Part shown: positions 1 to 64,000 of the stretch, one piece after another
Layout: the number at the start of each line of letters is the position of its first letter
Position numbering within the stretch: position 1 is the stretch's first letter
Assembly (NCBI RefSeq): GCF_000328665.1
Contig: NC_019977.1
Coordinates: forward strand, 2,348,011-2,412,010
Direction: 5' to 3'
Source: Methanomethylovorans hollandica DSM 15978
GTDB taxonomy: Archaea; Halobacteriota; Methanosarcinia; Methanosarcinales; Methanosarcinaceae
Length of the DNA: 64,000 nucleotides
Notes under the pieces: generated by a model
Databases searched by the model: none
What the model saw: the letters and a program-made list of their open reading frames with translations, nothing else
What the model was told of the DNA's origin: nothing
Position numbers and translations under genes: made by a program

Positions 1-932
1 GAAGTCGTCAGGATATCCGGCTTTTCCATGCCATCCTCGCTTCTGAAATGGAAAAGTCCTGAATTGTATTTATCATCGGCATGCAGGAAAAGCTCGATCA
101 TATCTTTGTAAACATCCTTACCTTCAGCTTTTGCTTTAAGCTGACCGTATTCCTCAATACCCCTGTCCTCACAGATACGCAAGAACACGATCCTGTCAAT
201 GATCTTCTGCACTGCAAGGTTCAATTCCCGCACTGAAAGACTGGCATTTCTAAGAGCGAGGTTCTTAGCAAGTTCCTCCCTCCACCCTTCGATCTCCGCC
301 AGGAAGGCATCATCTATGCCTGTGGTGCCCTTTCCGCCTTTCTTCTGCACCAGGCTATCGGCAAGATCATCAAATTTGCCTGTAAAGACAGCCTTTTTTG
401 AATATTTCGATGCTATCTCATCCCATTTTGGGATATAATCCTTATACGTGTAGTATTCAATGCGCCCAAGAGAAGAACTGTCATTGTGTGATGGTTTTCG
501 TGTACAGTCAAAGACAATGAACTCCTCAAAGTCCGTAAGGATGCTTACAGGCAACTTTGCACTCCATGCGTAACGGCGAAGCTGATATGTGGGCTCCGGG
601 TTCTCTTTAAGATTTACCGCCGGTTTCTTTGCTTCGACAAAGAACTTCCTTACCCCACCGATCCTGAAAGAATAATCCGGTGCTTTGGTCTTGCCACCCA
701 CTTTAACAGCATCCTCATGGATGACCTCTTTATACCTCTCATCGTATGCCTGAGTATTATCCACATCCCAGCCTAGTGCCTTGAAAAACGGATCAATGAA
801 CTCTCTTCTCACTTGTGTTTCATTATACGAGTTAGACTTGTATTTGGCATTATACTGATCAAAACGTTCTACAAGTTCTATTATTTCTGGAGGGGCTGGG
901 ATATTATCAATTACTATTGGAGATACTTGCAT
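1..932 (-). CDS. Type IIG/Eco57I-like restriction-modification enzyme, N-terminal part (partial)
   Basis: The reading frame is open from an ATG at 932 to the window edge, giving about 310 residues with no stop; the 3' part lies outside the window. The N-terminal block (NETQVRREFIDPF then KALGWDVDN, about residues 38-59) and the block LRRYAWSAKLP followed by LTDFEEF are typical of the nuclease head of fused restriction-methylase enzymes of the Eco57I/TaqI-specificity family. A PD-(D/E)xK-type active site is visible as PD at about 85-86 and EAK at about 100-102. The later stretch ELNLAVQKIIDRIVFLRICEDRG is the helical connector normally found before the methylase domain. The methylase and target-recognition domains should lie beyond the left edge. 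No Shine-Dalgarno sequence is obvious. The family assignment is firm; the exact subtype is not. Confidence 0.82.
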   Translation of the reverse strand, partial: MQVSPIVIDNIPAPPEIIELVERFDQYNAKYKSNSYNETQVRREFIDPFFKALGWDVDNTQAYDERYKEVIHEDAVKVGGKTKAPDYSFRIGGVRKFFVEAKKPAVNLKENPEPTYQLRRYAWSAKLPVSILTDFEEFIVFDCTRKPSHNDSSSLGRIEYYTYKDYIPKWDEIASKYSKKAVFTGKFDDLADSLVQKKGGKGTTGIDDAFLAEIEGWREELAKNLALRNASLSVRELNLAVQKIIDRIVFLRICEDRGIEEYGQLKAKAEGKDVYKDMIELFLHADDKYNSGLFHFRSEDGMEKPDILTT

Positions 933-1311
933 TTAAATAAAGTGGAAACTGTCGCCATCATAAGTAGTTTATCCATGAAAGCTTATTTTGAAGAGAGGAG
1001 AGGAACATAGTGTGGACTAAAAGAGAGATGATCCTGAACATATTGGTTATCGTAGTAGCCGGAAAGCTAAAGCTTGGAATAAAAGCGATCCTGCTCATCA
1101 TGAACATGAAAGACACGTTGAAGCAACTCAGGTATTTGATAGATTTTGCGAAGAAATTGAAGCGATGAATGTGCCTTCCCACCCTTTTTGTAAAGATCCG
1201 CTTCAAAGTACTTTGATCGGAACCTCTTTGATCGGAAAATTGTAGTTACTTCGGTATGATTTGTGGGTGAAAACATCCATTTTTCCCTATTGTGAAAAAA
1301 AGGAGTATGGT
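933..1311. other. Intergenic stretch without a supported gene
   Basis: This lies between the 3' end of the acetyl-CoA synthetase gene and the start of the restriction enzyme gene. A plus-strand frame at about 1024-1244 is free of stops and has a polar, protein-like composition (for example HHEHERHVEA), but it has no credible start or ribosome binding site. It may be the decayed end of a lost gene. I recognise no family. Confidence 0.4.
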
Positions 1312-3198
1312 TCACTCCTCAAGCGTGGAAACGTCTCCGGGATCCATGCCCAGCTCCTTGGCCCGAAGCACGCGCCTCATGATCTTACCACTGCGGGTCT
1401 TCGGTAGAGAATCCACGAACTCGATCTCTGAAGGCATAGCTATCGGACCAAGGCTCATCCTTACATGGTAGATCAGTTCCGATTTCAATTTAGCACTGGG
1501 AGAATGACCTTTTCTCAGGATGACAAAGGCTTTTATTATTTCGCCTTTCAGATAATCTGGCTTGCCGATGACAGCAGCTTCTGCCACAGCCTCATTGGAC
1601 ACAAGAGCACTTTCCAGTTCAGCGCTTCCGATGTTATGGCCTGCAACTATGAGCACATCATCAGACCGACCCAGGATCATGATATATCCATCATCGTCCT
1701 TTACTGCCAGGTCCCCTGCTGTATAGTATTTGCCTATGGTGTTCCAGTACTGGCAGTAACGCTCATCGTTGTTGTGTACAGTCCTCATCATGGAAGGCCA
1801 GGGCTCTTTGATAACGAGGAAACCCCCCTTCTCGGGAGGAACAGGATCTCCATTCTTATCCACCACGTCGGCGACTACCCCTGGCAGAGGACGGCCTACA
1901 AAACCTGGTTTCATTGGCTGTCCGGGTAGAGTGGTGATCATGTGCATACCTGTTTCTGTTTGCCACCAGGTATCCACTACAGGACAGCGCTCCTTACCTA
2001 TTACACGGTAATACCACTCAAATGCTTCCGGATTGAGAGGCTCGCCTACAGATCCCAGTATCCGAAGTGAGCTCAGATCATATTTCTGAGGCCATTCCTC
2101 ACCCATACGCATGAACATCCTGATAGCTGTGGGTGCCGTATAGAATATGGTAACATCAAAATCATCGATGATATTCCACCAGACCCCAGGGTCCGGATGA
2201 TCCGGAGTGGATTCCGTTATCAAGATAGTGCCACCTGCCAGCAGCGGACCATATATGATGTAACTGTGCCCGGTGATCCATCCAGGATCAGCCGTACACC
2301 AGAATACATCGTTATCCCTGAGATCGAACACGTTCTGGGTAGTATAGTATGCACCTACCATGTAACCTGCACACGTATGTACAATACCCTTTGCAGGACC
2401 TGTAGTACCGCTGGTATATAGAATGAACAGCGGATCTTCTGCATCCATTACCTCAGCTTCGCACTCTGATACGTCCTTAAGCACGTCATTATAGTCTACC
2501 TCAATTTCGGAATACAGCTCCATAGGTGGCTTCATCCTGCGCAGCACTACAATTTTTTCCACACTTGGAGCATTCACCACAGCCTCATCTACGATGGCTT
2601 TTAGTTCCACGCGCTTTCCGCGCCTGATAGTTGCGTCAGCAGTGACAACGATCTTTGCATTGGAATCCCTTATACGGGAATTGAGGGCTTGTGTTCCGAA
2701 TCCTGCGAACACGATGCTATGGATAGCGCCTATGCGGGCACATGCCAGAGCCACGATTATCTGTTCTGGCACCAGAGGCATATAGATACATACAGCATCA
2801 CCTTTTTTCACACCCAGAGACTTCAGCCCATTGGCAAATCGCATAACCTCGCGGTACAATTGTCGATAGGTGAGAACTTTTTCCTCTCCGTCATCTCCCA
2901 CCCATATAATAGCTACCTTGTTCTTTTTACCGTTGTGCACATGACGGTCAAGACAGTTCTGGGTGATGTTAAGCTTTGAATTTACGAACCAGCGTGCATA
3001 GGGGTGCTCCCACTCGCATACCTTATCCCACTTGCTGATCCACGTAAATTCTTCAGCTACCTTTCCCCAGTAAGCTTCCGGATCTCTCATGAACTCATTA
3101 TAGGCCAGTTCATAATCTCCCATCCTCACATTTTCCTTGAGAGATGGATCAGGCAAAAAGATTTTACCCTCCAGTTTGACATCGAATTTTTCCGTCAT
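1312..3198 (-). CDS. acsA: Acetyl-CoA synthetase (AMP-forming)
   Basis: Activates acetate with ATP and CoA to acetyl-CoA through an acetyl-adenylate in the cytoplasm. The 628-residue protein has the usual family length. The N-terminal ACAS segment covers roughly residues 28-85. The adenylate-forming P-loop YTSGTTGPAKG is at 261-271, WWQTETG lies further on, and the C-terminal catalytic lysine motif KTRSGKIMRR is at about 600-609; the lysine inside it is the one acetylated in bacterial homologues. The ATG at 3198 is preceded by AGGTGA at a good distance, which fixes the start. In a methanogen it may scavenge acetate for biosynthesis or act at low acetate levels; that role is inferred. It appears monocistronic. 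Confidence 0.95.
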   Translation of the reverse strand: MTEKFDVKLEGKIFLPDPSLKENVRMGDYELAYNEFMRDPEAYWGKVAEEFTWISKWDKVCEWEHPYARWFVNSKLNITQNCLDRHVHNGKKNKVAIIWVGDDGEEKVLTYRQLYREVMRFANGLKSLGVKKGDAVCIYMPLVPEQIIVALACARIGAIHSIVFAGFGTQALNSRIRDSNAKIVVTADATIRRGKRVELKAIVDEAVVNAPSVEKIVVLRRMKPPMELYSEIEVDYNDVLKDVSECEAEVMDAEDPLFILYTSGTTGPAKGIVHTCAGYMVGAYYTTQNVFDLRDNDVFWCTADPGWITGHSYIIYGPLLAGGTILITESTPDHPDPGVWWNIIDDFDVTIFYTAPTAIRMFMRMGEEWPQKYDLSSLRILGSVGEPLNPEAFEWYYRVIGKERCPVVDTWWQTETGMHMITTLPGQPMKPGFVGRPLPGVVADVVDKNGDPVPPEKGGFLVIKEPWPSMMRTVHNNDERYCQYWNTIGKYYTAGDLAVKDDDGYIMILGRSDDVLIVAGHNIGSAELESALVSNEAVAEAAVIGKPDYLKGEIIKAFVILRKGHSPSAKLKSELIYHVRMSLGPIAMPSEIEFVDSLPKTRSGKIMRRVLRAKELGMDPGDVSTLEE

Positions 3199-3486
3199 GA
3201 ATTCACCTGGTTCAATGTGTCTAATCTATTCATTGCAACCGCAAGCATGGATACCATGCCATTTTGTACTAAACTCCATATATATCTGACATGATGTGAA
3301 GTTTTGAGGACAAGCTGGCAGGAAGAGCGTGCCCCGCATCTATAACAATTAATCATGAATAAACTAAAGAATAGTATAAATCTGTTGTGGTTGTGTAAAA
3401 ATAGATCAACTGATATAATAAAACTAAGTAATAGAAAGAAGTTAAAAAAATGGAGAAAATTGTATCCTAACTGGATTCTGAAAAGA

Positions 3487-3837
3487 TCAGGAAGACAGGG
3501 CCAGGATAGCTTCTGCGAGGTCGCCATTAGCCTTTTCTAATGCCTTCCTTGCCTCTGATTCAGAAACCCCTGTCTGCTCGGCTACAAGCCTTACATCATC
3601 ATCCGGGATCTCCAGCTTGCGTGGTACTTTTTCCGGTGTGCCCACAACCTGATAGGTATCAGCTCCCTGGGCATTCATAACTGTAACATTAGCATCATTG
3701 AAAACTATGTCTACTTCAGGAGTTCTGATAATCACCTGCTCTACATCGGAGATCTCATCGATACTAATTCCCATCTGCTTCATCATCTGTTTCATTTTGG
3801 CAGGGTTCATCCCCCTACCGCCTACTCCCGGAAACAT
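3487..3837 (-). CDS. nac: Nascent polypeptide-associated complex protein (archaeal NAC)
   Basis: Ribosome-associated chaperone that contacts nascent chains at the exit tunnel; archaea use a homodimer of this alpha-type subunit. The protein is 116 residues, the normal archaeal size. The Met/Gly/Lys-rich N-terminus ([19 protein letters not shown]) is followed by the NAC beta-barrel at about 25-75. A C-terminal UBA domain ([19 protein letters not shown] to the end) shows the expected pattern. It lies on the same strand as the IscA-like gene, 38 bases downstream of it, so the two may be cotranscribed. Confidence 0.95.
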
Positions 3838-3875
3838 GTGACCACCTCAATAAACCTAATCAGAACAAAAAGAGA

Positions 3876-4199
3876 TTATTGGCATCCGCCGCCACAAGGG
3901 CCACAGCCGCCAGATGTCTTTGGATTATCAATTATGAAACCGTTACCATTTGGACCATCAACGAAATCTATAGTTGCACCAGACAGGCCCTCTTCATCGT
4001 TCTTGTTCAGAACTATTTTGATACCCTGACTGTCTACAGTAATATCATCCTCGCCAAATTCATTGTCAAGAGACATACCATATTGTACACCGCAACAGCT
4101 CATGCCTGCAACGAACACTCTCAAAGCATGATCTGTCTTGTTCTCGGATTCAAGTAGTGACTTGATCTCGGATGCTGCTTTTTCTGTTATATCTACCAT
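3876..4199 (-). CDS. HesB/IscA-like iron-sulfur assembly or carrier protein
   Basis: A small A-type scaffold/carrier-like protein, 107 residues from the ATG at 4199 (MVDITEKAASEIKSLL). I prefer this start because GAGTGAT lies a few bases upstream; a GTG nine bases earlier is possible. Cysteines occur as SCCGVQYG (Cys35 and Cys36) and in a C-terminal GGCGPCGGGC tail (Cys99, 102, 106). The tail has more cysteines than the usual CGCG ending of IscA, so the metal site may differ from bacterial proteins. Fold and family are clear. Delivery of Fe-S clusters is inferred from the family. Confidence 0.85.
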   Translation of the reverse strand: MVDITEKAASEIKSLLESENKTDHALRVFVAGMSCCGVQYGMSLDNEFGEDDITVDSQGIKIVLNKNDEEGLSGATIDFVDGPNGNGFIIDNPKTSGGCGPCGGGCQ

Positions 4200-4312
4200 G
4201 CATATCACTCTTCATTATTCTAATTGCTATCAGTATCTACGGACTAAACAGTTATACCTTTATATGTAGTTTTGGTATAAAAACTTATTCGTACGATTAC
4301 GAACATGTATGA

Positions 4313-5389
4313 TTACATAAACTCCACATCATCATCTACCGGATGAGTTAGCACTTCACCAGTATGCGCATTCAATTCTACGGAATTGCGTGGGCCTTTG
4401 ACCTCCCATATAGGCACATAGACAAGATCTATTTGCAAACTGATATCTTCGACAGCAGGTTTGAACCTTTTATGCTCAGATATAATAGCTTCACCTTTGG
4501 TATCATCAAAACGAAGGTCTTTTGTATGCTCATCTATAAGCATATTGAGAATTGAATCTTTGGCCAGAGTATGAGTCATTACCTGGGTCTTGAGCTCATA
4601 TTCATCATCAGGAAGTTCCAGTACATCACTCACTTCACTAACCGCAATGTTACTGATGTTTCCGTTCAATGCATTGAGATATCCTACGCCCTCACCAGAA
4701 ATATCGATGATCTTAGATTTATATGTTTTTTCTACATTAAGAGAATAAGAATATCTCCAGAAAGGAACGAGTTTAAGAGCAACAGCCTGCACAGTTTGCA
4801 CATGAGGCTTACCCACTACAGCTGCACGGTCCCTGGTAAGTTTAAGAGGAGCGGCCTGAAGTTCCAGATGTACAGGATCAGCAGCGTGTTCAATTTGAGC
4901 CATGGAAGATGGAAATATTTCTGTACGATAAGAAGGAGTGACACTTTCCCTGGCTGACATAGCCGTACCCCTGAAAACGTCAGACAACGGACGGGTTTCA
5001 GAGGTTCCACTTAAACAAGAATTAACATTAGAGTATGTCGAAGGTACCCTCACAAGCTCAAGCCCACTTGCAGTTCCTTCAATATCTGCAAGCACAGCCC
5101 TGCCAATGTGCATAGCTACTTCATCTCTTTCCCATATTATAAGCCCAAGGTCTTCCCCATAGAGTTTGACATCCGGATGTACATCCGTGGTGGAAACATA
5201 AAGGCCGACACCTTCCAGCACCTGGCCAGCAAATAATTTAAGATCAGACATATCCGGATCTGAGCCAAATTTGATCACAGTTTTATAACCGTCTTTCTCA
5301 GCAGCGAGATCATATATGGATGACTCATTAACTTTGTAACCCGCTGATCTGAAAACGTCCCTCAAGATACGCAAAAGCTCTTGCTTCAT
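4313..5389 (-). CDS. Conserved methanogen protein of unknown function
   Basis: A soluble protein of 358 residues whose family I do not recognise. Residues 1-110 look like an alpha/beta domain (MKQELLRILRDVF, then YKTVIKFG and LGLIIWERDE), faintly reminiscent of restriction-endonuclease-like folds but without a convincing catalytic set. A low-complexity linker spans about 115-165. The C-terminal region ends in VYVPIWEVKGPRNSVELNAH, which resembles beta-rich PepSY-like segments. It lies 58 bases downstream of the KaiC-like gene on the same strand, so the two probably form a transcription unit. No signal peptide or membrane segment is seen. Confidence 0.75.
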   Translation of the reverse strand: MKQELLRILRDVFRSAGYKVNESSIYDLAAEKDGYKTVIKFGSDPDMSDLKLFAGQVLEGVGLYVSTTDVHPDVKLYGEDLGLIIWERDEVAMHIGRAVLADIEGTASGLELVRVPSTYSNVNSCLSGTSETRPLSDVFRGTAMSARESVTPSYRTEIFPSSMAQIEHAADPVHLELQAAPLKLTRDRAAVVGKPHVQTVQAVALKLVPFWRYSYSLNVEKTYKSKIIDISGEGVGYLNALNGNISNIAVSEVSDVLELPDDEYELKTQVMTHTLAKDSILNMLIDEHTKDLRFDDTKGEAIISEHKRFKPAVEDISLQIDLVYVPIWEVKGPRNSVELNAHTGEVLTHPVDDDVEFM

Positions 5390-5447
5390 AATTTATCACG
5401 GGAATAAGGACAGATGAACTGAAATATGTTTCTATAGGCACTACATA

Positions 5448-6212
5448 TTACAGTACCCTTGTTGTCGTTTCAAGTTCCACACCTTTATTGGTGATAACAT
5501 AAGAAATTGTCCTGTTGGGTACGATCATGCCTTTCATTTTTCTAAGGAGGATAGAGTGCTCTACCTCACTTCCACGCTCCTTCATCCTGAACTCTATTAC
5601 ACCATCGCATATGTGCTTCATGTTGTTCTCAACGATAGATTCATGCATACCACTGGTCATTAAAAGAAGATGAACAGCACCGGTTGCCTTACCCATAGAT
5701 GATATGATCTCAATGACATTCAAAACATTATTAAGCTCATAAGAACGCAGGAAATAAGATATAGAATCAACTACACCCCTGTATTTCGTAGTACGGGCCT
5801 CGGTAGCTGTACCCTTGAGCAGGTTGAGTGAATCGGTCCCCCTTTTGAGAAAATCCTTTGCCGATACACCAGAGACCAGCTGTTTTGGGAGGACGTTGTA
5901 AAAACGAGGAGAATAAGCATCAATGAAATCAAATTTACCCTTTTCCAGATGTTTTCTGACATCCCAGTTGAAATAATCCATACCTGAAAGTACTTCAGAT
6001 ATCGGATGCTCAGATGAAAAATAGAAGACATCCTCATGATTTAAGAGTCCTCCATATGCAAACTGATGAGCAAAGACCTCCATGCCTGCCCCGGGTTCTG
6101 CAAGGAGTAAAATGGTTGTCCCTGGGGGAACACCACCACCTAACTGTACATCAAGGCCTACTACACCAGTGGGAACGCGATACCCTCCGGAACCATCAAA
6201 GCTGTAATCCAT
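5448..6212 (-). CDS. KaiC/GvpD/RAD55-family RecA-fold protein with degenerate Walker A
   Basis: A 254-residue RecA-fold protein. It begins with the family signature VPTGVVGLDVQLGGGVPPG, the KaiC-type entry into the ATPase core. The P-loop position reads AEPGAGMEVF (about 38-47): the invariant Gly-Lys-Thr is replaced by Gly-Met-Glu, so ATP hydrolysis is doubtful. The Walker B region around VHLLLMTSGM lacks a clear acidic pair. Homologues in haloarchaea and methanogens are annotated as HTR-like or KaiC-like and are thought to be regulatory. It probably sits upstream of the unknown 358-residue protein in one transcript. The assignment to the superfamily is good; the function is unknown. Confidence 0.8.
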   Translation of the reverse strand: MDYSFDGSGGYRVPTGVVGLDVQLGGGVPPGTTILLLAEPGAGMEVFAHQFAYGGLLNHEDVFYFSSEHPISEVLSGMDYFNWDVRKHLEKGKFDFIDAYSPRFYNVLPKQLVSGVSAKDFLKRGTDSLNLLKGTATEARTTKYRGVVDSISYFLRSYELNNVLNVIEIISSMGKATGAVHLLLMTSGMHESIVENNMKHICDGVIEFRMKERGSEVEHSILLRKMKGMIVPNRTISYVITNKGVELETTTRVL

Positions 6213-6319
6213 TAACTTTCACCAATGAGCGATAGATGCAAATATATTAGTGCAAACTGAGATATTATTTGAATATACAAAGTATAGTGATGTATTAATA
6301 TAAAAATATGGTGGAAAAA

Positions 6320-6682
6320 ATGCTCGACCTAAATAACCTGAAATATGAGAATGACCTAGTCCAGGCGATTGCACAGGATGCTGAAACTAAAGAAGTACTC
6401 ATGTGTGCTTATATGAATAAAGAAGCTCTACAAAAGACTATTGAAACCGGATATGCACACTACTGGAGCCGCAGCCGTCAGAAACTGTGGAAGAAAGGAG
6501 AAAGCTCAAACCACCTGCAAAAAGTATTGGAAATACGCATTGATTGTGACATGGATGCTATCCTGATGTTTATAGTACAAGAGGGAGGAGCATGCCACAC
6601 AGGATATAGATCATGTTTCTACCGTACAATAGAAGGTGAAGTAGTAGGAGAAAAAGTGTTTGAACCTGATGAAGTGTACTAG
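6320..6682 (+). CDS. hisI: Phosphoribosyl-AMP cyclohydrolase
   Basis: Opens the adenine ring of phosphoribosyl-AMP in the third step of histidine synthesis. The protein is about 120 residues, the normal length for a monofunctional HisI. Signature segments are [15 protein letters not shown], a metal-binding CDMD, and [14 protein letters not shown], which supply the zinc and magnesium ligands. I chose the ATG at 6320 because GGTGG lies just upstream and archaeal homologues begin near MLDLN; an in-frame ATG at 6308 would add four residues. It stands alone, away from other his genes, as is common in methanogens. Confidence 0.93.
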
Positions 6683-6728
6683 CCGGCCTGCAATTGAATT
6701 ATATAGAGAAGATAAGTAATATAGTCGT

Positions 6729-8585
6729 ATGAAGAGAGAGGGTCAAAGCATAACCCGTATTGCCAGTGATACGAGTGCTATAATTGATGGTGCTATATCT
6801 TCACGGATAAAGAGTGGCGATTATGCAGGAGTCCAGGTAATAATTTCTGAAGCGGTGGTTGCTGAGCTTGAAGCTCAGGCTAACCGTGGCCTTGAAATTG
6901 GTTTTAAAGGATTGGAAGAGCTGCAAGAATTGCGCAGACTTGCGACTCAGGGAATTATAGAACTCGTTTTTGCCGGCAGGCGGCCAAATCTGGATGAAGT
7001 GAAACTTGCTGGCGGCGGGGAGATAGATGCACTAATTAGAGAAGCAGCTCAGGAAAATAATGCTTTGTTCGTGACTGCTGACAGAGTACAGTCACAAGTT
7101 GCAATAGCAAAGGGATTAGAAGTTGATTTTATTGCTCCCCACTTTATTGAGCATCGTCCTCTTAAAATAGAACAGTTCTTCACAGAAGATACGATGTCAG
7201 TACACCTAAAAAATGGTGTCAGCCCAATGGCTAAGAGAGGAAGCATAGCTGCAGTGGAATTTGTAAAGATAAGGGAAGAAACATGCACTTATGGAGAACT
7301 TAAATTCATTTCAAGGGAACTCATTGAGCGGGTGCGCAGTGATCCTGCCTCCTTCATGGAACTGGATTTCAATGGGGCATCGGTGCTTCAGATAGGCAAC
7401 ATGCGCATAGCTATTGCCAATCCGCCATTCTCGGATGAGATAGAGATCACGGCTGTTAGGCCAGTGGCAAAAGTATCTCTTGACCAATACCGCCTGAGTA
7501 CAGTACTTAAGGAGCGTATAAAAGAACAGCGCGGAATTCTTATAGCCGGACCTCCGGGTGCTGGGAAGTCCACATTTGCTGCAGGTGTAGCCATATACCT
7601 GCATGAGATGGGGTACGTGGTAAAGACCATGGAAGCTCCGCGGGATCTGCAGGTACCCAAAGAGATCACACAATATGCTCCTCTGGATGGTAGCATGGAA
7701 AAAACGGCGGACATCCTCCTGCTGGTCAGACCTGACTATACAATATATGATGAGGTAAGAAAGACCAATGATTTCCATGTCTTTGCAGACATGCGGTTGG
7801 CGGGCGTGGGCATGATAGGTGTCGTACATGCCAACAGAGCCGTGGACGCAATACAAAGACTTATTGGGCGGGTGGAGCTGGGAGTCATACCCCAGGTAGT
7901 GGACACAGTGATCTTTGTCAACAAAGGCGAGATATCTAAAGTGCAGATACTGGAATTCACTGTGAAGGTCCCATCTGGAATGACAGAGGCTGACCTGGCA
8001 AGGCCTGTGATCATAGTAACTGATCTGGAAAGTGGCAGAACCGAGTATGAGATCTACACCTATGGAGACCAGGTAGTAGTGATGCCTGTTGGCCTTGAAG
8101 TTAAGAGACCTTCCTGGAAGCTCGCAGAAGGAGAAGTGAAAGAAGTAATAGAACGATATGCTACCGGACCTGTTCAGGTAGAAATGATCTCAGACCATAA
8201 AGCCTTCGTACATGTACTTGAAAATGACATGCCCAGAGTCATTGGAAAAGGTGGGAATGTTATCGATAATATCGAAAAAATACTAGGCATCCACATAGAC
8301 GTGCGCAAGTTCGAATCTGGAGAGGTGAAAGAAAAAACATATCAGAAAGAAAAAACTCTTCAAAAGGAGTTCCGTCCCATCATCGAGAAAACAAAAAAGC
8401 ATCTAATATTGAACATCTCTGGACTTGCGGCCCATGATGTCGAAGTCTACGCAGGAGATGAGTTCCTATTCAGTGCTACAGTAGGTCGTCATGGAGATAT
8501 AAAAGTAAGAGAGGATTCAGCAGTTGCAGACAGTATCCTTTCAGCAATAGAGGACGGAGAACTGGTCACAGTCAGGCCACTATAA
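6729..8585 (+). CDS. PIN-domain/PilT-like ATPase with C-terminal KH domain (PINc/VapC family ATPase)
   Basis: An archaeal conserved protein of 618 residues. An N-terminal PIN nuclease-like domain (acidic residues in SDTSAIIDG at about 13-21, plus GEIDALI and FVTADRVQ) covers about 10-140. A secretion-type (PilT/VirB11) ATPase follows, with Walker A AGPPGAGKST at about 276 and an aspartate-rich Walker B (RPDYTIYDEVR). A KH motif MPRVIGKGGNVIDNI at about 502-516 points to RNA binding. The order PIN-ATPase-KH is typical of this widespread but poorly characterised archaeal family; RNA processing or ribosome-linked quality control is an inference. It ends just before a strong hairpin at 8593. Confidence 0.9.
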   Translation: MKREGQSITRIASDTSAIIDGAISSRIKSGDYAGVQVIISEAVVAELEAQANRGLEIGFKGLEELQELRRLATQGIIELVFAGRRPNLDEVKLAGGGEIDALIREAAQENNALFVTADRVQSQVAIAKGLEVDFIAPHFIEHRPLKIEQFFTEDTMSVHLKNGVSPMAKRGSIAAVEFVKIREETCTYGELKFISRELIERVRSDPASFMELDFNGASVLQIGNMRIAIANPPFSDEIEITAVRPVAKVSLDQYRLSTVLKERIKEQRGILIAGPPGAGKSTFAAGVAIYLHEMGYVVKTMEAPRDLQVPKEITQYAPLDGSMEKTADILLLVRPDYTIYDEVRKTNDFHVFADMRLAGVGMIGVVHANRAVDAIQRLIGRVELGVIPQVVDTVIFVNKGEISKVQILEFTVKVPSGMTEADLARPVIIVTDLESGRTEYEIYTYGDQVVVMPVGLEVKRPSWKLAEGEVKEVIERYATGPVQVEMISDHKAFVHVLENDMPRVIGKGGNVIDNIEKILGIHIDVRKFESGEVKEKTYQKEKTLQKEFRPIIEKTKKHLILNISGLAAHDVEVYAGDEFLFSATVGRHGDIKVREDSAVADSILSAIEDGELVTVRPL

Positions 8586-8592
8586 TAATTTT

Positions 8593-8621
8593 TTAAGAGG
8601 GGCCTACTTATGGCCTCTTAA
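8593..8621. terminator. Convergent terminator hairpin
   Basis: TTAAGAGG (8593-8600) and CCTCTTAA (8614-8621) form a perfect 8-bp stem around a 13-base loop. The hairpin has T-runs on either side, between the PIN-ATPase gene (plus) and the small membrane protein gene (minus). It could serve both strands. Confidence 0.6.
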
Positions 8622-8645
8622 CTAGATTATTTTTGCCAGAAAGTA

Positions 8646-8834
8646 CTATCTAATAAGATAATAAACGATAACAAAAATTAGAGTTGCAATAGCTACCAAA
8701 AACTTATTCAAGCTTTGTTCATGCCTTTCTCCTTCTGCGGCAGGATCATTATTGGTTTTTGCAAAGCCTACGCCGAGAACTAAACCAAGAACGATACCAA
8801 TGACAATGTTGTCCAGCATATCCCCTATGACCAT
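8646..8834 (-). CDS. Small membrane protein with glycine-rich helices, start uncertain
   Basis: The conserved part reads MVIGDMLDNIVIGIVLGLVLG followed, after a polar loop (NNDPAAEGERHEQSL), by a second membrane helix (FLVAIATLIFVIVYYLI). This resembles small two-helix membrane proteins with glycine-zipper segments. Coding-like sequence clearly extends upstream of the ATG at 8834 (a Lys/Tyr-containing head, then VLYLIGLLIG), but no good in-frame start with a ribosome binding site is seen before the frame enters the divergent metF-like gene. Either a non-canonical start is used or the 5' end carries an indel. Function unknown. Confidence 0.5.
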   Translation of the reverse strand: MVIGDMLDNIVIGIVLGLVLGVGFAKTNNDPAAEGERHEQSLNKFLVAIATLIFVIVYYLIR

Positions 8835-9030
8835 ACCTATAAGCAGACCTATTAAATAGAGAACGTTCTTTGCAACGTTACCATACTTTTTTGTCGCACC
8901 ATCATCCCCAGTGTTTTTACAGAATATTAGATAGAATTTGATTTGATGGCATAAAAACAGATTGATGATGATAAACAACAAGGATTTCTTTTCGATGAAT
9001 TTAAAAGTAAAAGCCGCGTATAGGTGCTCG

Positions 9031-9927
9031 ATGGCAGTCACTTTTAGAGAGAAGCTCCAATCACATAGATTCATTGTCACCACAGAGGTCACACCTCCAA
9101 AAGGTGTTGAAACTTCGTATTTCCTATCAGACGCAGAACAATTAAAGCAGTATGTGGATGCTTTCAACGTGACAGATAATCAAAAAGCTGTCATGCGCAT
9201 GAGTCCTCTGGCCGTTGGGAAGTTGTTAAAGGATGCAGGGCATGAGACCATCTTACAGATTACGTGCAGGGACCGCAATAGACTGGCCCTGCAATCTGAT
9301 CTGCTTGGGGCCTGGGCTTTGGGAATACGGAACATATGTGTTATGACAGGGGACCATACCACCAAAGGTGATCACCCTGATACAAAACCAGTATATGACC
9401 TTGATTCAGTGCAACTACTGGACACAATTAGAAAACTGAAACTGGGATATGATCTTTCTGGGAACAGCTTGGAAAGATCTCCTGATTTTGTAGTGGGGGC
9501 CGTCTCAAATACAGATCCCACACAACCCATGCAGCATATCAAACTTCGAAAGAAGGTGAGTATGGGTGTGGATTTTATTCAGACCCAGGCAGTGTACGAT
9601 ACCAAAGAATTTGCATGTTTTCTGGAAAAGGTAAAGGACATCGATGTGCCTATAATAGCCGGTATCATACCTCTCAGATCTGCAAAGATGGCAAGGTTCA
9701 TGAACGAAAACATTCCGGGAATAAGGGTGCCAGATGAACTCATCACCAGAATGGAATATGCCAAAGAACCTGTACAGGAAGGACTCGAGATAGCTGTGCA
9801 GTCGATCCGTGAACTCAAAAACATGTGCAGAGGCATACATTTGATGCCTGTGGGACAACATACCCATAGCAAAGAAATATTAAAGATGGCAGGATTGGCA
9901 GAAGGAAGAACACAAAATGAGCAATAG
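9031..9927 (+). CDS. MetF-like methylenetetrahydrofolate reductase family protein
   Basis: A TIM-barrel flavoprotein-like enzyme of 298 residues, matching 5,10-methylenetetrahydrofolate reductase. Family hallmarks are FIVTTEVTPPKG near the N-terminus (catalytic Glu region), NVTDNQ, ALGIRNICVMTGD, and the FIQTQAVYD strand. The ATG at 9031 follows AGGTG; upstream Met codons lack this. In methanogens with folate it could make methyl-H4folate; a pterin-specific role is also possible. The 3' end overlaps the cofE-like gene by 11 bases, so the two are translationally coupled and likely functionally linked. No zinc-finger MetV partner is seen. Confidence 0.85.
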   Translation: MAVTFREKLQSHRFIVTTEVTPPKGVETSYFLSDAEQLKQYVDAFNVTDNQKAVMRMSPLAVGKLLKDAGHETILQITCRDRNRLALQSDLLGAWALGIRNICVMTGDHTTKGDHPDTKPVYDLDSVQLLDTIRKLKLGYDLSGNSLERSPDFVVGAVSNTDPTQPMQHIKLRKKVSMGVDFIQTQAVYDTKEFACFLEKVKDIDVPIIAGIIPLRSAKMARFMNENIPGIRVPDELITRMEYAKEPVQEGLEIAVQSIRELKNMCRGIHLMPVGQHTHSKEILKMAGLAEGRTQNEQ

Positions 9928-10720
9928 CGAACATGAGTATTCATGCGACAACACACTAATGCAGTTGCTAGGCATCAGGACACCCATCATAAGGCAGGGT
10001 GATGATTTGGTCCAGATACTTCTGGAATCCCTTGAAAAACAGGGAACAAAACTGCAGAATGGTGATATTATAGTGCTGGCAGAATCTGCTGTAGCTACCT
10101 CTGAAGGAAGAGTTGTAAGGTTAGCTGACATTGAACCCACTGAAGAAGCCTGCGAACTTGCCCTGAATTACCAGCTCGATCCAAGAGAAATGCAGCTGAT
10201 AATAGAGGAATGTGATGAGATATTCGGAGGAGTTCCCGGAGCAGCATTGACCATTACCAGAGGAACACTTTCACCGAATGCCGGGATAGATAGCTCGAAT
10301 GCCCCGGATGGTTGTGTAGTACTCCTGCCGGAAGACCCACAGAAAAGTGCGGCTTTCATCCGAAAAGGGCTTGAAAAAGCATTTTCATGCCACATAGGCG
10401 TCATCGTTGGCGACAGCCGCACCCAGCCATTAAGGCTTGGATGCGTAGGCATAGCTCTTGGAACTTCAGGCATAGAACCCGTGGAAGATGCAAGAGGGTC
10501 ACTTGATATATTTGGCAAGGAACTGAAGATAACTCGCAAAGCAGTGGCCGATAATATAGTATCTGCTGCACAGCTGGTGATGGGAGAAGCAGGAGAGAGT
10601 ATACCTGCGGTAATTATAAAGGGGGCGCCTGTGAAGATGATAGAAGGTTCTGTAGAGATGCCATTGTTCTCAAGGGAAGAATGCATGTATTACAGCAATA
10701 TAAACAAAAACAGAAAATGA
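9917..10720 (+). CDS. Coenzyme F420-0:L-glutamate ligase-like protein (CofE family)
   Basis: CofE adds gamma-linked glutamates to coenzyme F420-0 using GTP. The 267-residue protein shows GDIIVLAESAVATSEGR at about 54-70, the NAGIDSSNAPDG motif, a metal-binding aspartate in VIVGDSR, and MGEAGESIPAVIIKG near the end. The usual D(T/S)xGR segment reads DSRTQPLR, so a conserved basic residue is shifted or lost. This suggests a CofE paralogue with altered substrate rather than the housekeeping enzyme. It overlaps the metF-like gene upstream and is followed by an IS remnant. Family sure, substrate uncertain. Confidence 0.75.
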   Translation: MSNSEHEYSCDNTLMQLLGIRTPIIRQGDDLVQILLESLEKQGTKLQNGDIIVLAESAVATSEGRVVRLADIEPTEEACELALNYQLDPREMQLIIEECDEIFGGVPGAALTITRGTLSPNAGIDSSNAPDGCVVLLPEDPQKSAAFIRKGLEKAFSCHIGVIVGDSRTQPLRLGCVGIALGTSGIEPVEDARGSLDIFGKELKITRKAVADNIVSAAQLVMGEAGESIPAVIIKGAPVKMIEGSVEMPLFSREECMYYSNINKNRK

Positions 10721-10787
10721 GTTCCAGTAATGTGGACAGTGAGTTTTGAAAAATAGACATATATAGACACATAACTCGTACATAGGA

Positions 10788-11217
10788 ATGAATTGCCCAA
10801 AATGTAAGAGTTTCAGTCAAAGACAGAATGGTATATTCAATAGAAGTCAACGATACAAATGAGATATCTGTCTTTGAACTGCATAAGATACACACTTACA
10901 TTGGTAACAAAAAAAATATTGCTGGATCTGGATTACTGTTGATAGATTTGGGAAAAATTCATCGACTGCTCTTCCGGTAGCAGAGAAACTGAAATCGGAC
11001 AAAAACTCTGGGAATACTTAGAGGGAAAATAATTGAAAAAGTGATGACTGATCATTGGATGGCATATACAGAGTTCCTCCCGGAGACTATTCATACACAA
11101 TCCAAAGCTGAAACGTATGCTGTTGAAGGATATAACAGCATATTGAGGCACTTCCTGGCAAGGTTGAGAAGAAAGGCAATGTTATACTTTAACAATACCA
11201 AAAAAATAAACGTATGA
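10788..11217 (+). pseudogene. Decayed IS1-family transposase
   Basis: The plus strand starts with MNCPKCKSFSQRQNGIFNR at 10788, matching the zinc-finger head of IS1 InsA-type proteins. After frameshifts it continues with ELHKIHTYIGNKKN (compare the InsB catalytic entry), then GQKLWEYLEG, VMTDHWMAYTEFLPE and AVEGYNSILRHFLARLRRK, the classic IS1 C-terminal signature. At least three frame changes and internal stops separate these blocks, so the gene is dead. No clean terminal inverted repeats were found. Confidence 0.8.
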
Positions 11218-11279
11218 TTTGCCAGATGTTTGTTAGTGGAAAGGATCAATGATCGAATTTAAGAAATGAACATTTTCTT

Positions 11280-12704
11280 TCATTCCAGGCTTAAAGCCTT
11301 AAGAATCATATGATACTCATTCACGGGCATCCTTGAATAAAAGGCCCTTTTGATTACCTCGCTCAGTGAAGGGTGGATATCCATTGAGTACATGATAGGA
11401 GCAGCGCTCTGGTCCGGAGTATACATGACAGGAATGATCTCATGGATGAGCACCGAAGCATGAGGACCTATGATATGGGCCCCTAGTATCTTATCCGTTT
11501 TCTTTTCCAGAATGACTTTCACAAATTCATCCTCCAAATCCATGGCAAGCCCTTTACCTGTATCCTGGAAACGATAAAAGCCGATTATGATATTGTCTTC
11601 TCCGTATTGTTCTACAGCTTCTATTTCTGACATACCGACAGTGGCAATCTCGGGCTCTGAGAACACAGCGCCTGGAACTGCATGGAAATCCACGGTGGCC
11701 TTCCGTCCGAGAACGGCATTGTAGTAGACGATTGTTGATTCATGATTTGCCACATGTTTAAAGAGGTGTTTGCCTATAGCGTCGCCTATAACCCAAATAT
11801 TCTTCTGAGAACTTTCAAGATGTTCATCAACTTTGATCCAACCCATGTTATCTACCTCAATATCACCCTTTTCAGGCTTAAGAAGATCGGAATTGGATTC
11901 TCTGCCTGTGGCAACAAGAATATCAGATGCTACGATCTGTTTCTCTTTACCGGTTCCCCTGTCTTTCAGAAGAAGCTGTTTACCTTCCGGAACTTGTTTT
12001 ACTTCCAATACGTCATGATTTGTAATAATTTCCATGCGCTCTGACATCATACGTTTTGCAAGCACCGAGATCTCGGGTTCTGCCTGAGGAAGGAAATATG
12101 AATTACGCCCAATGATAGTGACCTTAGAGCCCATTGCTGAAAAGAAATGACCATATTCTGCCGCGATATAACCGCCACCGATGATCGCCAGATTTTCGGG
12201 TAGTTCTGAGATCTTAAGTACATCATCACTTGTGAGATGATCTACTTCTTTAAGCCCTTTAACAGAGGGAATAGATGGCCTTGAACCTGTGCACAGGAAG
12301 ATCATCTTTCCTTTGAGAATTATGTCTCCTGCCTTCAAAGTATATGGTTCAATGAACTCTGCAGTAGCTTTGTAATAATCAATTCGGGGATTAGCACGTA
12401 GGCCTTCTTCAATGGACCGCATATCGGAAGAGATCTTGCTACGCATACGCTCCATTATCTTGGTGAAATTGATGCTTTTGACCTGAACGTTGATACCAAA
12501 ATGCTGAGCTTTATAGATCTCAGTTACCAGTTCAGCAGGATATAGAAGGATCTTAGAGGGTATGCAGCCTCTTGTAAGACAGATACCACCTGGCTCATCC
12601 TTATCTATAACAGCTACTTTCATTTCCGGGTCTGCATCCATCATGGAGCCAATATAGTTCATTCCGGAACCTGTGCCAACAATAATAAGATCGTATTCTT
12701 TCAC
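11280..12704 (-). CDS. Dihydrolipoamide dehydrogenase/mercuric reductase-like flavin disulfide oxidoreductase
   Basis: A class I pyridine-nucleotide-disulfide oxidoreductase of about 474 residues. FAD-binding GTGSGMNYIG is near the N-terminus, and the redox-active disulfide GGICLTRGCIPSK has Cys42 and Cys47. The NAD(P) fold starts at IIGGGYIAAEYG, and the dimerisation domain carries the HPSLSE motif (the catalytic base is His). I prefer the GTG start at 12704, which has GGGGTGG upstream; a TTG at 12722 is also in frame. No 2-oxoacid dehydrogenase genes are nearby, so the partner substrate is unknown. Confidence 0.85.
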   Translation of the reverse strand: MKEYDLIIVGTGSGMNYIGSMMDADPEMKVAVIDKDEPGGICLTRGCIPSKILLYPAELVTEIYKAQHFGINVQVKSINFTKIMERMRSKISSDMRSIEEGLRANPRIDYYKATAEFIEPYTLKAGDIILKGKMIFLCTGSRPSIPSVKGLKEVDHLTSDDVLKISELPENLAIIGGGYIAAEYGHFFSAMGSKVTIIGRNSYFLPQAEPEISVLAKRMMSERMEIITNHDVLEVKQVPEGKQLLLKDRGTGKEKQIVASDILVATGRESNSDLLKPEKGDIEVDNMGWIKVDEHLESSQKNIWVIGDAIGKHLFKHVANHESTIVYYNAVLGRKATVDFHAVPGAVFSEPEIATVGMSEIEAVEQYGEDNIIIGFYRFQDTGKGLAMDLEDEFVKVILEKKTDKILGAHIIGPHASVLIHEIIPVMYTPDQSAAPIMYSMDIHPSLSEVIKRAFYSRMPVNEYHMILKALSLE

Positions 12705-12839
12705 TCTGCCACCCCTATGCAAAACAGGATTACTAATTGTTTGGATAGTAGTTGTCTTTATAAGTAATGGTCAGAAGACACAAAAAGAAGAGTTAAGATT
12801 AATTGCTCCATATCCAAGAATATCAAAATCAGAAACTGT

Positions 12840-12908
12840 ACTAAAAAGTACGACAGCAAAAATGCATTTGTTTAGAAATTAGAAGAAATAGTGTTTAAAT
12901 CATAGAGT
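12840..12908 (-). terminator. Likely 3' end of the rRNA transcript
   Basis: Immediately downstream of the 5S gene on the minus strand the sequence is pyrimidine-rich with short T-runs (TTTCTTCTAATTTC), which fits archaeal oligo-T termination. No hairpin is needed or seen. Confidence 0.35.
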
Positions 12909-13035
12909 GAGCATAGCAGCGATCCGTAGTTCCCAAAGGCTCGCGCACTTAAGTACAGTGCGGAACGTGGACAGGCTTATCTTCTGTGTTCGGAATGGGT
13001 ACAGGAGTTGCCCTGCCGCTATGGCCGCTATACTC
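12909..13035 (-). rRNA. rrf: 5S ribosomal RNA
   Basis: The minus strand contains the archaeal 5S core (GGCAGGGCAACTCCTGTACC, CCATTCCGAACACAGAAG). The 5' end GAGTATAGCG pairs with the 3' end TGCTATGCTC region, forming the helix that closes the molecule and sets both ends within a base or two. It is the last gene of the rRNA operon. Confidence 0.95.
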
Positions 13036-13055
13036 TTACTCTGATGAAGGGAATG

Positions 13056-13127
13056 AGCCAAGGTCCGGATTCGAACCGGAATGGTATCGCTCTGCAGGCG
13101 ATTGCGTAGCCGCTCCGCCACCTTGGC
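13056..13127 (-). tRNA. tRNA-Cys (GCA)
   Basis: The cloverleaf folds on the minus strand: acceptor GCCAAGG/CCTTGGC, anticodon loop CTGCAGA with anticodon GCA, and T-loop TTCGAAT. CCA is not encoded. It lies inside the rRNA operon, between 23S and 5S. Confidence 0.95.
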
Positions 13128-13195
13128 AACTAGCGGAGTTCAAATGATGAGATTACATATAAAACCTTTCATTTAGATCACATACTATCAGTACA

Positions 13196-13220
13196 CATAT
13201 CAGATATCGTCTGGAATTAG
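13196..13220 (-). other. 23S processing stem, 3' arm (bulge-helix-bulge)
   Basis: In minus-strand sense this arm reads CTAATTCCAG ACGATA TCTGATATG. It pairs with the arm at 16160-16184 to give an inner helix, a 3-base bulge, a 4-bp helix (CGTT with GACG, one G-U pair), a second 3-base bulge and an outer helix. This is the splicing-endonuclease recognition motif used in archaeal pre-rRNA maturation. Confidence 0.85.
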
Positions 13221-13221
13221 C

Positions 13222-16141
<2,920 letters not shown>

Positions 16142-16159
16142 TTACCAGAGTCCACCTTA

Positions 16160-16184
16160 CTAATTCCAGTAAACGTCTGATATG
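16160..16184 (-). other. 23S processing stem, 5' arm (bulge-helix-bulge)
   Basis: In minus-strand sense the arm reads CATATCAGA CGTTTA CTGGAATTAG, about 20 bases upstream of 23S. It is the partner of 13196-13220; see that entry for the pairing. Cutting here would release a pre-23S that archaea usually circularise. Confidence 0.85.
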
Positions 16185-16273
16185 CACACTTGTACATGAT
16201 CTCATCATGATCGATTCGATGTATCGAACACTTCATCCTTCCCAAGCAACATTACTCGCTTGGTGCACTAACA

Positions 16274-16346
16274 TGGACTTGCTGGGATTCGAACCCAGGG
16301 CCTCTGCCTTGCAAAGGCAGCGATCTTCCAACTGATCTACAAGCCC
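16274..16346 (-). tRNA. tRNA-Ala (TGC)
   Basis: The minus strand folds with acceptor GGGCTTG/CAAGTCC (one G-U pair), anticodon loop TTTGCAA (anticodon TGC), and T-loop TTCGAAT. It is the usual spacer tRNA of euryarchaeal rRNA operons. CCA is not encoded. Confidence 0.96.
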
Positions 16347-16375
16347 TTTTCTCTTCACCAGCTTATCCTTTTTTT

Positions 16376-16406
16376 GGATTTGACAGTTTTTCGATTTCTG
16401 GTCGGT
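16376..16406 (-). other. 16S processing stem, 3' arm (bulge-helix-bulge)
   Basis: In minus-strand sense the arm is ACCGACCAGAA, ATCG, AAA, then AACTGTCAAATCC. With the arm at 18027-18057 it forms an 11-bp inner helix, a 3-base bulge (TAA) on the 5' strand, a 4-bp CGAT/ATCG helix, a 3-base bulge (AAA) on the 3' strand, and an outer helix of about 13 bp with one G-U pair. Confidence 0.9.
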
Positions 16407-16433
16407 TGTGCTGACCTGCGTTTGCAGGTCGCT

Positions 16434-17909
<1,476 letters not shown>

Positions 17910-18026
17910 TGTTGATCACACACATTGGTTCAAAATTTGGAAGTCTATATCGGAATTGTTCAGGAAATTCACTGAGAATTTCTTGCACGCATAAATTCGT
18001 TAATTCCTTTCGATAATGAAACACTA

Positions 18027-18057
18027 CCGACCAGAATTAATCGAACTGCCAAATCCA
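18027..18057 (-). other. 16S processing stem, 5' arm (bulge-helix-bulge)
   Basis: In minus-strand sense the arm is GGATTTGGCAGTT, CGAT, TAA, TTCTGGTCGGT, located about 120 bases upstream of 16S. It pairs with 16376-16406; see that entry. Confidence 0.9.
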
Positions 18058-18100
18058 ACGTCAGACAAGAAATAACTCCTGTCTCCACTTACGATAAAGC

Positions 18101-18140
18101 GGTGATTGTCACGCACAACAGTTGTTGTGCGGGAATCACC
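18101..18140 (-). promoter_or_regulatory. Strong hairpin at the 5' end of the rRNA leader
   Basis: Nested inverted repeats form one long stem: outer arms GGTGATT (18101-18107) and AATCACC (18134-18140), inner arms CGCACAAC (18112-18119) and GTTGTGCG (18124-18131) around the loop AGTT. It lies right where transcription from the TATA box at 18157 should begin, so it would be the first structure in the transcript. Confidence 0.65.
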
Positions 18141-18156
18141 ATAATGCACGTCTTGC

Positions 18157-18164
18157 TATATATA
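18157..18164 (-). promoter_or_regulatory. Candidate rRNA promoter, proximal TATA box
   Basis: The minus strand reads GGTATATATAGC, a good archaeal box A. The expected start about 25 bases downstream falls at 18130-18140, near the leader hairpin. Confidence 0.6.
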
Positions 18165-18295
18165 CCTTCCGATTTCGCAAGGCAAGTAACAAAACGAACA
18201 TTTATCGACAATAACTTAACGAAATAATCTCTCAAGCAAGCTGCATTGCGTTTCCGCACTGCAAGGCCCCTTGCGAGTACCCCTAAAAACACAGT

Positions 18296-18306
18296 ATATT
18301 ATAAAT
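18296..18306 (-). promoter_or_regulatory. Candidate rRNA promoter, distal TATA box
   Basis: The minus strand reads GTATTTATAATATACTG. A GC-rich hairpin pair follows about 30-70 bases downstream (GCAAG..CTTGC; then a GAAA-capped stem). It would add a second, upstream promoter to the rRNA operon. The reverse strand could also be read as a TATA element, but leuA has its own nearer box. Confidence 0.45.
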
Positions 18307-18370
18307 ACGTTGTGGTTAGAGGGATTTCATGTGTGAAAAAATAGCTGAGTACACATACATGAAGAGAAAG

Positions 18371-18379
18371 TTATAAATA
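18371..18379 (+). promoter_or_regulatory. TATA box of the leuA-like gene
   Basis: TTATAAATA at 18371-18379. The predicted transcript start is at about 18397-18402, at or next to the ATG codons at 18400 and 18409, which suggests an almost leaderless message. Confidence 0.6.
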
Positions 18380-18460
18380 CTATAACTTGAAAAAGCTTTA
18401 TGATTACTATGAGCGCAGAAGTACAACTGAGGGATCGTTTTTTATAACACAGAACCGCTG

Positions 18461-19972
18461 TTGAATAAGAAGATAACTATTTTCGATACCACACTGCGCG
18501 ATGGTGAACAGACACCCGGTGTTTCCCTGACAAATGACCAGAAGCTGAAGATCGCAAGGCAACTGGACAAGCTGGGGATAGACGTTCTTGAAGCCGGATT
18601 TCCTATTTCTTCTGAAGGAGATAAACAGTCTGTAAAAGCTATCGCTAACGAAGGTCTTAGACTGGACGTATGTGGTCTTGCAAGAGTACTAACAAAAGAC
18701 CTGGATACATGCCTCGACACAGGTGTGGACATGATACATACATTCGTATCCACATCTGACATACAGAGGATACACACAATAAAGAAGAGCAAAGAAGAAG
18801 TGCTCACAATGGCTGTGGACGCAGTCCAGTATATCAAGGACCATGGAGTAAAATGCATGTTCTCAGCCATGGATGCCACCCGTACCGACCTTGATTATCT
18901 CACACAGATATATAAGGCAGTAGAGGGAGCAGGGTGTGATATTATCAACGTGCCTGATACCGTGGGAATAATGTCTCCTTCCCGTATGTACCATCTGGTA
19001 GGTGCAGTCAGTAAGGAAATAAGGATTCCCATAGATGTCCACTGCCACAACGACTTTGGAATAGCAGTGGCTAACAGCCTCATGGCTGCCGAGGCTGGAG
19101 CAAGCCAGATCCAGGTAACTGTAAATGGTATTGGAGAAAGGGCCGGTAACGCCAATCTTGCTGAAGTGGTCATGTGCCTGCAATCGATCTATGGTGCAAA
19201 GACGAACATTAATACAGAATATCTGCTTGAAACGTCTAAAATGGTCGAGAAATATACAGGCATACACATGCCCCCGAACACGCCTATTGTTGGCGAGAAT
19301 GCCTTTGCTCACGAGTCTGGCATCCACACCCACGGAGTGCTCACCAAGGCAGACACGTTCGAGCCCGGCATCATGACGCCAGAGATGGTAGGCCACAAAA
19401 GACGTATCGTACTGGGTAAACATGCGGGTAAGCACGCTGTCCAGAAATCATTGGAAGATGCCGGCATCCAGACCACTGATGAGCAACTGGACGAAATAGT
19501 CAGGAGAATAAAGGCTATAGCTGACAAAGGAAAAAGGATCTGTGATGCTGATCTGCATGCCGTTGCAGCAGATGTACTGGGAAGGAACCTTGGCAGCGAG
19601 ACCATAAAGCTCAAAGAGCTGTCAGTAATGACAAGCAACCTCACAACACCAACTGCAGTGGTCAGAGCCATTGTTGGTGATGAGGAAGCAGTTGCATCCA
19701 ACATTGGTACCGGACCTGTGGATGCAGCCGTTAAGGCAGTACAGCAAATGATCGCCGGATACACAAAGGTCAAGATACGTGACTTCCGCATTGAAGCGAT
19801 CACCGGAGGTGCCGATGCTCTTGCCGAGGTCACTATAGGCGTAGAGGACGAAGATGGACGTGTGGTAACAGCCCATGCTGCAAGCACCGACATTGTGACA
19901 GCATCCGTAGACGCACTTATAACAGCCATAAACATCCTGCTCGACAAGAAGAAACTATGGAATATGCAGTGA
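18461..19972 (+). CDS. 2-Isopropylmalate synthase/citramalate synthase family enzyme
   Basis: Condenses acetyl-CoA with a 2-oxoacid in leucine or isoleucine synthesis. The catalytic TIM barrel starts with IFDTTLRDGEQTPGV and includes HCHNDFGIAVANS and VNGIGERAGN. The C-terminal third (from about residue 370) is the LeuA regulatory dimer domain, ending near residue 503; this favours LeuA or CimA over the shorter homocitrate synthase. The longest uninterrupted frame starts at a TTG (18461) with no ribosome binding site. A plausible natural N-terminus lies in another frame upstream (ATG 18400 or 18409) and joins this one if one T of the six-T run at 18438-18443 is dropped. The TATA box fits the upstream start, so the gene may be frameshifted, misread at the homopolymer, or use frame slippage. 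Leucine versus isoleucine pathway cannot be decided here. Confidence 0.9.
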   Translation: MNKKITIFDTTLRDGEQTPGVSLTNDQKLKIARQLDKLGIDVLEAGFPISSEGDKQSVKAIANEGLRLDVCGLARVLTKDLDTCLDTGVDMIHTFVSTSDIQRIHTIKKSKEEVLTMAVDAVQYIKDHGVKCMFSAMDATRTDLDYLTQIYKAVEGAGCDIINVPDTVGIMSPSRMYHLVGAVSKEIRIPIDVHCHNDFGIAVANSLMAAEAGASQIQVTVNGIGERAGNANLAEVVMCLQSIYGAKTNINTEYLLETSKMVEKYTGIHMPPNTPIVGENAFAHESGIHTHGVLTKADTFEPGIMTPEMVGHKRRIVLGKHAGKHAVQKSLEDAGIQTTDEQLDEIVRRIKAIADKGKRICDADLHAVAADVLGRNLGSETIKLKELSVMTSNLTTPTAVVRAIVGDEEAVASNIGTGPVDAAVKAVQQMIAGYTKVKIRDFRIEAITGGADALAEVTIGVEDEDGRVVTAHAASTDIVTASVDALITAINILLDKKKLWNMQ

Positions 19973-19993
19973 AACCTATTGTGTATTTAATTA

Positions 19994-20023
19994 CCAGGCA
20001 ACAGTGCCTGGAGTTCTTTTTTT
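19994..20023 (+). terminator. Intrinsic-type terminator after the leuA-like gene
   Basis: CCAGGCA (19994-20000), loop ACAG, TGCCTGG (20005-20011), followed by a T-rich run TTCTTTTTTT. A clear stem-loop plus oligo-T. Confidence 0.75.
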
Positions 20024-20100
20024 AATCTGTGGTTAACTGTATTGAATGTAGATCTTCTGCATCGTTCCCTTTATGATTTCAGCAACCAATTGAAGTAACT

Positions 20101-20859
20101 ATGTGTTTAAAAGTTATAGATTCACACTGCCATCTTGATTTTCCAAAATTCAATAAAGATAGAGAGGCAACCATACAACGTGCCCTTGATGCTGGCGTAG
20201 ACCAGATGATCAATTCCGGAGTTGATCCAAAGACCAATATCTCAACCCTTGAACTTGCACAGAAATATGACCATATTCACGCAACTCTGGGGTTCAGCCC
20301 CCATTTGTCACCGGAAGCTACTGATGAACAAGTAAAGTGCATGTTGAGTTTTATAGAAGATCACGTCACAGACATAGTTGGAATAGGGGAAGCAGGGCTT
20401 GATTATCATTACTTCACCTCAAACGCTGAAAGAAATAGACAGATAGAAGTTTTCAAAAAGATCATAGAACTTGCAGACAGATACAACAAGCCACTTGTGA
20501 TACACGGCAGAGAAGCAGAAGATATTGCACTGGGATTGTCAGGACAACTTGACAAAGTTATATTTCACTGCTATGGAGGGAGTCTTGAAACCATGAGAAA
20601 TATAGTAGATGCCGGACATTTTATATCAGTTCCCACTTTGGTCTGTTTCTCGGAACATCACCAGGAAATAGCAAAGGAAGTGCCATTGGAGCACATGCTT
20701 CTGGAAACGGATAGTCCATATCTTTCCCCCCGCAAAGGAAGGAATGAACCTGCATTCGTTCTTGATTCCCTTCCGTGGATTGAAAAAATCAAAGGAATAG
20801 AAAAAATAGATATAATGGATACTACCAGGAGAAATACTATAAAGGTATTCGGCCTCTAA
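20101..20859 (+). CDS. TatD family metal-dependent hydrolase
   Basis: A TIM-barrel amidohydrolase-like DNase family member of 252 residues. Metal-site motifs are DSHCHLDF near the N-terminus, GIGEAGLDYHY, VIHGREA, FHCYGGS and LLETDSPYLSP, all in the usual order. TatD proteins act as 3'-5' exonucleases on DNA and RNA in several organisms; the role in archaea is not well known. It is followed after 31 bases by the metallo-beta-lactamase-fold gene and then the radical SAM gene, a likely operon. Confidence 0.9.
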   Translation: MCLKVIDSHCHLDFPKFNKDREATIQRALDAGVDQMINSGVDPKTNISTLELAQKYDHIHATLGFSPHLSPEATDEQVKCMLSFIEDHVTDIVGIGEAGLDYHYFTSNAERNRQIEVFKKIIELADRYNKPLVIHGREAEDIALGLSGQLDKVIFHCYGGSLETMRNIVDAGHFISVPTLVCFSEHHQEIAKEVPLEHMLLETDSPYLSPRKGRNEPAFVLDSLPWIEKIKGIEKIDIMDTTRRNTIKVFGL

Positions 20860-20890
20860 GGACCATATATAGGGAAAAGGGATAAAGAAC

Positions 20891-21535
20891 ATGAATGTAA
20901 AAAAATTCCACAAAGGATACTATGATGCGAATTCGTATCTTATCAATGGCAAAGTGCTGATAGACACAGGCATCAACACAGATGCCTTGATAGCAGAAAT
21001 CGAAAAAAGCATCTATATCAACGATCTTGAACTCATCGTTCTTACCCATTGCCACTATGACCATACTGCAGCTGCAGAGGCCATTGCCAAAAAAAGCGGG
21101 GCGCGTATAGCTATCCACAAGGACGATGTAGAATTGTTACATCACGATGAAGCCAGTGCCTCTGAAGCCTTTGACAGCAGAGCACCTTCCTTTGAACCAG
21201 ATATCCTGCTGGATGACGGAGAAAGCATACCCATCGGGAATGGAGAGTATCTGGAAATTATACATACACCCGGGCACACACCTGGCTGCATATGCCTTTA
21301 TGAACCAATATCAAAATCGTTGTTCTCAGGAGATACAGTATTTCCCCAGGGTAGTATCGGACGTACTGATTTTATAGGTGGCAACTCCGCAAATATAAGT
21401 GAATCCATTCAAAAACTCACACAACTGGATGTAAGGACAATGTATCCAGGACATGGAGAAACTACTTCTGATAACGTGAAACGCCAGATAGAACTATCAT
21501 ACCGCATGGCTAAAAGTATATTCAAGATCATCTGA
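20891..21535 (+). CDS. Metallo-beta-lactamase-fold hydrolase (glyoxalase II-like)
   Basis: A soluble protein of 214 residues. The zinc-binding motif THCHYDH is at about 56-62, followed by HTPGHTPGC, SGDTVFPQG and PGHGE, all in the right order for the glyoxalase II-like subgroup. The closest family members are hydrolases of unknown substrate. It is cotranscribed with tatD upstream and is only two bases from the YgiQ-like gene downstream. Confidence 0.88.
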   Translation: MNVKKFHKGYYDANSYLINGKVLIDTGINTDALIAEIEKSIYINDLELIVLTHCHYDHTAAAEAIAKKSGARIAIHKDDVELLHHDEASASEAFDSRAPSFEPDILLDDGESIPIGNGEYLEIIHTPGHTPGCICLYEPISKSLFSGDTVFPQGSIGRTDFIGGNSANISESIQKLTQLDVRTMYPGHGETTSDNVKRQIELSYRMAKSIFKII

Positions 21536-21537
21536 TT

Positions 21538-23388
21538 ATGACATTAAAAAAGAAAGAACAAACTTCATTTGTTTCGCAGTTCCTCCCAATGGGCCTTAAA
21601 GAGGCACAACAAAAAGGATGGGAAGAACTTGATGTGATCATTGTTACCGGGGATGCCTACGTAGATCATCCGGGGTTTGGAACAGCCATTATCAGCAGGG
21701 TCCTTGCAGATGCCGGACACCGAGTAGGCATTATTGCACAACCTAAATGGGACAGTATTGAAGACTTTAAGAAATTAGGAAAGCCACGCCTGTTCTTCGC
21801 CGTTAGTGGAGGTAATACAGACTCAATGGTGAGCAACTATACGCCTTCCCAGAGGTTGCGCCATGAAGATGCATATTCCCCTGGAAATAGACCTGGAATG
21901 AGACCGAACAGAGCAACTATTGTCTATTCCAACAGGCTGCGCGAAGCATATCCTGATGTGCCTCTGGTGATAGGTGGCATAGAAGCTTCTTTGCGCCGTT
22001 TTGCTCAATACGACTATTGGTCGGACAAAGTGCGCCAGTCTATTCTGGCGGACACACCAGCCGACCTGCTGGTCTATGGCATGGGTGAACTGCAACTGCT
22101 CCAGATAGCAGAAAGACTGGATAAAGGCGTACCAGTAAAAGAAATAACTGACATCGACGGTACTGTCTGGAAAATGGAAGTAAAAGCATGGAAGGAAAAA
22201 AGAGATGCAATGCTCAGGAACAATATCGAAATACCTTCCTACACCGAAGTGTCACAGGATAAAGTACTCTATTCCAAAGCGTTCAAACTTACATTAGACG
22301 AGCAGGACCCTGTAAGGGGAAGAGGGATAGTACAGGCCCATCCGAAAACAGTGATCATACAGAACAAGCCCATGCGTCATCTTAATGAAAAAGAGCTTGA
22401 CCATGTGTATGAGCTGCCCTATACAAGGAGTGCACACCCATCATACAAAGAACCCATACCTGCCCTTGACATGGCCAGGTTCTCCATCACCACCCACAGA
22501 GGATGTTTTGGTTCTTGCTCTTTCTGTGCTATAGTCCTGCATCAGGGAAGAACTATCTCAAGCCGCAGCATTGAATCAATACTTAGGGAAGCTGAAGGAC
22601 TGAAAAAGATCAAGGGCTTCAAAGGTATTATCAATGGGCTTGGCGGCCCTTCTGCGAATATGTATGGGATGAAATGTGAAAAATGGGAAAAAAAAGGGAC
22701 ATGTACGGACAAATTGTGTATTTATCCTGAAGCCTGTCCCTCACTTAATACAAGCCATAAGAAACTGATAGAACTGATGAGAAGGCTGCGGGAAATACCG
22801 GGTATATCAAAGGTTTTCGTTGGTTATGGCGTACGTTACGATCTGGCACTCCTTGATGAACAGTATATGGAGGAGCTGTGTGCTCATCACGTCAGCGGAC
22901 AGCTCAAGGTAGCACCCGAGCATTACTGCAATGCAGTCACCGATGCCATGAAAAAACCCCGCAGGGAAGTATTTGAAAAATTCGAGCGGAAATACAAGGA
23001 GATCAACAGGAAAGTGGGCAAAGACCAGTACCTTGTGGCATTCTTGATGTCCGGCCATCCCGGATGCACCCTTAACAACATGATCGAAACTGCAGAATAC
23101 ATCAGGGATACGGGAAGATACACAGAGCAGGTGCAGGATTTCACACCCACGCCCATGACTGCTGCCACATGCATGTTCCACACTGGAATTGATCCTTTCA
23201 CAGGCAAGAACATCTATGTTGCAACTTCCAGAAAAGATAAAATGATACAGAGAGCTTTTTTACGGTATAAGGACCCTCAGAATCAAATGCTTGTCTACGA
23301 AGGGCTCAAACGTGCGAACAGACTGGACCTAGTAGGCAATAGCTGGAACTGCCTTATCAGAAGGCCACCGAGGGGAAAAGAAAGGTAA
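21538..23388 (+). CDS. YgiQ family radical SAM protein
   Basis: A large (616 residues) radical S-adenosylmethionine protein of the YgiQ/UPF0313 family. The cluster-binding motif RGCFGSCSFCAIV lies at about 322-334. The N-terminal domain carries the family signature VTGDAYVDHPGFG, and conserved segments IGGIEASLRR and GHPGC are present. The catalysed reaction is unknown. It starts two bases after the preceding gene. Confidence 0.92.
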   Translation: MTLKKKEQTSFVSQFLPMGLKEAQQKGWEELDVIIVTGDAYVDHPGFGTAIISRVLADAGHRVGIIAQPKWDSIEDFKKLGKPRLFFAVSGGNTDSMVSNYTPSQRLRHEDAYSPGNRPGMRPNRATIVYSNRLREAYPDVPLVIGGIEASLRRFAQYDYWSDKVRQSILADTPADLLVYGMGELQLLQIAERLDKGVPVKEITDIDGTVWKMEVKAWKEKRDAMLRNNIEIPSYTEVSQDKVLYSKAFKLTLDEQDPVRGRGIVQAHPKTVIIQNKPMRHLNEKELDHVYELPYTRSAHPSYKEPIPALDMARFSITTHRGCFGSCSFCAIVLHQGRTISSRSIESILREAEGLKKIKGFKGIINGLGGPSANMYGMKCEKWEKKGTCTDKLCIYPEACPSLNTSHKKLIELMRRLREIPGISKVFVGYGVRYDLALLDEQYMEELCAHHVSGQLKVAPEHYCNAVTDAMKKPRREVFEKFERKYKEINRKVGKDQYLVAFLMSGHPGCTLNNMIETAEYIRDTGRYTEQVQDFTPTPMTAATCMFHTGIDPFTGKNIYVATSRKDKMIQRAFLRYKDPQNQMLVYEGLKRANRLDLVGNSWNCLIRRPPRGKER

Positions 23389-23448
23389 CAAGGTTTTAAA
23401 CATGATTTATTAAGCCTAATGGTAAACAAATGAAAGAAAGAGAAAAGG

Positions 23449-24189
23449 TTATTCCTTAACCTCTTCAAAACTCTTTATTTCCGGTTCATACCCTTTTTCA
23501 ATTGAATCCAGCAATTCTTTCTGCTCCACATACTCATATTCCCTTACAGCCAGTCCATCATCGGTTAAAGTGAATTTGCCTAAATAATATCCACTTACAA
23601 GATAGTGCTTTGGGCCGATTTTATTAAATAAGGGATATGTATCCTCCCGAAGGTATAGTAAAACTTTTTCACCTTCTTTAAAAGAGGGTTCATAATCGAC
23701 AGCTATACCTACAACTTCATCTTCTCCTCCTTCAATACGAACTCTGACCTCCTTTTGGTCAAGTGGGTTCTTAAGATACTTGTCCACAGTTATGATGATA
23801 TCAGTATATATAGTAGCATTTCCACCAATATTATCAATTGAATCGTTTTGCCTTTTTCCATCTGGGGTGTTCCATTTTGAAGGTAGGATCTCCTTTACTG
23901 TGCCAATAACAATAGATTCAGATCGCTGGTTTAGCTCAGTAAAATTGAGGTATGCTAGCGATGCACTTATTGGAATTATTATTCTTGGGGAGTTTACTTC
24001 TTCATTGTTGCCTTCCACATGTTGCTCCAGATTGTCATCACTTACTTGAACAGATACTTGTTGCACGTTTTTTTCTGAAGAGCCATTTTGCAAATGTTGT
24101 GTTGGATACCCTGATAAGACTATACCTGCAATTAACACTGATAGCAATCCAATACTCAGTAATCCATATTTTGTTGTTCTATTTACCAT
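23449..24189 (-). CDS. Membrane-anchored extracellular protein, partner of the matrixin-like protease
   Basis: The 246-residue product has an N-terminal hydrophobic helix (LLSIGLLSVLIAGIVLSGY) and a Ser/Asn/Glu-rich spacer to about residue 70, followed by a beta-rich domain with ESIVIGTVKEILPS and KVLLYLRE. It is probably tethered to the outer face of the membrane. It begins nine bases after the stop of the protease gene, so the two are one transcription unit. The function could be an inhibitor, substrate or helper of the protease; I do not recognise the family. Confidence 0.75.
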   Translation of the reverse strand: MVNRTTKYGLLSIGLLSVLIAGIVLSGYPTQHLQNGSSEKNVQQVSVQVSDDNLEQHVEGNNEEVNSPRIIIPISASLAYLNFTELNQRSESIVIGTVKEILPSKWNTPDGKRQNDSIDNIGGNATIYTDIIITVDKYLKNPLDQKEVRVRIEGGEDEVVGIAVDYEPSFKEGEKVLLYLREDTYPLFNKIGPKHYLVSGYYLGKFTLTDDGLAVREYEYVEQKELLDSIEKGYEPEIKSFEEVKE

Positions 24190-24198
24190 TATACCACC

Positions 24199-24753
24199 TT
24201 ATGTCCCGTATATTGCAATAATCCCGTTTTTGTCATCTTGTTCAAGGCTTCTTTTGTCTACAGTGCCTGAATTAATACTTTCAAACATGGTGGCAGTCGT
24301 ACTGGTTGAATGACCCAAACCAACGCCATGTCCAAACTCATGAGCCAATACACTTTGAACATCATATTTGCCTGAAGGACATGTGCTCGAAGTAGACCAA
24401 CTAGAACTGTAATCACTGTTCAACTTAATTAGTATTTTAGATAATCTTGTTGTTCCAGTATAATAAGTCGGAGTGCAGGTCCCCAAAGCATTTGAACCTG
24501 ATCCAAAAGAGGAATACTGTACCTTATTGTTCGAGTTTACAGACCAATAATAACTAAAGTATGCACCAGCGTTTGTCCAACTGTTAGCAGATGCCTTTAC
24601 AGAATTCGTATATCCGCTTGGAATCGAACTATCAATTGTATAACCCACTGAGTGTGCATTCCAGTAATAGTTTGTAGTATATGCTGATGCTGGACATATT
24701 AAACACAACAGCATCAGACAAAACACAATTAGTCGATTTGATATTTTTGTCAT
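24199..24753 (-). CDS. Secreted matrixin-like zinc metalloprotease
   Basis: 184 residues with a signal peptide (hydrophobic stretch 8-20, cleavage near PASA at 21-24). The zinc site HEFGHGVGLGH at about 138-148 is the metzincin consensus, and TATMFES downstream fits the Met-turn. Two cysteines (93 and 125) may form a disulfide. No pro-domain cysteine switch is present, so the enzyme is compact. It is followed immediately by a membrane-anchored partner. Extracellular protein degradation or surface remodelling is inferred. Confidence 0.85.
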   Translation of the reverse strand: MTKISNRLIVFCLMLLCLICPASAYTTNYYWNAHSVGYTIDSSIPSGYTNSVKASANSWTNAGAYFSYYWSVNSNNKVQYSSFGSGSNALGTCTPTYYTGTTRLSKILIKLNSDYSSSWSTSSTCPSGKYDVQSVLAHEFGHGVGLGHSTSTTATMFESINSGTVDKRSLEQDDKNGIIAIYGT

Positions 24754-25151
24754 ATATTTACCTCATTATTTTTGAGGCAAGAACACGATAGATTTAAGTT
24801 TAGTAAAACTAACATAGTCTTGCCTCAGGGCGTTTGGGGTTCAAATTTACTTTGCAGGTTTCGTTTGAACCCCATTCCGCATTATCGGTTGTGGCGTAAC
24901 TCAATTAAATTTGTTTAGATAAAAATTTTACTGTTATGCCATCAAACTGAGAATTTGTTTGCTACCTTAATACATAAAGAAGATAAATTGCATTAATATT
25001 GAATACTTTTGCAAGACTGTAGCAATATGTAATGGTATGAATGCTTTTATGGCTATGAACTAGGATGTTGAACAGAGAAATACTATTGAATTTGAATCGC
25101 AGAGGTACCGCATTAAAAGAGAAAAGAGTTTTTAAGTAAAAGCCCTCTAAA
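24754..25151. other. Intergenic region with paired inverted repeats
   Basis: No gene is seen. The first 120 bases hold two consecutive inverted repeats (listed separately); the remainder is AT-rich with no further structure I could identify. It separates the protease unit from the GlcF-like gene, both on the minus strand, so it should hold the promoter of the protease. Confidence 0.5.
24773..24873. repeat. Two tandem inverted repeats upstream of the matrixin-like gene
   Basis: TGAGGCAAGA (24773-24782) pairs with TCTTGCCTCA (24818-24827); GGGGTTCAAA (24836-24845) pairs with TTTGAACCCC (24864-24873). Both are perfect 10-bp stems and lie 8 bases apart. They could form a structured RNA leader or a small RNA, or be ends of a lost element. 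Confidence 0.6.
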
Positions 25152-26207
25152 CTATTTCATTGCCATTTCCAGCAGATCAAGGACATCAATAACTTCGACT
25201 TTTGGTCCTCCACGCTTAAGATTTGTCCTGCACAGAGGACAGGACGTGACTAGATAATCCACACCTTCGGGTATCTCTTCCAGGCGTTTCTTTGAAAGGG
25301 CCATAGACAGGTCAGGATAACCTTTCAGCACTCCACCACCCGCACCACAGCAGCGGGATTGCTCGTGATGGGATCTCATTTCCTTGAGTTCACAGATCGA
25401 TGTGATGATCTTCCGGGGTGCATCAAAGATGCCATTGCATCTTCCCAGATGACAGGGATCATGATAGGTCACTGTGATGTCCAGATGTTTGAGGTCCATC
25501 TCTTGAAGACGCTCTGCCAGGAACTCTGAAACATGCATCACTTTCAGATCACTGTGATAATCGTTCTTAAGAGTGGTATAACATCCTGCGCAGCCTGTGA
25601 TGATGGTATGCGCACCGATCCTTCTTATCTGTTCCAGATTCTTAGATACAAGGGCATCCGGGTCCAAACCTGTACGGAACAGGGGTGAACCGCAGCAAAC
25701 CTCCTCAGGGATCAGGGTGACATCGAACTTCTTAAGCAGATCAAATGTCCTGCGTGTAAGCTCAGGATACCTGTAAGAACCTAGACATCCCACAAAAAAA
25801 ACGTAAGGAGCATGCTCTTTGATGTCGGCGGCATCTTCAAGCCAGGCATGACGATACTGTGTTTCTCCAAGAGGATTGCCCGCTAATGAAGCGGCATCAC
25901 GCAATGCTGCCTGAGCATCCGTCATTCTGCCCTTAAGCACAAGCTGGTGGCGGGCATCCTGGACAACCTGAACGGGAGAGGCGCCTGAAGGGCACATCTG
26001 TTCGCACAGCCCGCAGGTCGTGCATGTATTGAGGCTGTTCAGCACGTCCTGATCTGCCTCAAGACCTTGAGAAACACCATGAGCAACAAGCATACGACCT
26101 CTGGAGCTTGCTGATTCCCAGCCTACCTGCTCAAAAACAGGACATACTGACCTGCATGTACCACAACGTACACATTTAAGGATGGATCTCAGATCAAGAT
26201 TGGACAT
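25152..26207 (-). CDS. GlcF-like iron-sulfur/CCG-domain subunit of an FAD-linked oxidase
   Basis: 351 residues. Two [4Fe-4S] motifs lie at the N-terminus: CVRCGTCRSVCPVFE and CTTCGLCEQMCPSG. Two CCG-domain repeats follow: CCGSPLF..GCAGC and YHDPCHLGR..RCCGAGGG. This is the architecture of glycolate oxidase GlcF and HdrD-type proteins, which pass electrons from the FAD subunit to a membrane carrier or a thiol/disulfide. It lies directly downstream of the GlcD-like gene with one base between the frames, so they form a two-subunit enzyme. Confidence 0.9.
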   Translation of the reverse strand: MSNLDLRSILKCVRCGTCRSVCPVFEQVGWESASSRGRMLVAHGVSQGLEADQDVLNSLNTCTTCGLCEQMCPSGASPVQVVQDARHQLVLKGRMTDAQAALRDAASLAGNPLGETQYRHAWLEDAADIKEHAPYVFFVGCLGSYRYPELTRRTFDLLKKFDVTLIPEEVCCGSPLFRTGLDPDALVSKNLEQIRRIGAHTIITGCAGCYTTLKNDYHSDLKVMHVSEFLAERLQEMDLKHLDITVTYHDPCHLGRCNGIFDAPRKIITSICELKEMRSHHEQSRCCGAGGGVLKGYPDLSMALSKKRLEEIPEGVDYLVTSCPLCRTNLKRGGPKVEVIDVLDLLEMAMK

Positions 26208-26208
26208 A

Positions 26209-27591
26209 TCACACCCCCATCTTGCCGGGATTCAGTATCCCTTTAGGATCAAGGGCCTTCTTGATAGTGATCATGACATCCAATGCATTTCCCAGTTCCA
26301 GGCGCATGTATTCAGATCTCGCACTTCCCACGCCGTGCTCTGCAGTGACCGTGCCACCGATCTCAATGGCTGTACGGTGGATCTTATCAGCTGCAGCGTT
26401 CAGCTTTTTCCAGGCCTCGTCGCTGAGCATGTCTATACACATGCCTGTATGCAGGTTGCCATCTCCAATGTGACCATAGGTCATGATAGGCAGCTTGAAC
26501 TCTCTGGAGATCTCATCCACCTTACGCAGCATTCTTGGGATCTCTTTTATGGGGACGCCAACATCCTCTCCAACATAGACCCTGGTACGCATGGGGTCCA
26601 GACGCGAGATTGCTGCACCCACCAGCCTGCGGGCAGCCCATATCTCATCCCTTTCTTTCTTATCCGAAGCTGTCCTGATATCTGAAGACAAGCCTTCACA
26701 TGTTTTTACTATGAGACCGATACCTTCCTTTACTTCAGCTTCAGTACCATCAACTTCAAAAAGAAGAATGGCACCGGCAAGCGGAAGGCCTAATTTAGGA
26801 TCATACGTATTTATTGCCCGGATAATATTCGCATCCAGTATCTCGCATGCAGAAGGAATTATCCCTGATGAGAGAACTCTCACAACAGCTTTACCTGCAA
26901 TTTCAGGGCTATCGAATGAAGCAAATAGGACAGAGCTTTCTTTGGGAATGGCACGCACCTTGATTATTGCCTGGGTGATGATACCAAGAGTACCCTCCGA
27001 ACCGACCATGAGATCAGTGAGAGAATAACCTACAACTGTTTTCATTGTTTTTGAGCCTGTTCTTATTATTTTCCCATCTGCCATCACTACCTCAAGACCA
27101 AGCACATAACTGCGAGTAGTACCATATTTCACGGAGCGCATTCCACTGCCATTATTGGCAATGAGACCTCCCAGAGTGCACATTGCAGAACTTCCTGGGT
27201 CCGGAGGGAAGAAAAAGCCGTATGGTTCCAGGGCCTTATTGAGCTTTTCCTGAACTATCCCCGGTTCCACTACCACCTGGAGATTATCAAAATCCATTTC
27301 CACTATCCTGTTCATTCCAGACATATCAAGGACAATTCCACCTTCCAAAGGAACACAGCCACCCGACAAACCTGTGCCGGCTCCCCTGGTAGTCACCGGA
27401 ATACCATGCTCATAAGCGATCCTGACAATATCTGAAACCTGAACAGTAGTCAGTGGTTTAATGACAAGTTCCGGCATACCTCTTATCTGAGAAGCATCAG
27501 AGGAATAACAATAGAGCTCACAGGTAGCAGCAGATAGATTGTCCTTACCTACGATCTTTCCTATTTTTTCGATTAGGTCAACATTGAGCAT
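26209..27591 (-). CDS. GlcD-like FAD-linked 2-hydroxyacid oxidase subunit
   Basis: A flavoprotein of the VAO/PCMH family related to glycolate oxidase GlcD and D-lactate dehydrogenase. The FAD-binding segment TTRGAGTGLSGGCVP is at about 72-86, GGLIANNGSGMRS follows, and the C-terminal GHIGDGNLH and TAEHGVGSAR motifs complete the family set. I chose the ATG at 27591 (461 residues); an in-frame GTG at 27642 would add 17 residues. A TATA-like box (TATAAA) lies near 27655 on the minus strand. With the GlcF-like subunit it probably oxidises D-lactate or another 2-hydroxyacid. Confidence 0.9.
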   Translation of the reverse strand: MLNVDLIEKIGKIVGKDNLSAATCELYCYSSDASQIRGMPELVIKPLTTVQVSDIVRIAYEHGIPVTTRGAGTGLSGGCVPLEGGIVLDMSGMNRIVEMDFDNLQVVVEPGIVQEKLNKALEPYGFFFPPDPGSSAMCTLGGLIANNGSGMRSVKYGTTRSYVLGLEVVMADGKIIRTGSKTMKTVVGYSLTDLMVGSEGTLGIITQAIIKVRAIPKESSVLFASFDSPEIAGKAVVRVLSSGIIPSACEILDANIIRAINTYDPKLGLPLAGAILLFEVDGTEAEVKEGIGLIVKTCEGLSSDIRTASDKKERDEIWAARRLVGAAISRLDPMRTRVYVGEDVGVPIKEIPRMLRKVDEISREFKLPIMTYGHIGDGNLHTGMCIDMLSDEAWKKLNAAADKIHRTAIEIGGTVTAEHGVGSARSEYMRLELGNALDVMITIKKALDPKGILNPGKMGV

Positions 27592-27692
27592 AGCTTTGAT
27601 TTTAGAGAAGTGGTCATTATTTAAAGATATCGGTGATATCACAGAAATTTATAGCAAACATTTACATCTAACTATGTAGTATCCTACAAAGA

Positions 27693-29525
27693 ATGACACG
27701 ATATTTCGAGGTATACCAGAGAGATGGTGCAGCAAGAAAGGGAAGGCTGCTCCTTTCCAGAACTATTGAGACCCCATACGTCCTGAAAACCGAGACTCTG
27801 AAAGATAATACTGGACCAATCGTAGATGCTGGCTCCTTGTGGGAAATAGGGAATGTAGAAAAAGCTGAACATAGGCTGGAACAGCTTAGAAGAGAAATCG
27901 GGGACAATAGGCTGATCATATTACCTCATATGTGTCTTGTACCTGATGCTCCTGACTGCATACCGGAATCCTTGGAAATGCTTGTATCAAATACTGGAGC
28001 TACCGGAAGGGTATACCGTGAAGGAAGAGCTCAGAAAGCTGCCGATCTTTACATACTTGAGGGAGCAGCTGTCTTTGAGAACAACGCAAGGGCATTACTG
28101 GAAAAAGTACTTGATATGAAAGATAATATGCCAGATGATACAGCATTATACCTCCCTGGTATCTGCCTTCCAGAAAACCTTGCAATGCTTGTGTACATCG
28201 GAGCCGATGTGCTGGATACCACTAAGGCCACTGTCGCAGCATATAAGGATATGTATCTAACCCATGCAGGCAGTTTCCGTCTGGCATCACTTTCTGAACT
28301 GCCTTGCAGATGTTCTACCTGTGCATCTATCACTGCAGATGAACTGAAAAATATGGACAAAACTTCCAGATCACAAATGCTCGAAAAGCATAATATAAAT
28401 GCAATGGAAGCTGAGCTTGCCCTGGTAAGAGAAAAGATATCTTCAGGCAATCTTCGGGAATACGTGGATGGGCAATGCCGTACCAGACCCTGGCTTACTG
28501 CACTGTTGAGACTGCTGGACAGAGAATATCAACATATTGAGAGGGGAACTCCGATCACACGCAATGTGGAGATGCTTGCTAATTCAGGAGATTCTCTCAC
28601 AAGACCGGAGGTTGTGAGGTTTGCACGTAGGATACAGGAAAGATACACTCCTCCTGAACTGGATGTACTTCTGCTCTTGCCATGCTCCGCAAAGAAACCC
28701 TATTCCATTTCACAATCCCACCAGAAGTTCGGTCTGGCTCTGGGCAAGTACCGCAAATTTGTACATGAGGTAATAATTACATCACCTCTTGGGATAGTTC
28801 CCAGAGAACTTGAGCTGACATATCCGGCAGCTCATTATGATGTTGCTGTAACAGGTCACTGGGATGCCGAAGAAATGAAGTGGGTTTCAGAATGTCTTGA
28901 AGACTATCTTTCAAAGCACAGGTATGCTGCAATAGTGGCACATGTAGATGGAGCTTACAAGCAGATATGCGAGATGGTAGCCGATAAGCTTGGCCTGGAG
29001 ATACACTTCACGAACACCGGCAGTGTCACTTCTCATGAGTCCCTCAGGAACCTTAGTAAGATGATGGAAGGACTGTGCACAGGGCGGACTATGAATGAAA
29101 CAAAAAGGAAAGCCTCTATGTTGCGGGCCATTGCGGACTACCAGTTTGGAAAGGGGGCAGGAGAAATAGTAGTTCCGGATAATTCGGAAATTAAGGGACC
29201 TTTTCCCAGATATCAATCATTTTATGAAAAAACCCAGCTTACAACCCTGATACCCCAGTATGGAACACTGGCAGTTACTATTGAAGGAGCGGAAATGATG
29301 ATCCCACGCAATTCCTGCATTGTCCGGATAGACGACTTCATGCCAAGAGGTTCTATTCTCGCCCCGGGGATCCTGGAAGCCGACCATGCCATTCGAGAAG
29401 GGGACGAAGTGTTTGTGGTAGGAGAAAAAGCAATTGGTGTTGGCCGGGCACGTATGAACGGGAAGGAGATGAGCATGTCTACAAGAGGCCAGGCAATAGA
29501 CCTGCGCCATGTAAAACCTAAATGA
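27693..29525 (+). CDS. arcS: Archaeosine synthase subunit alpha
   Basis: Helps convert preQ0 at tRNA position 15 to archaeosine. The 610-residue protein begins with a TGT-like barrel (MTRYFEVYQRDGAARKGRL), has a CRCSTC/C-type zinc cluster near residue 205-210, and the ArcS core motif PCSAKKPYSISQSHQKF at about 330-346. A C-terminal PUA domain (VTIEGAEMMIPRNS through VGVGRARM-type strand) ends the protein. Length and order match methanogen ArcS rather than the transglycosylase TgtA. The next gene overlaps its stop or starts 15 bases after it. Confidence 0.9.
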   Translation: MTRYFEVYQRDGAARKGRLLLSRTIETPYVLKTETLKDNTGPIVDAGSLWEIGNVEKAEHRLEQLRREIGDNRLIILPHMCLVPDAPDCIPESLEMLVSNTGATGRVYREGRAQKAADLYILEGAAVFENNARALLEKVLDMKDNMPDDTALYLPGICLPENLAMLVYIGADVLDTTKATVAAYKDMYLTHAGSFRLASLSELPCRCSTCASITADELKNMDKTSRSQMLEKHNINAMEAELALVREKISSGNLREYVDGQCRTRPWLTALLRLLDREYQHIERGTPITRNVEMLANSGDSLTRPEVVRFARRIQERYTPPELDVLLLLPCSAKKPYSISQSHQKFGLALGKYRKFVHEVIITSPLGIVPRELELTYPAAHYDVAVTGHWDAEEMKWVSECLEDYLSKHRYAAIVAHVDGAYKQICEMVADKLGLEIHFTNTGSVTSHESLRNLSKMMEGLCTGRTMNETKRKASMLRAIADYQFGKGAGEIVVPDNSEIKGPFPRYQSFYEKTQLTTLIPQYGTLAVTIEGAEMMIPRNSCIVRIDDFMPRGSILAPGILEADHAIREGDEVFVVGEKAIGVGRARMNGKEMSMSTRGQAIDLRHVKPK

Positions 29526-29539
29526 CATGGTCCGGTAGC

Positions 29540-30061
29540 ATGAATATAAGGATTCGGAACTTCAAAACTGACGACTTTGAAGATGTGCTGTACATAGAAT
29601 CGGAGTCGTTTACAGAACACAATCCTTTTGCTTACATGCACTTTTATGAAATGCATGGGGATATGTTCCTGGTTGCTGAATACCTGGACTTTATAGTTGG
29701 TTTCATAATGGGATACAGGTTGAACGAAACTGAGGGAAGAGTGTTTTCTCTTGCTGTGAGAGAGGAATTCCAGGGAAGAGGCATAGGAGCGATGCTTCTG
29801 GACTCGTTGTTCAAAGTTTTCTATTCGAACCTTTTGAAATATGCAACTCTGGAAGTGAGGACAAGTAACTTAAAGGCCAGAAACCTTTATCGCAAGATGG
29901 GGTTCATTCCATGCTGGATAGAAAAAGAATACTATTCAGATGGAGAAGATGGGATAATAATGAAACTTAAATTATCTTCATATAGGTTCCATGACCTGGA
30001 CCTCTTTGCAAAAAAAATAGAGAGCATATCCATGAGGGATAGTGAACGGTTTGATAAATGA
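29540..30061 (+). CDS. GNAT family N-acetyltransferase (RimI-like)
   Basis: About 173 residues. The acetyl-CoA-binding motif A reads VREEFQGRGIGAMLLDSL, preceded by FSLAV and followed by LEVRTSNLKARNLYRKMGF, which is typical of protein N-terminal acetyltransferases of the RimI/Ard1 type. I prefer the ATG at 29540; an ATG at 29522 overlaps the arcS stop codon. Translational coupling to arcS is likely either way. Confidence 0.88.
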   Translation: MNIRIRNFKTDDFEDVLYIESESFTEHNPFAYMHFYEMHGDMFLVAEYLDFIVGFIMGYRLNETEGRVFSLAVREEFQGRGIGAMLLDSLFKVFYSNLLKYATLEVRTSNLKARNLYRKMGFIPCWIEKEYYSDGEDGIIMKLKLSSYRFHDLDLFAKKIESISMRDSERFDK

Positions 30062-30083
30062 TCGTTTTCTGAATGGCAGGAGT

Positions 30084-30371
30084 TCAGAAATTTTCATGCA
30101 TGATACTATGCTGCATACGTGTGGCAAGCTCTTTCATTCTTTCAGACGTTTTGCCAAAACCTGATAAGTCATCCTTGGACATTACGGATGCAAGAGTGTT
30201 ACCCAGTACAAAGATAGCGAGCTTATGTTCAGCCTTGCTTCTATGCACATGTACCGGACTTATTGCCAGAGAGTCATATGCTGAAAATGCATTTGTAAAA
30301 CCTTTTTCCTCCAGGATGCTTTTCATTTGTGCCATTAAAGTGTGCAACTGAATCAATTCGTCTTTGTGCAT
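30084..30371 (-). CDS. UPF0058 family protein
   Basis: A small archaeal protein of 95 residues matching UPF0058 (MHKDELIQLHTLMAQMK at the start, ISPVHVHRSKAEHKLAIF in the middle). The His/Lys-rich central motif is a family signature. Function unknown. A second in-frame ATG 12 bases upstream (30383) is possible. A TATA-like sequence lies at about 30487-30503 on the minus strand. Confidence 0.85.
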   Translation of the reverse strand: MHKDELIQLHTLMAQMKSILEEKGFTNAFSAYDSLAISPVHVHRSKAEHKLAIFVLGNTLASVMSKDDLSGFGKTSERMKELATRMQHSIMHENF

Positions 30372-30562
30372 ACCAACCAACATACCCTTTTTTAGTTGTA
30401 CATTGTGCTATTGTGCACTGATGAAATTAATGTACGAGCATAGATCGATTGATTTCAATAAAAGCCTATTCTCGGAAATATGTATCCGCTTATATAATAT
30501 ATAAATACAACTTAAAAAAGAAAATAAAAACTTAAAAAAAATTATGGATTGACCATTTAGAC

Positions 30563-31891
30563 CTAAAGGTCTCTAACGGTCAATATTTTCACGGAGGCTG
30601 GTCTTTTAGTGATGCTTCCGATCTTGGCACCAACAAGATTTTCGATACCTTTATTCTCAGCAATGTCAAGGATCCTCTGAGTTATAACGCCATCAAAGAC
30701 AACACTTTTGACGTCCCCATCGTAATTCTTAAGGTTATTTACAAGGTCACGCACAGCAGTTTCACCAATCACATTATTACCAGAATCCAGGAAACGTGCA
30801 CCAAAAGTACCCATGAGTTCTTCAGCATGGGACTTGAACTTCCTGGAAGCTGGTGAAAGCTTGACAGTCTGCTCTACAACCTCCGGCTCTTCCTCTGAAG
30901 GCACCTTGACCACTACAGGTTCCTGAGAGAATTCACGTTGCTTGATCGGCCTTTTCTTTAACTTGGATGGAGCAGCAACTCTCGGGATCTCAACTGCCCT
31001 TCTTTCTTTAGGCTTTGGTACCCTCTGCACAACCGGAGCCTTAAGGGAATCTGAATCCTTCAAAGAATACTTATCCATTACCTGCTCTACTGGTATCTTT
31101 TGCCTTAGTGCCCTCACTATTTCCTTCTGTACAAGATCTTCTACGCTCTTGCCATCAGGGGCGCGGGCAATATAATCAATATTAGCCACCTGAAGAAGCT
31201 CCTTTATGATCAGCTCTCCTCCGCGGTCACCATCAGTAAAAGCAGTTACAGTTTCCTTTTTCTTAGTTAGATCTGCAACCTCTGGAGGTACATTGGTACC
31301 TCCTACACAGATAGTGTTCTTGATACCATACCTCAGCAAGTTCAACACATCTGCACGGCCTTCAACTACTACTATAGCATCTGAATCAAAAACTGCAGGA
31401 CCACAAGGTATCTTGTTTTTCCCAAAATACTGCATTTCTTCCACACGAACAGATTGACGAACCTCTTCAGCTATTTCCTGGGATTCCGGCACATTGACAT
31501 CGAACATATCAGTGAGAATAAATTTCGCACGTTCTATGATCTGCTTCCTCTTTGTAGCCCGCACATCTTCGATATTTGTTATTTCGATCTTGGCACTGCA
31601 TGGTCCGACCCTGTCAATGGTCTCCAGGGATGCGGCCAGAATAGATGTTTCCACTTTGTCCAGGCTGGAAGGCACCAGAATAGTACCCTTTGATTTACCA
31701 CCCTTTGCACTTACAAGGACTTCTATTCTCCCGATACGCCCTGTTTTCTGAAGGTCTCGCAGGTCCAGGTCCGATCCTAGCAGACCTTCGGTCTGCCCGA
31801 AGATCGCACCCACTATATCCGGGCGTTCAATAATACCATCTGCGCTGATCTTTGAATGAATGATATACTTGGTAGTATCTGCATTTTGCAT
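30563..31891 (-). CDS. dnaG: Archaeal DnaG-like protein (TOPRIM)
   Basis: 442 residues. The archaeal head [21 protein letters not shown] leads to a central TOPRIM domain, with the glutamate in [14 protein letters not shown] and the aspartates in FTDGDRGGE at about 169-245. A charged linker (about 275-340) and a conserved C-terminal domain follow. Archaeal DnaG has weak primase activity and also associates with the exosome for RNA degradation. The family call is secure; the balance of the two roles is debated in the literature. Confidence 0.95.
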
Positions 31892-32519
31892 ATATGAATC
31901 TCCATATTATTTATGCTATTTTTTATGCTATTATCTATGGCACATAGCTTGTTCATCTTGCAAAAACAGTCTAACAAGTAACTTACAACCCCCAGGTGCA
32001 AAGAACCTGAGACCGTTTTTAGGTCACTTCAACAGTAGCATTCTGCTGAACCCAATCTCAAATATATTCGTTTTTTCCGACGTGCCACACGTAATTCAGC
32101 ATTAGATATGCCTATGTTTTGAACACACGTCTACAGCACTGGAGGGTAACTACCGTTCAATTGGTAGATCCAATATGATCAGTACATTGTATACCCTTAC
32201 AGCCATTCCCTTTGGCAATCCATATCAAATGGGATGTTTGATGCTAATTATCAAACGTGAATTCCAACTTATTACCTGATTATCGTAAATTTGGTTATGA
32301 TAAACTATTTTTGCGTGATCAGAATACCCATGTCCCATGGGTATCCTCAATGATTCTTGATAAATTTCAAGTTGATGTAGCCATATAAGTAATGATTACA
32401 ATAGGTAATATCCGTATGATATATAATAAACTTGTGGGTTTACAAAGATGCTCACCCCCTTTGAAAAGAGAAACAGGCTAACGAATGAACTAAATATAGA
32501 GAGAACAGAGTTCTAATAT
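31892..32519. other. Long intergenic region without a supported gene
   Basis: AT-rich, between divergent dnaG and the flavoprotein gene. A perfect inverted repeat, ATACCCATG (32324-32332) and CATGGGTAT (32336-32344), is the only clear structure. A 34-codon plus-strand frame near 32175 resembles no family known to me and lacks a ribosome binding site. A TATA-like ATGATATATAATAAAC at about 32415 may be the promoter of the downstream gene. Confidence 0.5.
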
Positions 32520-33896
32520 ATGATAAAAAGAGGAGAAACATCAGGTAAAAAACTCTTGATCATTGGAGGAGGTGCAGTTGGCATGGCGGTGTCCACCGGA
32601 GCCACAAGACACACCAATTATGATGTAACGGTGATATCCGCTGATAAACACGCATCTTACAGTCAATGTGGCATACCTTACGTTTTTTCAGGTGATGTGC
32701 CTACCTTCGAACAATTAATAGTTAAAGGCCCCGAATTCTTCAAAGAAATGGGTATCAAAGTAAGGCTCGATACCCGGGTGGACTCTATTGACATTGAAAA
32801 CAGGTCGATAAGGATCGGGAAGGAACAACTAGACTTTGACAAGCTTGTAATAGCTACAGGCAGCACACCATCCATACCTAAACAAATAGAAAAGAGCATA
32901 TCCCTGAAGAATGTGTTCACACTACGTACACTATCTGATGGCATGCAGATAGGTGAAGCCTTGGAAAATGCAAAAGATGTTGTCATAATAGGTGCTGGTT
33001 CCATCGGTTCCGAGGTTGCAATAGCTACTGCACGTCGAGGAATAAGAACCTCATTATTGAATAGGAGCAATACGATCTTTTCATCCAGTCTTGACCCAGA
33101 TATGGCAGAAACGGTAATATCATACCTAGAAAAGGAAGGAGTCCAGGTATTGACAGGATATACCCCTACATCCATCAATGGTGAAGAGAGTGTCACATCA
33201 GTAACAGTGAATGAAATAGAGATACCTGCAGATGTAGTATTGATCTCAGTTGGCGTTACCCCTGATTCAGCCCTTGCGGCAGAGGCTGGAATAGACATAG
33301 GAACCACAGGAGGCATAGTCACAAACGACAGACTGCAAATCATGAGACGTGGAGAGGTCATTGAAGATGTTTTCTCCGGAGGAGAATGCACCCAGATATA
33401 TAATTTTGTGACCGGTAAACCCATGCTTAGCCATCTGGCAAGCACAGCACGCAGAATGGCAGGAATTGTAACCGACAATCTGGCAGGCAAAGTAACAAGT
33501 TTTGGGCCGGTGGTAAATCCATGGGTAGCATTGGTTGGTGACCTACAAATAGGATCAGTAGGAATTACCACCGCAGAAGCGGAAAAATATGGAATTGGAG
33601 TTGTAAGTGGCATAGCTACGGGCTCTACACGTGCAGAGTATTTCCCCGGAGCTGGTAAGATATTCATTAAGCTCTTGTTCCATGACAGATACCTGATCGG
33701 TGCTCAGATCATTTCAACAGCCGGTACTAAAGAACGCATTGACGGACTTGCCCTCGCAATAAAGAGAAAACAGACTGTAGATGAAATGCTTGAGATGGAA
33801 ACCTGCTACTCCCCAGTTGTTTCCACACTTCTGGACCCTTTACTATTTGCAGTAAAAGGCGCATACAAGAAAATGCCAAAAAAAGGTGCACGATGA
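32520..33896 (+). CDS. CoA-disulfide reductase/NADH oxidase-like flavoprotein
   Basis: 458 residues of the single-cysteine pyridine-nucleotide-disulfide oxidoreductase family. FAD-binding GGGAVGMAVSTGATR is at about 16-30, the redox Cys50 lies in SYSQCGIPYVFSG, and the NAD fold opens with VVIIGAGSIGSEVAIA. The C-terminal dimerisation domain includes TARRMAG and ATGSTRAEYFPG. Such enzymes reduce CoA disulfide or oxygen; the substrate is not predictable. It overlaps rtcA by four bases, so they are cotranscribed. Confidence 0.88.
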   Translation: MIKRGETSGKKLLIIGGGAVGMAVSTGATRHTNYDVTVISADKHASYSQCGIPYVFSGDVPTFEQLIVKGPEFFKEMGIKVRLDTRVDSIDIENRSIRIGKEQLDFDKLVIATGSTPSIPKQIEKSISLKNVFTLRTLSDGMQIGEALENAKDVVIIGAGSIGSEVAIATARRGIRTSLLNRSNTIFSSSLDPDMAETVISYLEKEGVQVLTGYTPTSINGEESVTSVTVNEIEIPADVVLISVGVTPDSALAAEAGIDIGTTGGIVTNDRLQIMRRGEVIEDVFSGGECTQIYNFVTGKPMLSHLASTARRMAGIVTDNLAGKVTSFGPVVNPWVALVGDLQIGSVGITTAEAEKYGIGVVSGIATGSTRAEYFPGAGKIFIKLLFHDRYLIGAQIISTAGTKERIDGLALAIKRKQTVDEMLEMETCYSPVVSTLLDPLLFAVKGAYKKMPKKGAR

Positions 33897-34888
33897 TAGT
33901 GATCGATGGGTCTTACGGAGAAGGCGGAGGACAGATACTAAGAACAGCAATTGCATTGGCAAGCATCACAGCAACTGATGTGAGGATATTCAATATCAGA
34001 TCTCATAGGCCTCAACCAGGCCTTAAGGCCCAGCATATGAGATCCATAGATGCTGCTGCAAAGCTATGTGATGCTGAAGTCACGGGACTGTATATTGGTT
34101 CTCAGGATATCACCTATTCTCCAATGGAAATAAAGGGGGTAACATATACAGTAGACATTGGAACTGCCGGGAGCATCTCCCTGCTGCTTCAGTGCATAAT
34201 GCCTATGACTGTATATTCCAGGGGGAGGATATCACTTGAAATTACTGGTGGAACCGATGTGGCCTGGTCCCCAACGATCGATTATCTCAATAACGTGACC
34301 TGTAAAGCGCTTGGACAAATGGGATATAATTGTAAAATAGAAGTTCTGAAGAGAGGATACTATCCTGAAGGAGGGGGAAAAGTAAGAGCTTCTTTTGAAC
34401 CTGCAAAACTGCATGGGTTCGAGTTTGAAAAAAAAGAAGAGATAATTAAGGGGATATCACACTCATCAAAACTTCCTGAACATATAGCACAGCGTCAGGC
34501 CCGGGCAGCTAAAATACTGCTGGAGAACAGAGGAATAGAATGCGATATAACTGTATGTATTGAAAATGAACTTTCAACAGGAAGTGGGATCACATTGTGG
34601 AGTGAGTACAGTGGAGCCAGTTATCTTGGAAAGAAAAGCCTTCCTGCTGAAAAGGTTGGGGAGATGGCTGCGGCGCAGATGATCCGACAACTAGATTCCG
34701 GTACTTCGGTAGACCCTTATCTGGCAGACCAGCTTATCACCTATATGGGTCTTGCAGGAGGTGGGTCTTTCACTACCTGCAAAGTCTCAAAACACACACT
34801 AACTAATATTCATATAACTGAAATGCTAATGGGCATGGAATTTGATATACAAAAAAAGGATGAATTCACCAGAATCTCGGTGAAGTGA
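33893..34888 (+). CDS. rtcA: RNA 3'-terminal phosphate cyclase
   Basis: Converts RNA 3'-phosphate ends to 2',3'-cyclic phosphates with ATP through an enzyme-adenylate. 331 residues, family length. GSYGEGGGQILRTA at the N-terminus, RPQPGLKAQH, and the C-terminal stretch KVSKHTLTNIHI with the catalytic histidine match the family. The start overlaps the upstream flavoprotein gene by four bases. The next gene, on the opposite strand, is kptA, another RNA-end enzyme. Confidence 0.95.
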   Translation: MIVIDGSYGEGGGQILRTAIALASITATDVRIFNIRSHRPQPGLKAQHMRSIDAAAKLCDAEVTGLYIGSQDITYSPMEIKGVTYTVDIGTAGSISLLLQCIMPMTVYSRGRISLEITGGTDVAWSPTIDYLNNVTCKALGQMGYNCKIEVLKRGYYPEGGGKVRASFEPAKLHGFEFEKKEEIIKGISHSSKLPEHIAQRQARAAKILLENRGIECDITVCIENELSTGSGITLWSEYSGASYLGKKSLPAEKVGEMAAAQMIRQLDSGTSVDPYLADQLITYMGLAGGGSFTTCKVSKHTLTNIHITEMLMGMEFDIQKKDEFTRISVK

Positions 34889-34903
34889 AAGAACTGAATT
34901 GAG

Positions 34904-35539
34904 TCATTCCTCATTCTCAACTATGCTCAAGTACTCAGCCGGAATAGATCTTGCAAGAGCTATGTCCTGATTGGCAGTAATGACCAGTATTCCGTCGTTT
35001 TGGGCGGAATCCGCGTCTATCTCAAGTATTACAGGATTATCCGTATGTACAAGTGCAGCTTCTACAGATCTTTCATAAGATGTGCTAAGATGCACATAGG
35101 TTTGCCTGATAGGCTTGATGCCACTTTCCAGCAGCATGTCAACCTCTTCCTGGCTGACACCATAATAAAGTGATGGAAGCTTATTTTCCGGATAATCTGA
35201 CTCAAGTTCCACGTCTACAGAGTGACCGTATTTTGCCCTTATGTGCTTGCCATCTATCTCATACCTGTGTTTTCTGTCAGATGTGACAAGGGCAATGAGC
35301 CTTTCCTTGCTGCCCCATCTATAGCGCTCGGTTAGAACATCCAGAAGATGCCCCAAGCTAACCCAGCCATGGTGATCCATTTTCAGGCCCACATCTTCAG
35401 GAAAATGCCTCAGTGCTCCGGAAACAAATTTCCCCAAACGCTCTTCGCGGTCATCGTCAAGGACGTACCGGCCTTCCACACCGCATGCCGGGCATGTCTC
35501 ACCTCTGAAATATCCATGCTCATTGCATTTACGGATCAT
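34904..35539 (-). CDS. kptA: RNA 2'-phosphotransferase (Tpt1/KptA)
   Basis: Transfers an RNA internal or terminal 2'-phosphate to NAD, giving ADP-ribose cyclic phosphate and nicotinamide. The 211-residue protein has an archaeal zinc-ribbon-like N-terminus (CNEHG..CPACG), then the Tpt1 core: SGALRHFPED, GWVSLGHLL, RKHRYEIDG, RAKYGHS, YYGV and the HLST stretch, which carry the conserved Arg/His residues. It converges on rtcA, only 15 bases away. The substrate in archaea is unclear since their tRNA splicing leaves no 2'-phosphate. Confidence 0.93.
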   Translation of the reverse strand: MIRKCNEHGYFRGETCPACGVEGRYVLDDDREERLGKFVSGALRHFPEDVGLKMDHHGWVSLGHLLDVLTERYRWGSKERLIALVTSDRKHRYEIDGKHIRAKYGHSVDVELESDYPENKLPSLYYGVSQEEVDMLLESGIKPIRQTYVHLSTSYERSVEAALVHTDNPVILEIDADSAQNDGILVITANQDIALARSIPAEYLSIVENEE

Positions 35540-35711
35540 GATGTATCGGTTTTGAGATGTAATTAATCGTTAATATATGTTATCGAAACAAAAGAAAGCT
35601 ATGATAATAGTTTCGTCACATTTAATACACACTCATACTATCAGATTACACAAATCCGAGAGATTAAACAAGGGACAAAAGTTCCAAATAATACATGCAC
35701 AGGAAATTATT

Positions 35712-36839
35712 ATGAGCGGAATAGACGAAATCTACTCTAAACTTAGCAAATCCATAAGCAAGGAAGAATTTGTTGAAAAGGTAAATGAAAAAGTGGAACA
35801 GATGGGTGGCCTGTGTGATGAGAAGACAGCAGCCATGCTGGTGGCACATGACTTGGGGCTGAACGAAACCGGAAGTTCTTCACAGAAGATAGTGGATATA
35901 AAAAGCGACAGTGGGAACGTTAATTTAATTGCGAAAGTACTATCTGTATTTCCCATAAGGGAATTCACACGCGGTGATGGCACTTTTGGGAAGGTTGGAA
36001 ATCTTTTGGTTGCAGATGAAACCGGAAGTATAAGGATAACACTATGGGATGATAAAGCAGATCTGATCAATCAGGGCTTCATTGAAATAAGCCAGAACCT
36101 GCAGATAAGCGGTTATGTGAAAGAAGGATATTCAGGTGTTGAAGTTAACGTTGGTAACAACGGGATGATAGCCCATACTGATGAGGACATACAGGTTAAA
36201 AATTCTTCAGTGAAGATATCAGAAATTAAAGATGGGATGGGGAATATTAATGTTATTGGAAGATTACTTGACATTTCTGATACCCGCACCTTTAACAAGA
36301 AAGACGGATCTAAAGGCCGTGTAGGCAATATAACCATTGGTGATGATACAGGTAAGATCAGAATAACACTTTGGGACGACAAGACTGACAAAATGACTGA
36401 ACTACATCCCGGGGACGCTGTAGAGGTGATCAACGGTTATGCACGAGAGAATAACTTCAATCAGCAGGTAGAGATACAAATCGGTAACCATGGCATAGTT
36501 AAGAAGACAGAGACATCTGTGAAATATCAGGAAAATTTCACACCTATCTCAGACATCGTACCTGGAGAATCTTATTCCATACAGGGTTCTGTATCAGGAT
36601 TGGGAGAAATAAGGGAATTCAACAGGGATGATGGCACGGTGAACATGGTATCCAATATATACGTTTCTGATGACACGGGTAGAATAAGAGTAGCTATGTG
36701 GGCAGATCATGCATTGCTGGTGGATGAACTGGATATCGACACACCTATACAGATCATAGATGCCTATGCAAAATCAGGTTTTAATGAAGATATTGAACTC
36801 AGCGCAGGAAACCGGACACGGATAATCATCAACCCCTGA
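35712..36839 (+). CDS. Replication protein A-like single-stranded DNA-binding protein (three OB folds)
   Basis: 375 residues from the ATG at 35712, which has AGGA upstream. Three OB-fold repeats are evident from a repeated strand motif: LLVADETGSIRITLWDDKAD, ITIGDDTGKIRITLWDDKTD and IYVSDDTGRIRVAMWADHAL, starting near residues 97, 208 and 318. There is no zinc finger. This matches methanogen RPA with several OB folds and binds single-stranded DNA in replication and repair. The gene is divergent from kptA. Confidence 0.9.
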   Translation: MSGIDEIYSKLSKSISKEEFVEKVNEKVEQMGGLCDEKTAAMLVAHDLGLNETGSSSQKIVDIKSDSGNVNLIAKVLSVFPIREFTRGDGTFGKVGNLLVADETGSIRITLWDDKADLINQGFIEISQNLQISGYVKEGYSGVEVNVGNNGMIAHTDEDIQVKNSSVKISEIKDGMGNINVIGRLLDISDTRTFNKKDGSKGRVGNITIGDDTGKIRITLWDDKTDKMTELHPGDAVEVINGYARENNFNQQVEIQIGNHGIVKKTETSVKYQENFTPISDIVPGESYSIQGSVSGLGEIREFNRDDGTVNMVSNIYVSDDTGRIRVAMWADHALLVDELDIDTPIQIIDAYAKSGFNEDIELSAGNRTRIIINP

Positions 36840-36902
36840 TGAACTTTAAAAATGTAATAAACATTCCTGCCACTATTCTTTTAGTATATATTCTACGAAC
36901 AC

Positions 36903-36912
36903 CTATATATAC
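36903..36912 (+). promoter_or_regulatory. TATA box ahead of the CBS-gene cluster
   Basis: CTATATATAC at 36903-36912, with the predicted start near 36935 and the first CBS gene at 36978. A second TATA-like stretch lies 20 bases upstream. Confidence 0.5.
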
Positions 36913-36977
36913 AATAAATAATAAGAGTTATTTGTGGGCAATCACTTTCCTTAAAAATAACTGGAGCGTGTTATGCA

Positions 36978-37586
36978 ATGGTTTTGGGTGCACAATGGGA
37001 CCTCGAGACTGACGCCTCTATTGATGAGATTCGTAAGGAGATGTCAGTTCATGAAGTAATGACCAGCAAATTGGTCGTTGCAAACATTAATTCTAGTGTT
37101 CTTGAAATTGCCCGGGAGATGATCAGCCAGAACGTAGGCAGTGTGATCATCACAGATGATATCGGTCCTGTTGGGATAATCACAGAGACGGATATTATCA
37201 GCAAGGTGGTGATCAATAACATGATGCCTGGTACGGTTATGGCAGGCCAGATCATGTCTTCTCCCATCATAGCAACAAAACCATCAACTAACGTCATAGA
37301 AGCTGCAGAACAGATGACCAGATGCAACATCCGCAGGCTTGCAGTGATAGATGGTGATAGGATAGTAGGTATCATCACAGACAGGGATATACTTATAGTA
37401 TCACCTGGTCTCAACACTATTCTTGAAAGCCTGATAGAACTGCACCGGGATGAGAATAATTTTGTCGAAGAGTCGGGGATAGAGAGAGGGATATGCCAGA
37501 GATGCGGTGCGTATACGGACCTTACCCAGATGAATGGACTTATGATCTGTGAAGACTGCAAAGAGGAAGAAGGCTATTACGACTAG
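36978..37586 (+). CDS. Two-CBS-domain protein with C-terminal zinc ribbon
   Basis: 202 residues. Two CBS motifs: VHEVMTSKLVVANINSSVLE and GQIMSSPIIATKPSTNVIE, each followed by the VGIITETD or VGIITDRD strand. The C-terminus is a small zinc ribbon with CQRCG and CEDC. CBS pairs usually bind adenine nucleotides or S-adenosylmethionine and change the activity of a partner; zinc ribbons bind nucleic acid or protein. It is the first of five consecutive CBS genes on this strand. Confidence 0.9.
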   Translation: MVLGAQWDLETDASIDEIRKEMSVHEVMTSKLVVANINSSVLEIAREMISQNVGSVIITDDIGPVGIITETDIISKVVINNMMPGTVMAGQIMSSPIIATKPSTNVIEAAEQMTRCNIRRLAVIDGDRIVGIITDRDILIVSPGLNTILESLIELHRDENNFVEESGIERGICQRCGAYTDLTQMNGLMICEDCKEEEGYYD

Positions 37587-37627
37587 CCGCATATCATTGA
37601 CCTGTCCATCCTAAATGGAGGATATCT

Positions 37628-38416
37628 ATGACCGTAGAGAGGATAATGTCAAAGAATCCCTTATATGTAAAAGAGACTGACCTTATGACCCACGCACGTC
37701 AAGTTATGCGTGACCATTTTTTGAGAGGTGTACCTGTAGTTGACAATTCCATGAGAGTTAGTGGAATACTTACAGATGCAGATATACTTGAAATAAGAGA
37801 CACCAAGTCCAATATTACAGTGAAAGGGTATGTGAGGACAGTCCCTATGATCACACCTGAAACAGAAATATTGAAAGCTGCCCGTTTAATGCTGGAGGCT
37901 GCTCATCATAGGGTTCCTGTGGTATCGGGCCTTGACAGACAGTTAGTGGGTATCATAAGCGACGTAGATATACTGGCCGCTGTCAAACCAACAAAGAAGT
38001 CTCCACTATTTATAGAGGAGATCATGATGACAGATATGATAACCTGCTATCCGGATGACAGCATAACCAAGGTCTGGCATCAAATGCTTGAACACGACTA
38101 TACCGGAATACCTGTAGTATCACACTCCAATGAAACTATTGGAATGGTGACCAGAAGAGATATCATAAAAGCAGGTTATGCAAGAGTTGCGGAAATTGAC
38201 GGGCGGGGCGCAAAAACCGGTGAAGCACCGAAAGTGGAGAAAGTCATGTCCACTCCTATGTACACTTTACCCCCGGAAGCTTCGCTGAAAGAAGCTATTG
38301 ATAAGATCCTGCAATATGACATTGGCAGGATAGCCGTAGCCAGTAATGAGAAGTTATTGGGCATAGTAAGCAGATCTGCATTATTATCTGCCTGCCTTAT
38401 AGGTACTGGCCTCTGA
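37628..38416 (+). CDS. Four-CBS-domain protein
   Basis: 262 residues made almost entirely of four CBS motifs (starting near VERIMSKNPLYV, KGYVRTVPMITP, EIMMTDMITCYP and KVMSTPMYTLPP). GGAGGATATCT precedes the ATG, a strong ribosome binding site. No catalytic domain is present, so it is a stand-alone sensor or regulator. Gap to the preceding gene: 41 bases. Confidence 0.92.
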   Translation: MTVERIMSKNPLYVKETDLMTHARQVMRDHFLRGVPVVDNSMRVSGILTDADILEIRDTKSNITVKGYVRTVPMITPETEILKAARLMLEAAHHRVPVVSGLDRQLVGIISDVDILAAVKPTKKSPLFIEEIMMTDMITCYPDDSITKVWHQMLEHDYTGIPVVSHSNETIGMVTRRDIIKAGYARVAEIDGRGAKTGEAPKVEKVMSTPMYTLPPEASLKEAIDKILQYDIGRIAVASNEKLLGIVSRSALLSACLIGTGL

Positions 38417-38511
38417 AACTGGTGAGGCTATAATACAAAGATGAGGACCTTTTCTTTTTGGTCTCTGAAAGCATTTATACAGAAGAACATTTTATTGTGC
38501 CGGTGGTTGAA

Positions 38512-39501
38512 TTGACAAAAAAGATAACAGATATGGTCACAACAGACAGATCGAAATTCCAGAACAATAAAGAATACCCGGGTAACCACAAAAAAGATCC
38601 TAGTATGCTTAGCACTACAAGTACTATGGATATAGCACCTGTTGAGTTCAAATCCAAGGCTGCAGAAAACAAGGGTGATATGAGTATTGTGGCCAAGAAA
38701 GATGTGATAACCCTCCCTCCCACGACAACTATCATGGGTGCGATAAAAACGATGACAAATAAAGGTTTTAGAAGAGTGCCTATTGCAGATGCAGGTACAA
38801 AACGACTTGAGGGGATAATTACCTCAATGGACATAGTGAACTTCCTCGGAGGTGGTTCAAAGAACCTGCTTGTAGAAAAGTACTATAAAGGAAACCTGCT
38901 GGCAGCTATCAATGCTGATGTGAGCGAGATAATGGAGCGAGATGTGGCTTTCGTTGCCTCAAAAGCGAGTATTTCCGATGCTGTGGAAATAATGATCAAG
39001 AGAAATACAGGAGGTTTGCCTGTAGTTGACGAAGATAGCAGAGTATGCGCCATATTCACTGAAAGGGATTTTCTGGATCTTATGGCAGATACCATTGACT
39101 ATGATTCTATCAAGAACTACATGAGTACAAAAGTAAAAACTGTACCGTTCGATACTACTATAGAGGATGCAGCAAAAATAATGGTCAGTAGGGGCTTTAG
39201 ACGATTGCCTATTGCAAAAGATGGCATATTGATAGGCATTGTTACAGCATCGAATATCATGAATTTCCTAGGTAGTGGAAAGGCCTTCGAAAAGATCATA
39301 ACAGGTAATTCCCACGAGGCTTTCAGTGAACCAATAACCTCACTTATAAACAAAGATGTCGTGTGGGCATCACCTGAAATGGACCTGGGAGATGCTGCAA
39401 GACTGATGATAGAGAAGAGAGTAGGTTCTCTCCCAGTAATAGATAATGATGTGCTCTGCGGTATAATTACTGAAAGAGATTTCCTGAGAGCCGTATATTA
39501 A
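38512..39501 (+). CDS. Four-CBS-domain protein with N-terminal extension
   Basis: About 329 residues from a TTG at 38512, which has GGTGGTTGA upstream; an ATG at 38533 or a TTG at 38458 in the same frame are alternatives. A polar extension of about 50 residues precedes four CBS motifs (VAKKDVITLPPT, MERDVAFVASKAS, YMSTKVKTVPFD, INKDVVWASPEM). Repeats 1 and 3 share GFRRVPIA/GFRRLPIA and a following NFLG, pointing to internal duplication of a two-motif unit. Confidence 0.88.
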   Translation: MTKKITDMVTTDRSKFQNNKEYPGNHKKDPSMLSTTSTMDIAPVEFKSKAAENKGDMSIVAKKDVITLPPTTTIMGAIKTMTNKGFRRVPIADAGTKRLEGIITSMDIVNFLGGGSKNLLVEKYYKGNLLAAINADVSEIMERDVAFVASKASISDAVEIMIKRNTGGLPVVDEDSRVCAIFTERDFLDLMADTIDYDSIKNYMSTKVKTVPFDTTIEDAAKIMVSRGFRRLPIAKDGILIGIVTASNIMNFLGSGKAFEKIITGNSHEAFSEPITSLINKDVVWASPEMDLGDAARLMIEKRVGSLPVIDNDVLCGIITERDFLRAVY

Positions 39502-39551
39502 AAGGATGAATAGCAGCTATCGATTAATATAATGATTGTTGGAGGAAGTAA

Positions 39552-40400
39552 ATGAACGTTTCAGATATAATGAGCTCTCCGGTGTTCATAATGGGACCGG
39601 ATGAGCCTGTGTCACATGCAAGGAATCTGATGCTAAAGCACAAAATAAGCACTATTGTTGTAGTGGATGATGAAAAAATGATGGGCATCCTCTCACAAGC
39701 AGACCTTAGCAGAAAACTTGCCCAGACAGAACCTGTCTGGAGAAGGCGTCCTATAGATAAGATCCCTGTTAGCATGGTGATGACAGAAGACCCGATAACT
39801 ATCTACCCGGAAGCTTCGATATCCCAGGCCGGAAACCTGATGCTGGAGAACAACATTAACTACCTTGCAGTGATGAAAAAGGGACTTGTAGGCATAGTGA
39901 CAGGTACAGATATTGTAAGATATGTTTCAAAACAGGACGAACAAAAATTCGAGAAGAAAGTACATGAGATCATATCTGATGAGCCTGTTCGCATACATAG
40001 ACACCATACCATTAACCATGCAATTGAGGAGATGGAAAAAAATAACGTGGAAGAGGTTCTAGTTGTCGACGATGCTGAAAAGGTAGTAGGGCTGATATCC
40101 GTAAATAACGTTGCCCTCAATATAGTACCTGATGCCGATGGAAAACTCCCCACAAAGAATGTAAAAATGAGTAGGCGCCCAACATCCGGCGCGCAGAGGG
40201 CATACAGATACATAAAAGAGTTACCTCTGGTTGCTGAAGATATCATGTCAGATATCGGTACAATCGTAAAATGGGATGATTCAGCAGTTGACGCTGCAAA
40301 GCTCATTGTGGAGGAGAACTCAAAAGTTCTGCCTGTAGAAAAGGATAGCCAGATCGTTGGAGTTATCCGGAGGAAGGACTTGATAAGAATAGCGCAGTGA
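39552..40400 (+). CDS. Four-CBS-domain protein
   Basis: 282 residues with four CBS motifs ([48 protein letters not shown]). GGAGGAAGTAA is the ribosome binding site. A basic linker, [15 protein letters not shown], separates motifs 3 and 4 and could contact nucleic acid. Gap to the previous gene: 50 bases. Confidence 0.92.
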
Positions 40401-40435
40401 AGGAACAAAAGCTAATCAAACCGAAGGTGAAAAAG

Positions 40436-41212
40436 ATGGAAGTAAAGGACATAATGACAGAACCACCAACTATCAGTAAATCAGATACACTTTCCCACGC
40501 ACTTGACATTATGGAAAAGAAAGAAATGCGTCGGATCCTTGTGAAAAATGAAGACAAGGTAGTTGGGATCCTTACTATGAGAAACCTCACAAGAGAACTC
40601 GGTACCAGAAAGAAGGGAAGTATGCCTGCATCTTCACTGCACGTGGCAACAGCTATCTCCGATAATTTTGTTAAGGTTTTTCCGGATGTAAAGGTGAAGG
40701 ATGTTGTCACCCTCATTGATAAAAACCAGGGAGTTATCATTGTCTGCAAGGATGAAAATGTTATGGGTTGGGTGACACCTGCAGAACTCCTGAAAACTAA
40801 CAACTTCAATGGCTTTGCCGCGGAGTTCATGCAGAGAGAACCTCTGATAGGAAGCCCTGGTGACCGTGTAAGCCATATCAGGCATCTGATGCTTGACAAG
40901 AACGTAGGAAGGATTCCGATCATAGAGGATGGTAAACTGGTAGGAATTGTCACCGAAAAAGATGTGGTAAAGGCTATGAGAGCTTTCAGGGACATCGTTT
41001 CGGGCAATCAGCAAGAAGCCAGGATAAAGAACCTGATAGTTGCAGATATCATGAAGAGAAGTGTAAAAACAGTTAATACCAACACACCTCTTTCAGATGT
41101 GGCAAAGATGATGCTTGAAGAGAACATTGGTGGTCTCCCAGTGATGAACCTTGAAGGCGAGTTCGTCGGATTAATAACCAGAAGGAATTTGGTACACTCA
41201 ATGGCACAGTGA
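40436..41212 (+). CDS. Four-CBS-domain protein adjoining the RNA ligase gene
   Basis: 258 residues from the ATG at 40436, preceded by AAGGTGA; an in-frame GTG at 40397 overlaps the previous stop. Four CBS motifs ([48 protein letters not shown]). The stop codon is two bases from the RNA ligase ATG, so translation of the two is coupled. This makes a functional link between the CBS proteins and the ligase likely. Confidence 0.92.
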
Positions 41213-41214
41213 AC

Positions 41215-42381
41215 ATGGAGTACTATCCGCAAACGGAGCTGGACGTTGAAAATGCTGCATCTTTCCTGGGCATTTCTGTGCAAAGGATGCAGGAATTGAT
41301 GGAGAGAAGAGTGTTGGTACCTAACTGGAACGAGTACCAACACCTATTCCGTTTTGAACATAAGGCTTTGCACATTGATATTGGAAGTGTCCTTGTACAA
41401 AAGGATAATGGATTCAGTCTTATTTTAGGATTCCCAAAGATCAAAAGAGCAATGCTTCTTGGGCCTGCCATTAAAAGCAATTTCGGGGAGATACCCAGGG
41501 TGGCAGTAGAAGAAAAAATGAATGGATATAATGTAAGAGTGATCTTGCTGGACGGCAAACTTGTGGCAATTACACGCAGTGGCCATGTGTGTCCTTATTC
41601 ATCAGAGAAGGTTAATAGCTTGTTGGATCACAATTTTTTTACTGAGAATCCCCAACTTGTGGTATACGGAGAAATGGTAGGCCCTGATAACCCTTACGTG
41701 CCCAAGGAAATTTATCGAATTGAATCTCTGGAATTCTTTATTTTTGATATAAGACATAAGAACACGGGTTTACCCTTGCCGTTATATGAACGCAGGAGCC
41801 TTGCTGAAAAATACGGCTTCCGACAGGTTAGACTTTTCGGAGAATTCGATATCCAGGAAGCTTCTGATATGATCCAGCATATAATCAAGGATATCGGAAG
41901 AAGAGGCCATGAAGGCGTTGTGATCAAGGATCCTAAAATGGTATTGCAACCAATTAAATACACTGCTTCTCAAAGTAATTGTTCTGATCTGCAGCATTCA
42001 ATGAAAGTGTTTAATGAAAGTGGAAGAGACTTCATATTCTCCAGAATAGTAAGAGAGGGGTTCCAGTCAGTGGAATGGGAAGAAAGTGAGGAGGAATTCA
42101 AAAAACGTTGCCTCCGACTGGGTGAAAGTATCCTGCGGCCTATGAAGGAATCCATAATAAAAGTTAGGGATGGGGATAGGGTTGCAGAAGAGTTCACTAT
42201 AAGAGTGAAAGACAGGGCAACCATATCAAAGTTCGAGGAGTACATGAGAAGGCTTGGAATGGATATAAAGTTCAGCGAACCTAAGATCGTGGGCAAGGAA
42301 TACGTTGTACATATGATAAAGATCAACAAGAGCACTAGTGATAAGACATTGGCTATGTGGGAAGGTCAATTGTGGTCATGA
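41215..42381 (+). CDS. ATP-dependent RNA ligase (Rnl3/Pab1020 type)
   Basis: Joins RNA 5'-phosphate and 3'-hydroxyl ends, often by circularising RNA in vitro in this family. About 388 residues. Nucleotidyltransferase motifs in order: motif I EEKMNGYNVR with the adenylated Lys101, motif III VYGEMVGPDN, motif IIIa EFFIFDI, motif IV HEGVVIKDP, motif V QPIKYTAS. The C-terminal domain is the dimerisation region of Pab1020-like ligases. The ATG at 41215 is used here; a GTG six bases upstream overlaps the CBS gene. It is the terminal gene of the CBS cluster. Confidence 0.9.
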   Translation: MEYYPQTELDVENAASFLGISVQRMQELMERRVLVPNWNEYQHLFRFEHKALHIDIGSVLVQKDNGFSLILGFPKIKRAMLLGPAIKSNFGEIPRVAVEEKMNGYNVRVILLDGKLVAITRSGHVCPYSSEKVNSLLDHNFFTENPQLVVYGEMVGPDNPYVPKEIYRIESLEFFIFDIRHKNTGLPLPLYERRSLAEKYGFRQVRLFGEFDIQEASDMIQHIIKDIGRRGHEGVVIKDPKMVLQPIKYTASQSNCSDLQHSMKVFNESGRDFIFSRIVREGFQSVEWEESEEEFKKRCLRLGESILRPMKESIIKVRDGDRVAEEFTIRVKDRATISKFEEYMRRLGMDIKFSEPKIVGKEYVVHMIKINKSTSDKTLAMWEGQLWS

Positions 42382-42435
42382 AAAAAGATATATTTGTATG
42401 ATAGCATTCGTAAGCTCATAAAGACAGGTGCAAAC

Positions 42436-43470
42436 ATGACAAAGATCACTATAATAGGTAGCCAGCAAAGTGGAAAAACAACGCTTGCTGCAAAAATGGG
42501 AAAGAAAGGCAACGTATCGGACTTCACAATGTATGATTTTGCCAAAGGCGATAAGATAATGACTATCATAGACCCCACGGGATACCCCGATTCTGTTAAA
42601 CCATTGATAGCCTCGCTTACTCTTTCCGACATCGCCATCCTATGCGTGCCTCCCACAGGTCTGGATGCCTATGCAGGGGAATGTATTGTCTGCCTGGAGT
42701 GCATGGGATACAAGCATGGCCTTGTGCTGCTGACAAAATCTGATACCACTTACCCTCAGGCAACAGATGAATTGAAGACAAAGTTGCAGAACATCACAAA
42801 AGGTACGGCGCTTGAGCATTGGGAGTATATGACAGTTTCCACTAAAACCTTTGAAGGTATGGAAGAGCTCAAGGAAAAGATCTTCACTATGGGTGAAACT
42901 ATCGATGAGGAGAATAAGAAAAAGGCCACTTTGCCAACAAGGGTGATAATAGACCAAACATTCAATGTCACTGGAATCGGGTGTGTTGTACTTGGTGTTG
43001 TAATGCAGGGCACTGTCAATGCAAAAGACAAAATGACAGCTTATCCCACCAGTAAACCGCTGGAGATTAGATCGATACAAATGCATGATGTGGATGTTAG
43101 AACTGCGCCATCCGGAGCTAGAGTAGGCCTTGCTCTTAAAGGGATACAGTCAAAAGATATCGATAGAGGTCATGTTCTTTCCCTTGATGAAATTATCAGT
43201 GAGAATTTGAAAATAAAATGCAGACTCTCACCTTTTTCAAAAGGTTTCAATACTGGAAGTGTGTTGCATGTATTCGTTGGACTGCAATCGTCCCCTATGC
43301 GTGTAAGCAGCATAGAGAAAAAAGGGAATATAGTAGAAAAAGCATCTGCTGGAGATGAATATGTTCTTGAACTGACGGGTATGAAGGAGATCTCGTATTC
43401 ACAACAGGATAGGTTCATACTCACAGATCTGGACGAAAAACAAAGGTTCATAGGGTATGGTTCCCTTTGA
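42436..43470 (+). CDS. Diverged EF-Tu/SelB-like translational GTPase
   Basis: 344 residues from the ATG at 42436 (AGGTG upstream). The G1 loop GSQQSGKTT (8-16), G3 DPTG and G4 TKSD are present, so GTP binding is likely. Two beta-barrel domains follow, including a domain-II-like strand (IGCVVLGVVMQGTV). The switch I region is short and there is no C-terminal RNA-binding winged helix of the SelB kind. Such proteins occur in methanogens as EF-1-alpha-related GTPases of unknown role. It lies 54 bases after the RNA ligase gene. Confidence 0.8.
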   Translation: MTKITIIGSQQSGKTTLAAKMGKKGNVSDFTMYDFAKGDKIMTIIDPTGYPDSVKPLIASLTLSDIAILCVPPTGLDAYAGECIVCLECMGYKHGLVLLTKSDTTYPQATDELKTKLQNITKGTALEHWEYMTVSTKTFEGMEELKEKIFTMGETIDEENKKKATLPTRVIIDQTFNVTGIGCVVLGVVMQGTVNAKDKMTAYPTSKPLEIRSIQMHDVDVRTAPSGARVGLALKGIQSKDIDRGHVLSLDEIISENLKIKCRLSPFSKGFNTGSVLHVFVGLQSSPMRVSSIEKKGNIVEKASAGDEYVLELTGMKEISYSQQDRFILTDLDEKQRFIGYGSL

Positions 43471-43476
43471 ACGGAA

Positions 43477-43815
43477 TCATTTTTTAGGGGAGAGGTTTTT
43501 AAACCCGTCCAGCATGGAAGGCCTTTCAACTGCTTTTGTAAGGGAAGTATTCTCAGGCAGGTCTGTCAATTGCGGCCTTTCTAAAGGAACCGGAGAACCT
43601 GCCTGAAAAAGATCCCTCTTTTTGAAAGATCTGCTTTCCACTGTGGTAGAAGATTGTTTAGTGTATATTTAGATAATGTTTTTCCAATTTCTTCATAAAC
43701 TTGCTTTCGTTCAGCAAGTGTCCGATTATATACTTGCCTACATAATTCCAAGCTCCGCTGTATCTGTCGAATTTGAGATTTGGTTGGATAGATACGAAAC
43801 ATTCCACGACCAAAG
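43477..43815 (-). pseudogene. IS200/IS605-type TnpB relic with large internal deletion
   Basis: The minus strand begins with MFRIYPTKSQIRQIQRSLEL and LCRQVYNRTLAERK..LPQWK, the N-terminal signature of TnpB. It then jumps, out of frame, to the C-terminal tail AGSPVPLERPQLTDLPENTS ending with a TGA at 43477-43479. The catalytic core and zinc finger are missing, which removes roughly 300 codons. A hairpin (CCACGA..TCGTGG at about 43803-43821) near its upstream end resembles the subterminal structures of IS605 elements. Confidence 0.8.
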
Positions 43816-43818
43816 ATC

Positions 43819-43950
43819 GTGGGCTTTCTGGCTGCTTATTTCGTAATCCTGATGCTGATCTTGCTCTTGTTGGCTGCATACATAGAGACGAACATCACAC
43901 CAACGGTGGCCAGACAGGCAGCAGATCTTCTGTCATATCTGCTATTCTGA
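43819..43950 (+). pseudogene. 3' fragment of a SpoIIM-like membrane protein gene
   Basis: An open plus-strand frame encodes VGFLAAYFVILMLILLLLAA then YIETNITPTVARQAADLLSY and a stop at 43948-43950. The hydrophobic helix followed by an A-Y-I-E...I-T-P motif matches the C-terminus of the SpoIIM (stage II sporulation protein M-like) family. The 5' part is absent and is replaced by the TnpB relic, so the gene was probably destroyed by that insertion. Confidence 0.65.
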
Positions 43951-43958
43951 GATCCACA

Positions 43959-44987
43959 TTATATATTAGCGATCTGTATTCCTGTCGCTACATTTTGCAA
44001 TAGCTGGAAAGCGATCTTTTGAGAGGGCCAGGATCCCAGACCACAATCAGGACCTACATACCTTATTCTTTCACCAAAGATCGAATAGGCCTTTTCAAGC
44101 CTTTTACTGATAACATCCGGAGTTTCAAGTTCCGTAACTATCTCCTGAAGACGTGATGCGTCCTTCCAGACATTAGTACCATATTTGTCATTGAGTACTG
44201 AAACAAGATTTGAAATATCAGTTCTTGCAATGCCCACCCTCAGAAAAGAATCTGATTCATCTAGCACTTTTGCATCAATGAGATCAAGATATGAAGGATT
44301 ACCTGCTGATTCGACCCCTATAACATTGATTTGGGAAGTGTCACAGGCTATTTTATAGTGCAGGGGCGAATGCAGATGTATCTGTACATCAATACCTTTA
44401 CGGTGAGCTGAACGAGTGGCTATCCTAAGAGCTTCTATGAGTTCATCATCATCGAACATGACCTGGGGATTTATACCAATGCTTGGCTCATCTATGGAAA
44501 CCGCACTTACGTTCAGATATCCTGAATTCTCTATGGAGTTTTTCAGAAAACGGTCAACACTTTCTGCAAAAAGATAGAGTATGTCGGTATATTCCGTTCC
44601 CCCGAACTCTTTTAAGTACATTTCCAGAGGACCTGTTACGCATACCCTGGTATTTTGCTTCTCGCCATGAGATTGCATATACATTTGAGCTGCTGGCTGT
44701 ATAGCTTCCAGTTCTACTATCCTGGCAGCATTCTCTTTGACCTTAAAAGGCTCTTCTGTATTTTCCGGATCCTTTATTATAGAAAGGAACTGTTCGTTCA
44801 TATCCTGATATTGGGGATATGTGGGAGACTCAACTCCTGCATCTATCTTCTGCTGAAATGAATCATTAATTAACTGGAACAGTTTTTCACGGTCTGAGTG
44901 CTTTGAAAATGCCTTTTGCATCCATTCCTTGGTCATACTTTCAGGAAGAGGGTAACTACCTATGTCATCAAAGATCAGATTATTCAT
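43959..44987 (-). CDS. Core methionine synthase-like protein (MetE C-terminal domain family)
   Basis: 342 residues, corresponding to only the catalytic half of cobalamin-independent methionine synthase. Zinc-ligand candidates are His in IHLHSPLH (about 203) and Cys315 in GPDCGLGSWPSQ. It opens with FDDIGSYPLP, typical of archaeal short MetE proteins that take methyl groups from a corrinoid protein rather than folate. No ribosome binding site is seen; a TATA-like CCTATATTT lies at about 45012-45022, so the message may be leaderless. It converges with the SpoIIM fragment, nine bases away. Confidence 0.82.
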   Translation of the reverse strand: MNNLIFDDIGSYPLPESMTKEWMQKAFSKHSDREKLFQLINDSFQQKIDAGVESPTYPQYQDMNEQFLSIIKDPENTEEPFKVKENAARIVELEAIQPAAQMYMQSHGEKQNTRVCVTGPLEMYLKEFGGTEYTDILYLFAESVDRFLKNSIENSGYLNVSAVSIDEPSIGINPQVMFDDDELIEALRIATRSAHRKGIDVQIHLHSPLHYKIACDTSQINVIGVESAGNPSYLDLIDAKVLDESDSFLRVGIARTDISNLVSVLNDKYGTNVWKDASRLQEIVTELETPDVISKRLEKAYSIFGERIRYVGPDCGLGSWPSQKIAFQLLQNVATGIQIANI

Positions 44988-45070
44988 GCATTAGAATTGA
45001 AACATCAACGAAATATAGGTTTTGGGACAAAAAAGTATAGATACTGGGTTTTACAATAGCTGCAATGAAT

Positions 45071-45391
45071 TTAGTCCCGCCGCAATTTTCCCTTCTTTGC
45101 AACGTGTTCAACGTAATAGTCGACACATTTCTGTGAGTAATCAATGGAGACCTTGGACATGTGAGCAACTATCTCACTTAAAGGTCTTTCAACTTGTATG
45201 GTACGCCTGAATATACCGTATTTTTCATAATGCTTTGTTACAGTCTCAAGCATAATGTCCTGTAATTGCAAGACATTCAACTTTTCCGAGGGAGAAAGTT
45301 TTTCGAAATCTTTCATTAGCTTCCTTATATGGTCCCTATTCTTTTCATCTACCTCTAATTCGGAAATAGGGTGCTTAATGTGATCCTCCAC
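45071..45391 (-). CDS. Conserved hypothetical helical protein
   Basis: 106 residues, charged and mostly helical (HIRKLMKDFEKLSPSEKLNV, LQLQDIMLETVTKHYEKYG). No signal peptide, cysteine motif or membrane helix. It lies between the methionine synthase-like gene and the symporter gene, all on the minus strand. I do not recognise a family. Composition and codon use look coding. Confidence 0.65.
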   Translation of the reverse strand: MEDHIKHPISELEVDEKNRDHIRKLMKDFEKLSPSEKLNVLQLQDIMLETVTKHYEKYGIFRRTIQVERPLSEIVAHMSKVSIDYSQKCVDYYVEHVAKKGKLRRD

Positions 45392-45481
45392 TCTATCACC
45401 ATTACAGTGTGTACTTCATTAGTTAAAAAATCTAAATATAAATTTAGGGGGTATATAAAAATGGGTACTTAACAAAAAAGA

Positions 45482-47398
45482 TTAAGAAAGGGTGAGCAAT
45501 ACACCCATTTCTTTTAATGTCGCTGAAACTTCATTAAATGCTACAAACATTTCCTTACGATGCAAATCAATGTCTTTAACCCGAGGTTCAGATTCAAACC
45601 AGATCTCTTTCTCAGTCTGCCCGCGAGTAATAGTAATGCATGCGAGCATATCAGATTTTGTCAACCTGTATACTGAATCAACACCTGTAGGGGTAACCCA
45701 TTCATGATATTTCCCCGTGATATCCTTAACAAATTTGTTCCAGTTGACCGTAGCAGAAGCTTCCAGAATAAGATACAGATGAGCACGATCTCCTGTTATT
45801 TCTTCTGTCATAACCTTTAACATCTTCTTGTACTGGGGATCTGCCTCATCCACAAAGATCTTTTTCTCCAGATCTTTTGCAGCTTCTTTGAAGAAAGGAG
45901 CAAGATTAACTGTTTCCGATGGTTTTGTAGCCAATGAAACACCAAAGAAAGCTATGCCACTGAGGGCCATACCAGCTATGACACCATGATTAGAGAGCAC
46001 TGGGTGTATAGAATCCAGATATGCGGGAGCAAAGGCTGGAGTATTAGCAAGATCAACAATAGTAAGGGCTACCTGTGCAACAAAGCCCACTATCAGGCCT
46101 GCAAGAGCACCTTCTTTTGTAGCTCTCTTCCAGTAAAGACCACCCATTAGCGGGAAGAAGTAGGCAGCACTGGCGATAAAAGTAGCGATGTGAATGGCAG
46201 CAAGAATACCATCAATGTAGAAGGAGCCGATGGTCGCACCTGCGACTATTATTAGTACGCTCAGCCTGTTGACAGCGAGCATCTCCTTCATAGTAGCGTC
46301 AGGCTTTATGTACCTCTGATAAATATCGCGGGATAGACAGGAACCTCCGGAAGTCGCAAAAGTATCTGTTGAAGACATTGCAGCCGCTGCCAGGCCTATA
46401 CCTGACAGACCTATAAGGAGAGGAGAGAAATGTTCAAAGATGTAAACGAGCAGTGCAGGTTCTGCCTGGGCCATTGCACCCATACCTATCTCTGCAAATG
46501 ATGCTGAAATATCGGGATACACATGGTTTAGCCCAATAGCAATGATAGTACAGGCCACACCGAATACGAGAAAGATAAAGAATGAACCCAGGATCATACC
46601 GTTCCTTGCTGACTTTTCATCCTTTGCAGCCCATACCCTTTGCCACGGATCCTGTTCTGTGACCCAGCCAGGAATGATAGCAAAGATGAATATCATTACT
46701 GCAAGTATACCAATGCTGAACGGGTTCCACCATCCTTCCGGTACATCCGAGAGAAGTTCTGAAACGGTCATGACCGAGGATGTATCAACGGAAGTAGCGG
46801 AACCTGTAATAGCAACAACCATGGCGAAAGCGAAACCGGCAAGGAAAATGAACTGTATCACATCGGTCCATATAACAGCAGAAAGCCCTCCAAGTGTCAC
46901 ATATACAGAAACAGCCAATGCAACGATAGCTACTGCGTATACCGAAGGAAGCCCAAAGAAGATTTCAAGGACCATGGCAAAACCTTTGATATCTGCCACT
47001 GCAAAAAGTATCATAACAACAGCGATAATGAGAGCTACAGGGCCTCTTATAGAACTGCTGTACCTCTGCTCAAGCAGCTCTGGTTGGGTGATGGCCGGCA
47101 GATGCTTGATCTTACCTACTAACAATGCTATCAATAACAGGGCAAGGATGTTAGGTGCCACAAAACCCCAGATGGAACCCATACCCAACAGCATGTAAAG
47201 ACCAATAACCGCGAGAATGCCGCCGGCGGTCATCCAGGATGCTGCCGCTGAGCAGCCAATTGCCACGAAATTGATTCTGCGTCCTGCAAGCCAGAAATCA
47301 GTGACCGATTTCTGCCTCTTATTGAAATACCAGCCTATAGACACTAATATTAGGATATAGGCTGCAAGCAATACTATAAATAAACCATATGAGTTCAT
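45482..47398 (-). CDS. Sodium:solute symporter family transporter
   Basis: 638 residues. Around thirteen membrane helices, beginning with LFIVLLAAYILILVSIGWYF and the family motif DFWLAGRRINF..ASWMTAGG. The sodium-site helices include LSGIGLAAAAMSSTDTFAT and the GGSCLSRDIYQRY loop. A cytoplasmic C-terminal extension of about 120 residues (from about 520) is unusual for the shortest members. GAGGTAGTAATT precedes the ATG. The substrate could be an organic acid, amino acid or osmolyte. Confidence 0.88.
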   Translation of the reverse strand: MNSYGLFIVLLAAYILILVSIGWYFNKRQKSVTDFWLAGRRINFVAIGCSAAASWMTAGGILAVIGLYMLLGMGSIWGFVAPNILALLLIALLVGKIKHLPAITQPELLEQRYSSSIRGPVALIIAVVMILFAVADIKGFAMVLEIFFGLPSVYAVAIVALAVSVYVTLGGLSAVIWTDVIQFIFLAGFAFAMVVAITGSATSVDTSSVMTVSELLSDVPEGWWNPFSIGILAVMIFIFAIIPGWVTEQDPWQRVWAAKDEKSARNGMILGSFFIFLVFGVACTIIAIGLNHVYPDISASFAEIGMGAMAQAEPALLVYIFEHFSPLLIGLSGIGLAAAAMSSTDTFATSGGSCLSRDIYQRYIKPDATMKEMLAVNRLSVLIIVAGATIGSFYIDGILAAIHIATFIASAAYFFPLMGGLYWKRATKEGALAGLIVGFVAQVALTIVDLANTPAFAPAYLDSIHPVLSNHGVIAGMALSGIAFFGVSLATKPSETVNLAPFFKEAAKDLEKKIFVDEADPQYKKMLKVMTEEITGDRAHLYLILEASATVNWNKFVKDITGKYHEWVTPTGVDSVYRLTKSDMLACITITRGQTEKEIWFESEPRVKDIDLHRKEMFVAFNEVSATLKEMGVLLTLS

Positions 47399-47661
47399 AA
47401 TTACTACCTCTTCTTAATCTGTTATAGTTGATTTACCTTAATGATTTTTCTAAAATACAATGATTTTTTAATTGAGTAATAAGTTGATTGTAGACATCTT
47501 CTCTGGGGTTGTATTTAAATCTTTCAAAAAAATCCTCTTTGCAATAAATCAAGTTTAGTTGATTTAGCATGGCACTGTCTTTTAAATTTTGTAATATAGA
47601 GATAAAGCTCTGGAACTATCATGACCCAATATATATCTCTCATCAGTGTCAATAATGCTGC
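47399..47661. promoter_or_regulatory. Divergent promoter region between symporter and nurA
   Basis: AT-rich, 263 bases, with no coding sequence. It must hold the promoters of both flanking genes. I could not assign individual TATA boxes with confidence. Confidence 0.4.
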
Positions 47662-48945
47662 ATGACCCTTGAACCGGTCCATATAAAAGCCATATCCGAA
47701 CTTGCAGATCGGATTGACAGATGCCTCAAACCGGATGAGCTGGAAAAAGATGAAACTGGCAGCATAGAAGATATATTCGAAAGGCTCAAGGAGTTGAAAC
47801 ACGATGGACAAGTAGTGCTCAAGGCCATCGGAAGGCTCAAAAGAGGTAGAGTAAGCATAGAGAAGATTTCTCAGAGCCAGGATCCTTTCCCTGTAACCTA
47901 TTCATGTGACAGCGGTAGTACAACCACAAGATCATTTGATAACGGTCTTTATGTGGATTTCTGTCATTGCGCTATGGCATCCACACCTACTGACCTGGAA
48001 CTCCACAACAGAAGGACTATAGTTGCTGCCACCTATTCACGTGGTTACAGCGTGCATATAGATACCACAGATGAGTGGGAAACAGTTGACAGAGGAGCAA
48101 GTCGTTGCAAGATAATCCGCATCCCTCCAGACCTGCTGAACAAAAGGATAGACAGGATAGTTCATGATATAGCCCTTTACCTTTCAGAATCCGAGCACAT
48201 TCTATGGTTGAAAGATGAACTTGACCCCCGAAGCTTTTTCATTATGGACGGACCGATCTATCCCAAGCACCTCATGTACTGGATGGTGGTTGGATCAGAG
48301 GAGGTGCAATTGCTTTATGATCCTCATACAGAGAAGATCCTGCAAAACTACATAGATATCGTGGACCATCACATTGACAGGAAACGTCCATTTATTGGTT
48401 TTGTTAAAAACCCTGAGGATATGCAGATAATGCAGACCCTGAGAAAAGAAGGTATGAAAGACCTGCCCTGGGTGATGGATGCCCAGTTCTTCAAAAATCT
48501 GCTTTCTTCATCACGGCATGGAGAAGAAAAAAGCACGCACAATCGCTGTATAACTTACACTAACTGGTTCATGCAACCCAATCAGTTCTATGAAAGAATG
48601 CTCGGCACCACATCACCTCTGGTCAAGGAAAAGCTCAGGGCAAAGTATCCACATGAATACTATTCACTGACATTTTTCGTGGTGTACGTTCCTTCAAAGA
48701 ACCTGCTCTTTAAGATAGAAGCTCCATACGGGCTTACCAAGGAAGAAGAGATAAGGGATATCATTACAAGGAAGGTATTGCATGATGTCGCATTAAACGA
48801 GATACCTGCCACACTGAAAAAGGCAGATTCCATTGCAAAGATACAGGTATCTGAAAGGAAACAAATAATCGACAGGTTCAGGTACTCCCGGGTGGATACC
48901 AGCTATAACGAGATCAGATGGGGTGAACACGACGAGGATGGATAA
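47662..48945 (+). CDS. nurA: DNA end-resection nuclease NurA
   Basis: A 5'-3' nuclease that works with the HerA translocase in resecting DNA breaks. 427 residues. The NurA core starts at TYSCDSGSTTTRSFDNGLYV (about 89-108), where Asp is a metal ligand, and continues with VVAATYSRGY. The downstream segments ILYDP-type and GFVKNPEDM match the family. Its last codons overlap the herA start, so the pair is translationally coupled. Mre11 and Rad50 genes, which are often adjacent, are not here. Confidence 0.88.
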   Translation: MTLEPVHIKAISELADRIDRCLKPDELEKDETGSIEDIFERLKELKHDGQVVLKAIGRLKRGRVSIEKISQSQDPFPVTYSCDSGSTTTRSFDNGLYVDFCHCAMASTPTDLELHNRRTIVAATYSRGYSVHIDTTDEWETVDRGASRCKIIRIPPDLLNKRIDRIVHDIALYLSESEHILWLKDELDPRSFFIMDGPIYPKHLMYWMVVGSEEVQLLYDPHTEKILQNYIDIVDHHIDRKRPFIGFVKNPEDMQIMQTLRKEGMKDLPWVMDAQFFKNLLSSSRHGEEKSTHNRCITYTNWFMQPNQFYERMLGTTSPLVKEKLRAKYPHEYYSLTFFVVYVPSKNLLFKIEAPYGLTKEEEIRDIITRKVLHDVALNEIPATLKKADSIAKIQVSERKQIIDRFRYSRVDTSYNEIRWGEHDEDG

Positions 48946-50758
48946 AGATATACTTGCCTATGTGTCTGCAGCAAGCAAAGACGTCAGGATTGCTGTGGGA
49001 ACCGAGGAAACAACTATTGAAGAGAAGTTCAACTTCGAAGAGTATGAGGTGCCTGCAGAAAGGCACCCTGATACACAAAGCAATACAGATGAAGCATTTG
49101 GTATCATCACCACTGGCATAGAACCCCTGGAAATAACTGAATCTGGAGCAACTATCACAGGATACATTAACACTGAGAAAAGAAGGGATGTGCGGCTGGG
49201 AACGTATGTGATCGTACCCTACGGAGAAGAAGACCTGTTTGCACGCATATGGAAAATGCAGTACAAACAGGAGTTTGCAGTGGATGATGCTACTGAGATA
49301 CACTCTCGCAGGATGTTAAGGTCCAATACCACAGATGAAGTAGATTACAAGTTCCTGGCTTACCTTGATCCTATCTGTATCCTTTATTCCAAAGGCAACG
49401 GATCATTGGCCAGGCGTATGAGCGATAGAATACCGCGACCCAACACACCTATAATGCCTGTTAAAGATAAAATGAAGATCCAGACCGGACTTAACATTCC
49501 CAGAGAAGGTATCTTCCTGGGGCATTTGAGCGTGGGAGGTGAAATGGTTAAGACCCATGCAGTCCCTCCTACTGTACCATACTACATGCGCAACGATTAT
49601 TCTATGGGCGATCCTCTGGTGTTCAGGCACATGCTGGTATGTGGCAGTACCGGAACAGGTAAAACTTTCCTTACAAAGAATATCCTGAGACAACTCATGG
49701 CACAGGAGAACCGCTATAATGTGAGGGGTACTAATGCCAGAAAAAACCCCTGCCTTGTTGTGCTAGATCCGCAGGATGAGTATTCCCAGATGTTAGAGGA
49801 TAATCCTGAACTTACAGCTGATGATGAGTTCAGCTTCAGGTCCGAGAAAGTGGACTTTGGAGGATGTGCCAATACACTTACCTTTGTGGCCAGGGTGGAT
49901 GGACAGTCATACAATGGCCGCTCTAGGGCACAGCAACTGGAATTTACCATACCTTTCGAGATGGTAAGGAATAATTCCTGGCTCATGGCGCCTGTGGGTA
50001 TGACGGAACTCCAAAATCAGGGAGTGGAATTGCTTCTTGAAGATTTCTTCAAAATGGCTGGGGATCACACTTATGACCGCTTTTTGGACTATATAAGCGA
50101 CGATCTGACAAGAGAGAATTATGTAGAAAGTGGTAAGATACACGAGGCTTCCTATGATGGTATAGCCCGCAGAGTAAGGGATAAAGCTCTTAGAAGGGTG
50201 TTCGACCAGCCTGCAAGACCCATAGACAAGATGCTGGAAGAGATTATAAGACCCGGGCAGGTGAGCGTGTTCCCCACTGAATACATTAGTAACACGCGCA
50301 TAAGGGATCTGATAACTCTCAGTTTGATGACGATTATAGTGGATAATAAGTTAAGTACTAAACTTAACACACCTGGAGAAACTGCCGTTAAGGAGACTCC
50401 TATTATCCTGGCACTGGACGAAGCCCATAGGTATCTTGCCAGCACTTCAGGCGAGCACAGCAGGAGGATAGTGTCCAAATTTGCAGATGCTGCACGCCAG
50501 GGCAGGAAAGAAGGATTAGGATTGTGCCTCATAACCCAGGACCCTCAGGACATTGATGATACAGTGTTCAAACAGATCAACACACGCATCATCCTTAACC
50601 TGACAAATGATGCTGCCATCGGAGCACTGAAGGTCAAAAAAGAATATGAGAAGCGTATTCCATATCTGAAGAAAGGACAGATGATCGTGCACAGTCCCGA
50701 TAATAGCGACATGGTTGAGATCATGGGTCTGCAAAGCTGCGTGGTAAAACATATATAA
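48938..50758 (+). CDS. herA: HerA helicase/translocase
   Basis: 606 residues from the ATG at 48938, which overlaps the nurA stop. Walker A GSTGTGKTFLT at about 236-246 and Walker B IILALDEAHRYLAST at about 489-503 mark the FtsK/HerA-type ATPase; the HAS-barrel occupies the N-terminal 170 residues. The C-terminus carries GLCLITQDPQDIDDTVFKQI, typical of HerA. It forms a hexamer that translocates on DNA and activates NurA. An in-frame GTG at 48923 is an alternative start. Confidence 0.92.
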   Translation: MDKDILAYVSAASKDVRIAVGTEETTIEEKFNFEEYEVPAERHPDTQSNTDEAFGIITTGIEPLEITESGATITGYINTEKRRDVRLGTYVIVPYGEEDLFARIWKMQYKQEFAVDDATEIHSRRMLRSNTTDEVDYKFLAYLDPICILYSKGNGSLARRMSDRIPRPNTPIMPVKDKMKIQTGLNIPREGIFLGHLSVGGEMVKTHAVPPTVPYYMRNDYSMGDPLVFRHMLVCGSTGTGKTFLTKNILRQLMAQENRYNVRGTNARKNPCLVVLDPQDEYSQMLEDNPELTADDEFSFRSEKVDFGGCANTLTFVARVDGQSYNGRSRAQQLEFTIPFEMVRNNSWLMAPVGMTELQNQGVELLLEDFFKMAGDHTYDRFLDYISDDLTRENYVESGKIHEASYDGIARRVRDKALRRVFDQPARPIDKMLEEIIRPGQVSVFPTEYISNTRIRDLITLSLMTIIVDNKLSTKLNTPGETAVKETPIILALDEAHRYLASTSGEHSRRIVSKFADAARQGRKEGLGLCLITQDPQDIDDTVFKQINTRIILNLTNDAAIGALKVKKEYEKRIPYLKKGQMIVHSPDNSDMVEIMGLQSCVVKHI

Positions 50759-50883
50759 ATATATTAATATATGAAAGGCTCATGCCTAACAATTGTTTTT
50801 GTACCAATATTATAGACGAGATTCATACCGAAACGTATATATTGAGCAAATACGTATGGAGGCATCACTTCAGTAAATAAGAT

Positions 50884-50960
50884 GGGCCGGTAGCTTAGCC
50901 AGGCAGAGCGACGGACTCTTAATCCGTAGGCCAGGGGTTCAACTCCCTTCCGGCTCGCCA
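50884..50960 (+). tRNA. tRNA-Lys (CTT)
   Basis: Acceptor GGGCCGG pairs with CCGGCTC (one G-U pair), the anticodon stem ACGGA/TCCGT holds loop CTCTTAA with anticodon CTT, and the T-loop is TTCAACT. CCA is encoded at 50958-50960. Confidence 0.96.
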
Positions 50961-51070
50961 ATCTCTTTTACTATTTATATTTCTTGTTCTGTTCACTTTT
51001 TATGACTTCTGAGTGACAACTTTGAAACACATAAATCCTATGAACTTTCTTCATTTAAAAGGTGAGCCTA

Positions 51071-51241
51071 ATGCCAAAAGTAAGCGTGGAGATCCCCCAG
51101 GAGTTGCTTGACGATCTGAACAAGCATGTAGGGGACGACAAGAAATTCGTCAACCAGTCAGACGCTATCAGGACAGCTATCCGCAAGATGCTGGACATGA
51201 TGGATGAGATAGACAAAAGACATGGAAGGGTTAAAGAATAA
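51071..51241 (+). CDS. Ribbon-helix-helix (CopG-type) regulator
   Basis: A short protein of 56 residues: MPKVSVEIPQELLDDLNKHV at the N-terminus gives the beta strand and helix 1, followed by FVNQSDAIRTAIRKML as helix 2. This is the ribbon-helix-helix DNA-binding fold, used by dimeric regulators and some antitoxins. AGGTGAGCCTA precedes the ATG. No toxin-like gene lies next to it, so a stand-alone transcription regulator is more likely. Confidence 0.85.
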   Translation: MPKVSVEIPQELLDDLNKHVGDDKKFVNQSDAIRTAIRKMLDMMDEIDKRHGRVKE

Positions 51242-51263
51242 GAAAAATAAAGAGTATTGTCAT

Positions 51264-52037
51264 TCAAAGGCTCTGAATATATGCAATACACTCTTCACCT
51301 TCTTGAAGTGTTGCCATTTCAGTTACAAGCCTTCCATTGTATCCCTTAAGGCTTTCCATTACCTTTTTCCACTGCACGGTTCCCCGCCCCAGAGGCAGGT
51401 GTTCATCTGATATTCCATGATTGTCATGGATATGCATGTGCAGGATATGTTCTTTGCACTTTTCCAGGAACTCATCTACAACCCCTGCAGTGTTAGCATG
51501 GCCTACATCCAGGGTCATGCCCAGATTGTCTCTGTCCACTTCTTCAAGGGTCCTGAGCATCTCATCGGGATATTTGCCGAATATAGAGGGCATTTCCGGC
51601 ATGTTCTCCACAGCTATCGTAATACCGTACTTTTCAGCTGTATCGCATACATGACGGATGGACTCTATATGGGTACGCCATGCCCTTTCAGGCACCTGTG
51701 AACCATAAGGAGATAAATAACCCGGATGCACCACTGCAAGTTCCACGATCTCATTTCCAAGCTCAAGGCAGCGGTACATCTGCCTTAATGCTTCATTACG
51801 TATCCCATCGTTAAGACCTGCAAGATTCATATCTGAAAAAGGCAGATGCATTGTGATCTTCAGATCAGTTGTATCACGGACCTCCCGGACCTTAGCCAGG
51901 TTCCCGTTGTGCAGTGTCTGTAGACCCTCCTGCACGATCTCCCAGCCGGTATATCCCATGTCCTCAAGCTGATAGACCCATATGAAAGAGTGGCCGGTCT
52001 CCACTCTGGAAGAAAAGCTAAGATTCTTTAACTTCAT
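51264..52037 (-). CDS. Xylose isomerase/endonuclease IV-like TIM-barrel protein
   Basis: 257 residues. Metal-site segments in order: ELAVVHPGYLSP, ITIAVENMPEMP, GMTLDVGHANTAG and HMHIHDNHGISDEHLPLGRG, matching the AP-endonuclease-2/sugar isomerase barrel. Endonuclease IV itself is usually longer and has more ligands, so the substrate may be a sugar or DNA. The start overlaps the stop of the UPF0201 gene by four bases. Confidence 0.85.
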   Translation of the reverse strand: MKLKNLSFSSRVETGHSFIWVYQLEDMGYTGWEIVQEGLQTLHNGNLAKVREVRDTTDLKITMHLPFSDMNLAGLNDGIRNEALRQMYRCLELGNEIVELAVVHPGYLSPYGSQVPERAWRTHIESIRHVCDTAEKYGITIAVENMPEMPSIFGKYPDEMLRTLEEVDRDNLGMTLDVGHANTAGVVDEFLEKCKEHILHMHIHDNHGISDEHLPLGRGTVQWKKVMESLKGYNGRLVTEMATLQEGEECIAYIQSL

Positions 52038-52492
52038 GTAATTTCCACGTCCTCTATATCTGTTTCAAAAAGAATCTTGCCTTTTTCGGTAGGGGGAGCA
52101 AGCCATTCTATAAGCCTTTGGAGCTCAAAAGACGAATTTGCACTCATTGTTATATGTATCGAGCCTAATGGTTCTTCACCCGCAGGAAAATTCAGGCGAC
52201 CTACAAAGGCCACAAATTTGCTGATCCTGAAAGATGTGAAAGGTGCATCCCTGCTCATACCTACCTCAAACTGAGTACGCGCAGTATCTATAATTTCTTC
52301 TTCACGCAGCAGATGATGAAGATGAAGAAGGCCTCCAAGATCACTAATTCCTTCCACATTTCCATAAAGCCCTGTATCATCTGTTGCATTGTAAATTAGA
52401 TCCACCGTGGGAAAAATACTTTGAACCGCTGTCCTGACTTTTTCCTCAGTTTCGGTAGGGTTCACTCTGGCTGAAATTCTAACCTCGATCAT
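52034..52492 (-). CDS. UPF0201 RNA-binding-domain protein
   Basis: 152 residues starting MIEVRISARVNPTETEEKVR, with NVEGISDLGGLLHLHHLLRE and ARTQFEVGMSRDAPFTSFRI. This matches the archaeal UPF0201 family, which has a ribosomal-protein-L5-like fold. Function unknown. Four-base overlaps on both sides place it in the middle of a three-gene operon (kinase-like, UPF0201, TIM barrel). Confidence 0.9.
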   Translation of the reverse strand: MIEVRISARVNPTETEEKVRTAVQSIFPTVDLIYNATDDTGLYGNVEGISDLGGLLHLHHLLREEEIIDTARTQFEVGMSRDAPFTSFRISKFVAFVGRLNFPAGEEPLGSIHITMSANSSFELQRLIEWLAPPTEKGKILFETDIEDVEIT

Positions 52493-53031
52493 GTCTGACC
52501 CACCATATTAAGAACCTTTTTTCTGAAACCATCGAGAGTTCCTGTATTCTCTATAACAAGATCAGCAGCAGCTATAGCTTCACCCATACCCCAGCCCAGC
52601 TCACGGTGATCCCTGACTCGCAACTCATCGATGTCTTTCATGTCATCACTTCTGTTCCTGACTTTAACCCTTGAAAACCTTATTTCAAGTGGAGCATCTA
52701 TGGCAACTAAAGTAAAATCTGAACCAAATACTTGCTTGAAACAATTGACCTCTGCAAGGCTACGCACACCATCAATAACAAGGAAATCAGAGTCTACAGA
52801 CCTTATATTTGGTATACAGCGTTTAGCCACAGTATCTTTACCCTCTTTGTTACGTAAATCTGTCCCGACACCACCTACATTTATATCCGTAGGCTCAAGC
52901 CCTCTGAGTACAACCTCTTCACGTATCACATCACCCATATTGACGACCTTGATACCTGATTCTCCCAGGATCGATGCTGCCACTGATTTGCCCGAAGCCG
53001 GCATCCCTACAAAAGCTAAGATTTTCGTCAT
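52489..53031 (-). CDS. UPF0200 family P-loop kinase-like protein (dephospho-CoA kinase/adenylate kinase fold)
   Basis: 180 residues. P-loop GMPASGKSVAA at about 9-19, NMGDVIREEV, and DGVRSLAEVNCFKQVFG match the archaeal UPF0200 family of nucleoside-monophosphate-kinase-like proteins. First gene of the operon with UPF0201 and the TIM-barrel protein. The physiological substrate is unknown; some archaeal members have been proposed as dephospho-CoA kinases, which I cannot confirm here. Confidence 0.88.
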   Translation of the reverse strand: MTKILAFVGMPASGKSVAASILGESGIKVVNMGDVIREEVVLRGLEPTDINVGGVGTDLRNKEGKDTVAKRCIPNIRSVDSDFLVIDGVRSLAEVNCFKQVFGSDFTLVAIDAPLEIRFSRVKVRNRSDDMKDIDELRVRDHRELGWGMGEAIAAADLVIENTGTLDGFRKKVLNMVGQT

Positions 53032-53368
53032 ACCTAACCTGCTGTTGTTTATTGACCTTTATGAAATGTGAATCACACTTCATTGATGTTATAAATAATA
53101 TACATTCTAAATAAAATGTCTTTGGGAGATTACCGATATGTAATCGTCTGTAACGATACATTTTGCATGCAGAGATGTATCAAGCTATCTGCGGTTATGC
53201 CACCGATAAAATCCAATACTTTTAGATATTTGAAAAAAGGCTATGAGGGAGACTTATCACCTGTTGAGAGAGTAAATATGTTTTGCATTTTTCTTTCTCT
53301 GAACATTCTTTTTTATATTATACCAGGCATAGCGGATTAAAAGACTCTTTTTCGGAGCAGCCTGTAAA
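53032..53368. other. Intergenic region without a supported gene
   Basis: Between divergent UPF0200 and the dihydrouridine synthase gene. A 74-codon plus-strand frame at 53116-53340 ends in a hydrophobic stretch but has no ribosome binding site or recognisable family. I treat it as non-coding. Confidence 0.4.
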
Positions 53369-54358
53369 ATGAAGATAGGAAATGTAAAGATAAATGGGCA
53401 TTTGTTCCTGGCACCAATGGCAGATGTAACCAACCCAGCTTTTAGGATGCTCTGTAAAAAGCACGGTGCTGCACTGACATACTCTGAGATGATCAGTGCC
53501 GATGCTGTACTTCACGGCAACATAAGAACAGCAAACCGTGGTCTTAGTTCAGAGGAAGAGAAACCTTTTGCAATTCAGCTCTTTGGGAACTCTGCGGCTA
53601 CGATTGTCAATGCATCAAGTATTATAGAGGAAAGATTTTGTCCTGATATTATCGACCTAAATTTTGGATGCCCTGCTAAGGTGCTTGTAAAAGATGGATC
53701 TGGTTCAGCACTACTGGATTTTCCTGAAAAGATACGAGAGATAGTATCTGCTGTATCTGGAAAAGTAGACGCGCCTGTAACAGCTAAAATAAGAGTGCTG
53801 CATGACATGGAAAAAACGCTTGATATTGCCAGGGTGATAGAAGAAGCCGGAGCTGGTGCCATCACTGTTCATGGAAGAACACAAGCTCAGCAATATGCGG
53901 GAAAAGCTGAGCACGAATATGCCAGGAAAATCAAAAACGAGCTTTCAATTCCTGTGATCGCAAATGGTGATATCTCTAATGGGCATTCTGCAAAGCATGT
54001 CCTTGAATATACAGGATGTGATGCCTTGATGGTAGGTAGAGCTTCCATGGGCAATCCACATATTTTTACGGAGATCTCTCACTTTCTGCGTACCGGAGAA
54101 CAACTACCTACTGATGAATGTACTCAGAGACTTGCGGATTTCAAAGAGTACGTGAGATTGCTGGAGTTGTATGGCCTTGAAGAATATGTAGATATAAGAA
54201 TGCATGCCCGATGGTTCACACGGGGAATAAAAGGTGGGCGGCATGTGCGTCAGGGCATCTCCGGCACACGGGAAAAAAAATCGATAATCCGGCTTATGGA
54301 AAGCCTGTGTGCACAATTGCCAAGCAAGGCTACAAATAATGATTTCCATGGTAAATGA
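53369..54358 (+). CDS. tRNA-dihydrouridine synthase (Dus family)
   Basis: Flavin-dependent reductase that makes dihydrouridine in tRNA. 329 residues. FMN-binding barrel with LAPMADVTNPAFR at about 13-25, FGCPAKVLVKDGSGSALL (catalytic Cys in the loop), TVHGRTQAQQY and ANGDISNG, GCDALMVGRASMGNPHIF. A helical C-terminal domain follows. The order fits DusA/B-type proteins; the tRNA position modified is not predictable. It is followed by the por operon. Confidence 0.92.
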   Translation: MKIGNVKINGHLFLAPMADVTNPAFRMLCKKHGAALTYSEMISADAVLHGNIRTANRGLSSEEEKPFAIQLFGNSAATIVNASSIIEERFCPDIIDLNFGCPAKVLVKDGSGSALLDFPEKIREIVSAVSGKVDAPVTAKIRVLHDMEKTLDIARVIEEAGAGAITVHGRTQAQQYAGKAEHEYARKIKNELSIPVIANGDISNGHSAKHVLEYTGCDALMVGRASMGNPHIFTEISHFLRTGEQLPTDECTQRLADFKEYVRLLELYGLEEYVDIRMHARWFTRGIKGGRHVRQGISGTREKKSIIRLMESLCAQLPSKATNNDFHGK

Positions 54359-54432
54359 TACAGTTTTTTATTCGGTTCAAACCGAAAGGCTTTATAACTA
54401 TCAGACGGTTCATATCCTACACAATTAAACAT

Positions 54433-54462
54433 TGCATTTATACGCAATTGTGAATAAATGCA
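54433..54462 (+). promoter_or_regulatory. Hairpin in the leader of the por operon
   Basis: TGCATTTAT (54433-54441) pairs perfectly with ATAAATGCA (54454-54462) around a 12-base loop. It lies between a TATA-like CTTTATAACT at about 54389 and the porG start at 54564. Confidence 0.5.
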
Positions 54463-54563
54463 GGTTATAACTATCCATTATTCGGCCAGGATATTCAAAA
54501 AACAAACAGCAAGAAACAAAGTTGTGCCGATAGTATATTGTTCTAATATTGTGGAGAATCCAG

Positions 54564-55112
54564 ATGAAAGAGATACGAATACACGGCCGGGGAGGCCAGG
54601 GTTCGGTCACTGCTGCCGAGCTTTTAGCCGTTGCAGCTTTTGCTGATGGGAAATTCAGCCAGGCGTTCCCAGCTTTTGGAGTGGAAAGAAGAGGAGCACC
54701 TGTACAGGCGTTCACAAGAATGGATGACACGCCTATAAGACTCAGAAGCCAGGTATACGAACCTGACTACGTCATCGTGCAGGACCCTACCCTTATAGAG
54801 GTAGTAGATGTTGCAAGTGGCCTGAAGGAAGATGGAATAATTATCATAAACAGTGAATTTGACCCCTCGACTTTCAAACTCAACACTAAGGCCAAAGTTG
54901 TAACCGTTAATGCCACAAAGATCGCACTTGAGATCATTGGCAGACCAATAGTCAATACAGTGCTACTCGGAGCCTTTGCGGGGGCTACCGGTAATATAAG
55001 GCCTGAGTCTATCAAGGAAGCGGTTAAAGAGAGATTCCCGGGCAAAGTAGGAGAGAGAAATGCTGAAGCCATCCAACAGGCATACGACATGATGAAGGAG
55101 GCCAATGTATGA
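54564..55112 (+). CDS. porG: Pyruvate synthase gamma subunit
   Basis: Subunit of pyruvate:ferredoxin oxidoreductase, which joins acetyl-CoA and CO2 to make pyruvate with reduced ferredoxin. About 182 residues from the ATG at 54564 (GGAG upstream). The signature [20 protein letters not shown] opens the chain, followed by [11 protein letters not shown]. Overlaps porD by four bases. First gene of porGDAB. Confidence 0.95.
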
Positions 55113-55369
55113 AGATAACTATCGGAGGAGTCTGTGAACCCGCCACCACATTGGCCAACAAGACTGGTGGCTGGAGAACTTTCAAGCCTGTGTACGACTA
55201 TGACAAATGTATCAAATGCAAGCTGTGCGAGCTGTTGTGCCCGGACATGGCCGTGTTGCCCCGAGAGGACGGATATTTCCAGTTCGACTATGATTATTGC
55301 AAAGGATGCGGTGTATGCGCCAACGAATGTCCTAAGACGGCTATAACCATGGTACTGGAGGAGAAGTAA
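55109..55369 (+). CDS. porD: Pyruvate synthase delta (ferredoxin) subunit
   Basis: 86 residues with two [4Fe-4S] clusters: [15 protein letters not shown] and [15 protein letters not shown]. It shuttles electrons between the TPP subunit and external ferredoxin. Overlaps porG by four bases and porA by one. Confidence 0.96.
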
Positions 55370-56583
55370 TGACAACCAAAGGAAAACTTGAAAAGGAAAA
55401 AATGGTCGTCGTAGAGGGGTCTTATGCTGTGGCACATGCTGTAAAAATATGCAGGCCCAATGTTATATCTGCTTACCCGATAACTCCGCAAACCCATATT
55501 GTGGAAGGATTATCTAAGTTCATGGCTGACGGAGAGATCCAAAACTGTGAGTACATAAATGTGGAGTCCGAGTTCTCAGCGCTTTCTGCACTTGTGGGCT
55601 CCTCAGCCGTGGGAGCAAGGTGCTACTCTGCCACAACGTCCCAGGGTCTTGAGTTGATGCATGAAGTGCTGTTCAACGTGTCTGGTATGAGACTACCCAT
55701 AGTCATGACCGTAGTGAACAGAGCTGTGAGCGCACCCATCAACATCTGGAACGATCATCAGGACGCAATATCTCAGAGAGATACCGGCTGGATACAATTG
55801 TACGCAGAGGATCTGCAGGAAGCAGCTGATATGACCGCACAGGCATTCAAAATTGCAGAGGACAAGGAAGTGCTTATGCCTGTTATGGCGTGTATGGATG
55901 GTTTCATCCTGTCCCATGTATACGAGCCTGTGATATTGCTGGAACAGGAACTTACTGATGAATATTTACCAACATATGAACCTCTTAACACACTGGACCC
56001 AAAGAAACCCATGAGCTTTGGTACTCTGGCTGATCCGAATTGCTATACTGAGTTCAGATATCTCCAACAGAAGGCTATGGAAAATGCTCTGAAGAAGATA
56101 GAGGATGCGGCAAATGAGTTTTATGATGTGTTCGGCAGATACTATGGCGGACTCATTGATGAATACCAAACTGAGGATGCTGATATAATTCTCATGGCAA
56201 TGGGTTCCATCGTGGGTACCATTAAGGATACCATTGATAAGCTGAGACAGAAGGGTGTGAAGGTAGGTTTGCTGAAGGTCAGGTCTTTCAGGCCATTCCC
56301 GGCAGAGGCGATCAGGGAAGCAATCAAGGATGCAAAGGTCGTTGCTGTCCTAGATAAGAACATCTCACTGGGACTTAACGAAGGTGCTCTGTTCACAGAA
56401 ACCAAATCCTGCCTGTACAACACCAAGAACCGTGTACCTGTCGTGGGTTACATGATAGGCCATGGAGGCCGTGACATACGCATGAGCACTATAGAGAATA
56501 TCATATCTGAGGCTCAGGAAGTAATGAAGACTGGTATTAAGCTCGAAAGCCAGTTCACTGATGTGAGGGAGGAACTACTATGA
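55369..56583 (+). CDS. porA: Pyruvate synthase alpha subunit
   Basis: 404 residues. The N-terminal domain opens with [20 protein letters not shown] and [13 protein letters not shown], the alpha-subunit hallmark; [20 protein letters not shown] and [10 protein letters not shown] follow. It contributes the pyruvate/CoA side of the active site. Overlaps porB by four bases. Confidence 0.96.
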
Positions 56584-57452
56584 AACACCTTTTAGTCTCA
56601 GGACATAGGGGATGTGCAGGCTGCTGTGATGCAATGGCGACAAAGTTTACCCTTATGGGGGCAGGCGAGGATTGTATAGTAGTCAGTCCTACCGGCTGTC
56701 TTGAAGTCATGACAACTCCTTTCCCTGAAACTTCATGGAATGTGCCCTGGATACACTCGCTATTTGAAAATGCCGCTGCAGTGGCATCTGGTATTGAGGC
56801 AGCACTGAAAGCTCTGGGAAAGAAGGGTAACACCAGGATTGTTGCCATTGGTGGTGACGGTGCAACTATGGATATTGGTCTGCAGGCTATTTCCGGAGCT
56901 TTTGAAAGAGGGCACGACTTCACCTATGTCTGTATAGACAATGAAGCTTACATGAACACCGGAGTGCAGAGAAGTAGTGGAACCCCGTTTAATGCTTCAA
57001 CTACTACAAGTCCTGCCGGAAAGGTTTCTTTTGGCAACCAGCGGCCTAAAAAGAACATGCCTGCCATCATCGCAGCACACGGTTCCCCGTATGTGGCCAC
57101 CACATCCCTTGCATATGGCAAGGACATGATAGCAAAGGTGAAGAAAGCCACTGAAACACCGGGTCCCACATATATACACTGCCACGCCCCCTGTACAACG
57201 GGCTGGGGATTCGATACTTCCAAGACAGTGGAAGTTGCCCGGATGGCTGTAAAGACCGGTCTGTGGCCCCTGTTCGAAATGGAAAATGGGGAGATCACAA
57301 AGGTCAGAAAGATAGGTACACCATCACCGGTTGAGGATTATCTCAAGATGCAGAGCCGCTTCAAGCACCTGTTCAACAAGGAAGGCGGTGCTGAAGAGAT
57401 AGCCAAGATACAAGCCATCGCTGACAAGAACATCGAGCACTACGGGCTTTAA
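56580..57452 (+). CDS. porB: Pyruvate synthase beta subunit
   Basis: 290 residues carrying the thiamine diphosphate site: [20 protein letters not shown] and [19 protein letters not shown]. Cysteines in [11 protein letters not shown], plus a later CTTG, bind the [4Fe-4S] cluster. Last gene of the operon; a T-rich terminator follows. Confidence 0.96.
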
Positions 57453-57466
57453 AGGCCTGTAGACAT

Positions 57467-57489
57467 TATTTTTTTTGTGTTTTTTTCCT
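57467..57489 (+). terminator. Oligo-T terminator of the por operon
   Basis: TTATTTTTTTTGTGTTTTTT at 57468-57487, shortly after the porB stop. No strong hairpin is needed for archaeal termination. Confidence 0.6.
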
Positions 57490-57545
57490 CTTGATTTTTT
57501 CTTTTCTAAAAAAGTGATAAGAACTATCAGTTACTATCTACCTGC

Positions 57546-58199
57546 ATGCATGCTGAGGAAAATATCCCTGACAACACCGACAACTTTGAAGGTATCTTCT
57601 CACTTCTGCGGGAGGTGTATCCTGATGCTGCCCCCGCCCTGTATTTTAGTTCTCCTCTGGAACTTCTGGTGGCTACCATTCTCTCAGCCCAGTGCACGGA
57701 CCGCCAGGTGAACCAGGTCACCCAATCCCTGTTCAAGAGATATCGCACTCTGGAAGATTATGCCGCTGCCGATGTATCAGCATTTGGAAAGGAAATATAT
57801 TCCACGGGCTTCTATCACCAGAAAGCGAAACACATCATCGAAAGCGCTCGGATCATGCTTACAGATTTTGGAGGCAAGGTACCCGACACCATGGAAGACT
57901 TACTGCAGCTTCCCGGTGTCGGCAGGAAAACTGCAAATATAGTTCTGTCCAGAGCCTTTGGGAAAATAGAGGGTATTGCAGTGGACACCCATGTGAAAAG
58001 ATTATCAAATCGTCTCGGCTTCACCCAACACGAAGACCCGGAAAAGATAGAGAAGGACCTCATGAGGATCGCAAAAAGAGAGGATCTGGAAACACTTTCG
58101 ATGACTCTCATCCTGCACGGGCGCAATGTATGTATGGCGCGCAATCCGAAATGTGTGGAATGTGTTGTAAAGGAGTTGTGTCCATCGAGCAGAGCATAA
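57546..58199 (+). CDS. nth: Endonuclease III
   Basis: Base-excision repair glycosylase/AP lyase for oxidised pyrimidines. 217 residues. Helix-hairpin-helix LLQLPGVGRKTANIVLSRAF with the catalytic lysine at about 128, the catalytic aspartate in VDTHVKRLSNRLG, and the [4Fe-4S] loop Cys-X6-Cys-X2-Cys-X5-Cys (CMARNPKCVECVVKELC) at the end. Complete. Confidence 0.95.
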   Translation: MHAEENIPDNTDNFEGIFSLLREVYPDAAPALYFSSPLELLVATILSAQCTDRQVNQVTQSLFKRYRTLEDYAAADVSAFGKEIYSTGFYHQKAKHIIESARIMLTDFGGKVPDTMEDLLQLPGVGRKTANIVLSRAFGKIEGIAVDTHVKRLSNRLGFTQHEDPEKIEKDLMRIAKREDLETLSMTLILHGRNVCMARNPKCVECVVKELCPSSRA

Positions 58200-58340
58200 T
58201 AGAATAAAAACAAACCTATTTTACTTCTTTCATGTTTATCTGGAATGTTATGTAAGTTTGATGTTTCAAACAAACCCTAATCTCAGGAAGCATCTCATAT
58301 CTTCCATTTTTATCTCTAATAGATTTTCATTATAGATAAA

Positions 58341-58351
58341 TTATAAATATA
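58341..58351 (+). promoter_or_regulatory. TATA box of the sulP gene
   Basis: TTATAAATATA at 58341-58351, about 35-45 bases upstream of the ATG at 58386. Confidence 0.55.
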
Positions 58352-58385
58352 TGGTCATTGCTCTACTGCCCTTGATGAACAATTA

Positions 58386-60074
58386 ATGCCGCGTGTCGAG
58401 CAAGATAACATGGATGTAAAAACCGGAATTTCTGGGTATTTTAAGGAATCGTTTTTAAGTGACCTCAAAGCAGGTTTTATTACAGCTATCGTGGCACTGC
58501 CACTTGCTATTGCTTTTGCCATCGCATCCGGCGTTGAGCCGGTGATGGGTCTTTATACGGCAGTGATAGCAGGAATGCTAGTTTCTGCCACTGGCGGTTC
58601 CAAGTATTCTATAACAGGACCTACCGGTGCTATGACCGTCATCATCCTGTCCACACTGCACAGCTATGGATTAGAAGGACTCCTCCTTGCAGGCTTTCTT
58701 GCAGGTATCTTCCAGATACTCTTTGGTCTGTTCAAGCTGGGTAAAGTAGTCAAATACATACCATTGCCTGTAATATCCGGATTCACAAGTGGTATTGGTG
58801 CTATTATATTGATAGGACAGGTACCAAATGCTCTGGGCATGGTGATCCCTGCTAAAGAATACGCATGGGAAACTGTTGTTGCAATTATAGAAAATATCAG
58901 TGCTGCAAACACGACTGCACTATTGATCTGCATAGCTACTATCGTACTCTTGCTCTATCTGCCAGGGATACTTACCAAAGTAAAGTATCTGAACAGCCTT
59001 CCTGCCTCTATAGTAGCACTGATACTATCTGTATTGGCAATATATTATATGAAGATCGATATCCCCCTGGTGGGCAGCATCCCCACTGGCCTCCCGAGCA
59101 TACAGATGATCAATCTCAATCCGCAGCTGGTGCTAACTGTCCTCCCGGCTGCGCTTACCATCGCACTTCTCGGAACTATTGAAGCTTTGCTCTGTGCAGT
59201 GGTCTGCGATGGTATGACAAATACAAAACATGACAGCAACAGAGAACTCATGGGACAGGGACTGGGAAATATCATTTTACCTTTCTTCTCAGGCATCCCC
59301 TGTACAGCCGCCATCGCAAGGAGTGCTGTGAACATAAGGGAAGGAGCAAAGACCCAAGTGTCCGGGATAATCCATGCCCTCATATTATTTACAATACTTC
59401 TCTTCTTCGGCCCTATAGCTGCATTCATTCCGAAAGCCTACCTTGCAGGGGTGTTGATCCTGGTTTCCCTCAGGATGATCAACATCACCGAGTTCAAGAC
59501 CATCATGCATATCAGTAAAATGGATACCACTGTCCTAATCGCCACATTTATTCTTACGGTGTTCACAGACCTGGTATTTGCAGTGCAGATGGGTATGTTC
59601 CTTGCAATAATCCTGCTGTTCATCAGACTCACTAACGTCATCGATATCCAGACAATGGAAAACTACGACAAATCAACAGGCATTAACGCTACTATCTTTG
59701 CAGACCCGTATCTGGAAAAGAATGTTTCTGTATACACTCTCAACGGACCATTCTTCTTCGGGGCCATGAACGTTTTCGAAAGCAAGATCAACGAGCACAT
59801 TAACATCAGCAGGCCTCATATAATACTGCGCATGCGCTATGTACCATTCATAGATAGTACAGGCCTTGAGAGGCTTAGAAGCTTCATAAATATGAGCAAG
59901 AAAAAGAATCAGAAAGTCTACCTCACATCAATACAACCTGAAGTGATGAAAAGAATGAAGAGTGACGAACATCTGATGGAACTTATGGAGAAACAGCATG
60001 TGCTTACATTCGAGCATACACAGGAAGCTCTGGAATACGTCAAGAAGCAATCCAGAAGTGAGAAAGTAGCGTGA
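58386..60074 (+). CDS. SulP family anion transporter
   Basis: 562 residues. About 12 membrane helices, starting with the signature AGFITAIVALPLAIAFAIAS and including GLYTAVIAGMLVSATGGSKY and FFSGIPCTAAIARSAV. A C-terminal STAS domain (about 440-550) contains VPFIDSTGLERLRSF, the phosphorylatable serine region. Members move sulfate, bicarbonate or other anions, usually with sodium or protons. Two in-frame ATGs (58386, 58410) are possible. It is preceded by a TATA box. Confidence 0.93.
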   Translation: MPRVEQDNMDVKTGISGYFKESFLSDLKAGFITAIVALPLAIAFAIASGVEPVMGLYTAVIAGMLVSATGGSKYSITGPTGAMTVIILSTLHSYGLEGLLLAGFLAGIFQILFGLFKLGKVVKYIPLPVISGFTSGIGAIILIGQVPNALGMVIPAKEYAWETVVAIIENISAANTTALLICIATIVLLLYLPGILTKVKYLNSLPASIVALILSVLAIYYMKIDIPLVGSIPTGLPSIQMINLNPQLVLTVLPAALTIALLGTIEALLCAVVCDGMTNTKHDSNRELMGQGLGNIILPFFSGIPCTAAIARSAVNIREGAKTQVSGIIHALILFTILLFFGPIAAFIPKAYLAGVLILVSLRMINITEFKTIMHISKMDTTVLIATFILTVFTDLVFAVQMGMFLAIILLFIRLTNVIDIQTMENYDKSTGINATIFADPYLEKNVSVYTLNGPFFFGAMNVFESKINEHINISRPHIILRMRYVPFIDSTGLERLRSFINMSKKKNQKVYLTSIQPEVMKRMKSDEHLMELMEKQHVLTFEHTQEALEYVKKQSRSEKVA

Positions 60075-60101
60075 TATAAAAAGTGATGATTGAACTTGAC
60101 C

Positions 60102-60425
60102 TCAAAGCTCAACCATTATCCCATACCCAAACTTATCCGTAGGCCTCTTGAAAAAGCCAAATTTTTCATAAAAGGCTTCTTTTCCTTTTGCAGACATCAG
60201 GGTCATGTACGAATAATCCTGCACATTCTATTGCAGATAAGACATTATCTTTTTCATCAATGCAGTGTCGAGACCTTGATTCTGGCATTTGGATAAAACA
60301 ATAACATCTGCAACGAAATAGATGAAACTATGATCTTCTACCAAACGGGACATGCTAATATGATCATTTTTCACCGCACAAACACAGTAAATGGAATTAT
60401 TGAGGCTTTTCTTCAAGGCAATAAT
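60102..60425 (-). pseudogene. GNAT acetyltransferase relic interrupted by an in-frame TAG
   Basis: One minus-strand frame reads SIYCVCAVKNDHISMSRLVE, VADVIVLSKCQNQG and ALMKKIMSYLQ, then TAG (60228-60230), then DYSYMTLMSAKGKEAFYEKF to a TGA at 60102-60104. Both halves fit one GNAT domain with the stop replacing a single residue between them. A second in-frame TAG (60426-60428) blocks the 5' side, and about 30 N-terminal residues are missing, so a pseudogene is likeliest. TAG could also be read as pyrrolysine in this lineage. Confidence 0.6.
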
Positions 60426-60473
60426 CTATAGTATCCATTTCATCAAGTAATATATAGTGTGATCATAAATCCC

Positions 60474-61679
60474 TCAGAAGCTATCACTTGCGAACAGCTG
60501 CTTAGCAAACTCTATCCTCTTCTCCATATCCGGCCCTTCAAACTCTTCCACAACCTTCTCAAGTAGTTGCGGTATTGGAAGGTGTTGTGGGCAGGCATTA
60601 AGACATTGATCGCATTGCACACATTGGGATGCTAAATTTTTTTCGGCTCCCCTTAAAATGCCTCCGAGCTTTGCGGCATACATCACCATCAACCTATCTT
60701 TCCCATCGAACATATACAAATTGTTGTACATTTCAAAACAGGCAGGAATGTCCACTCTTTGAGGACAGGGCATACAGTATCTGCATCCTGTACAGTTTAT
60801 TTTCATCAGTTCTCTGTACTTATCCGCAACCATTTTAATAAGCTCAAGCTCTTTAGGGTTCAAAGAATCAGCAAGACCTTCCTCTGCAAATTTTAGGTTC
60901 TCTTCTACCTGATAATGTTCATTCATACCTGAGAGCACTACAGTGACAGCAGGATGGCTCCAGACCCAGCGCAATGCCCACTCCACAGGACCGCGCTTGA
61001 CATCAGCTTTGTTCCAGATATCCATTACCTCAGCGGGGACCGGGGATGCCAGATTGCCACCCCTTAATGGCTCCATGATCACAACTCCAAGGTCACGGGA
61101 AGCAGCATATTCAAGTCCCTTTCTTCCTGCCTGTATATTTTCATCCAGGAAATTATACTGTATCTGGCAGAAATCCCAGTCATAGCCATCCACAATATCC
61201 TTAAAATCCTCGGCATTACCATGATAGGAAAATCCTGCGTTGATGATGCGGCTATCAGCCTTGGCCCTGTCAAGAAAATCAGTGACACCCAAGTCCCGGA
61301 TATTCTCCCAGCTACTCCCTACAAGACTGTGTATAAGATAATAGTCAATGTGATCTGTATTCAATTTCTCAAGTTGTTTTTTAAGGAACATATCCATGTC
61401 CTTCGGGCTTTTTACCATCCATTGGGGCTGTTTTGTGGCAAGTTTAACCTTTTCCCTGTACCCTTCTGCAAGAGCTCTCCCGAGGAATGGCTCGCTTTCT
61501 CCCATATGATAAGGCCATGCAGTATCTACATAATTGACACCGTTATCTATTGCATGGCGGATCATCTGAGTGGCTTTTTCCTCATCAATGCTGCCGTCCT
61601 GTTTGACGGGAAGGCGCATGGCCCCAAAACCAAGTATAGAAAGCTTATCTCCATTCTTTGGCATTTTCCTGTATAACAT
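60474..61679 (-). CDS. Aldo/keto reductase with C-terminal ferredoxin-like domain
   Basis: 401 residues. The AKR barrel opens with LSILGFGAMRLPVK, includes the catalytic tyrosine in YVDTAWPYHMGESE, HIDYYLIHSL, and a GFSYHG strand. The C-terminal 110 residues carry two cysteine clusters, CTGCRYCMPCPQRVDIP and CVQCDQCLNACPQHLPIP. This is a common fusion in anaerobes, presumably taking electrons from ferredoxin; the substrate is unknown. Confidence 0.9.
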   Translation of the reverse strand: MLYRKMPKNGDKLSILGFGAMRLPVKQDGSIDEEKATQMIRHAIDNGVNYVDTAWPYHMGESEPFLGRALAEGYREKVKLATKQPQWMVKSPKDMDMFLKKQLEKLNTDHIDYYLIHSLVGSSWENIRDLGVTDFLDRAKADSRIINAGFSYHGNAEDFKDIVDGYDWDFCQIQYNFLDENIQAGRKGLEYAASRDLGVVIMEPLRGGNLASPVPAEVMDIWNKADVKRGPVEWALRWVWSHPAVTVVLSGMNEHYQVEENLKFAEEGLADSLNPKELELIKMVADKYRELMKINCTGCRYCMPCPQRVDIPACFEMYNNLYMFDGKDRLMVMYAAKLGGILRGAEKNLASQCVQCDQCLNACPQHLPIPQLLEKVVEEFEGPDMEKRIEFAKQLFASDSF

Positions 61680-62080
61680 AATACTCCTCTTTGATCCAAA
61701 ATTAATAACAAATAATTATGTAAAGATCATTTTTTAGATATTCCTTGCCGTATCAACTGAAATGATATTTCTCTCAGGATATCCAGCTGATCACCTCAAA
61801 TTATCCCATTGGGGACAAAACCAGTCTTACAACAGTCTTTTCCTGATCACATAATAGTAGCCATTAGTAATTCTTACTGTGCTTCCTGTACCAAGAAGTT
61901 TGTGTTCATGCCTTAAGCTTTTGATTTGTATATGTTTTTACCCATATTATTTACTTTATTTTGCAAATGGCTTAACTCTCGAGATTTATATAAATCAACA
62001 ATGTGCATATAGGTGCATTTTATTATGTTCATAGCTGTTATATCAATGACCAGATAGTTTTGAACTTACGGTGAAAAGCC
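61680..62080. other. Intergenic region holding the surface-protein promoter
   Basis: AT-rich between divergent genes, no coding sequence recognised. The clear element is TTTATATAAA at 61985-61994, an archaeal TATA box about 90 bases upstream of the surface protein start. The implied 5' leader is roughly 65 bases. Confidence 0.55.
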
Positions 62081-64000
62081 ATGAGTATGAAAAACGTAAT
62101 TATCTGGTCTCTTTTTATATTGTTGACCATCGTTCCTCTTGCAGGATGTGATGTAAACAGTTCTGTTATGTTTGTTGACACAAATGAAACTGAATACTAT
62201 GAGTTTAATGCAACAAAAGATGAAAATCAAGTTGAAATGATAGATTTTAATGTAAATGATACAGAAAATTATAACTGGAGTATTATAAGTGCTGAAATTC
62301 AAATAAATCAGACTTTTGATGCTGCAGCAATTTCAGTTTCCTTAAAAACACCGGTTGTCTACGTTGATACAGATGGAACCGGAAATTACAACTGTGATGG
62401 AGCAAACGATCACATTCAAATAAATCAGGCCTTATCATATATAAATGGACGTGGAGGCGGTACTGTTTACCTAAGGGGTCCAAATACATACTGGATCGAT
62501 AGTACTCTGAATATAGGTGCTGACACTGTCCTTACAGGTGACCCGACAGCTGAGATCAAATTGGTTGCAAATGCCGGTTGGGCATCACAGGTTCCGCTAA
62601 TAAGGGGTAACATCGGAGCCGACAATATTGTGATCACCGGATTTACTATCGACGGTAACAGCGAATCACAATCCGGGATAACCAAAGGTCAAGGATATTA
62701 TAATCTGATATTGTTCCAGAACTCAAATAATGTCGAAGTATCCCGTATGCGTCTGGAATGGGGTACAGGCGATGGAATGAAAGTTTACAGTGGTAGCGAA
62801 ATTAAATTCCTTCACAATGATGTGTACAAGCTCGGTCATGATGCATGTTATATTCTGTATTCGAACAACGGGGAATGCGCATACAATACCGTGATGATGC
62901 GAACGAATAGTGCGTGCCGCATTACATGTGGATCAAATATCACTGTTCATGATAATGTTTTCTACTCTGATCTATCAGGAGGCGAATCCACAGGCCCGGC
63001 TATAGAGATCGATAAAACAAATACAGGCAGTACTGCAGTATTTGATGATATAGAGATCTACAATAATAAGATATATTCAATTAATGGAGCAGGTATCTGG
63101 ATGTTTGCAGGATATCCGGATAATGTGATCCGAGCAAAGAACGTTAATATACACCATAATACTTTTAGTAAAGTCGGACAGTATACTGCAAATACAGGAT
63201 ACAGTAATGCAGCGATCGTGATCCAAAACTTTGACAACACTATCATCGAGAACAATGTATTTGATGATGGTGGCCATGCAGCAATTAAATGGTATGTGTG
63301 GTCCGGGCACATCACACAGCAAAAAGCAGAGTTCACCACCTATGTGAGGAACAATATCATAATGAATAATGACGGAGTAAGCGGAGTTACTGGCTCAGGC
63401 GTGGGTATATGGAACACACAACCATCCTACGCGAAGTTCATTGTCCAGAATAATAACATCTACAACAATGAGAATGGACAAACCTATGGCTCAGGTTTCA
63501 CAATGAGCAATAACCTGAATGTTGATCCACATTGTGTTGATCAAACCAATTCAAAACTCAGCTCACGTGACTACCATCTTAAGAGCAAGGTAGGCCGTTA
63601 TTCAAGTGGCAAGTGGGTAACAGACTCAATATCGAGTCCACTGATAGATGCGGGTAATTCCAAATGTGCTTGCAGCAGCGAACCCTCTCCGAATGGCGGA
63701 GTAATAAACATTGGACGATATGGTAACACTGCCGAAGCTTCCAAGAGTGGGTCATCTGTTCCGATAGCAGATAATTCACCTGTGTCAAACGCCGGAAACA
63801 ACAAAGCTGCTACAGCTGGTTCTGCGGTAATTTTCGATGCCAGTGCATCAACAGATGATAAAGGCATAGCCTCTTACTCATGGGATTTCGATGCTTCGAA
63901 CGGTATAACATCCGAAGCCATAGGTAAGACAGCCACCAAGACATATGCAGCTGCGGGAAACTATACGGTCACACTTACTGTCACTGATACAAGTGGACAG
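62081..64000 (+). CDS. Cell-surface lipoprotein with parallel beta-helix and PKD domain (partial, 3' end outside window)
   Basis: 640 residues in the window, still open at the right edge. An N-terminal signal ends in a lipobox-like LAGC at about residues 21-24. After a linker comes a pectate-lyase-like right-handed beta-helix, from about residue 90 (VVYVDTDGTGNYNCDGANDH) to about 480, rich in Asn-ladder repeats such as VNIHHNTF and IIENNVFDDG. A PKD domain begins near 565 (DASASTDDKGIASYSWDFDA). This is the architecture of Methanosarcina surface proteins and disaggregatase-like enzymes. GGTGA lies upstream of the ATG at 62081. Polysaccharide or envelope binding is inferred. Confidence 0.88.
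   Translation, partial: MSMKNVIIWSLFILLTIVPLAGCDVNSSVMFVDTNETEYYEFNATKDENQVEMIDFNVNDTENYNWSIISAEIQINQTFDAAAISVSLKTPVVYVDTDGTGNYNCDGANDHIQINQALSYINGRGGGTVYLRGPNTYWIDSTLNIGADTVLTGDPTAEIKLVANAGWASQVPLIRGNIGADNIVITGFTIDGNSESQSGITKGQGYYNLILFQNSNNVEVSRMRLEWGTGDGMKVYSGSEIKFLHNDVYKLGHDACYILYSNNGECAYNTVMMRTNSACRITCGSNITVHDNVFYSDLSGGESTGPAIEIDKTNTGSTAVFDDIEIYNNKIYSINGAGIWMFAGYPDNVIRAKNVNIHHNTFSKVGQYTANTGYSNAAIVIQNFDNTIIENNVFDDGGHAAIKWYVWSGHITQQKAEFTTYVRNNIIMNNDGVSGVTGSGVGIWNTQPSYAKFIVQNNNIYNNENGQTYGSGFTMSNNLNVDPHCVDQTNSKLSSRDYHLKSKVGRYSSGKWVTDSISSPLIDAGNSKCACSSEPSPNGGVINIGRYGNTAEASKSGSSVPIADNSPVSNAGNNKAATAGSAVIFDASASTDDKGIASYSWDFDASNGITSEAIGKTATKTYAAAGNYTVTLTVTDTSGQ

Follow-up and report, generated by a model that had tools for sequence, protein, structure and literature searches.

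A divergent CofE paralog encoded beside metF in Methanomethylovorans hollandica is a candidate folate glutamate ligase in place of FolC

RESULTS

An overlapping metF-cofE2 pair and a second CofE in the same genome

The window, a 64,000-nucleotide stretch of the Methanomethylovorans hollandica DSM 15978 genome (NC_019977.1), carries on its forward strand two overlapping genes, the first for a predicted methylene-tetrahydrofolate reductase and the second for a member of the CofE family of glutamate ligases. The window copy of the latter is named CofE2, and the second copy in the genome CofE1. The features of the locus are as follows.

9031..9927, + strand: metF, predicted methylene-tetrahydrofolate reductase, 298 aa (PF02219, 133.7 bits; cut-off 24)
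9901..9908, + strand: GAAGGAAG, putative Shine-Dalgarno-like sequence 5' of the cofE2 ATG, within metF
9917..9927, + strand: overlap of the metF 3' end and the cofE2 5' start, 11 nt, read from the sequence
9917..10720, + strand: cofE2, CofE-family glutamate ligase, proposed dihydrofolate/folylglutamate synthase, 267 aa (PF01996, 273.2 bits; cut-off 25)
10412..10435, + strand: codons for DSRTQPLR, CofE2 residues 166-173 (positions 150-157 of A. fulgidus CofE, Af-CofE), replacing D(T/S)xGR

The first-pass annotation had pointed to the 11-base overlap and to a divergent ligase with DSRTQPLR in place of the expected motif, and both descriptions hold, with the two open reading frames on the same strand. 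A search of the host genome (two contigs, 2.714 Mb) returned the window metF as the only MTHFR match; its start agrees with those of its relatives, and its product scores 88.8 on the NCBIfam MTHFR equivalog TIGR00676, below the cut-off of 293.7. Preceding metF are a divergent ORF (8646-9122, -) with no Pfam or NCBIfam match and a gene for a 618-aa PIN-ATPase-KH protein (6729-8585, +; PRK13764, 844.9 bits), which reaches only 413 bits on the PINA Holliday-junction model against a cut-off of 800.

Two PF01996 genes were recovered by profile search of the host genome. CofE1, located at G000:C2:2070575-2071204(-), has a DTNGRA-type motif and scores above both CofE equivalog cut-offs (346.5 versus 274 and 302.5 versus 180.65). 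CofE2 passes TIGR01916 F420_cofE (216.7 versus 180.65) and falls short of PRK13293 (215.2 versus 274). The housekeeping cofE that the first-pass annotation proposed to look for thus exists; its suggestion of a substrate other than F420 would have fallen had the window gene been the sole cofE of its genome, with normal F420 activity, and the gene is not the sole cofE. Among the matches listed in a search of 149 genomes of the order, identities to CofE2 were cleanly bimodal (at least 48% for its orthologs versus at most 40% for CofE1), so that the gene pair and the motif observation are not chance.

Folate genes surround cofE2, and its contact with metF is recent

In relatives, the cluster runs purN-glyA-folD-folP-metV-metF-thiC2-cofE2, thiC2 not always being present; the identity of metV is also backed by PF12225 in L265. 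This is the H4F cluster of Methanosarcinaceae (metF, metV, folP, folD, glyA, purN) described in PMC9012536, a report in whose available text CofE2 does not appear and the word CofE has no occurrence. In the host genome, purN-glyA-folD-folP-metV lies at about C2:2285136-2290781, some 70 kb from metF-cofE2, so that direct contact between the latter two genes must have arisen by rearrangement. Two further loci (L155/L241) carry glyA-folD-folP-cofE2 without metF.

The nearest named relatives of the window are the Methanomethylovorans contigs L165 and L167. An 11-nt metF/cofE2 overlap is also found in L165 and in L063, another member of the genus, while L065 has an overlap of 8 nt and L064 a 4-nt gap instead. 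The cofE2 of L065 (1334-2002, -; genome G148, same genus) is truncated to 222 aa and matches residues 1-177 only of the window CofE2, for which decay and assembly error are both possible.

In a scan of named contigs, there were 383 pattern matches, and of the 331 relatives recovered, the best 80, selected by CofE2, were used. Their titles name Methanosarcinales (Methanomethylovorans, Methanolobus, Methanococcoides, Methanosarcina, ANME-2, Methanoperedens, and others), with a few titled only Euryarchaeota or uncultured archaea. Seven folate genes were scored; within the stretch covered, 59 of these 80 loci had one or more of them and 21 had none, in some cases because the contig is short and in others despite full flanks. 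The gene directly upstream of cofE2 in the 76 of the best 80 loci with a usable cofE2 ORF was thiC2 in 45, metF in 7, folP in 1, and another gene in 22, with one contig edge. A third set of 42 loci from the order, biased because many were fetched by their metF, included 29 with a folate gene and 13 lacking one.

Outside the order, 23 CofE2 loci from 12 families were collected, one of them (L280) reached via its folP. All 23 contained another folate gene, and folP lay directly upstream on the same strand in 19; in L280, cofE2 comes immediately before folP and overlaps it. The arrangement glyA-folD-folP-cofE2 recurs in L268, L269, L270, and L272, and L265 carries cofE2-folP-purH-purN-5-FTHF cyclo-ligase-folD-glyA. 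Outside the order, folP is thus a commoner partner of cofE2 than metF, and the overlap with metF is a recent, genus-level feature. In three loci (L257, L258, and L259), cofE2 lies near folD/glyA or purH, with no folP in the locus and none over the cut-off genome-wide, which possibly reflects folate salvage.

The idea that the 11-nt overlap marks an ancient metF-cofE2 coupling was accordingly rejected, relatives mostly carrying thiC2 or other sequence between the two genes. The first-pass annotation had taken the overlap to imply coupling of reductase and ligase: the overlap is real and the two genes may be translationally coupled in the window, but as an argument about function it is weak, since it results from a genus-level rearrangement and MetF uses folate without being part of glutamylation. 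Likewise, of the conservation of neighborhood that it proposed to examine, the folate gene context recurs, and the overlap with metF is a feature at the level of the genus.

The thiC2 gene is a third ThiC-family paralog that recurs, in several families, between or beside the folate genes (L066 7200-8468, L266 8897-10144, L267 9309-10529, L150 5252-6490) and keeps the C-terminal CMCGxxC cysteines. In the three genomes read, the L066 copy was 39-44% identical to two other ThiC copies. It is missing in G000 and G088 and located elsewhere in G111 and G148.

CofE2 and FolC exclude each other across the phylum

CofE2 was called in the order survey at a best E below 1e-70. Across the 149 genomes, PF01996 was found in 146, MetF in 126, and CofE2 in 126; by tallies read by eye, with three MetF-negative genomes deduced from their absence in the MetF list, CofE2 and MetF occurred together in 121 and were both missing in 18, leaving five genomes with CofE2 only (G013, G023, G028, G068, G093) and five with MetF only (G010, G038, G066, G070, G101). 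No FolC (TIGR01499) passed the cut-off in any of the 149 genomes, and the host genome gave no match to this model.

The phylum survey covered 392 genomes, each at least 80% complete, with CofE2 called by a profile from 15 CofE2 sequences at an E of at most 1e-65, a threshold of our own setting. CofE2 was present in 200 genomes, DHPS over the cut-off in 298, and FolC in 94. FolC and CofE2 were never found together (0/392), and exactly one of them was present in 291 of the 298 DHPS-positive genomes. CofE2 occurred in 197/204 genomes with DHPS and no FolC, in 0/94 with both DHPS and FolC, and in 3/94 without DHPS (G253, G354, and G288). These counts carry shared ancestry, which the Fisher value of 7e-70 ignores, so that it is not readable as a probability; the lists were compiled by hand, and their totals equal the FolC and DHPS tallies.

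Seven genomes had DHPS with neither ligase (G010, G335, G265, G303, G312, G332, and G341). A hidden FolC was sought among the proteins near folP in G312, G303, G341, and G332, and none was found there; the neighbors were DUF1464, GHMP kinase, NYN, TatD, DHDPS, and ferredoxin-like proteins. Two of these loci (L276 and L277, from G312 and G303; genus g46, family f9) have folP near a GHMP kinase-like gene and DUF1464. A scan of viral contigs returned no relatives. Plasmid CofE matches were also considered as CofE2 and rejected for two of the three inspected: the bacterial cofE genes of L146 and L147 adjoin cofC, cofD, and cofH and are F420 ligases by context, and L145 has only npdG annotated alongside.

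Judging from their sizes and model matches, the FolC genomes appear to be mostly large and halophile-like and to encode FolC and DHPS within one long frame. Both models (TIGR01499 and TIGR01496) fall within a single frame of at least 800 aa in many genomes. This haloarchaeal FolC-FolP fusion would perform the same predicted reaction as CofE2, alongside DHPS, but belongs to a different protein family and never occurs in the same genome. The FolC family is of the Mur-ligase type. In H4F-using methanogens, methanotrophic ANME archaea, and their relatives, DHPS is present and FolC is not, so that no gene named for the folate glutamate-adding step was found; the clade annotated as a second CofE most likely fills this gap across the phylum.

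Two of the DHPS-negative genomes bear on an alternative in which CofE2 is only a folylpolyglutamate synthase, extending the tail of made or salvaged folate while another enzyme adds the first glutamate: in L257 and L258 (G253 and G354), cofE2 accompanies folD and glyA in the absence of folP and of any DHPS over the cut-off. We consider this improbable, as the absence of FolC would leave the first addition without a known enzyme, and the folP-cofE2 adjacency in 19/23 loci outside the order points to dihydropteroate as the substrate.

As a candidate pterin-linked glutamate ligase of methanogens whose gene adjoins that of a pterin-binding enzyme, CofE2 might instead add the extra glutamate of tetrahydrosarcinapterin or tatiopterin, a tetrahydromethanopterin derivative. 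This is very unlikely: MptN, an ATP-grasp ligase, is the enzyme assigned to this glutamate addition, and family f3 lacked both MetF and CofE2 in 17/17 genomes sampled in the order search. Moreover, the cluster is that of H4F users, the M. barkeri enzymes being H4F-specific according to the available text of PMC9012536.

CofE2 forms a separate clade that has lost the Gly-Arg segment facing the F420 ring

At the positions equivalent to Af-CofE 150-155, the motif was DSRTQP in 59/59 distinct CofE2 sequences from the order (leaving out L051, a 129-aa fragment) and DTNGRA in 16/16 CofE1. A wider set comprised 42 DSR-type sequences (DSR with T, A, or I as the next residue) and 32 GR-type sequences (29 archaeal and 3 bacterial); Gly-Arg at 153-154 was present in 32/32 of the latter and 0/42 of the former, the D(T/S)xGR segment of CofE being absent from CofE2. 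According to the part of the report by Bashiri and colleagues that was available (PMC10861534), the F420 ring in Af-CofE has G153-C155 at its front face and is also contacted by F92 and R234. F92 and R234 were discarded as clean markers of F420 binding, since true CofE proteins of the wider set vary there, and the GR segment is the only discriminating F420 contact among those compared. Residues common to at least 95% of both groups include D109, S111, N112, D150, G159, D181, and E208. With the catalytic residues kept, CofE2 has probably retained the ligase chemistry and changed the ring site.

In a tree that omits motif columns 149-158, 42/42 DSR sequences were separated from the rest by a branch supported at 100/98 and recovered in 100% of 200 bootstrap trees, the exact places of L280 and L147 being unsure because of long branches. 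An AlphaFold2 model of CofE2 built from 15 sequences had a mean pLDDT of 80.3 and a pTM of 0.80, and a Foldseek search matched Af-CofE only among solved structures at an E below 0.001 (best match 2phn, E 9.3e-23, TM about 0.77-0.82); pLDDT drops below 50 in the motif loop (residues 170-176), which leaves the model silent on the substrate site. CofE2 therefore shares with A. fulgidus CofE (2G9I/2PHN/7ULD) the fold, PF01996, about 30% identity, and conserved catalytic residues, but differs in the F420-ring-contacting GR segment, its separate clade, and its folate context.

Least probable of all is that the long F420 tails of Methanosarcina-type methanogens, with four to five glutamates, are made by CofE2. 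For this reading speak CofE family membership, the passed TIGR01916 cut-off, and the longer F420 tails of Methanosarcina; against it stand the replacement of the Gly-Arg segment in 42/42 sequences, a distribution that follows DHPS and not F420 and that excludes FolC, and the loci read, in which no cof gene was noticed beside cofE2, unlike the bacterial cofE of L146 and L147 with cofC, cofD, and cofH.

DISCUSSION

Taken on its sequence and context, CofE2 is quite probably the archaeal replacement of FolC, a GTP-dependent dihydrofolate synthase and perhaps a folylglutamate synthase too. The first-pass suggestion of folate rather than F420 as the substrate is supported by five lines, namely, the second CofE, the folate gene context, the absence of FolC, its mutual exclusion with CofE2 across the phylum, and the altered F420-ring segment. 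Counted against this reading are the passed TIGR01916 cut-off, the missed TIGR04132 cut-off (see below), the 7/204 and 3 exceptions in distribution, and the 21/80 loci without scored folate genes.

In the proposed pathway, FolP would yield 7,8-dihydropteroate, whose carboxylate CofE2 would phosphorylate with GTP and two divalent metals, as does Af-CofE; the nucleotide and the order of steps follow CofE precedent. CofE2 would then join L-glutamate to the activated dihydropteroate to give dihydrofolate and may append further gamma-linked glutamates. The resulting methylene-H4F would be used by MetF, encoded just upstream of the window cofE2, and the F420 tail would be made by CofE1. Buchenau and Thauer reportedly found in 2004 that M. 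barkeri requires folic acid or p-aminobenzoate; folate would then be built from p-aminobenzoate, and a dihydrofolate synthase would be needed.

The closest functional parallel is found in chlamydiae. According to the available part of PMC1971073, they lack folC, a COG1478 gene lies in a cluster with folate genes, and an E. coli folC mutant is complemented by CT611; COG1478 is likewise listed as CofE versus CT611 in the available part of PMC5041015. Like chlamydial FolC2 (CT611), CofE2 is a CofE-family protein whose gene neighbors folate genes in a folC-lacking lineage, but it is archaeal, shares the cell with a genuine CofE, and scores under the TIGR04132 cut-off. This model, for a putative folate gamma-glutamate ligase, gave 101-121 bits for 7 CofE2, the window included, and 45-95 bits for 4 CofE (one CofE1, three bacterial); as the window protein reaches 114.2 against a cut-off of 350, membership is not claimed. 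The mark by which FolC2 is recognized, clustering with folate genes in a FolC-lacking genome, is found for CofE2, and by analogy we make the limited claim that CofE2 may work like FolC2 and not like a canonical CofE.

If so, a mislabeled gene is present in roughly half of the 392 genomes sampled, and the F420 annotations need to be split, for which a simple motif (DSR versus GR) would serve. The folate assignment of a COG1478-type protein was already made for CT611 (PMC1971073 and PMC5041015, as far as their available text goes). In the available text of the literature searched, no archaeal CofE paralog assigned to folate was found, and novelty is provisional to that extent.

It is conceivable, if unlikely, that the non-halophilic archaea of the phylum have their own H4F assembly line, with FolP and CofE2 as the last two steps and thiC2, where present, supplying the aromatic moiety or some other portion of the cofactor. 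A search of 40 genomes of the family detected no thiC2 in genera g7 and g8, which we take to be Methanosarcina-like, and this would explain why Methanosarcina needs p-aminobenzoate.

A C-terminal cytidine/deoxycytidylate deaminase domain is fused to CofE2 in family f6, giving proteins of about 385-400 aa encoded beside folP (L260 5892-7091, L261 5043-6230, L262 6413-7600, L263 6015-7181, L264 5712-6866, and L287 5769-6929), and PF00383 was found in the fusions of L260 and L263.

Follow-up and report, generated by a model that had tools for sequence, protein, structure and literature searches.

Five CBS-domain genes of Methanomethylovorans hollandica, the ribosome-bound orthologues of four of them and a linked Rnl3-type RNA ligase

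Five adjacent genes for CBS-domain proteins, followed by genes for an RNA ligase and a translation GTPase, raise the question of what such an assembly does in the archaeon Methanomethylovorans hollandica DSM 15978. All of these genes, and all other features described here, lie on the forward strand of the window, the 64,000-nucleotide stretch of DNA that was analysed (NC_019977.1, positions 2,348,011 to 2,412,010), and are numbered from its first letter. A first-pass annotation had read the locus as a dense array of sensors and suggested an energy-gated RNA repair or ribosome-control module. The archaeal Rnl3 RNA ligase is an orphan, in use as a laboratory reagent, and little is known of its biology. 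As detailed below, the array is a further case of the archaeal CBS-module ribosome hibernation factors and, as such, is already largely explained; the hibernation cluster is real, ancient and already described, and what has been less explored is its conserved association with the ligase.

The array (36978-41212) holds 2, 4, 4, 4 and 4 CBS domains, 18 in total, and domain searches bore out the gene content given in the first-pass annotation, including the zinc ribbon. The Pfam CBS model PF00571 matches at 37 places genome-wide, 17 of which are inside the array, and the eighteenth domain was found with a profile built from the array's own domains; about half of the CBS domains in the whole genome are found here. 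CBS1 (36978..37586), a member of a Ta0289-like family, combines two CBS domains (residues 24-77 and 91-139) with a C-terminal C-x2-C...C-x2-C zinc ribbon (C173, C176, C191 and C194), all four cysteines of which are present in 127 of 127 homologues. CBS2 (37628..38416), CBS3 (38458..39501), CBS4 (39552..40400) and CBS5 (40397..41212) each contain four tandem CBS domains and no other domain, preceded in CBS3 by a 77-residue N-terminal extension. There is a 4-bp overlap between CBS4 and CBS5, and the intergenic gaps elsewhere in the array are 41, 41 and 50 bp. The last CBS stop codon had been placed two bases from the start of the ligase gene; the two genes in fact overlap by 4 bp, with the ligase GTG at 41209 and the CBS5 stop at 41210-41212. 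This arrangement is far beyond chance, as the same order recurs across many archaeal families. A likely head promoter (36900..36962) contains a TATA-like TATATATA at about 36904-36911 and a leader with a AGTTATTT/AAATAACT inverted repeat, and the TATA-like element and leader are nearly identical in a congener. A hairpin followed by a T run where the GTPase gene ends (43457..43480) is terminator-like in pattern only. Together, these elements would fit a single transcript. A sigma-70-type promoter scan, which is not informative for an archaeon, gave counts near chance and was discarded.

Searches against the sequences of known structures matched CBS2 to 9ZNF chain 4 (E 3e-75), CBS3 to 9ZNF chain 5 (E 5e-104), CBS4 to 9ZNI chain 6 (E 2e-91) and CBS5 to chain 7 of both 9ZNI and 9ZNG (E 3e-106), all of them orthologues. 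The CBS2-CBS5 orthologues of M. acetivorans are identical to 9ZNF_4, 9ZNF_5, 9ZNI_6 and 9ZNG/9ZNI_7 wherever alignments were printed, and the locus carrying them is presumably part of the M. acetivorans C2A chromosome. The 9ZNF chains and 9ZNG chain 7 are six residues longer than the corresponding genes, which suggests C-terminal tags on the structure chains. 9ZNF, 9ZNG and 9ZNI are ribosome structures, because the uL3 of this genome has a matching chain in each, as it does in 9NRI, 9NTA, 9O17 and 9OU7. Searches with CBS1, the ligase and the GTPase (aSelBL) found no orthologue among the chains of the 9ZN entries. For the window proteins themselves, ribosome binding by CBS2-CBS5 is predicted from the chains of the M. 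acetivorans orthologues, and we consider it highly probable that the CBS genes encode ribosome hibernation factors.

Six archaeal CBS-module (CM) families were described in April 2026, in a study that reports a CM-5/4/1/2 hibernation-factor cluster in archaea, detects CM-1, CM-4 and CM-5 in dormant ribosomes and calls CM-2 unresolved (PMC13324472). The genes of the array follow the order of this cluster, which is conserved across relatives. From gene order and best relatives, we infer that CBS2 is CM-5, CBS3 is CM-4, CBS4 is CM-1 (corresponding to the C-terminal half of Dri) and CBS5 is CM-2; CBS1, with its two CBS domains, falls outside these four families. HibA, which carries an HPF/RaiA domain, and CM factors rarely co-occur (PMC13324472) and, as expected from this exclusion, RaiA/HPF (PF02482) has no match in the genome, with a Pfam model that may miss a divergent HibA.

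Outside the CBS cores, a loop of CBS4 between CBS domains 1 and 2 (WRRRPID; 39720..39767) has a mean conservation of 0.84, above that of the cores, and the CBS5 family has one conserved 12-residue loop. A conserved basic 41-residue insertion between domains 3 and 4 of CBS4 (40113..40235; family mean charge +4.1) is located at the same place as the functional, ribosome-contacting loop of HibA and Dri (PMC13324472). The conserved CBS4 and CBS5 loops are candidate ribosome contacts. In known CBS pairs, a Ser/Thr and an Asp hold phosphate and ribose. Both residues are kept (roughly 80 percent or more) at about 10 of the 18 sites: both of CBS1, domains 2 and 3 of CBS2, domains 1, 2 and 4 of CBS3, domains 1 and 2 of CBS4 and domain 3 of CBS5. 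The array is therefore not a set of 18 equal sensors, and not every motif of the 'dense array of sensors' first proposed looks sensor-competent. HibA is the one relative for which this was tested: its module binds AMP at 12 uM, and nucleotides had no clear effect on its binding to the ribosome (PMC13324472). We infer some energy gating of the CBS proteins, in which adenylates would probably tune them at a subset of sites.

The gene that overlaps CBS5 (41209..42381) encodes an ATP-dependent RNA ligase of the Rnl3, Pab1020 type, which scores 387.8 bits against TIGR01209 (cut-off 136.9), contains a Lig_C domain and carries the invariant E101 E102 K103 x N105 G106, E235 G236 and K250 Y251 T252. 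Across 394 genomes of the phylum, the ligase is found over the cut-off in 159, CBS3 in 242, CBS5 in 189 and CBS2 in 175. The first-pass annotation had named a lack of ligase-CBS synteny among the results that would speak against it, and the synteny holds: among the matches listed, ligase and CBS3 are at most 8 kb apart in 104 of the 112 genomes in which both could be placed, and the same is true of ligase and CBS5 in 90 of 91, these sets being drawn from the best matches, that is, subsets of the genomes with both genes. Of the exceptions among these matches, one is due to a contig break, and the others are seven genomes of a single genus (g5), whose gene pattern, compared with named records, resembles that of Methanolobus. 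An obligate CBS2-CBS3 pair, an idea that came from 9ZNF and from joint relocation of the two genes in some g5 genomes, was not supported: CBS2 persists in 10 of 12 g5 genomes without CBS3, and stands alone in the three of these loci that were inspected. A tree of 60 ligase sequences splits 51 linked ones, together with one unlinked sequence that nests within them, from eight unlinked sequences of haloarchaeal type at 100/100; in the loci sampled, the CBS-linked ligases make up one group, with a single loss. Synteny of the five-gene block with the ligase extends across families, and 4-bp overlaps are frequent. One family, probably Methanobacteriaceae, lacks CBS2, CBS4 and CBS5 at the locus and has CBS1, CBS3, ligase and DUF1464 genes in a compact operon, in which neighbouring genes often overlap by 4 bp; because its nearest relative in the ligase tree has the full array, this locus represents a reduction. 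The association of CBS1 and CBS3 with the ligase outlasts the loss of the other CBS factors. We found no report in the literature on the degree of this ligase-CBS conservation. A 640-residue open frame in one genome, considered as a CBS5-ligase fusion, is a GC-rich artefact without a CBS domain. Genes for the RNA-end enzymes RtcA and KptA are located just upstream in many Methanosarcinaceae (both in 22 of 80 named loci, within the DNA fetched), which fits an RNA-repair neighbourhood, though a lineage-restricted one.

The last gene (42436..43470) encodes a homologue of the SelB-like translation GTPase aSelBL, also named 'EF-Pyl', and is closest to SelB and 3wnb. Its open frame extends from a TTG at 42394, and the ATG at 42436 is the likely start, judged by homology and the usual spacing (median 57 bp). 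The 344-residue protein comprises SelB-like domains 1-3, lacks the C-terminal SECIS domain, is below the selB cut-off and has DPTGY in the switch motif where DxPGH is expected. The best structure match is 3wnb (EF-1A-like, EF-Pyl/aSelBL; E 2.6e-112), which we take to be M. mazei MM1309. This M. mazei protein binds Cys-tRNA (PMC4329189), and, for Methanosarcinales, Atkinson 2011 places the ligase upstream of aSelBL and in many cases behind a CBS gene (PMC3037878). The GTPase gene is found behind the ligase in Methanosarcinaceae alone, and aSelBL was rejected as a core part of the module on this ground. The earlier notion of a 'ribosome-control module' can be kept for the CBS genes, as the CBS2-CBS5 orthologues are ribosome chains and the cluster order is published (PMC13324472).

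In the model that we propose, the operon is a ribosome hibernation, or storage, unit. CBS2-CBS5, as stand-alone double-Bateman modules, would bind idle ribosomes at low energy or carbon and occupy functional sites of both subunits which, by analogy with HibA and Dri, could be the mRNA channel and the peptidyl transferase centre. CBS1, nearly always present, would be an accessory and perhaps a regulator or anchor. The ligase would most likely seal 5'-phosphate/3'-hydroxyl breaks in, or circularise, ribosome-associated RNAs (rRNA and C/D guide RNAs) and so let stored ribosomes be reused. aSelBL, at this place only in the one family, would add Cys-tRNA protection or delivery; that it restarts ribosomes or guards Cys-tRNA is speculation. 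Knockout of the ligase in Thermococcus kodakarensis leads to the loss of circular C/D RNAs and to a build-up of rRNA fragments near the 23S sarcin-ricin loop and the 16S 5' end, with normal growth in rich medium, and the authors consider that rRNA is possibly affected indirectly, via guide RNAs (PMC9014305). Because of this phenotype and the synteny with ribosome-storage factors, maintenance of the RNA of stored ribosomes is our best guess for the ligase, held tentatively and with slightly less confidence than doubt. That Rnl3 is a dedicated hibernation part, which together with CBS1 and CBS3 keeps the rRNA or small RNAs of stored ribosomes sealed, is possible, on the doubtful side.

A serious contender, to which we give real weight while stopping short of calling it probable, is that the hibernation unit consists of the CBS genes alone, and that the ligase (guide-RNA circularization) and the GTPase (Cys-tRNA protection) are co-expressed neighbours with unrelated jobs. 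The full five-gene array also occurs without the ligase, many families have the cluster without it, and haloarchaeal-type genomes have the ligase without CBS genes. No replacement ligase was seen in four ligase-lacking loci inspected, where MscS channels, an aminotransferase and deoxyhypusine synthase take its place. Co-transcription is not universal, because in Methanosarcina a gene on the opposite strand lies between CBS5 and the ligase, and both the restriction of the GTPase to Methanosarcinaceae and the failure to find either protein in the 9ZN structures also favour mere neighbours. The linkage counts given above (among the matches listed), the single linked ligase group with its one loss among the loci sampled, and the ligase that still overlaps the CBS1-CBS3 operon after three other CBS genes were lost speak against this reading. 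The same overlapping operon, together with the roughly 10 of 18 sites that retain the canonical Ser/Thr and Asp, could alternatively mean that the CBS proteins, as adenylate sensors, act directly on the ligase as its gate in a heteromeric, energy-gated RNA repair machine, with ribosome binding secondary; this is improbable, as ribosome structures contain every one of the four 4-CBS orthologues as a chain and the full array is also kept where the ligase is missing. That the CBS genes encode HhpR/CM-3-type transcription regulators is barely credible, for the NCBIfam HhpR matches to all five score far under the 520-bit cut-off of that family, the domain search of these genes found no DNA-binding domain and the orthologues sit on ribosomes.

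The proposed storage unit would tie an orphan archaeal RNA ligase to ribosome storage and names a core, made up of CBS1, CBS3 and the ligase, that is open to knockout in M. acetivorans, a genetic model. RNA repair would be part of methanogen dormancy if the ligase does maintain stored ribosomes.

Among known systems, the ligases MthRnl, Pab1020 and TkoRnl share the TIGR01209 family and the invariant catalytic motifs with the window ligase, and the texts searched contain no discussion of a CBS linkage (PMC5599603, PMC9014305). The window GTPase is orthologous to aSelBL/EF-Pyl, for which the accessible parts of the sources propose no hibernation role (PMC3037878; PMC4329189). CBS1 shares its domain plan with Ta0289-type CBS and zinc-ribbon proteins (1pvm, 2qh1; E about 1e-10) and differs from them in its fixed position as the first gene of the operon. 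Like the window proteins, Dri (Pyrobaculum) and HibA (Pyrococcus) are built of CBS modules; they are found on ribosomes and have a long loop that separates CBS domains 3 and 4. Dri is a two-module fusion and HibA has its additional HPF/RaiA domain, whereas the window CBS proteins are single modules (PMC13324472). The closest parallel to the array is the published CM-5/4/1/2 cluster together with 9ZNF, 9ZNG and 9ZNI, with four 4-CBS proteins in identical order and orthologous ribosome-bound chains. The main text of that study does not mention a ligase and sets aside two-CBS proteins such as CBS1 (PMC13324472) and, whereas CM-2 is left unresolved there, CBS5, the putative CM-2 of the window, corresponds to a chain in both 9ZNG and 9ZNI.

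Immediately upstream of the array, positions 33893-36839 of the window encode RtcA (plus strand), KptA (minus strand) and an RPA protein (plus strand), a set that is retained across many Methanosarcinaceae. Downstream lie two minus-strand genes (43959-44987 and 45071-45391), neither of which gave a match in a Pfam search at 1e-3, and the first of these recurs near the array locus in relatives. The slot following the gene for the Rnl3-type RNA ligase differs between families: in Methanosarcinaceae it is occupied by the SelB-like GTPase aSelBL, whereas in family f2 it holds an archaeal EngB GTPase gene (L066:5593-6210). In family f9, the ligase gene is directly followed, or overlapped, by a DUF1464 gene (L081:10097-11107 and L083:10092-11057). 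At the other end of the array, a small Era/Der-like GTPase gene (~211-216 aa; L203:6055-6687, L206:11359-11991, L208:12666-13313 and L213:12260-12898) adjoins CBS1 in many families and is divergently transcribed.

CBS proteins also occur outside the array. Beside a UspA-like gene, the window's genome carries an additional 4-CBS gene (L228, C2:2183244-2184068, minus strand), which falls in none of the five array families (CBS1-CBS5) and is possibly of the CM-3/HhpR transcription-regulator type. Chain a of PDB 9L96, another archaeal ribosome structure (entries 9L94-9L9V hold uL3), is a 406-aa CBS protein and perhaps a haloarchaeal HibA, a counterpart of the ribosome-bound CBS protein of Pyrococcus.

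Array modules are also found fused. Two genomes of one genus possess a second cluster, located away from the ligase, with the gene order CBS1, CBS2 and a CBS3+CBS4 fusion of ~630 aa (L222:5544-7436 and L223:5464-7347, minus strand). At L205:10085-11815 (minus strand), a CBS2-type and a CBS3-type module are joined in a 577-aa protein with 8 CBS domains. Its two-module architecture resembles that of Dri, the ribosome-bound CBS fusion of Pyrobaculum, but the CBS2-type plus CBS3-type composition differs.
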